Shown one piece after another: positions 1 through 26,195 of a stretch of DNA of 26,195 nt; position 1 is the stretch's first letter; each line of letters begins with the position of its first letter. Origin of the DNA: a virus; IMG/VR virus record IMGVR_UViG_3300011114_000992, positions 1-26,195 of that record. One strand, 5' to 3'. The position numbers were made by a program, and so were the translations under genes. Under the pieces are notes generated by a model. The model was not told the origin of the DNA. It made no database searches and saw only the letters and a list, made by a program, of their open reading frames with translations.

Positions 1-1
1 G

Positions 2-454
2 AAGAACGAAAACGAACTCCTGTTCCCCAATCCGAAAATCAATCAAGTGCTCGCCGACCTGGAGCAATTCGCGAACGAGGGGAAGGTGATTCTCTGGTCG
101 GTGTGGACGGCGGAGCGCGAACTCTTGCGGCTCAAGCTCGACGCCCTCGGCATCCGTCACACCTCCGACCCCGAAGCGTTCAAAACACAACCCGAGCTGA
201 AGGTGTTGGTGGGTTCGCCCAAGCAACACGGCACCGGACTCAATCTCCAGTGCGCTCGGTACCAATTGTGGCTCAGCAGGACGTGGTCTCTCGTCGAGCG
301 CGAGCAAGGCCTACGTCGCAACTTCCGCGTGGGACAGACCGAAAAGACTCACGTGGTCGACTACGTCACCAGCTCCACAATTGACGCTCGTGCATTGAAC
401 GCGCTGGAAAACAAAACCGACCTCCTCAACTTGATAATCAAGGGCAAACTGTGA
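2..454 (+). CDS. SNF2-family DNA helicase, C-terminal part (5' end outside window)
   Basis: The reading frame is open from base 2, so the gene starts upstream and only the last ~150 residues are seen. They form the second RecA-like lobe (helicase C-terminal domain) of an SNF2/DEAD-like ATPase: a strand reading VILWSVWTAERELL, a motif V-like GSPKQHGTGLNLQ, and a motif VI-like EREQGLRRNFRVGQ, close to the usual Q-x-x-x-R-x-x-R-x-GQ of SNF2 proteins with its arginine finger. Many phages carry single-domain SNF2 helicases in their replication module, where they are thought to remodel DNA or forks. An internal GTG at 47 could give a shorter ORF but would cut the domain, so I do not take it as the start. 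The stop overlaps the next start (GTGA). Family is fairly sure; the N-terminal lobe with Walker A and DExH boxes cannot be seen. Confidence 0.85.
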   Translation, partial: KNENELLFPNPKINQVLADLEQFANEGKVILWSVWTAERELLRLKLDALGIRHTSDPEAFKTQPELKVLVGSPKQHGTGLNLQCARYQLWLSRTWSLVEREQGLRRNFRVGQTEKTHVVDYVTSSTIDARALNALENKTDLLNLIIKGKL

Positions 455-789
455 ATGCAAAAGTGTACGTCACCTCCAACCGCATGCGCAAGGACTCTCG
501 CACCGGCGAGCTACGCCCTGCGGTGGATTTGCGCCCTGCGTCAACCTACGGCACGCTCACGCCGATTTTCGATCACGAAATGGACCCCGAGAATCACGAA
601 GACCTGTGTGCTGCGAAGGAGCGGCTGGAGGACTTCGATCAGGAGCGCGACTACGTGCTGCCGTCGGGAGCGCCGATTGCCTCGCTGGTGACGGGGGCGT
701 TGCTGAGGAAAAAGGGGTGCGAGGTGATGAATGTGCTCGAGTGGGACAAGTTCCGACTCCAGTACACGTTGAAGGTGATCGAGCTATGA
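451..789 (+). CDS. hypothetical protein, 112 aa
   Basis: I do not recognise this protein. It starts with GTG at 451, overlapping the helicase stop by four bases, with AAGGG about eight bases upstream, and ends by overlapping the nuclease start (ATGA). It is charged and soluble-looking, without membrane segments or a signal peptide. The middle (residues ~38-68) is acidic, and the last 40 residues (SLVTGALLRKKGCEVMNVLEW) look like a small folded alpha/beta unit. Its place between a helicase and a nuclease gene, translationally coupled to both, suggests a role in DNA replication or recombination, but that is context only. Confidence 0.75.
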   Translation: MNAKVYVTSNRMRKDSRTGELRPAVDLRPASTYGTLTPIFDHEMDPENHEDLCAAKERLEDFDQERDYVLPSGAPIASLVTGALLRKKGCEVMNVLEWDKFRLQYTLKVIEL

Positions 790-1757
790 GCTCCCACCAC
801 GCAAAGCTCGCCCCCTCTGCGGCGGCTCGGTGGAGGGCGTGTCCGGGGTCGGTGAGGCTGAGCGAGGAGGCTCCGCCTCAGCCCCCAGGAGCCGCCGCTC
901 AGGAAGGCACCAACGCGCACACAGTGGCCTCGCGGATGCTGCTGGGGGAGGTGGTCACCGAGCACACCTACCCCGGCATCGAGCTGTATGTCGGGCACGT
1001 GCGCAGCGCCATGAACCGCAAGGGTGCGCGGGCGTGGATCGAGGAGCGGGTGCACCTGACGGAGGCGATCCACGGCACCCCGGACGCGGTGATCCACAGG
1101 CGCAACGAGCTGGAGGTGGTGGATCTGAAGTACGGGTACAACCGGGTCGAGGCGAGGGGCAATGCGCAGTTGATGATTTACGCGGCGGGGGCAATCGCGA
1201 CGCACGGCTTGAGCGTGAAAAAGGTGAAGCTGACGATTGTTCAACCCCGAGCGGGCGGCATCCGCAGCGTCACACTCCGGCGGAAGGAGTTCGAGGCGCT
1301 GATCGGGCCGGTGCACGCGGACGCGGACGTGGCGCTGAACGCGGAGAACCCTCCGCGCAGAGCGGGCGAGCATTGCGCGTATTGTCCCGCAGCGGCAATC
1401 TGCCCCGAGCGCAAGCAAGAGGCGTTGTTCGCGGCGCGCATGGCGTTCACCGATTTGAGCTCCGTGGACGACGAAACCAAGATCTGGGTCCACCTCAACT
1501 CCAAGCGCATCGCGGAGTGGATGGAGCAGGTGGCGACACATTCCCTGCTCCAGCCCCCGCCCGGATACCGGGTGTTGAACGGGAAGGGACGCAGGGTCTG
1601 GCGCACAGACATCGAGCTGCCTCGGGGGCTGAAGGTGTTGACGTTGGCGGAGGCGGAGAAATCCGGTCACAACCTCGACACTCTCACTGTGCTCAAAGAG
1701 GGCAACCCCATTCTGGTCAAGAACGACTCCGAACCGAATGACTTTTCCGAAATCTGA
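786..1757 (+). CDS. DUF2800-family RecB/Cas4-like nuclease
   Basis: A 323-residue PD-(D/E)XK nuclease of the phage DUF2800 type. Visible active-site elements are HGTPDAVI (Asp100) followed by EVVDLKYG (Asp113-x-Lys115), plus a conserved Gln128 in AQLMIYA. Four cysteines sit as in the iron-sulfur nucleases AddB and Cas4: Cys19 near the N-terminus (RACPGS) and a C-terminal C-x2-C-x5-C at 197, 200 and 206, so a 4Fe-4S cluster is likely. Such proteins are expected to cut or resect DNA ends in recombination or replication. I chose ATG 786 because the protein then begins with the family-typical MSSHHAKLAPSAAARW and overlaps the previous stop. The in-frame GTG at 606 would add 60 residues read from the upstream gene's DNA. 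DUF2800 and DUF2815 genes are usually neighbours in phages, as here. Confidence 0.88.
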   Translation: MSSHHAKLAPSAAARWRACPGSVRLSEEAPPQPPGAAAQEGTNAHTVASRMLLGEVVTEHTYPGIELYVGHVRSAMNRKGARAWIEERVHLTEAIHGTPDAVIHRRNELEVVDLKYGYNRVEARGNAQLMIYAAGAIATHGLSVKKVKLTIVQPRAGGIRSVTLRRKEFEALIGPVHADADVALNAENPPRRAGEHCAYCPAAAICPERKQEALFAARMAFTDLSSVDDETKIWVHLNSKRIAEWMEQVATHSLLQPPPGYRVLNGKGRRVWRTDIELPRGLKVLTLAEAEKSGHNLDTLTVLKEGNPILVKNDSEPNDFSEI

Positions 1758-1850
1758 CGCGATGGAACTGGTGTGCATCGCGGAAGAGGCTGTAACGTTG
1801 AAACACACACACCGGATTTTGTTTTCTTAACATTTTAGGAGTAATTCGCA

Positions 1851-2405
1851 ATGAGTAACGAAGCAAAGAAACTCAGCCCCGTTGGTCGCGTTTCGTTCCC
1901 GAGGCTGTTCGAGCCGCAAGTGAACGACCAAGGCCACAAGACGTGGAGCTTGGTGCTGGTGTTTGATAAAAAGGCGCAATCCACTCCGGAATACGCCACC
2001 ATGCTCGCGGCCATCGACGACACCGCCACGGAGCGTTTCGGGCAGAAAGTGCCGTCGGGGGTGAAGCGCAAGTCGCTCGAACCCAAGAGCGGCTACCCCA
2101 TCACGCTCTGCTCCGCCAAGGAGGAGTACTTCGGGTGGGCGGAGGAGGGGGCGGTGATGGTGACGTTTAGCTCGCGGTACACGCCGTTGGTGATTGACCG
2201 GGACAAGACCGAGATTCTGGAGGCGGATGATTTGTACGGAGGGTGTTACGCGAGAGTTTCCTTCACGACGTACGCCTACGACTCTCAGGGCAATCAGGGT
2301 GTGAGCTTCGGGCTGAGGGCGGTGCAAAAGGCCAAGGACGGCGAACGCTTCGGCGGGGCAAAAGCCTCCGCACAGGAGTTCGACGAGCTGAAGGAAGACT
2401 TCTAA
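1851..2405 (+). CDS. DUF2815-family single-stranded DNA-binding protein
   Basis: A 184-residue protein that matches the phage DUF2815 family: an N-terminal GRVSFPRLFEPQ, a central TWSLVLVFDK strand, then DLYGGCYARVSFTTYAY and GVSFGLRAVQK, ending in an acidic tail (FDELKEDF). This is the OB-fold and acidic-tail layout of phage ssDNA-binding proteins such as T7 gp2.5, where the tail contacts partner proteins. It probably coats single-stranded DNA during replication and recombination together with the upstream nuclease and helicase. A good Shine-Dalgarno (TAGGAG) lies ten bases before ATG 1851. The gene is separated from DUF2800 by 93 bases and is followed directly by a terminator. The OB fold is inferred from the family, not from a computed model. 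Confidence 0.85.
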   Translation: MSNEAKKLSPVGRVSFPRLFEPQVNDQGHKTWSLVLVFDKKAQSTPEYATMLAAIDDTATERFGQKVPSGVKRKSLEPKSGYPITLCSAKEEYFGWAEEGAVMVTFSSRYTPLVIDRDKTEILEADDLYGGCYARVSFTTYAYDSQGNQGVSFGLRAVQKAKDGERFGGAKASAQEFDELKEDF

Positions 2406-2428
2406 GCCCTCTGGCAGCGGGCAAGTCC

Positions 2429-2465
2429 GGGGTGCGCAGCTTCAAAGGGCGCACCCCCTTTTTTT
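2429..2465 (+). terminator. Rho-independent terminator after DUF2815 gene
   Basis: The arms GGGGTGCGC (2429-2437) and GCGCACCCC (2449-2457) form a perfect 9-bp GC-rich stem with an 11-base loop, followed by a run of seven T. This should end transcription of the helicase-to-SSB unit. Confidence 0.9.
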
Positions 2466-2497
2466 CAACCTCAAACTGAGCGAAACTGAACCCCCAC

Positions 2498-4591
2498 ATG
2501 GCCATCATCGCATTCAGGCGCAAATCCACAGAGCTCGAACTCCCGGAGGAGTTGTTGAAGGAGCCGAGGTGGATGGTTTGGCGACTCGAAGACGGGCGCA
2601 AAGTCCCCTACTACCCCACCACTCACCGACGCCGGAGCGGCACCATGGAGGTGCCCGAAGACTATGCGCAGATGACGCCCCACGCCATCGCAATGGAGGC
2701 GCTCGAGGACCACTCCCCCGCGTACAGCGGATTGGGACTGGCGATCACGAGCGGGTGGTTGTTGATTGATTTGGACGACGTGATGGATCCGGTGGACGGA
2801 TCCTGGAAAGACGTCTGGGCCGAGGAGTTCACCCGCCGCGCAGCCGCAGCGGGCGCGTTCACGGAGATCTCGTACTCGGGGAGCGGAGTGCACGTGATCG
2901 GGCGGGGCCACGCCCGCAAAGCCGGTCACCGAGGCGTGGCGATCGAAGTGTACCCGAATCGGAGGTTTGTCGCGCTGACGGGTCGGATGTTGCCCGGGAC
3001 GGTGTGTCCGACGGGGGTGGTGGATTGCTCGGAGCTGGCGGAGGAGGCGCTCCAGGAGTACTCTCGGAGGTGCGAGGAGCGGGGGTTGAATGGCCCGGAG
3101 AGCGCATTACGCCCCGCAGAGGACAGAACCTCCCCCTGCACGGTGGAAGGGGCGCTCCTGGACCAGCTGAATGCGCTCCTGGGGGTGTTCACGCCGGACG
3201 ACCGCGAGCAGTGGGTGAAGACGGGGTTGGCGTTGGGTAGGGCGTTCCCGCGCAGCCGCGAGGTGTTCGGGGCGTACGGGGCTTGGGCCAAAGCCTCCCC
3301 CAACTACGCCGGGACACGCGACGACCGCACGATGGAGGATATTTTCTTCCGCCAAGCCGCCATGTCCTCAACCTCCCGGTACACCCTCGACACAATGCTC
3401 CGACAGGCGGAGGCGGTGGGCGTGAACACCAAGCTGTTTGTGCAGGACTTTGACGAGCTGCCGCGCGACGCGGCGGACCCGCAGCGCGCAGCGCGCAAGT
3501 TCGAGTGGGCGGAGCACGTGCTGAAGAGGGGGGAGTTTTTCGACCGCCCCCCGCCCAAGCCCTTCGTCATCGCGGAGGTGCTCCCCAAAGCGCGCACCGC
3601 GTTCATCGGTCGCGGGGGTCTGGGGAAAACCATGCTGCTGTTGTACGAGGCGCTCCACGTGGTGGCGGGGGAGAGGTTGTACGACCGGTTCAACATCCTC
3701 ACGCCCGGACGCGTGCTGTTCCTCACCGCCGAGGAGGAGCGGACGTTGATGGTGAGGAGGGCGGGGGCGTTGCTGGATCGGTTGACGTGGACGGAAGACC
3801 AAAAGCTGAAGGCGTTCGAGGGGCTGGCCATCCAAGACGTCAGCGCCAATATCCCGAAACTGATCGCGCACTCGCGGACGGGGGAGTTTGTGGTGAATGC
3901 GGTGGTGGATAAACTGATTGCAGGGTACAAAGATGCAGACCTGAAGTGGCTCATCATCGACCCCACCGCTTCGTTCGGCCTCAGCGAACAGGCGATGAAC
4001 GACTCGGCCACCGCCATCATGGAAGCGGGCGCGAGGATGGTGGAGGGGCTGGGGGCGGCGGTGACGTTTGTTCACCACGTGAGCAAGGCCGGAAGCCGGG
4101 AGAATGTGGTCGATGCTCACTCGGGGCGAGGCGGCTCGGCGTTCGGGGACTCGTCGAGAGCCTCGCGAGTGCTCACGCCGCGCAACGACGCCTCGGGGCA
4201 AAGCTACGACGCCGCCACAAAGACCTCGCGGCTCACGCTGCACTTTGTTAAAAACTCGTACAGTGCGCCGCTCGCCCCGATGGATCTGGATGTGATTGGG
4301 GGATTCGAAGTGAGGGTGGCGAAACCGGAAACCGTGGACTCGGACGCGGCGCTGGAGGCCTTCCGTGCGCAACTGGCCGAGAACATCCGGCTGGAGGTGG
4401 TGGCGGGCGGCTTTGCACCGGCGATTGAAGCCCTCAGCAGGGCGGGCGGCTACAACATGCGCAAGGAAGCTGTGCGGCGGCGGGTGCTGGAGGAACTCGA
4501 ACGGGGCTGGCTCAAGAACGTCCAGCACCCAACCGATCGGCGCAAGCGCGGGGTGGCCGTTAACGAAGCGTATGACGATGGGAACTTCTGA
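2498..4591 (+). CDS. Primase-polymerase fused to RepA-like helicase
   Basis: A 697-residue replication protein with three recognisable parts. Residues ~1-190 look like an archaeo-eukaryotic primase (PrimPol) domain: WMVWRL near residue 26, the metal-binding DLDD at 91-94, SYSGSGVHVIGRG at 125-137, and EVYPNRRFVALTGR at 150-163, fitting AEP motifs I, II and III. Residues ~219-310 resemble the PriCT-2 primase C-terminal helical domain (LNALLGVFTPDDREQWVKTGLALG). Residues ~355-600 are a RecA/AAA_25 RepA-like ATPase with Walker A GRGGLGKT (371-378), Walker B LKWLIID (482-488) and a sensor-like VTFVHHVSK. The last ~80 residues could be a DNA-binding helical domain. It likely primes and unwinds phage DNA at the fork. 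No Shine-Dalgarno precedes ATG 2498, yet the primase fold begins right after it, so this start is kept. Confidence 0.88.
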   Translation: MAIIAFRRKSTELELPEELLKEPRWMVWRLEDGRKVPYYPTTHRRRSGTMEVPEDYAQMTPHAIAMEALEDHSPAYSGLGLAITSGWLLIDLDDVMDPVDGSWKDVWAEEFTRRAAAAGAFTEISYSGSGVHVIGRGHARKAGHRGVAIEVYPNRRFVALTGRMLPGTVCPTGVVDCSELAEEALQEYSRRCEERGLNGPESALRPAEDRTSPCTVEGALLDQLNALLGVFTPDDREQWVKTGLALGRAFPRSREVFGAYGAWAKASPNYAGTRDDRTMEDIFFRQAAMSSTSRYTLDTMLRQAEAVGVNTKLFVQDFDELPRDAADPQRAARKFEWAEHVLKRGEFFDRPPPKPFVIAEVLPKARTAFIGRGGLGKTMLLLYEALHVVAGERLYDRFNILTPGRVLFLTAEEERTLMVRRAGALLDRLTWTEDQKLKAFEGLAIQDVSANIPKLIAHSRTGEFVVNAVVDKLIAGYKDADLKWLIIDPTASFGLSEQAMNDSATAIMEAGARMVEGLGAAVTFVHHVSKAGSRENVVDAHSGRGGSAFGDSSRASRVLTPRNDASGQSYDAATKTSRLTLHFVKNSYSAPLAPMDLDVIGGFEVRVAKPETVDSDAALEAFRAQLAENIRLEVVAGGFAPAIEALSRAGGYNMRKEAVRRRVLEELERGWLKNVQHPTDRRKRGVAVNEAYDDGNF

Positions 4592-4594
4592 GAT

Positions 4595-4880
4595 ATCTCC
4601 CCCTCCAAACGGAGGGGGATGTTGGGAGGGAGATATGAGAGGGAGGGGGGGAGCGTAAGTCTCCCCCTCCTCTCCTCTCTTCCTAAGAGGGGGAGATATC
4701 GGAGGGGGAGATCTAAGATGATGAATTACAAGGGAAAAGTGGGTAAATTGGGGTAGATCTCCCCCTCCGAGCGGAGGGGGAGATATCGATGTTGATTTAA
4801 AAGGGAAAGTGGGAAAATACGCTGGTGCTGAATTCTCCCTCCCGGAGCCTCGGAGGGGAGAGTTTCGGAGGGGGAGATCT
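4595..4880. repeat. Cluster of GC-rich palindromic hairpin repeats
   Basis: No gene is seen in the 378 bases between the primase-helicase stop and the next start. Most of the stretch is a set of related palindromes built on (A)GATCTCCCCCTCC and its complement. The clearest are a 9-bp stem at 4598-4619, a 9-bp stem with CTCCCCCTC at 4661-4669 and GAGGGGGAG at 4687-4695, a perfect 12-bp stem with GAGC loop at 4757-4784, and an imperfect one at 4834-4861. Extra single arms GGAGGGGGAGAT occur at 4701 and 4867. The spacers at ~4721-4750 and ~4791-4818 are diverged copies of each other (AAGGGAAA-AGTGGG core), so a unit of about 70 bases has been duplicated. There is no T-run, so these are not ordinary terminators. 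They resemble bacterial REP-like extragenic palindromes. Confidence 0.8.
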
Positions 4881-4889
4881 GGCGGATGA

Positions 4890-4969
4890 AAAAAGATGTT
4901 GCCTTCTGAAAAAGATGCAGGCATAATTCGTTCTGTAGTGACCAAACTGACAAAACAGGAGAAACTGAA
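4890..4969 (+). promoter_or_regulatory. Sigma70-like promoter and leader, copy 1
   Basis: TTGCCT at 4899-4904 and CATAAT at 4922-4927 are separated by exactly 17 bases, a good sigma70 arrangement. Transcription would begin near 4934, and AGGAG (4957-4961) precedes ATG 4970. Bases 4890-4947 are identical to 6942-6999 (58 of 58), and a third related copy lies at 6276-6351. It drives the 105-aa gene at 4970 and probably its followers. Confidence 0.75.
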
Positions 4970-5287
4970 ATGCAAATCGAAACCAACCTCTTCACCCAAG
5001 TCGACGAGCTCGGAATGCTGCTGGCTCAGATCAGCGACCTTCAGAAGCGTTCCGACGCAATCAAAGCCAACCTCAAGGAGTTGGGGGCTGATGGGCTGTT
5101 GCAGAAAAAATCCGTCAAGGGCAAAGATGTGCAGTTCATGGAAGGCGCGTTGTTCAGCGCCACGTACGTCGAGAGCAACAGCACGATCTTCGACCGCAAG
5201 AAGTTCGACGAGGCCTACGGCGAGGACGCGTTCAAGTCCGTCAGCAAAATCAGCGCCACATTCAAAATCCTCGTCACCAGCCGCTAA
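4970..5287 (+). CDS. Small hypothetical phage protein with coiled coil, 105 aa
   Basis: I do not recognise a named family. Residues ~8-45 (heptad-like LGMLLAQISDLQKRSDAIKA) look like a coiled coil, followed by a compact alpha/beta part with GALFSATYVES and a C-terminal FKILVTSR strand. No membrane segment or signal peptide is present. ATG 4970 has an AGGAG site eight bases upstream and lies just after promoter copy 1, so it is the first gene of a new transcription unit. Its first codons (QIETN) repeat at the DNA level near the start of the gene at 7023, which has the same leader. Likely an early accessory or host-takeover protein, by context only. Confidence 0.75.
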   Translation: MQIETNLFTQVDELGMLLAQISDLQKRSDAIKANLKELGADGLLQKKSVKGKDVQFMEGALFSATYVESNSTIFDRKKFDEAYGEDAFKSVSKISATFKILVTSR

Positions 5288-5300
5288 GGAGCAACCGAAA

Positions 5301-5564
5301 ATGAAAAAGTCAATTCACGAACTCAAAGCCGGTGATGTTGTGCTGGCGCATGGTGGAAAATTCCGTGTGTCTAAAAATGCACAGGAATCACAAATCCACC
5401 GCCCTCAAGCCGCTCATCTGACCGTTGCGCACGGCCCGTGCGACACTGCTGTGGCGGAGGCTGTTTGCATCCAAGGCAGGGTCCAAGGCTACTTCTCGCC
5501 CGGTAGCACTTGGACTTTTCAAGGCAATTTCTCCGCGCCCCTCTGCACCGTCGAGGAGGGCTGA
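5301..5564 (+). CDS. Small hypothetical protein, 87 aa
   Basis: Start ATG 5301 is chosen because AAGGAG stands ten bases upstream; a longer frame extends to 4896 but reads through promoter copy 1 and the upstream gene. The protein begins with MKKSIHELKAGDVVLAHGGKFRV, a pattern of small beta-barrel proteins in which 'L-x-x-GD-x-V-x-x-x-G' opens the barrel, and later carries HGPCDTAVAEAVCIQG and a hydrophobic, beta-rich end. The reading AGDVVL...GGKFRV...W-F-Q-GN suggests a small SH3- or OB-like fold. Function unknown. Its ribosome-binding leader (5287-5306) is identical over 20 bases to that of the gene at 7023, so leaders in this block are being copied. Confidence 0.75.
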   Translation: MKKSIHELKAGDVVLAHGGKFRVSKNAQESQIHRPQAAHLTVAHGPCDTAVAEAVCIQGRVQGYFSPGSTWTFQGNFSAPLCTVEEG

Positions 5565-5567
5565 GTC

Positions 5568-5834
5568 GTGGATCAATTCCCAAAGATGAAGCAGCTGTTG
5601 ATCAAAACCCTGCAAGACCTGCAGCTGAAACAGATCAGCTCCCGGGAGTGGGATCTTTCCGGAGTGAGCATTCAACAGGAGGGGAGGCGGTTTGTTGTGT
5701 CGTACCCCCTAGTGCGCGAGAGTCGCAGCCGTGAGGAGCCGGATGACGTGGATGTGGCAGAGGGCGGAGAAAGTCCTTCCCTCGAGCTGGCGATTCATCT
5801 GGCTGTTATGATTCATTTCTATCAAGCTCGCTAA
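5568..5834 (+). CDS. Small hypothetical protein, 88 aa
   Basis: Unrecognised. It starts with GTG 5568, eight bases after a strong GAGGAGGG site (5553-5560), and only three bases after the upstream stop, so the two genes are probably coupled. The N-terminal third is helical and basic (MKQLLIKTLQDLQLKQ), the middle has two likely beta strands (VSIQQEGRRFVVSYPL), then an acidic linker and a hydrophobic terminal helix (LELAIHLAVMIHFYQAR). That last helix is too polar at its end to call a membrane segment with confidence. Part of the accessory early block; function not known. Confidence 0.7.
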   Translation: MDQFPKMKQLLIKTLQDLQLKQISSREWDLSGVSIQQEGRRFVVSYPLVRESRSREEPDDVDVAEGGESPSLELAIHLAVMIHFYQAR

Positions 5835-5848
5835 AAAGGATATTCAAA

Positions 5849-6265
5849 ATGAACGGAATGACGGTAGAGCAGGAAGAGAAAGGCATCTTCAAACTGTGGG
5901 CGCTGAACCGAATCGAACAGCGCCGCCACTCGTTGAGGGACGCGACGGAAGCGCGGCAGAAACGCGCAACCCTCATTCGGCGGGTCGCCGAGTACGCGGA
6001 GAACGGCAAGATCGCCATCGTCAACAGCGGGATGGACTGCGACTGCTCCCACTGGGAGAATCGCGTGTCGGTTGTGCGTGCGACGGTGAAGTTGGTGGAC
6101 GAGTGGGTGAATGATTTTTACGCGAATGCCGAGGGGCCGCAGTCCTTCTACCTCGAGCGCCCCAGTGTGGCGAAGCGGCTGGAGCATTCCTCTCGTGATC
6201 TGGTGTTGGAGGCGTTTGAAAACGGGCATTCCCACTCAATTTACTCAATTGGATCAAATAGATAA
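5849..6265 (+). CDS. Hypothetical phage protein, 138 aa
   Basis: Unrecognised but clearly coding: ATG 5849 has AAGGAT nine bases upstream and the gene fills the space between its neighbours. Residues 5-50 are mostly helical and rich in Arg and Glu (IEQRRHSLRDATEARQKRAT), probably a coiled coil. Next comes an Asp-Cys-Asp-Cys segment (MDCDCSHWENR, residues ~62-72) and a second helix (VKLVDEWVNDFY). The C-terminus is Ser/His-rich. The DCDC-H pattern could bind a metal, but two cysteines and one histidine are weak evidence. Last gene before promoter copy 2. Confidence 0.72.
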   Translation: MNGMTVEQEEKGIFKLWALNRIEQRRHSLRDATEARQKRATLIRRVAEYAENGKIAIVNSGMDCDCSHWENRVSVVRATVKLVDEWVNDFYANAEGPQSFYLERPSVAKRLEHSSRDLVLEAFENGHSHSIYSIGSNR

Positions 6266-6275
6266 AATATTATGA

Positions 6276-6351
6276 AAAAGATGTTGCCTTCTGGTTCAAA
6301 CAGGTTCATAATTTAATCAGTTGGACAAACTGATCAAACGGAGCCAAACAG
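6276..6351 (+). promoter_or_regulatory. Sigma70-like promoter and leader, copy 2, with operator-like palindrome
   Basis: TTGCCT (6284-6289) and CATAAT (6307-6312) are again 17 bases apart, although most of the spacer differs from the other two copies, so the boxes themselves seem to be kept by selection. Just after the -10 box lies the inverted repeat ATCAGTT (6316-6322), loop GGACA, AACTGAT (6328-6334), over the expected start of transcription, where a repressor could bind. GGAG (6340-6343) precedes ATG 6352. Confidence 0.7.
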
Positions 6352-6942
6352 ATGAACCAGCAGAAACGAGTCCCAAACTCTTACACCGACGGTGGCCGCG
6401 CTGAGGCGGGTTTTCTCCACGAGTGCAGCGACTGTGCGGTGCGCGCTGTTGCTCTGTTCTGCAACACCACCTACGCCGCTGCGCACGCGCAGCTGAAGGC
6501 GGCGGGTCGCAAAGACGGGCACGGTACTTACAACCACCAGTACGCGCCGAGTTTGGACGCGGCTGCAGGCTACAACGCCAAGTTCAACCTCGACCCAAAG
6601 CTCAGCACCGTGGGTCGGGTGCTCCGGGCGTATCCCAACGCCAAGTTGGCGATCGCCGTTCCGGGCCACATTTTCTACGTTGAGAATGGCATTCAGAGGG
6701 ACACTCACTCAACCTCGCTGCACAGGAGAGTTTCCAAGTTCTGGGTCAAGGACGCCTCCCCGGTGGTCCCGGCTCGGAAAACCCGCTCCAAGGTGCGCGT
6801 GGCTGGGGTTGTTTACCGGAGTGTGTTCGAGGCGTTCGTTCAGCTCGCCCTGCCCCTCTCCAAGCACCAAGCCTTCCGCAAGCAGCTGAAGGCGGCGGGG
6901 CTGGGCGAGTTTGGAGGGCTCTGGTTCGAGGTGGTCGTGTGA
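6352..6942 (+). CDS. Putative papain-like cysteine protease, 196 aa
   Basis: The N-terminal ~120 residues fit a small papain-fold cysteine peptidase: Cys28 at the start of a helix (ECSDCAVRAVALF), a Gly-rich segment (AAGRKDGHGT), then His106 in a strand-turn (VPGHIFYVENG) and Asp117 shortly after (IQRDT). This Cys...His...Asp order and spacing recur in small phage proteins. The C-terminal ~60 residues form a separate unit, VAGVVYRSVFEAFVQLALPL followed by a basic helix, of a kind found in phage proteins and resembling a small DNA-binding helical domain. Possible roles include cleaving or deamidating a host target or maturing a phage protein; nothing in the sequence decides this. It has its own promoter (copy 2). 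The fold assignment is by motif only; an inactive relative is possible. Confidence 0.6.
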   Translation: MNQQKRVPNSYTDGGRAEAGFLHECSDCAVRAVALFCNTTYAAAHAQLKAAGRKDGHGTYNHQYAPSLDAAAGYNAKFNLDPKLSTVGRVLRAYPNAKLAIAVPGHIFYVENGIQRDTHSTSLHRRVSKFWVKDASPVVPARKTRSKVRVAGVVYRSVFEAFVQLALPLSKHQAFRKQLKAAGLGEFGGLWFEVVV

Positions 6943-7022
6943 AAAAGATGTTGCCTTCTGAAAAAGATGCAGGCATAATTCGTTCTGTAGTGACCAAACC
7001 GAAAAAACAGGAGCAACCGAAA
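6942..7022 (+). promoter_or_regulatory. Sigma70-like promoter and leader, copy 3
   Basis: TTGCCT (6951-6956), 17 bases, CATAAT (6974-6979), starting immediately at the stop codon of the cysteine-protease-like gene. Bases 6942-6999 match copy 1 exactly. AGGAG (7009-7013) serves ATG 7023. The leader after the -10 box (ACCAAACCGA-AAAAACAGGAG) aligns with those of copies 1 and 2. Confidence 0.75.
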
Positions 7023-7259
7023 ATGAAACAAAACCAAATGATCCAAATCGAAACCACCGTCCGCCGTGGATTCCCGGTGATTGTTTCGGGAGTGTTTGTG
7101 CGAGCGGAACCCAACGCCGGGTTCCTGACGAGTGGCTTCGAAGACCTCGAAGTGCGCACCCTCAAAGGCCGCGACGCGGGGTTTCTGTGCTTGACGGAGC
7201 GCGAGCTGAACGAGCTGGCTGACGAGTTGGCTGCTCACGACGGGAGAGAGTTCTCATGA
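7023..7259 (+). CDS. Small hypothetical protein, 78 aa
   Basis: Start ATG 7023 has AGGAG nine bases upstream; an open frame back to GTG 6939 would translate the promoter and is rejected. An ATG at 7038 is a second possible start. The protein has beta-rich features (TTVRRGFPVIVSGVFVRAEP, then FEDLEVRTLKGRDAGFLCL) and a C-terminal helix (ERELNELADELAAHD). It is likely a small soluble early phage protein. The stop overlaps the next start (ATGA at 7256). I do not recognise a named family. Confidence 0.72.
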   Translation: MKQNQMIQIETTVRRGFPVIVSGVFVRAEPNAGFLTSGFEDLEVRTLKGRDAGFLCLTERELNELADELAAHDGREFS

Positions 7260-7399
7260 TCACCGAGCAAATCAATCCCCCCGTCCCGTGCCGCAGCCAC
7301 GACTGGCAAGCAACCCACGACGACTACCAACCCGGCGACCCGATGGGCTTTGGCCCGACGGAGCAGGACGCGATCAACGACCTCTTGGAGCAATCATGA
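7256..7399 (+). CDS. Very small phage protein, 47 aa
   Basis: Starts at ATG 7256 overlapping the previous stop and ends overlapping the next start (ATGA at 7396), so it is locked into the operon. The peptide reads W-x-A-T-H-D-D-Y-x-P-G-D-P-M-G-x-G-x-T-E-x-x-A-I-x-D-L-L near its C-terminus; this short 'PGDPMGFGPTEQDAINDLLE' pattern is one I associate with small phage and plasmid proteins of unknown function, and the helix end resembles HicB-like 'T-x-x-E-A-I-x-x-L' segments. No function can be given. Confidence 0.65.
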   Translation: MITEQINPPVPCRSHDWQATHDDYQPGDPMGFGPTEQDAINDLLEQS

Positions 7400-7611
7400 A
7401 CAGCCTTCGCCTTGCCTACTGCGATTACATCGCGCACCTGATTGGGGGGAACCTGAAGTCGAACGACACCGAGCGAATGCTCGCGTCGGTGGCGAGGACG
7501 GAGTGGGACTTGGACGAGAGAGGGGCATTCCGCAGCACGCTCAAAAAGATCCGTGTGCAGGATCGCAACGGGAAAAACTACCTCATCACAATTCAAGAGG
7601 AGGCAGCGTGA
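7396..7611 (+). CDS. Small hypothetical protein, 71 aa
   Basis: ATG 7396 overlaps the upstream stop; the longer frame from 7288 overlaps the 47-aa gene and is not needed. The N-terminal helix (LRLAYCDYIAHLIGGNL) is followed by a helical charged region (ERMLASVARTEWDLDERGAF) and a terminal pair of basic and beta segments (LKKIRVQDRNGKNYLITI). It is probably a single small alpha/beta domain. Function unknown. Confidence 0.68.
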   Translation: MNSLRLAYCDYIAHLIGGNLKSNDTERMLASVARTEWDLDERGAFRSTLKKIRVQDRNGKNYLITIQEEAA

Positions 7612-7612
7612 G

Positions 7613-7687
7613 ATGAGCGGGGATGCGGCGGTGGCGTGGGCGGTGGTCCTGCTCGCGGTTGCGATTGGCTTGGGGTGGGTGAAATGA
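7613..7687 (+). CDS. Possible 24-aa membrane peptide
   Basis: A tiny frame starting at ATG 7613, with AAGAGGAGG (7595-7603) about ten bases upstream and the previous stop one base away. After MSGD it is almost entirely hydrophobic (AAVAWAVVLLAVAIGLGW) and ends in VK, which fits a single membrane-spanning helix. Such peptides occur in phage early regions as membrane modulators or as holin-like parts. It may also be chance, since the local GC bias favours Ala, Val and Gly codons. Spacing and Shine-Dalgarno speak for it. Confidence 0.4.
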   Translation: MSGDAAVAWAVVLLAVAIGLGWVK

Positions 7688-7711
7688 ATTGAGCTCTGTA
7701 ACTTTCATAAT

Positions 7712-7760
7712 CCCCTCCTCCAACTAACTAACAAACAACTTGGAGGGGAGGGCTTTTTTT
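7712..7760 (+). terminator. Rho-independent terminator before late genes
   Basis: CCCCTCCTCCAA (7712-7723) pairs with TTGGAGGGGAGGG (7740-7752), with a perfect 7-bp inner part (CCTCCAA/TTGGAGG) and a small bulge, followed by seven T. It separates the accessory early block from the late packaging and structural genes. Confidence 0.85.
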
Positions 7761-7789
7761 ATTCCGGGCTTTGGGGGATAATTGCACCC

Positions 7790-8269
7790 ATGTCCGAAGA
7801 TGAACCCGACCCGGAAGTCAGCGACTCGTACTACGAGCCAACTCCCGTCACGCACGTCAGTGTGAAGCGCAAGCCCGGACGCCCCAAGAGAAACCACAAG
7901 GCCACCGGCGAGCCAAAGGGGAGGCCATTGAGCTCGGTCAGCCAAAAGGTCCTGCTCCGACGCCAGATCCTGGACCGCGTCAACACCAAGATGGAGGTGA
8001 CGCCGCTGGAGGTGATGGTGCTCACGATGCTCGATTTTTGGAGAAAGGACGAGAAGCTCGCTGCTTGCGCGATTGCGGAGAAGGCGGCTCCCTACATTCA
8101 CCCCAAACTCTCCTCCATCCAGCAGACTGTGGAAGGCGGCGACAAGCCGATTCAGATCGAGAATCAAGCAAAGATTTTCGACGAGCTGATGAACTCGATC
8201 GAGCTGATCGCGCGCACACGAGTGCTGGCCGAGGAAGATGAAACCAAAACTGCTACCCAAGCTCATTGA
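7790..8269 (+). CDS. terS: Putative terminase small subunit
   Basis: A 159-residue protein directly upstream of the large terminase, overlapping it by 32 bases, the usual position for the small subunit. It begins with an acidic stretch, then an AT-hook-like KRKPGRPKR (residues ~25-33) that could bind the DNA minor groove, a second GRP motif, then a helical core (TPLEVMVLTMLDFWRKDEKLAACAIAEKAAPYIHPKLSSI) and an acidic C-terminal helix. The 'AAPYIHPKL-x-x-I' segment recurs in small terminase-like phage proteins. It would recognise phage DNA and help load the large subunit. No clear Shine-Dalgarno precedes ATG 7790. Assigned mostly by position and partly by motif. Confidence 0.7.
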   Translation: MSEDEPDPEVSDSYYEPTPVTHVSVKRKPGRPKRNHKATGEPKGRPLSSVSQKVLLRRQILDRVNTKMEVTPLEVMVLTMLDFWRKDEKLAACAIAEKAAPYIHPKLSSIQQTVEGGDKPIQIENQAKIFDELMNSIELIARTRVLAEEDETKTATQAH

Positions 8270-9653
8270 GAGCGCGAGGGAGAATTTTGAGTACCTGAGC
8301 GAGGAGCAGCGCATTGCGTTCGAGTGGCGCAGTCGGTGGCTGATGAAGGCGCACAGCTACCAGCTCGAACCCAAGGACGACACGTGGAGCATTTGGCTCC
8401 TGCTGGCGGGGCGGGGTGCTGGAAAGACCCGCACCGCTGCGGAGGTGATGGGCTGGTGGGCGTACCGCAACCCCGGTACGCGGTGGTTGGTGTCTGCGCC
8501 CACCAGCGGGGACGTGAGGGACACGTGCTTTGAGGGTGAGTCGGGGCTGATAGCGGTGATCCCGCCGGAGCTTGTCCAGGACTACAACCGCTCGCTGCAC
8601 GAGCTGATGCTGAAGAATGGCAGCTTCATAAAAGGCATCCCCGCCAGCGAGCCGCAACGTCTGCGCGGCCCACAGTTCCACGGGGCGTGGTGCGATGAGC
8701 TGGCGGCGTGGGACAGGATTGACGACGCGTGGGACATGATTCAGTTCTGCGTCCGCCTCGGCAAGCGCACCCGCATCCTGATCACCACCACTCCGCGTCC
8801 AAAGGATCTGATCGTGGACTTGGTGGGGCGCGAGGGCGACGACGTCAAGGTGCACCGCGCCTCCACCTACCAGAACATCGCCAACCTCGCGCCCAACTTC
8901 CAGCGCCAACTGTTCCAGTACGAGGGCACAAAGCTCGGTCGCCAGGAAATTTACGCCGAGCTGATTGACGCGGAGGACGGCGGCATCATCAAGCGCGAAT
9001 GGTTCAAGCTCTGGACCGCAAACAAGAAATTCCCGGTGTTCACCTACGTCTTGCAGAGCTACGACTGCGCCACGTCCGAGAAGACGCACAACGACCCGAC
9101 CGCGTGCTCGGTGTGGGGAGTTTTCCGCCCCTCGCCCGATTCGGAGATGGAGGTGATGCTGATTGACTGCTGGCAGCAGCACATCCAATACCCCGACTTG
9201 CGCCCCAAGGTGATCAGCGAGTTCCGCAACCTCTACGGCTCCGACGGCGAGTTCGGCAAGGGGCGGCACGTGGACCTGGTGCTGATCGAGGACAAGTCGG
9301 CGGGCATCAGCCTGATCCAAGACCTCCAGCGAGCCAACCTCCCGGTGCGAGCGTACAACCCCGGCAGAGCCGACAAGCTGCAGCGGCTGAACTTGGTGAG
9401 CCACCTGATCGCGAACAAGAAGGTCTGGGTTCCCGAGAGCGACATCAACAAGGGCTTTGTGGCTTCGTGGGCCGAGCCGCTGATCAGCCAGATCTGCGCG
9501 TTCCCCGAGGTGAGCCACGACGACCTCGTCGACACCACCACTCAGGCGCTGAGGCTGCTGAACGATATGAGGATGATTGCGGCGGATCAGCCCCTCGCCG
9601 AAGACGACTACGTCGAGGATCGACCGCGTCGCATCAACCCCTACGCAGTGTGA
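8238..9653 (+). CDS. terL: Terminase large subunit (packaging ATPase-nuclease)
   Basis: A 471-residue DNA packaging motor. The ATPase domain has Walker A AGRGAGKT (57-64), Walker B FHGAWCDE (147-154, with Asp153 and catalytic Glu154) and the coupling motif TTTPRP (183-188). The nuclease domain shows the RNase H-like acidic residues: SYDCA (Asp276), LIEDKSAG (Asp352) and HDDLVD (Asp428/429). Together these are diagnostic. It pumps DNA into the prohead through the portal and cuts the concatemer. ATG 8238 lies within the small-subunit gene, with GAGGA just upstream. The length is normal for the family. The ends produced (pac, cos or direct repeats) cannot be told from this sequence. Confidence 0.96.
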   Translation: MKPKLLPKLIESARENFEYLSEEQRIAFEWRSRWLMKAHSYQLEPKDDTWSIWLLLAGRGAGKTRTAAEVMGWWAYRNPGTRWLVSAPTSGDVRDTCFEGESGLIAVIPPELVQDYNRSLHELMLKNGSFIKGIPASEPQRLRGPQFHGAWCDELAAWDRIDDAWDMIQFCVRLGKRTRILITTTPRPKDLIVDLVGREGDDVKVHRASTYQNIANLAPNFQRQLFQYEGTKLGRQEIYAELIDAEDGGIIKREWFKLWTANKKFPVFTYVLQSYDCATSEKTHNDPTACSVWGVFRPSPDSEMEVMLIDCWQQHIQYPDLRPKVISEFRNLYGSDGEFGKGRHVDLVLIEDKSAGISLIQDLQRANLPVRAYNPGRADKLQRLNLVSHLIANKKVWVPESDINKGFVASWAEPLISQICAFPEVSHDDLVDTTTQALRLLNDMRMIAADQPLAEDDYVEDRPRRINPYAV

Positions 9654-9666
9654 GGAGAACGAGCGC

Positions 9667-12618
9667 ATGGCTGACGAACTGAAAGCATCTCCCACCTTTC
9701 CCGGACAGGAGCTGATTGGCGGTCTCGGTCGAGTGGCCGAGCAGCTGGGCATCAGCCTGCAAGACGCAACCAAGATCATCAGCCAGCAAGGCAACAGCCC
9801 GATCAAAGCGTTCTTGGCCGATCTGTTGGTGGCGACTCCGTTGAGGTCTGCGGGGACTGCACTGCAGGACTACACCGGGACACCGCGAGACCTCACCGAG
9901 GAGCACCCTTACTCGCGTCTGCTGAGTGGCAAGGGCATGACACTGCGACTCGACCCGCGTGTGCTGGACGTGGCTCAGTTCGCAGCGCCTGTTGCGTCGG
10001 CTGGCGTCCAGGGTGCCAAGCTGGCTGGGAAGGGGGCGCTGGCAGCGACTCGCGCTGGTGAGCGCTTTGCCGAGAAGGCTGTGCCCAAGATCATGGAACG
10101 TGGCGGCGTTGGCGCTGAGATGCTTGGTGCCCTTAATCAGAACACCCAATCTCGCGTTATCAAACCCAAGGGCGGCAACTTTTTGCCTGAAGGCACGAAG
10201 GCGCTTAATCAATTGAAGTCGCAGGGTGTTGCCGTTATGCCATTGAACGAAACGGAGTTGGCAGAACGCATAGCGCAAGGCTACACAGTTCACAACCCCG
10301 CGACCGGCACATACTCCAAGCCCGACCCAATCAACAATTGGATCGACAAACAACTAACCCGCTACGTCAAGAACGAGATGGCTACGCCGGAAGACCCAAT
10401 CAGGGCGCTGGCGGAGAGGGGGACGCTGCACTTCGACGCGCCGCAAGTTAATCCAACTGATGCGCTTGATCTGAAGCGCCAAAAATTTGCTGCGGGCAAT
10501 AATGAAAAATGGGGCTATGGAGAAAGTCGGTTAGCGCAAAACTGGGAAGATGCCGCTGATTCCATAATTAACGTGGTTCCAGTCGAAAATTATCAGAACT
10601 TTGGCTTCAGCAACATGACCGGCGAACCGGGCTGGGAGTGGATTAACAAGGTCGATATTGATACGCCGCTGTACAAGTTGAACAACGGCGTATTAGGTGC
10701 TAGAGGGCGCGATCCATCGATTGAATCGCTCGGCTTCCCCCACCTGATTGACGAACTGCGCAACGCGACTAACCCAGCGTCTGGCCTGCCGCGAGAACTG
10801 CTGCTGAAGCCTGAGTCGTTGGCTAGGCTGTCCGTTCCGCAGGCTGTAGAGCGTGTAGCGAAGATCAACGAGTGGAGGACGGGCAATATAAAGAAGGCTC
10901 GTCTTGCAGATGCGGCGAATACAGATATTCACAAGGAATACAAAGACACAGGGATGCGCTGGGTACTGTTGAACAAGCCGGGACAGTTCAAGGCAGAGTC
11001 TGACGCGATGGGCCACTCTGTCCGGGGCTACGAGCCTACAGAGGGCGGCGGTTCAAGCGGATATGGTCTCGGTGGCTGGGATGCAATTAAATCTGGAGAT
11101 GCCAAGGTTTATTCCTTGCGTGATGCTAAGAATGAACCTCATGCGACGATAGAGGTTGGGGTAGAAAATCCCGGTCCTGCATTTAATAAACTTTCAGATG
11201 AAATGCAAAAAGAACTTCACGACCGCGCTCACAAGATGCATCCTGAAATTGAGGGGGGTGGTTGGCTCCCTGATTTTGGAGATGTTGGGTACGAAAAAAC
11301 TATTTATAGTTTAATGGAAGAACCAAAATACCAACAAGCATTGCGCGATGCTCCTCCAGATATTCAAAAAATCACCCAGATCAAAGGCAAGTCCAACCGC
11401 GCCCCAAACGAGGAGTACCTGCCCTATGTGCAGGACTTCGTGCGTTCAGGGAAGTGGAGCGATGTGGGGGATTTTAACAACACGGGGATGGTAAAGGGCA
11501 ACAAGGGTTCATCTGTCATTCGTGACGGTCCAAATAGATACGACGTGACGATGCCAGACGCGCCTTACTACACACGACGCGAGCTTGCGGATCACTTTGA
11601 GTCGCAAGGGGTGCCCGCCCTCGCTGCCAAGCAGCAGGCTGGCGACATAGAAGGAATGACAGAGCTGTTGGCAAGACCTCCGGCAGAGGGCGGAATGAAG
11701 CGTGGTGGCCCCGTGAACTTGGACGCAATGCAGATGGCGGTGTGGAACAAAAACGTTCCGCACAAGCAAGCGGGCGGGTTGGCCAAAGCGATTCCAAGCA
11801 ATCTGGCAAAGCTGATGAAGCTATTAACCACAGAAGCGCCTCTTCAAGCGCCACAAATACGCAAGGCGCTGGGACAGGCATTCACAACCGGCAACGAACA
11901 CTCGGTTGTCGGTCCAACGCACAGCACCCCCAACGAGCCTGGGCGTGTTGGCCGCATCACCACTCAAGGCAAAGAATCCGCTGTTTCACCTGATCGATTT
12001 GACATCCAGAATGCAGTAAGAGGTAAATCTAGCATCGTGGATTTTCATTCACATCCAGCCGACAGTGGCCGTGCATTTTCAACTTCACCCAGCTCTGCAG
12101 ATTTTCACTTCACAGCAAATGAATATTTCCCAGGGCCAGAGTCCCGAGAGTTGAAAACTCTCATCGCCTCTCCTGCAGACGCAGCACTTAGAACACCCAC
12201 TGAGTATTTGTTTTTCGCAACTGGCACCCCCGGCAAGGCGTTTGATCGGCGTGCGCGTGAAGCTGCAGTGTACGAGCTTCAGCGGAGTGGAAAAAACACT
12301 TTCAAAGATGTTCTAGACGACCCCAGGTTTAGAGATTATTTCGAGAGCGGCGGGCACATCGGCGACTGGGCGGAGGATGTCGCGCCGTTGGCACTTTTGA
12401 AGCTGCGTGAAGCGCAAGCCCTTGGACGTGGCAAGCTCCAGCTAAGCGGCAGGCCTGTCGCTGCAAGCGGCGCAACCAACATCGAACTGTACGACCTGAT
12501 GCAGCCTGCTGCAACTGAGTTCTTGCGCAACAAGGGGTTTGACAAAGGTGGTCCCGTGAACTTGGACGCCATGCGTATGGCTGTAACGAACAAACAACTA
12601 AGGAAACGTCATGGCTGA
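9667..12618 (+). CDS. Large multidomain 'polyvalent' virion-associated protein (PcfJ-like and JAMM-like)
   Basis: A 983-residue protein between terminase and portal. ATG 9667 is chosen for its TGAGGAG site (9651-9657). Residues ~1-150 are helical and hydrophobic in places. Residues ~430-610 resemble the PcfJ-like domain: RWVLLNKPGQ, MGHSVRGY (448-455), KVYSLRDA, ATIEVG, ITQIKGKSN (569) and YLPYVQDFVRSGKWSDVGD. The usual Cys of MGHCVGGY is Ser here. Residues ~744-900 look like a JAMM/MPN metalloprotease: Glu744 (GNEHSVVG), His794-Ser-His796-Pro, and Ser809-x-x-Asp812. The motif GGPVNLDAM occurs at 680-688 and 961-969, bracketing the JAMM block. Parts of the gene (about 10440-11380 and 11990-12330) are visibly AT-richer than their surroundings, suggesting mosaic origin. 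Likely packaged or injected; the stop overlaps the portal start. Confidence 0.8.
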   Translation: MADELKASPTFPGQELIGGLGRVAEQLGISLQDATKIISQQGNSPIKAFLADLLVATPLRSAGTALQDYTGTPRDLTEEHPYSRLLSGKGMTLRLDPRVLDVAQFAAPVASAGVQGAKLAGKGALAATRAGERFAEKAVPKIMERGGVGAEMLGALNQNTQSRVIKPKGGNFLPEGTKALNQLKSQGVAVMPLNETELAERIAQGYTVHNPATGTYSKPDPINNWIDKQLTRYVKNEMATPEDPIRALAERGTLHFDAPQVNPTDALDLKRQKFAAGNNEKWGYGESRLAQNWEDAADSIINVVPVENYQNFGFSNMTGEPGWEWINKVDIDTPLYKLNNGVLGARGRDPSIESLGFPHLIDELRNATNPASGLPRELLLKPESLARLSVPQAVERVAKINEWRTGNIKKARLADAANTDIHKEYKDTGMRWVLLNKPGQFKAESDAMGHSVRGYEPTEGGGSSGYGLGGWDAIKSGDAKVYSLRDAKNEPHATIEVGVENPGPAFNKLSDEMQKELHDRAHKMHPEIEGGGWLPDFGDVGYEKTIYSLMEEPKYQQALRDAPPDIQKITQIKGKSNRAPNEEYLPYVQDFVRSGKWSDVGDFNNTGMVKGNKGSSVIRDGPNRYDVTMPDAPYYTRRELADHFESQGVPALAAKQQAGDIEGMTELLARPPAEGGMKRGGPVNLDAMQMAVWNKNVPHKQAGGLAKAIPSNLAKLMKLLTTEAPLQAPQIRKALGQAFTTGNEHSVVGPTHSTPNEPGRVGRITTQGKESAVSPDRFDIQNAVRGKSSIVDFHSHPADSGRAFSTSPSSADFHFTANEYFPGPESRELKTLIASPADAALRTPTEYLFFATGTPGKAFDRRAREAAVYELQRSGKNTFKDVLDDPRFRDYFESGGHIGDWAEDVAPLALLKLREAQALGRGKLQLSGRPVAASGATNIELYDLMQPAATEFLRNKGFDKGGPVNLDAMRMAVTNKQLRKRHG

Positions 12619-15124
12619 TGTGCCGATCGACCCGAATTTCAATCGCTTCATTGACGGTCTGCAGATGACGCCGGATGGTGGTGCGGAGGTGATGCTCGAC
12701 GAGGAGCCGCCCGAGGTGGAGGAGATGGAGGACGGATCTGCGGTTGTCACTTTGGAAAAGACAAAGGGGCCAGAAGAGGACGCCGACTTCTACGAGAACC
12801 TTGCGGATGTGCTGGAGATCAACGACCTCAACTCCATCGCCACCCGTTACCTGGACATGATCAGCAAGGACAAGGAAGCTCGCAAGGAACGCGACAAGCA
12901 GTACGAGGACGGGCTGAGGCGGACGGGTCTCGGCAACGACGCTCCGGGCGGCGCAACCTTCATGGGCGCGTCCAAAGTCGTTCACCCGGTCATGGCCGAG
13001 GCGTGCGTGGACTTCGCCGCTCGCGCAATCAAAGAACTGTTCCCGCCGGACGGCCCGACGCGGACAAACATCCTCGGCGAGGTGACTGACCAAAAAACCG
13101 ATATTGCCGAACGCAAACGCGACTACATGAACTGGCAGCTCACGGAGCAGATCGAGGAGTTCCGCGACGAGCAGGAGCAGTTGCTGGCGCAGTTGCCGCT
13201 GGGCGGGAGTCAGTTCCTGAAGATGTGGTGGGATGATCAGAAAAAGCGTCCCTGCGCCGAGTTCGTTCCAATCGACAACGTGTACCTGCCGTTCAGTGCG
13301 GTGAATTTCTACACGGCGCAGCGGGTGACCGAGGTGCACAACATCTCGGAGTGGGAGTTCAAGAACCGAATCTCTCGCGGGCTGTACCGGGACGTGGAGG
13401 TGATCCGGGCGACGATGGAACCAGAACCCACCGGCCCCGAGAAAGCCAACAACAAGATTGAGGGCAAACAATACCAAGACGACGAGGACGGGCTGCGTCG
13501 TGTGTTCCACATTTACACGTGGCTGGAGCTTGAGGACGATGGAAAGTCTGACGGGAAATCGGCTCCGTACATAATGATGATCGACGAGTTGGAGGGTGAG
13601 GTGCTGGGTCTGTACCGCAACTGGGAAGAGGGCGACGACACCCTGACCAAGCTGGACTGGCTGATTGAATTCAAGTTCATCCCGTGGCGCGGTGCGTATG
13701 CAATTGGCTTGCCACACCTCATCGGGGGTCTTTCGGCGGCGCTGACTGGTGCTCTGCGGGCGTTGCTCGATTCAGCGCACATCAACAACGCCCCCACAAT
13801 GCTCAAGCTCAAAGGGGCGCGCATCAGCGGCCAGAGCCAACAAGTCGACGTCACTCAGGTGGTCGAGATCGAGGGCGCTCCGGGAGTGGACGACATAAAG
13901 AAGATCGCCTTCCCGATGCCGTTCAACCCTCCTTCGGCAGTGCTTTTCTCCTTGATGGGGTTCTTGCAAACCGCTGCCAAGGGCGTTGTCACAACCTCCG
14001 AGGAAAAAATCGCCGACATCTCGAGTCAGGCTCCCGTCGGCACAACGCAAGCCCTGATCGAGCAAGGGGCGGTGGTATTCAGCGCCATTCACGCTCGTCT
14101 GCACAACTCGCAGCGTCGGGTGCTGATGGTGCTGCAGAGGTTGAACCGTTGGTATTTGGACGAGCAGAAAAAGGGCGACATTGTCGCCGAGCTGCCCATC
14201 AAGCGCGAAGACTTCAAGCGCAACAGCGACATTATGCCTGTGTCGGATCCGCACATTTTCTCTGAAACTCAGCGCATGGCTCAGACACAAGCGGTGATGG
14301 CGTACGTTGACAAGTACCCGAATCTGTTTGATGCGCGGGTGGCTGTGGGGCGGGCGTTGAAGCAGATGAAGATCCCCAACATTCAGGAGCTCATGCCGCA
14401 GTACGCCAAGCCGCAGGAAATGCACTCCGCAGACGAGAACGCGGCCATGGCGATGGGGAGGATGGCGGTTGCGTATCCGCGTCAGGATCATCTGGCGCAT
14501 ATCGCGTCGCATCTTTCCTTCTCCAAAGATCCGGCGCTGGGGATGAACCCGATCATCGCCCCCGCGTTTATTCCGCAGGTGCTCGCACACATCAAGCAGC
14601 ACATGATGCTGTGGTACACGCAGAAAATGAACCAATACACCTTGATCCCTGCGAAGGTGAAAGCGCAAAAGTACGAGGACTCCAAGCTCGCCCCCGAGAT
14701 TGATCGTGCGATGGCTGTTGCGGCGCAACACATGGAAATGGACACGCCGCAGGAGTTTGCCCAGATTCTGCCGCAGATCCAGCAACTGGTTCAGGCAGCG
14801 CAGCAGTTCGGCAAACCGCAACCCGCTGCGATGGATGGCGACGCTCAGGCGATTCTGCAAGCGTCCATGGCCGAGACCCAACGTCGTGCCGCCAAAGATC
14901 AGGCTGACATCCAGCTCAAACAAGCTCAGATGGTGCAAGATCAGCAGGATCAGAACCGCGAGGACCAGTTCAAAGCGGCAATGAACACCGAAAACAACCT
15001 CACCAAAGAACGGATGCAGACGCTGGATCTGACGTTGGAAACGGCGAAATTGAAGAAAGAGCAGTCTGAATCAGCGATTGACCTGCAGAATGAATTGCAG
15101 CGGAACCTTAACCGAGGAGTCTGA
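12611..15124 (+). CDS. Portal protein
   Basis: An 837-residue protein beginning eight bases before the previous stop, with TAAGGAAA upstream. Position after the terminase, length and motifs fit a portal: after an acidic N-terminal ~90 residues come KVVHPVMAEACVDFAARAIK and ELFPPDGPTRT, then a helical stem region (ERKRDYMNWQLTEQIEEFRD), GGSQFLKMWW, and PIDNVYLPFSAVNFYTAQRV. This resembles portals of podovirus-like environmental phages. The last ~140 residues are Gln-rich helices (QAAQQFGKPQPAAMDGDAQA onward), consistent with a long barrel or tail domain as in P22-type portals. It forms the dodecameric ring at the DNA entry vertex, contacting terminase and, later, the adaptor. Confidence 0.85.
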   Translation: MADVPIDPNFNRFIDGLQMTPDGGAEVMLDEEPPEVEEMEDGSAVVTLEKTKGPEEDADFYENLADVLEINDLNSIATRYLDMISKDKEARKERDKQYEDGLRRTGLGNDAPGGATFMGASKVVHPVMAEACVDFAARAIKELFPPDGPTRTNILGEVTDQKTDIAERKRDYMNWQLTEQIEEFRDEQEQLLAQLPLGGSQFLKMWWDDQKKRPCAEFVPIDNVYLPFSAVNFYTAQRVTEVHNISEWEFKNRISRGLYRDVEVIRATMEPEPTGPEKANNKIEGKQYQDDEDGLRRVFHIYTWLELEDDGKSDGKSAPYIMMIDELEGEVLGLYRNWEEGDDTLTKLDWLIEFKFIPWRGAYAIGLPHLIGGLSAALTGALRALLDSAHINNAPTMLKLKGARISGQSQQVDVTQVVEIEGAPGVDDIKKIAFPMPFNPPSAVLFSLMGFLQTAAKGVVTTSEEKIADISSQAPVGTTQALIEQGAVVFSAIHARLHNSQRRVLMVLQRLNRWYLDEQKKGDIVAELPIKREDFKRNSDIMPVSDPHIFSETQRMAQTQAVMAYVDKYPNLFDARVAVGRALKQMKIPNIQELMPQYAKPQEMHSADENAAMAMGRMAVAYPRQDHLAHIASHLSFSKDPALGMNPIIAPAFIPQVLAHIKQHMMLWYTQKMNQYTLIPAKVKAQKYEDSKLAPEIDRAMAVAAQHMEMDTPQEFAQILPQIQQLVQAAQQFGKPQPAAMDGDAQAILQASMAETQRRAAKDQADIQLKQAQMVQDQQDQNREDQFKAAMNTENNLTKERMQTLDLTLETAKLKKEQSESAIDLQNELQRNLNRGV

Positions 15125-15125
15125 C

Positions 15126-15269
15126 ATGGCAACGAGCGACAAAGAGCAGCAAAGCGAGCTAGTCCCCCAGCACAAACGTCTCGCGCAGGGTGCACCCGTG
15201 AACGGGGCGCAAGCGAAAACTAAACAACCGTCACAAGGAGGACTCTCGCAAGCCAAAAAACGCAAATGA
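15126..15269 (+). CDS. Small basic hypothetical protein, 47 aa
   Basis: ATG 15126 lies one base after the portal stop region and has GAGGAG (15114-15119) upstream. The peptide is polar, rich in Gln, Lys and Ser, and ends in a basic QAKKRK tail; it has no hydrophobic core and is probably disordered. The stop overlaps the next start (ATGA at 15266). Small genes of this kind often follow the portal in this type of phage. Function unknown. Confidence 0.65.
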   Translation: MATSDKEQQSELVPQHKRLAQGAPVNGAQAKTKQPSQGGLSQAKKRK

Positions 15270-15445
15270 GATATGAAAGCGACTTCATCAGCGCAATAAA
15301 GGTACGGCAAGCTGACATAGCTGTGTCTCTCACTGCGGGTCATGTGGTGAATTTTGAGACGTACCAGCGTTTGGTGGGGCAATACGCGGGGCTGGAAGAA
15401 GCCCTGCAGATTCTCAACGACTTGTTAAAGGAAGAAAATGAGTGA
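15266..15445 (+). CDS. Small conserved helical protein, 59 aa
   Basis: Read directly from the sequence: ATG 15266 to TGA 15443-15445, overlapping both neighbours. The protein is MRYESDFISAIKVRQADIAV then SLTAGHVVNFETYQRLVGQY and AGLEEALQILNDLLKEENE. The pattern 'AI-x-x-RQ-x-D-I-x-x-S-L-x-x-G-x-x-V-NFETYQR-x-VG-x-Y-x-GL-x-x-AL-x-IL' recurs, as I remember it, next to portal and chaperonin-like genes in many aquatic phages. It is likely all-helical. No function is known to me; a role in head assembly is suggested only by position. Confidence 0.8.
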   Translation: MRYESDFISAIKVRQADIAVSLTAGHVVNFETYQRLVGQYAGLEEALQILNDLLKEENE

Positions 15446-15872
15446 AACTCCGGTAGCTTCTTACGAGGCTGATTTGGCGGGTGCATTCCCTGCTGTAGAC
15501 CCCGGTGCTGCACCTCTTGGAGCTAGGATCCTGCTTCAATTGCGGATGACGAAGAAAAAAGTCACTGCTTCTGGGATTATTCTGGCTCAAGAAACCCGAG
15601 ATACTGAGAAAGCGCAGAATCCGGTGGGGAAAGTGGTGGGAATTGGCCCTTTGGCGTTCAAAAAACGCGACACGATGGAGCCGTGGCCCGAGGGGTCGTG
15701 GTGCGAGCTTGGGGATTACCTCCGTGTGCCGAAGTGGACGGGTGATCGGTGGGAGGTCAGGCTTCCCAACACCCCCGAAACCGAGGAAAAGGTGGAATTC
15801 ATCATCATCAACGACCATGAAGTCATTGCCAAAATCACCGGCAACCCACTCGAAGTGAGGGCGTTTGTATGA
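15438..15872 (+). CDS. GroES-like co-chaperonin-fold protein
   Basis: A 144-residue protein with a Cpn10-like core at ~residues 24-137: PLGARILLQLRM, then GIILAQET, NPVGKVVGIGPLAF, EGSWCELGDYLRVPKW and VEFIIINDHEVIAKI. This is the beta-barrel pattern of GroES (G-x-R-V-L-V ... GG-I-I-L ... G-K-V-V-A-V-G ... GD-x-V ... I-x-x-x-x-E-I-L-A-x-I). Phage relatives are often annotated as co-chaperonins and, like T4 gp31, may pair with host GroEL to fold the capsid protein. The mobile loop that binds GroEL would be around residues 34-47 (RMTKKKVTASGIIL). AAGGAAG lies before ATG 15438. An alternative is a structural protein that only shares the fold. Confidence 0.72.
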   Translation: MSETPVASYEADLAGAFPAVDPGAAPLGARILLQLRMTKKKVTASGIILAQETRDTEKAQNPVGKVVGIGPLAFKKRDTMEPWPEGSWCELGDYLRVPKWTGDRWEVRLPNTPETEEKVEFIIINDHEVIAKITGNPLEVRAFV

Positions 15873-16861
15873 GCAACGAACAAATCAAGACTGAAGAGCC
15901 GAATCTGATTGTGGACGAGCAAAAAGACGGCAGCGTGACGGTGGAGGGCATAAACCTTCCCCCAGAAGACTCCCAGGACACCGCTCAGGAGGAGGTTCAG
16001 GGCGATTCAGCGGAGCGGACGGGCGGTGGTGGCGCGGTTCCTGAGGATGGCGGCGTGGACCACCCCGACGACACCGAGGCCATTCGTTCTGCGCGACGCG
16101 ACAAACGCAAAGCCAAAAAGGTTTACCACCGTCAGCAGCAGCAGGAGAAAGACGTCCGGTTCCAGCAGCTTCAGCGGCAGAACCAGGAGCTTTTGGCGCG
16201 GTTGTCGGCTGTGGAGGTGAAAACTCACGGCTCCGAACTAGCCCGCATCGACAAAGCAATCGAAGACCAGAATGTCCGGATCCAATACGCCAAAATGAAA
16301 ATCGCCGAGGCTGCACAGGCGTCGGATGGCGAGGGCATGGCGAACGCTCAGGAGATGTGGTTTGAGGCGCGGCGTGCTGCGGAGTCTTTGCAAAACTTGA
16401 AGAATCGCGCCGCTTCTCCACGGGAACAGGCGATCGCTCCCGATCGCGACGTTCAGCGTCAGGCGGCTTCGTGGATGGAGCGAAATTCGTGGTACGACCC
16501 AAGTGGCGGGGACGAGGATTCTGATATCGCTTTGACCATCGACAAACGCATGGCCAAAGAGGGCTGGGATCCAAAAGGTGCAGACTATTGGGAGGAGTTG
16601 GACTCGCGCCTTCAGAAAAAACTTCCTCACCGCTACGCCGAAGATTCAGAGACGGACAGGCCCGTGAACAGAAGGCCGAAAAGCGTTGTCGTCGGCAGTG
16701 GACGTGAAAATTCTTCTTCCAGCGGAGGCAGAAACACCTTCACGCTAAATCCAGATCAAGTCAGGGCGATGAAAGATGCAGGTATGTGGGATGACACCGA
16801 GAAACGCGCCCGAATGATTCGTCGATACGCTCAAGAAGCTCGCCAAAATAGGAACAACTAA
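15869..16861 (+). CDS. Putative scaffolding / head morphogenesis protein
   Basis: A 330-residue protein with an acidic, disordered N-terminus (~1-75), a long coiled coil (~80-185: DKRKAKKVYHRQQQQEKDVR and following Gln/Glu/Leu-rich heptads) and a mixed C-terminal part with a WMERNSWYDPSGGDEDSDIA segment, which I recall from phage head-morphogenesis proteins, and a basic C-terminal helix (RARMIRRYAQEARQ). This acid-coil-basic composition and its place shortly before the capsid genes fit an internal scaffold that shapes the prohead and is later lost. The start overlaps the GroES-like gene stop (ATGA). No protease domain is visible. Assigned by composition and position. Confidence 0.65.
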   Translation: MSNEQIKTEEPNLIVDEQKDGSVTVEGINLPPEDSQDTAQEEVQGDSAERTGGGGAVPEDGGVDHPDDTEAIRSARRDKRKAKKVYHRQQQQEKDVRFQQLQRQNQELLARLSAVEVKTHGSELARIDKAIEDQNVRIQYAKMKIAEAAQASDGEGMANAQEMWFEARRAAESLQNLKNRAASPREQAIAPDRDVQRQAASWMERNSWYDPSGGDEDSDIALTIDKRMAKEGWDPKGADYWEELDSRLQKKLPHRYAEDSETDRPVNRRPKSVVVGSGRENSSSSGGRNTFTLNPDQVRAMKDAGMWDDTEKRARMIRRYAQEARQNRNN

Positions 16862-16862
16862 A

Positions 16863-17399
16863 ATGCAGAACACTCGTATACGTAAAGATCTTTCTGCAGG
16901 CGGACGTGAAAATCGTTCGGCTGTTGACTTGGAAAGAGAATCGCCCGATAATCAATTTGTCTCGTCTGAAGAGCGTCGCAAGATGTGGAAGGACGAATGG
17001 ACACAAAGTGCATTGCCAAATGTTCCGGGAATTTCCGGATGGCACCTTTGCTGGTTATCGACCACCAATAGTTACGACAGCATTGACAAACGGATTCGCC
17101 TTGGTTACGTTCCCGTGAAAGCGGATGAGTTGCCGGGGTTTGACAATTACCGTGTAAAAGCTGGCGAACAAACTGGGTACATTGCGTGCAACGAAATGTT
17201 GCTTTATAAGATCCCGATGGAGCAGTATCAGGAAATTATGGCACACTTTCACCATGAGCAGCCTCTGGAAGAAGCGAATAAAATTCGCATTCAAGCGGAG
17301 CAGCAAATTGCGCGTGACAGTTCAGGCAAACGCCTTGGCCAGATAGAGGGTGATGGCATTGAATCTTTGGACAAAACAATTCCCGCACCAATGTTTTGA
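16863..17399 (+). CDS. Conserved head-region phage protein, 178 aa
   Basis: ATG 16863 follows the scaffold stop by one base, with AGGAA upstream. The N-terminus is basic and Ser-rich, then comes a conserved-looking core: KDEWTQSALPNVPGISGWHL, CWLSTTNSYDSIDKRIRLGY, PVKADELPGFDNYRVKAGE, TGYIACNEMLLYKIPMEQYQ. I recall this pattern from capsid-operon proteins of environmental phages, always unnamed. The C-terminal ~50 residues are helical (EEANKIRIQAEQQIARDSSG). It is soluble, with no membrane segment. Probably a minor head or assembly protein. Confidence 0.75.
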   Translation: MQNTRIRKDLSAGGRENRSAVDLERESPDNQFVSSEERRKMWKDEWTQSALPNVPGISGWHLCWLSTTNSYDSIDKRIRLGYVPVKADELPGFDNYRVKAGEQTGYIACNEMLLYKIPMEQYQEIMAHFHHEQPLEEANKIRIQAEQQIARDSSGKRLGQIEGDGIESLDKTIPAPMF

Positions 17400-17429
17400 T
17401 GCGGAAACCTCAAAAATTTAGGAGTACTT

Positions 17430-18002
17430 ATGTCTGCAACTAGCGCTCCGTTTGGCTTTCGCCCTGTTTTCCACCCCTCTGGGCTGGATCGGGCAATTGC
17501 ACTTGCAAACGGTATTGCCAGTGGTTATGCCACTGGAATCCTCAAGAATCAACCCGTTGCCTTGAATTCCAGTGGTGTGCTGATTATTGCCACCGCAGGG
17601 AGTGCTTTTCAAGGTTCGTTTGCTGGCGTGGAGTATACCGATACTTCGGGTCGTCGCCAGATCAACAACCAGTTTCTGGCCAATACGGCTTTTCAAGCTG
17701 GTTCGTGTGTCGCTTATTACTACAGCGATCCGCTGATCGTCTACGAAGTTCAAGTCGACGCCACTCTGGCTCAGACTTCGATCGGCGATCAGGCGAACAT
17801 GAGCAACGCGACTGCCGGTAGCACCACCACCGGGCTGTCTGCGGCAACTCTTTCAAGCTCGCTGGCAGGTAGCTCCGCCGTTGGGGATTTCCGAATCCTC
17901 GACATAGCCCCCTATGCAGATAATGCATGGGGAGACGCATTCCCGATTGTCCGCGTGCAAGTCAGCCGCAGCCAATTCGTGGCAACCATTAACGCAATTT
18001 AA
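17430..18002 (+). CDS. Putative head decoration/minor capsid protein, 190 aa
   Basis: Directly upstream of the major capsid gene with an AGGAG site (17419-17425) before ATG 17430. The protein starts MSATSAPFGFRPVFHPSGLD, with a beta-rich continuation containing IASGYATGILKNQPVALNSS and AFQGSFAGVEYTD. 'APFGF-RP...HPSG' and 'F-x-G-x-F-x-G-V-x-Y' are features I associate with phage structural proteins located next to the capsid gene. Composition is Ala/Ser/Thr-rich, as in decoration proteins. It likely sits on the capsid shell, but this rests on position and composition. Confidence 0.7.
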   Translation: MSATSAPFGFRPVFHPSGLDRAIALANGIASGYATGILKNQPVALNSSGVLIIATAGSAFQGSFAGVEYTDTSGRRQINNQFLANTAFQAGSCVAYYYSDPLIVYEVQVDATLAQTSIGDQANMSNATAGSTTTGLSAATLSSSLAGSSAVGDFRILDIAPYADNAWGDAFPIVRVQVSRSQFVATINAI

Positions 18003-18014
18003 GGAGAATAAATA

Positions 18015-18929
18015 ATGGCTGCTCCGATGCGTAGTACAGACTTCCGTTCGATTGTTGAGCCAATCCTCAACGAGTGTTTCGACGGAGTCTACGATCAACG
18101 TACCGACGAATGGTCACGGGTTTTCCGTGAGCAAACAGGTATCCCGCGCAACTACCACGAAGAGCCGGTGCTTTACGGCTTTGGTGCTGCACCGCAACTG
18201 CCTGACGGCACGCCGGTAACGTACCAGCAGGGTGGTGTGCTGTTCCTTCAGCGCTACGTCTACAACGTTTTTGGTCTGGCGTTTGCTCTGACGAAAGTGC
18301 TGGTAGAGGACGGCGACCACATCCGTATCGGTCAGGTGTACGCAAAACACCTCGCTCAGTCGCTGATTGAGACGAAAGAAACGCTGTCAGCCAACGTGCT
18401 GAACCGCGCTTTCAACTCGTCTTATACCGGCGGCGACGGCGTGGCACTCAACAGCGCCTCGCACCCGATCGTCAACGGCACGTTCAGCAACCTGCTGACC
18501 ACCGCCGCGAACCTGTCGCAGACCTCGCTCGAGCAGATGCTGATCCAGATCCGTCAAGCCGTTGACAACAACGGTAAGAAGATCCGTCTGGTTCCGCGTC
18601 AATTGGTTGTGGCTCCGGGCAACATCTTCCAAGCCGAAGTTCTGCTGAAGAGTGTGTTGCGCACGGGCACCGCCAACAACGACGTCAACCCGATCAAGTC
18701 GATTGGTCTGCTTGATGAAGGCGCTGCAGTGCTTTCGCGCCTGACCTCGCCGACCGCTTGGTGGGTTCAGACCGACGCGCCGGAAGGGATGAAGCTGCTG
18801 ATGCGGCGTGCGCTGGAGAAGACGATGGAAGGCGACTTTGAGACGGACTCCATGCGCTACAAGGCTACGGAGCGTTACCAAGTTGGCTTCACCGACCCGC
18901 GTGCCATGTACGGCACTCCGGGGGTTTGA
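18015..18929 (+). CDS. Major capsid protein (HK97 fold)
   Basis: A 304-residue protein with a strong ribosome site (TAAGGAG) before ATG 18015, the usual feature of an abundant capsid gene. Recognisable parts: N-terminal helix MRSTDFRSIVEPILNECF, the E-loop-like region GAAPQLPDGTPVTYQQGG, the spine helix (IGQVYAKHLAQSLIETKETL), the GGDGVALNSASHPIVNG motif shared with Mu gpT-like and related capsid proteins, and a P-domain end ERYQVGFTDPRAMYGTPGV. This fits the HK97-fold capsid family. No separate protease domain is present. It forms the icosahedral shell. The gene is closed by a hairpin, so it may be made at a distinct level from the genes after it. Confidence 0.85.
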   Translation: MAAPMRSTDFRSIVEPILNECFDGVYDQRTDEWSRVFREQTGIPRNYHEEPVLYGFGAAPQLPDGTPVTYQQGGVLFLQRYVYNVFGLAFALTKVLVEDGDHIRIGQVYAKHLAQSLIETKETLSANVLNRAFNSSYTGGDGVALNSASHPIVNGTFSNLLTTAANLSQTSLEQMLIQIRQAVDNNGKKIRLVPRQLVVAPGNIFQAEVLLKSVLRTGTANNDVNPIKSIGLLDEGAAVLSRLTSPTAWWVQTDAPEGMKLLMRRALEKTMEGDFETDSMRYKATERYQVGFTDPRAMYGTPGV

Positions 18930-18944
18930 AGCAATAAAGGCGAT

Positions 18945-18970
18945 GCGGGGGAGCCTCAATCCCCCGCTTT
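18945..18970 (+). terminator. Hairpin after major capsid gene
   Basis: GCGGGGG (18945-18951) and CCCCCGC (18961-18967) form a perfect 7-bp stem with a 9-base loop, followed by only three T. It may be a weak terminator or an mRNA-stabilising end for the capsid message, letting some transcription pass into the next genes. Confidence 0.6.
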
Positions 18971-19002
18971 CATCTGGCTAAACTTTTCAAGGAGCAAGCC
19001 AA

Positions 19003-19977
19003 ATGCCTCAATTTTCAGATGACCTGTATCTAGGCCCAGCGCAAACTTACATGGGTGTGGGCAACAATCCGGTGAATGCTACGTTCACCGGCTCCATCGC
19101 CACCACCACTCTGACTGTCACCGCGATGTTGAGCGGAGACCCTCTGTACGTTGGTCAATTCATCACCGGCTCCAGCGTTACCGCTGGGAGCTTTATCACG
19201 GCTTTTGGCACTGGCGCTGGAACAACCGGCACTTACACCGTGAGCGCCTCGTCCACCGCGTCCAGCACCACCATGTACGCGTCTGGCAATGCGGCAATCT
19301 CTGATCCGTCGAACATGGATGTTGGCATTGGCCCGTTGGGTCGTGTTTATGTGTTCGATGTGATCCCGGAAGTAAAGTCCACCACCAACATCGCTACGGC
19401 GAGCGTCTACACCTCCACTGTCACTCTGACCGCTGGTGCTGGAACGCGCTCTGTGGTGCGTGCTGATGGCACTACGGTTGTTCAGTTGGACTGCGCTCGT
19501 GCTGTTGCGACGACTACGGGTGCAGGTTCGCCGACCACCCGGAACGTCACCATCTCTGGCTACGACTACTACGGTCAGGCCATGAGCGAAGTGATTGCGA
19601 CTGGCGCTGTTGCTTCGACCACTGTGAACGGCAAGAAAGCGTTCTTCCAGATCAGCGGGATCACGATTTCTGGCAGTCCCGTGGTCACGGTAGCGGTTGG
19701 AACGACTGACCTGATTGGCCTTCCGGTTCGCTTGATAGATCGTGGATATGTTGCGAGAGCAGGATGGGACAACACACTGGCTGAGGACGCTGGCACTTTG
19801 GCGGTGGCTGTTACGACCAACCCGGCAACGACGACCACTGGCGACGTGCGCGGGACGTATGTGCCGTCCAGTGCAACCGACGGTCAAAAGCGGCTGGTTA
19901 TGAATATCTCCCTCCCGGCGTTGGCTGTTGGGCCGAATGCAACCCGTCTTGGCGCTCTTGGCGTCACACAAGCTTAA
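19003..19977 (+). CDS. Head fibre/decoration-like structural protein with inserted repeat module, 324 aa
   Basis: AAGGAG precedes ATG 19003. The protein starts [20 protein letters not shown] and ends in beta-rich sequence. Residues ~28-93 are a Thr/Ser/Gly-rich module ([13 protein letters not shown]...[13 protein letters not shown]...[17 protein letters not shown]), a type I recognise from phage fibres and decoration proteins and which looks inserted into an otherwise continuous protein: FTGSI follows directly after NNPVNAT, and [20 protein letters not shown] resumes the core. The remainder has repeated T-V and I-S strands, fitting a beta-sandwich. It likely decorates the capsid or forms head fibres. 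Function assigned by position and composition. Confidence 0.65.
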
Positions 19978-19987
19978 GGAGAGCGAA

Positions 19988-21016
19988 ATGGGTCAATTCA
20001 AACCAATGGTCAAGATGGAGACCACTGAGCCTTCAGTTATTCTGAAACTCGCGAAAGGTGGTCACGTCGCCATGAAATCTAAGGGCGAAAACGGTCACAA
20101 GCCGACGAAGAAGATGGACGGCGGAGCGATGGCGGCATTGGCAGGGACACCCGCTCTGGTGGGGCGTCCTGCGCTTAATGCGCCTGTTGCTTCGCCGGGG
20201 CGTCCGTCGATGACTGATCGTCGGAAGGCGATGATGATGGCGCAGATGATGAAACAGCGTCAAGCTGCTCCCGCTATGTCTCCCGCTATGCCTTCGATGA
20301 AAAAAGGGGGCAAGGCTGAAGGTGGCAAGATGGACGAGTCGAAAGACAAGGCCATGATCAAAAAAGCCTTCAAGCAGCACGACACGCAAGAGCATAAAGG
20401 CGGCAAAGGCACCAAACTGGCGCTGAAGACGGGTGGCGTTGCGATGGGCGCTGCCGGGTATGCTGCGGGTGGTGGTGTGAAGATGGGCAATGGCGGCGGA
20501 TTCAAAAAAGGCGGCGAAGTGATGAGCTACGTTGACGGCAATGTGGCAGGCACACCTCCGGGCAAGACCAACACCACCACTGGCGCGGTCAAGAAAGGCA
20601 ATGCTGGCGGCTTCAAGAAAGGTGGCTCCGCAAAAAAAGCCTACGCCACGGGGGGGCTTGTTGATTCTGGCCGTCCCGTGGCGATGCCTGAAGGACGTAA
20701 AAAGCCTTCGGCTCCTGTAAGCACCAACCAACTTTCTGGCACGTTCAAGAAAGGTGGCAGTGTAAAAAAGCTCAATGATGGTGGTGATGCTCAGTCTGAT
20801 AAAGAGACAAAAGGTTATAAGGGCACCTACGCCACCCAGAAGGCTGAAAATTTAGCTGATCGTGAAGCCATGAACCCCATGAACTACATCCGTCCTCTTG
20901 TGGATAAGGTGAAGGGGATGTTTGGCTCTGCTGATGCACCCGGTGCGGTGACGAAGACTAAGGAGTCTACGACCATCGTTCCAAAGCGGCGCAGCGGCGG
21001 AATGGCTAATTGCTGA
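19988..21016 (+). CDS. Gly/Lys-rich KKGG-repeat protein, 342 aa
   Basis: ATG 19988 has AAGGAG upstream and follows the previous stop at 19977; the longer frame from 19928 overlaps the upstream gene. The protein is strongly basic and Gly/Lys/Ala/Met-rich. KKGG occurs at residues 105, 173, 210 and 254, three times within an F-KKGG context (GGFKKGGEVMS, GGFKKGGSAKK, GTFKKGGSVKK), with further GG-K and K-GG pairs. A Met-rich patch (AMMMAQMMKQRQ) lies at ~81-92. Such low-complexity proteins occur in environmental phage late operons; they may be flexible, DNA- or capsid-binding, or act in assembly. I cannot assign a function. A terminator follows directly. Confidence 0.75.
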   Translation: MGQFKPMVKMETTEPSVILKLAKGGHVAMKSKGENGHKPTKKMDGGAMAALAGTPALVGRPALNAPVASPGRPSMTDRRKAMMMAQMMKQRQAAPAMSPAMPSMKKGGKAEGGKMDESKDKAMIKKAFKQHDTQEHKGGKGTKLALKTGGVAMGAAGYAAGGGVKMGNGGGFKKGGEVMSYVDGNVAGTPPGKTNTTTGAVKKGNAGGFKKGGSAKKAYATGGLVDSGRPVAMPEGRKKPSAPVSTNQLSGTFKKGGSVKKLNDGGDAQSDKETKGYKGTYATQKAENLADREAMNPMNYIRPLVDKVKGMFGSADAPGAVTKTKESTTIVPKRRSGGMANC

Positions 21017-21025
21017 AATAAGGCG

Positions 21026-21048
21026 GGGGCTTCGGCCCCTGTCTTTTT
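21026..21048 (+). terminator. Rho-independent terminator after KKGG-repeat gene
   Basis: GGGGC (21026-21030), the stable TTCG tetraloop, GCCCC (21035-21039), then TGTC and five T. The Shine-Dalgarno of the next gene follows immediately (TAGGAG), so the next gene needs read-through or its own promoter, none of which I can identify. Confidence 0.75.
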
Positions 21049-21059
21049 AGGAGAGATTT

Positions 21060-21479
21060 ATGACTATCACAGCCACATCACAAACACTGTTTGATGGTGA
21101 ACGGATTGCCATCATGAAGTTTAATGCTTCGATGAGTACGACTGAAAATGAGTCTGCTGTCGCCAAGGTAACTCCCTCCGCGCTGTTGCCCTCAAACGCG
21201 GGTGGTGCTTGCGACGGGGTAAGTATTCTGAAATGCACCGCATTGACGCATGGTCTTGAAGTTCAAATGAACTGGGTTGCAACGGCTCCTGTTGTCATCG
21301 AGACAATTCCTCAGAATAATGCTTACACGCAAGATTTTGCTGCAATTGGCGGTTTGACAAACAATTCAGGCGCAGGAAAAACTGGGGTGATTTCTTTCAC
21401 CACTCTGGACGGTTCTGCTGGAGACGCGTACACGGTAATTCTTGAGATGCAGAAGCATTACGTTAACCCCGTAACCTAA
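21060..21479 (+). CDS. Hypothetical structural protein, 139 aa
   Basis: TAGGAG precedes ATG 21060. The protein is beta-rich (SQTLFDGERIAIMKFNASMS, then GVSILKCTALTHGLEVQMNW, VVIETIPQNNAYTQDF, GVISFTTLDGSAGDAYTVIL) and lacks a signal peptide. It resembles small phage virion proteins with an Ig-like or beta-sandwich fold located between capsid and tail genes. I do not recognise a named family. By position it may be a decoration, stopper or tail-associated protein. Confidence 0.65.
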   Translation: MTITATSQTLFDGERIAIMKFNASMSTTENESAVAKVTPSALLPSNAGGACDGVSILKCTALTHGLEVQMNWVATAPVVIETIPQNNAYTQDFAAIGGLTNNSGAGKTGVISFTTLDGSAGDAYTVILEMQKHYVNPVT

Positions 21480-21481
21480 TC

Positions 21482-22006
21482 ATGCCAAGCAAATCCCCTT
21501 CTCAGCATCGTTTGATGGCGGCGGTCGCAAATAACCCTGCGTTTGCCAAGAAGGTTGGAATTCCTGCCAAGGTTGGGAAAGAGTTTGCCAAGGCTGATGA
21601 GGGAAGGAAATTCAAGGGGGGTGGATTGTATTACAACATTAATGCAAAACGCGAAAGAATCTCCGATGGCTCTGGGGAAAAAATGCGGAAAGTTGGAAGC
21701 AAAGGTGCACCTATCTCGCAAGCATTTTTAGACTCTGCAAAGACCGAAACAAAGAAAGAGGGTGGTGTTTCTCTTTCTGTTGGTCGTGGTGAAAAGCTCT
21801 CTGTAGAGCGCGGCGCTGGGCTGACTGCCAAGGGCAGAGAGAAGTATAATCGAGAAACTGGAAGCAACCTCAAAGCTCCGCAGCCGCAAGGTGGCCCCAG
21901 AAAAGATTCATTCTGCGCCCGAATGTCAGGGGTCGTTAAGCACGCTTCAGGCGACGCCCCGAGGGCAAAAGCCTCTCTCCGACGTTGGGATTGTCCGGGT
22001 TGGTAA
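21482..22006 (+). CDS. Basic phage protein with DUF6321-like C-terminus, 174 aa
   Basis: ATG 21482 follows the preceding stop by two bases, without a strong Shine-Dalgarno, so translation may be coupled. Residues 1-45 (SKSPSQHRLMAAVANNPAFA, KKVGIPAKVGKEF) form one recurring unit; residues ~47-90 include GGLYYNINAKRERISDGSGE and SKGAPISQAFLDSAKTE; the C-terminal ~60 residues (GLTAKGREKYNRETGSNLK, then KDSFCARMSGV and RAKASLRRWDC) match what I recall of DUF6321 in aquatic and cyanobacterial phages. Cys145 and Cys171 could pair or bind metal. Highly basic overall, so DNA or capsid binding is plausible. Function unknown. Confidence 0.72.
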   Translation: MPSKSPSQHRLMAAVANNPAFAKKVGIPAKVGKEFAKADEGRKFKGGGLYYNINAKRERISDGSGEKMRKVGSKGAPISQAFLDSAKTETKKEGGVSLSVGRGEKLSVERGAGLTAKGREKYNRETGSNLKAPQPQGGPRKDSFCARMSGVVKHASGDAPRAKASLRRWDCPGW

Positions 22007-22019
22007 AGGGAATCAATAA

Positions 22020-23093
22020 ATGTCTACATCAGGCACTGTCGGCCAGACCGTAATCAATGTTCAAACACTGATTGATCATGGTGCGAGGCGTTGCGGCAAG
22101 CTGGCTGAAGAACTAACCTCGGAGCAGCAACTCTCTGCAAGAGAGAGTTTGTTCTATCTGCTGTCGAATCTTGCCAACCGTGGTATTCAGTATTGGGCGA
22201 TCAGCAAAGCTGTCATCGGTATGACAGCCAACAAGTACATCTACAGCCTTCCCGTAGGCTCTGTGGATGTTCTGAATGCACTGTATAGGAAAATGAGTCG
22301 CCCTAGCGGTTCATACGCGTCCTCAGCCGGTGGTGTGGTGGCAAATGTGTACGACAATGATGTTGACACTGTTTGTCAGCAGACGTCCGCAAATGGAAAT
22401 ATTTCCGTCAACTACGGAACTGATAATCCGGTTTACGCTGGATCCATCGGCATCCTGCCTTACGTTGCAAATCAGGGATCCGCGTCTTGGACTTTTACGT
22501 TTGAATACTCTACGGACGGGGCGACTTGGCTGACTCTTTATAACGCGGGGGCCACCACCGTTAATGACAATCAGTGGCTGTGGTACGACATCGACCCCGG
22601 TCAATCGGTTGTTTATTACCGCGTAAGAATTTCTGGTGGTTCAACTTTGGCGCTGCGTGAGTTTTACGTTGGCAACAACAGCACCGAAATAACCATGTCC
22701 CGTCTAAACAGGGACGACTACACCAACCTGCCGAACAAGAACTTCACTGCAAACCAGCCATTCCAGTTCTGGTTTGATCGGACGATCCCGCAGCCGACCC
22801 TTTATTTGTGGCCTGTGCCTTCGGACGCTTTTGTTCAGATGACGGTGTGGTATTCAAGGCAGATTCAGGACGTGGGGGCGCTGCAAGACTCTTTGGAGAT
22901 CCCGCAGCGTTGGTTTCTGGCGATTCAATCGATGTTGGCTCACCAGATGAGCATGGAAATTCCGGGAGTTGCAACCGATAGGATTACTTATCTGGAGGGT
23001 CAAGCAACAAAGTATCTGTACGACGCGGAACAGGAAGAAAGAGATAAGTCGCCTATCTACTACGCTCCAAATATCAGCGTTTATACAAGATAA
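22020..23093 (+). CDS. Head-tail adaptor (gp4-like) with inserted beta-sandwich domain, 357 aa
   Basis: AAAGGGAA precedes ATG 22020. N-terminal (~1-90) and C-terminal (~220-357) parts together resemble the helical adaptor proteins of podovirus-like phages: AEELTSEQQLSARESLFYLL, then YSLPVGSVDVLNALYRK and later MSRLNRDDYTNLPNKNF, PTLYLWPVPSDAFVQMTVWY, and EIPQRWFLAIQSMLAHQMSM. Between them, residues ~95-218 (VYDNDVDTVCQQTS, SWTFTFEYSTDGATWLTLY, NDNQWLWYDIDP, YYRVRISGGS) look like a galactose-binding or discoidin-type jelly roll inserted into the adaptor. It would sit on the portal ring, with the insert facing outwards where it might bind capsid, tail or a sugar. The stop overlaps the next start. 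Confidence 0.7.
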   Translation: MSTSGTVGQTVINVQTLIDHGARRCGKLAEELTSEQQLSARESLFYLLSNLANRGIQYWAISKAVIGMTANKYIYSLPVGSVDVLNALYRKMSRPSGSYASSAGGVVANVYDNDVDTVCQQTSANGNISVNYGTDNPVYAGSIGILPYVANQGSASWTFTFEYSTDGATWLTLYNAGATTVNDNQWLWYDIDPGQSVVYYRVRISGGSTLALREFYVGNNSTEITMSRLNRDDYTNLPNKNFTANQPFQFWFDRTIPQPTLYLWPVPSDAFVQMTVWYSRQIQDVGALQDSLEIPQRWFLAIQSMLAHQMSMEIPGVATDRITYLEGQATKYLYDAEQEERDKSPIYYAPNISVYTR

Positions 23094-23428
23094 TGCCGAG
23101 ATTTCTTGACACTCTTGGTTTTTCGGACATTGCAATATTTATTTGCGACCGATGCAAAATGAAACGTCCACACGCAGAGGCGAGAAGTGACCCAAATTTT
23201 CCCGGATTGCAAGTCTGTGGTCAGGGGTGCGCTGATGAAAAAGATCCGTACCGGCTCCCGGCGAGGCCAACTGAACGCATTACGATTCGGTTCCCTCGTC
23301 CCGATGTCAGTGTTGCTGTTGACCCAGACGCTCTAATTACGGGGCCGTATCAAAATTATGAGATATCCCCAGAAAATAATCAGGATACGCCCTCCAACAA
23401 TGGCAATCTTGACAACCTGAGTCCATAA
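23093..23428 (+). CDS. Small zinc-ribbon-like phage protein, 111 aa
   Basis: Start ATG 23093 overlaps the adaptor stop (TAATG). Four cysteines are placed like a zinc ribbon: Cys18-x2-Cys21 (ICDRCKMK) and Cys42-x3-Cys46 (VCGQGCAD), followed by DEKDPYRLPARPTERITIRF. This CxxC...CxxxC-DE-x-HP pattern is one I recall in small tail-region proteins of phages. The C-terminal ~45 residues are disordered (SPENNQDTPSNNGN). It might be a structural or assembly protein of the tail attachment region; no function is known to me. Confidence 0.72.
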   Translation: MPRFLDTLGFSDIAIFICDRCKMKRPHAEARSDPNFPGLQVCGQGCADEKDPYRLPARPTERITIRFPRPDVSVAVDPDALITGPYQNYEISPENNQDTPSNNGNLDNLSP

Positions 23429-23429
23429 C

Positions 23430-25616
23430 GTGGCCAATGTAACTATTACGCAATTGCCGTCTGCTGGGGCGATTACTGGCACAGAATTAGTCCCGATTGT
23501 GCAGGGCGGGGTGACCGTCCAGACAACAGCCGCCGCGCTTGCTGGGTCGCCAGTCCAGACGCAAACCTTCTTGACGTTAAATCAGGAGGCCACACTAGCA
23601 AACAGCCGTAGGCTGTCCGCAGGTACGGGCGTAGGGCTTACGGATGGCGGGGCGCAGTCAACCCTACAGGTAACCCTCAACGCAGCGTCTGGGAGCCTAG
23701 AAGCGGCTGGAACGGGCATGATTGCCAAGACCGCCAGCAACACGGTTGCGGCAAGGACGATGACTTCGTCTACCGCTGGGCTGTCTGTCACCAACGGGGA
23801 CGGGGTAGCGGGTGCGCCCGCTTTTGCGTTGACTGGAGTCGCTTTGGCGGTTGCCGGGGCTACTGGGACAGGAGTGCTGGCTCTTAACAGTTCTTCGACC
23901 ATTGCGACCAGAATAATACTTGGAACGGCGAGCCAGATTGACGTTACGGACGGGAACTTTGTCAATTCGCCAGTTATTGCGATTTCCAGCGACCCGACTG
24001 TCCCCGGTTCAGGCGGGATAGTTGTCCCGGTGGGAACCACTGGGCAACGGGGTGCAAGCACCGACGGCACGTTGCGTTACAACACCACTACGGCGTCATT
24101 TGAGGGTTACGCTAACGGCGCATGGGGTTCAATTGTTAGCGGCGCGGGTGTAAGTGCAATCTCGTTTGGTTCAACTGGCCTGACTCCATCCACCTCGACT
24201 ACAGGCGCTGTAACGGTGGCGGGAACATTGTTGGTGGCCAGCGGAGGCACTGGGGTCACCACATCCACAGGAACGACGAATGTTGTGCTGTCCAACAGCC
24301 CAACGCTGGTAACGCCAAATCTCGGCACTCCAAGTTTTTTGCTTGGCACAAACATCACGGGAACTGCGGCAGGACTGACTGCCGGGACGGTCACGACAAA
24401 CGCTAACTTGACTGGTGATGTGACATCAGTAGGGAACGCAACTACGCTGGCCACAGTTGCTTCGGCAGGTTCTACAGGGTCTAGCACAGCGATTCCTGTC
24501 ATTACCATCAATGCCAAAGGCTTGACAACCAGTATCACCACGGCGGTAGTCGTTGCGCCAGCGGGAACCCTTTCGGGGGCGACCTTGGCGTCTGGGGTTA
24601 CGGCGTCCTCGCTGACCAGCCTTGGCACGATTGCCAGCCTGTCGGTCACCGCCGGGACTATTTCCACCACCCCTTCTGGTTCCACCGACATTGCCAACAA
24701 GAGTTATGTAGACACCATAGCGCAGGGGTTGGACACCAAAGCCTCGGTGGTGGCGGGAACAACTGCCAACATCACCTTGAGCGGCACCCAAACAATAGAC
24801 GGGGTGGTGCTGGTTGCGTCGGATCGGGTGTTAGTTAAAAACCAGACCGCCTCGGCTGATAATGGCCTCTATCTTTGCGCGGCGGGGGCGTGGACAAGAA
24901 CCACGGACATGAACACTTGGGTGCAAGTCCCCGGAGCCTACGTCTTCGTTGAGACCGGCACCACGTTAGCCGATACGGGTTGGGTTTGCACATCTGACGC
25001 TGGCGGTACGTTAGGCACCACAGCAATTACTTGGGCGCAGTTCTCAGGTGCAGGCTCTGGGGTGAGTTCGATCACCTTTGGCACAACGGGGCTGACTCCA
25101 GCAACGGCGACTACGGGCGCGGTGACTGTTGCGGGAACCTTGGCTGTTGCCAATGGCGGGACAGGGCTTACCGCAGGAACCTCTGGCGGCATTCTGGCTT
25201 ATACCGCCACAGGCACGCTGGCCTCATCTGCGTTGTTGGCGGCAAATGCTTTGATGATTGGGGGCGGCGCTGGCGTCGCGCCAAGCACCACGACCACAGG
25301 AACTGGCGTAGTTACCGCGCTTGGAGTTAATACCGGAACCGCAGGAGCGTTTGTAGTCAACGGTGGCGCTCTTGGCACGCCCTCTGCTGGCCTTCTAACC
25401 AATGCAACTGGTCTGCCTCTAACCACCGGGGTTACGGGTGTTCTGCCAATTGCAAACGGCGGGACGAACAGCACGGCTACTGCCACTGCTGGCGGATCCG
25501 CGTATGGAACTGGAACGGCCTTTGCGTTCACTGCGGCAGGAACTGCTGGGCAGGTATTAACTTCAGCAGGTGCATCTGCGCCTGTTTGGTCAGGAATATC
25601 AGGCGGAACTTTTTAG
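23430..25616 (+). CDS. Repetitive tail-fibre-like protein, 728 aa
   Basis: Starts at GTG 23430, two bases after the previous stop, with no clear Shine-Dalgarno. Residues 1-20 (MANVTITQLPSAGAITGTEL) are an N-terminal unit I recognise from phage tail-fibre proteins. The rest is Thr/Gly/Ala/Ser/Val-rich low-complexity beta sequence. Residues ~424-541 form a recurring fibre module: KSYVDTIAQGLDTKAS, QTIDGVVLVASDRVLVKNQT, ADNGLYLCAAGAWTRTTDM, ADTGWVCTSDAG. It is flanked by two copies of a 38-residue segment, at 238-275 and 542-579. The C-terminus has PIANGGTNSTAT and AGQVLTSAGASAPVWSG, typical fibre ends. Likely a trimeric fibre or its shaft; no receptor-binding tip or autochaperone is visible. 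Confidence 0.8.
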   Translation: MANVTITQLPSAGAITGTELVPIVQGGVTVQTTAAALAGSPVQTQTFLTLNQEATLANSRRLSAGTGVGLTDGGAQSTLQVTLNAASGSLEAAGTGMIAKTASNTVAARTMTSSTAGLSVTNGDGVAGAPAFALTGVALAVAGATGTGVLALNSSSTIATRIILGTASQIDVTDGNFVNSPVIAISSDPTVPGSGGIVVPVGTTGQRGASTDGTLRYNTTTASFEGYANGAWGSIVSGAGVSAISFGSTGLTPSTSTTGAVTVAGTLLVASGGTGVTTSTGTTNVVLSNSPTLVTPNLGTPSFLLGTNITGTAAGLTAGTVTTNANLTGDVTSVGNATTLATVASAGSTGSSTAIPVITINAKGLTTSITTAVVVAPAGTLSGATLASGVTASSLTSLGTIASLSVTAGTISTTPSGSTDIANKSYVDTIAQGLDTKASVVAGTTANITLSGTQTIDGVVLVASDRVLVKNQTASADNGLYLCAAGAWTRTTDMNTWVQVPGAYVFVETGTTLADTGWVCTSDAGGTLGTTAITWAQFSGAGSGVSSITFGTTGLTPATATTGAVTVAGTLAVANGGTGLTAGTSGGILAYTATGTLASSALLAANALMIGGGAGVAPSTTTTGTGVVTALGVNTGTAGAFVVNGGALGTPSAGLLTNATGLPLTTGVTGVLPIANGGTNSTATATAGGSAYGTGTAFAFTAAGTAGQVLTSAGASAPVWSGISGGTF

Positions 25617-25625
25617 GAAACCATC

Positions 25626-26195
25626 ATGAGTCAAGCGGGCTATACACCGATTTCTTTGTACTTCTCAGCCACTGGCGCTGCTGTTCCTTCTGCGGGGAAC
25701 CTTGTTGCTGGCGAGTTGGCGCTAAATACAAACGACGGGAAACTGTATTACAAGAACAGTTCGGGCGTTGTGACCTTGTTGGCTGGGGCAACTGCTGGGC
25801 CAGCGGGAGGGTCTACCACGCAGGTTCAATACAACAATGCGGGTGTATTGGCGGGCATTACTGGAGCCACAACCAACGGTACAGCGTTGACGCTTGTTGC
25901 CCCCGTTCTAGGCACACCTGCATCCGGAATTGTCACCAATCTGACCGGCACGGCCAGCATCAACATCAACGGAACGGTTGGGGCAACCACTGCTAATACC
26001 GGCGCGTTCACGACGATCAACGCCTCTGGCACGGTAGCAATGGCAGGAGCGGCTACGGTTGGGACGACTTTGGGCGTGACCGGCACCAGCACGATGGCGG
26101 CGATCAATGCGAGTGGGGACGTAACAGTCCATTCGGCAACTAGCGGAAATCAATTACTTACAATTGGAAGTTCTTCTGTTGCTGGTGACACCGCT
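25626..26195 (+). CDS. Tail-fibre-like protein, 5' part (3' end outside window)
   Basis: Open to the end of the window from ATG 25626 (190 codons seen), after an AGGA site. The N-terminus reads MSQAGYTPISLYFSATGAAV, then AGNLVAGELALNTNDGKLYY, KNSSGVVTLLAGATAGPAGG: the 'GELA-x-NT-x-DGK-x-YYKN-x-x-G-V-V' motif is common at the start of phage fibre proteins. It continues with GTPASGIVTNLTGTASININ and repeated GTV, GTT and GTS strands. It likely works with the preceding fibre-like protein; a peptidase_S74 chaperone or receptor-binding tip may lie beyond the edge. Confidence 0.8.
   Translation, partial: MSQAGYTPISLYFSATGAAVPSAGNLVAGELALNTNDGKLYYKNSSGVVTLLAGATAGPAGGSTTQVQYNNAGVLAGITGATTNGTALTLVAPVLGTPASGIVTNLTGTASININGTVGATTANTGAFTTINASGTVAMAGAATVGTTLGVTGTSTMAAINASGDVTVHSATSGNQLLTIGSSSVAGDTA

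Follow-up and report, generated by a model that had tools for sequence, protein, structure and literature searches.

The gene between terminase and portal

The window, a 26,195-base viral record of IMG/VR (IMGVR_UViG_3300011114_000992), encodes a long protein directly between the genes for the terminase large subunit (terL) and the portal, and the gene holds the same place in related phages. We refer to this position as the slot and to its product as the slot protein. The main features are:

8238..9653, + strand: terL, terminase large subunit, left border of the putative cargo slot (Pfam Terminase_6N, E 5.4e-25; PHROG 38 and 2)
9667..12618, + strand: modular polyvalent-type slot protein, 983 aa (open frame; homologs at 9 IMG/VR loci)
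10156..11616, + strand: PcfJ-like module, residues 164-650 (27-sequence alignment; AlphaFold; Foldseek)
12611..15124, + strand: portal (head-tail connector), right border of the slot (PHROG 1216, E 8.1e-21)

The central module of the slot protein is a homolog of the PcfJ-like family (PF14284). Its AlphaFold model, built from a 27-sequence alignment, reached a pLDDT of 78, and a Foldseek comparison of this model with viral models returned PcfJ-like proteins as the best matches (E 7.9e-32 to A0A6J5KNR3). The window copy itself is not matched by the Pfam PcfJ profile, whereas homologs aligned with the module pass its cut-off (L067 with 59.0 bits, L116 with 33.4, and L099 with 33.1). The paired cysteines of the family, CxxxxxC (MGHCVGGYC), are lost in the window module (MGHSVRGYEP). 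In a fold search of the PDB, the model matched no structure significantly (best E 0.08); an acetyltransferase identity, suggested by many PDB fold matches that were all weak, was not believed. When the module is aligned with that of contig L001, whose terL and portal proteins are 99% identical to those of the window, it appears as a mosaic in which near-identical and unrelated segments alternate.

A published study (PMC5512222) describes polyvalent proteins, which occur in phages and in conjugative elements, as single polypeptides with many unrelated enzymatic domains; it presents the phage proteins as thought to be packaged and found mostly in phages with portal-terminase genes. The slot protein resembles them in uniting at least two unrelated domains, the PcfJ-like module and the JAMM-like block described below, and in being encoded between terL and portal. 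ART-PolyVal and LPD domains occur in this slot in relatives. Among the best 80 of 208 portal relatives, which we surveyed, the slot holds one or two long genes, and the domains of their products include ART-PolyVal, PcfJ, and LPD23, in combination. The slot is optional: the large gene is present in Pelagibacter phage HTVC027P, Phage DSL-LC04, and the uncultured phage MW202545 and absent in the cultured relatives Caulobacter phage RW, Roseobacter phage CRP-901, and Planktothrix phage Pag-Yong1.

The third-position GC content of the slot gene is 0.59 in its upstream part and 0.52 in the block, compared with 0.86 in terL and 0.76 in the portal gene, as if the whole slot gene were of other origin than its neighbors. 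Elsewhere in the window, a GroES-like co-chaperonin gene is found at 15438-15872 (Pfam Cpn10, 27.8 bits), and its position is kept in relatives. An 81-nt direct repeat (4890-4970 and 6942-7022, 95% identical) lies at the start or upstream of two small genes and may be a repeated regulatory segment. The stretch 4592-4787, which follows the 2498-4591 gene, contains a 28-nt inverted repeat and several GGAGGGGGAGATATC-type units.

Paired tags and the JAMM-like block

The last part of the slot gene contains two copies of a short tag:

11704..11751, + strand: internal tag, GGPVNLDAMQMAVWNK (repeat comparison and tag collection)
11752..12546, + strand: JAMM-like block between the tags (same extent in L001 and L002/L011; 94% aa identity)
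11896..12102, + strand: span of the putative JAMM ligands (residue positions; Prok-JAB and DUF4329 over HxHP...SxxD)
11896-11898, + strand: E744, putative JAMM ligand
12046-12057, + strand: H794-x-H796-P797, putative JAMM ligands
12091-12102, + strand: S809-x-x-D812, putative JAMM ligands
12547..12594, + strand: C-terminal tag, GGPVNLDAMRMAVTNK (repeat comparison and tag collection)
12595..12618, + strand: tail QLRKRHG and stop (Shine-Dalgarno-like TAAGGA; overlaps the portal start codon)

The original prediction of an in-frame direct repeat encoding GGPVNLDAM-x-MAV-x-NK was confirmed. GGPVNLDAM is found twice, at residues 680 and 961; the two 48-nt copies share 40/48 bases (83%) at a spacing of 843. 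When the codons of the gene were shuffled 60 times, no in-frame pair of 48-mers matched at more than 29/48 bases, which puts the repeat far beyond chance. The second copy, which had been taken for the C terminus of the protein, does lie near the end, but seven residues (QLRKRHG) still follow. Over 39 nt, pS between the two copies is 0.50 and pN 0.05; over the full 48 nt, the values are 0.44 and 0.09. About half of the synonymous sites have thus changed while the amino acids have hardly done so, which indicates that the tags of the window are old and that their peptide has been kept.

In our searches, the block enclosed by the tags (residues 697-955) is confined to three contigs and occurs as two versions that are 94% identical. 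It was never seen without the repeats, both tags being present in 3/3 of the block-bearing contigs. Queries of viral contigs with the block, its core, and a DNA pattern for VDFHSHP yielded no homologs beyond these three. Among genome contigs, neither the block alignment nor the VDFHSHP pattern found homologs, the remaining matches being due to chance; a tblastn search of phages and plasmids likewise gave none, and a sequence search of the PDB returned nothing meaningful. In a GC comparison, which had been proposed earlier, the block (0.541) did not differ from the part of the gene upstream of it (0.548), so that composition provides no evidence of recent import.

The residues predicted as JAMM-type ligands, E744, H794, H796, P797, S809, and D812, are all present at their positions, the motifs reading H794-S-H796-P797 and S809-S-A-D812. 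All putative ligands are invariant in both versions of the block, and E744 in all three contigs. This glutamate is located 50 residues before H794, a spacing that falls in the usual range for JAMM proteins. Among Pfam families, the block core is matched best by Prok-JAB (PF14464), at 14.8 bits and an E-value of 0.027, and next by DUF4329, at 12.9 bits and an E-value of 0.11. Both families belong to the JAB clan, and the two matches coincide over the HxHP...SxxD part. With this record alone as the target, Prok-JAB gives a single match with an E-value of 6.3e-4. However, the score of 14.8 bits is below the Pfam cut-off of 25 bits, and the 15 residues between H796 and D812 are five more than in the canonical H-x-H-x10-D arrangement, the usual JAMM spacing being 10 residues. 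AlphaFold did not provide a usable model of the block (pLDDT 34) because the alignment, three rows of two distinct sequences, was too shallow.

The JAMM assignment is thus favored by the ligand residues and the two weak, coincident Pfam matches, whereas the profile score and the ligand spacing speak against it. On balance, we regard the block as a probable member of the JAMM family and thus as a putative metallopeptidase. The resemblance could also be accidental, with HSHP...SxxD arising by chance in an unrelated orphan domain. The sub-threshold scores, the non-canonical distance from H796 to D812, the lack of a usable fold model, and the restriction of homologs to three contigs would all fit such a domain, whereas the convergence of the two best Pfam matches on the same residues, the glutamate spacing, and the invariant ligands argue against it; we consider this reading rather unlikely.

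When positions 11782-12531 are compared with L001:4736-5485, pN/pS is 0.54 (from 24 differences only), whereas the ratios of portal and terL are 0.05 and 0.03. In this small sample, the value for the block fits relaxed or changing selection.

A tag family at C termini and joints

Both tags of the window belong to a wider family with the consensus GG-x-V-x-x-DAM-x-x-AV-x-x-K. A DNA pattern for GG-x-V-N-x-DAM matched 43 stretches of viral contigs. In those homologous to the window phage, the tag either is internal or closes the gene before portal, with 7 to 14 residues left to the stop; several of the other matches are due to chance. With a longer motif, 34 versions that differ in DNA were collected from internal and C-terminal positions; the sequences upstream of them are unrelated. 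Over all pairs of tag copies, pS is 0.71 and pN 0.20, the latter biased low by the motif-based collection. The modules that precede the terminal tag differ among relatives and include an ADP-ribosyltransferase, PcfJ-like modules, and others. Relatives that lack the JAMM-like block carry tags as well, and the internal copies reach three per protein.

Where the slot holds two genes, the upstream gene closes with a different tag, GG-x-ITSDDLIxEERPL. This version was seen in L057, L060-L062, L066, L068, L069, L088, L099, L003, and L046. In most of these, it is encoded by the upstream one of two slot genes; in L003, it is part of a long single protein. Further types are GGLxAMxR, GGLTLMK, and GGSINLNQEYKL. 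What these further types have in common is a basic-GG-hydrophobic character, not their DNA.

A basic residue followed by GG is present within the last 30 amino acids of 44/50 distinct C termini encoded by slot genes, the remaining 6/50 having no tag. Other genes of the same loci served as controls. A basic-GG C terminus was found in 2/49 terL proteins, 6/57 portal proteins, and 2/23 homologs of the 21482-22006 product; for the GroES-like, scaffold, capsid, and several other genes, the count was 0. In a non-redundant set, 69/84 slot proteins carry the basic-GG C terminus, whereas 13.8 would be expected from random windows of the same proteins. The surveyed slot proteins are related, so that counts of tags and of alignment breaks do not represent independent events.

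The tags coincide with the points at which homology between slot proteins breaks off. Among these related sequences, 21/23 internal DAM tags are located at an alignment break, compared with a mean of 4.5 and a maximum of 12 in 1000 random trials. Likewise, 117 alignment ends between related slot proteins lie at most 10 residues from an internal basic-GG motif, against an expectation of 56 (sd 6.7). Individual relatives show the same at the DNA level. In L056 (portal 96% identical), the match to the window stops at 11745, in the internal tag, and restarts at 12644, in portal; a different block occupies the space between, and the internal tag shares 54 nt with the window at 92.6% identity. In L057 (portal 93%), the match restarts at 12565, inside the second tag, and an ART-PolyVal domain lies between its two tags. 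In L068, homology restarts at 12543.

A search for relatives that end after a single tag had been proposed, and L059 (portal 84%) is such a case: it contains one hybrid tag and no JAMM-like block. The 18 nt upstream of this tag match the internal copy of the window at 14/18 positions and the terminal copy at 5/18, whereas the 24-base KQLRKRHG stretch before the stop matches the terminal copy at 23/24 and the internal copy at 10/24. L059 thus represents the state expected from loss or absence of the block. The closer relatives L056 and L057 carry other domains at the same joint. Because relatives place the tag after quite different parts, these parts appear to be swappable in frame, and such comparisons give good support to modules being gained or lost in frame at the repeat.

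The idea that the repeats bracket an in-frame block open to exchange has therefore held up, but a one-off duplication of the tail has not, given the family-wide occurrence of the tag and the age of the copies. According to this second idea, the block arose or was captured through a recent duplication of the 3' end of the gene, as two in-frame copies that are 83% identical and bracket the block exactly might suggest. It is disfavored by a pS of 0.50 against a pN of 0.05, by the presence of both copies in L001 and L002, by tags in relatives without the block, and by the flanks, which differ between the window copies and find separate matches in L059. We consider a recent tail duplication very improbable.

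Could the tag be kept mainly as a short stretch of DNA homology for recombination, with a peptide that has no task? The breaks of homology at the tags and the 54 nt shared with L056 would agree with this. In such a case, however, the large synonymous divergence combined with kept amino acids (the all-pairs pN of 0.20 being biased low) would be difficult to understand, as would the persistence of C-terminal copies in single-tag proteins. The GGLxAMxR, GGLTLMK, and GGSINLNQEYKL types are alike in character and not in DNA, and the gene at 19988-21016 (see below) has basic-GG motifs with no domain exchange seen. A pure recombination hook is therefore improbable.

The end of the gene could also be conserved as a translation signal, for ribosome binding or coupling of the portal gene. 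TAAGGA is found in the last codons, which overlap the portal ATG, and it is the DNA of KQLRKRHG that is 23/24 identical to L059. The GG-x-V-x-x-DAM part, however, is separated by more than 30 nt from the portal start downstream of it, its glycine codons are GGTGGC/GGTGGT and not GGAGG, and GG-DAM is also kept at internal joints, where the distance to any start exceeds 800 nt. Position and codons thus rule out a ribosome-binding role of the GG-DAM part, and a translation signal is a highly improbable explanation of the whole tag; a putative role in translation is supported for the last 7-8 residues (KQLRKRHG) only.

Proposed role of the tag

Outside the slot, the window contains a second gene of similar character:

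19988..21016, + strand: second basic-GG gene (motifs along its length; C terminus KRRSGGMANC before the stop)

It is located downstream of the capsid gene and encodes a repeat protein with about a dozen basic-GG motifs. Its homologs end in a basic-GG C terminus in 32/32 distinct C termini. A basic-GG C terminus is consistently common to just two gene families of these phages, the slot gene and this one. From this restriction we infer that the tag may mark proteins for loading into, or docking onto, the virion.

The explanation that we favor, and hold as a whole to be moderately probable, is as follows. The gene between terL and portal would serve as a cargo slot for a modular protein of polyvalent type. 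Each module, here the PcfJ-like module and then the JAMM-like block, is closed by a short conserved tag composed of a basic residue, GG, and a small hydrophobic or amphipathic peptide (here GGPVNLDAMxMAVxNK), which is kept for its peptide sequence and would always stand at the C terminus of the last module. Because the tags recur at the joints, they are also the sites at which modules are gained, lost, or exchanged in frame. By means of the tag, the slot protein would be loaded in the capsid or at the portal, and it would enter the host together with the DNA. The JAMM-like block might then act on a host target, such as a ubiquitin-like conjugate of an anti-phage system. Carriage in the virion and action on entry are proposed by analogy to published polyvalent proteins (PMC5512222). 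Ubiquitin-like conjugates, such as those of CBASS, are a reasonable guess for the putative target of the block. The slot C termini without a tag (6/50), the cultured relatives without a slot gene, and the sub-threshold score and unusual H796-D812 distance of the block weigh against this explanation.

JAMM peptidases of known function act at the C-terminal glycines of ubiquitin-like modifiers, and each joint of the slot protein contains a GG. The tags might be cleavage sites of a polyprotein from which separate effectors are freed by cuts after GG, perhaps with the JAMM-like block as the enzyme. CBASS Cap3 is a host JAB deconjugase, an isopeptidase (PMC10097602), and the P1 polyvalent protein DdrB is processed before packaging (PMC5512222). 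However, nearly all relatives have tags but no JAMM-like block, which therefore is not a general processing enzyme, and a cut at the extreme C terminus of the last module would free a short peptide only. Processing at the tags is thus improbable. Cap3 offers a possible parallel to the favored explanation: both would bring JAMM-type chemistry into the phage-host conflict, Cap3 being encoded by the host and the block by the phage.

The slot protein differs from the published polyvalent proteins (PMC5512222) in two respects: the JAB domain reported in them is of the RadC type, whereas the window block best resembles Prok-JAB, and a term search of that study revealed no description of a recurrent short tag at C termini and joints. 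Nor did we find a described tag of this kind in the open-access literature searched, which is weak evidence of absence.

Short peptides that direct proteins into capsids are known from other systems. T4 has a capsid targeting sequence, a short peptide that directs packaging, and the same task is proposed here for the tag. Like T4 Alt and other effectors that are packaged in the capsid and injected, the slot protein is encoded in a late or structural gene region. In contrast to the T4 systems, the tag of the window is C-terminal and of basic-GG type. Encapsulin cargo-loading peptides are also short and C-terminal; they follow a flexible Gly stretch and direct unrelated cargo into a shell of HK97 type. 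The likeness lies in a short C-terminal tag on diverse modules (in the 44/50 slot C termini); the sequences, by contrast, are only loosely alike. Encapsulins are reviewed in PMC7355545.

In its boldest form, the proposal would make the basic-GG C-terminal tag a general virion cargo-loading signal of this phage group, common to the swappable effectors of the slot and to the repeat protein encoded downstream of the capsid gene. Any module that gained the tag would then be packaged and injected, and the block would represent a new subfamily of deconjugases, delivered by the virion. We regard this extension as speculative and, as it stands, unlikely. Packaging marks of phage effectors against host defenses are known for few effectors; if the tag is a loading signal, it would provide a sequence handle for listing packaged effectors in uncultured phages. 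A JAMM-like block of non-RadC type at this place would suggest that virions deliver an attack on the ubiquitin-like conjugation of bacteria.
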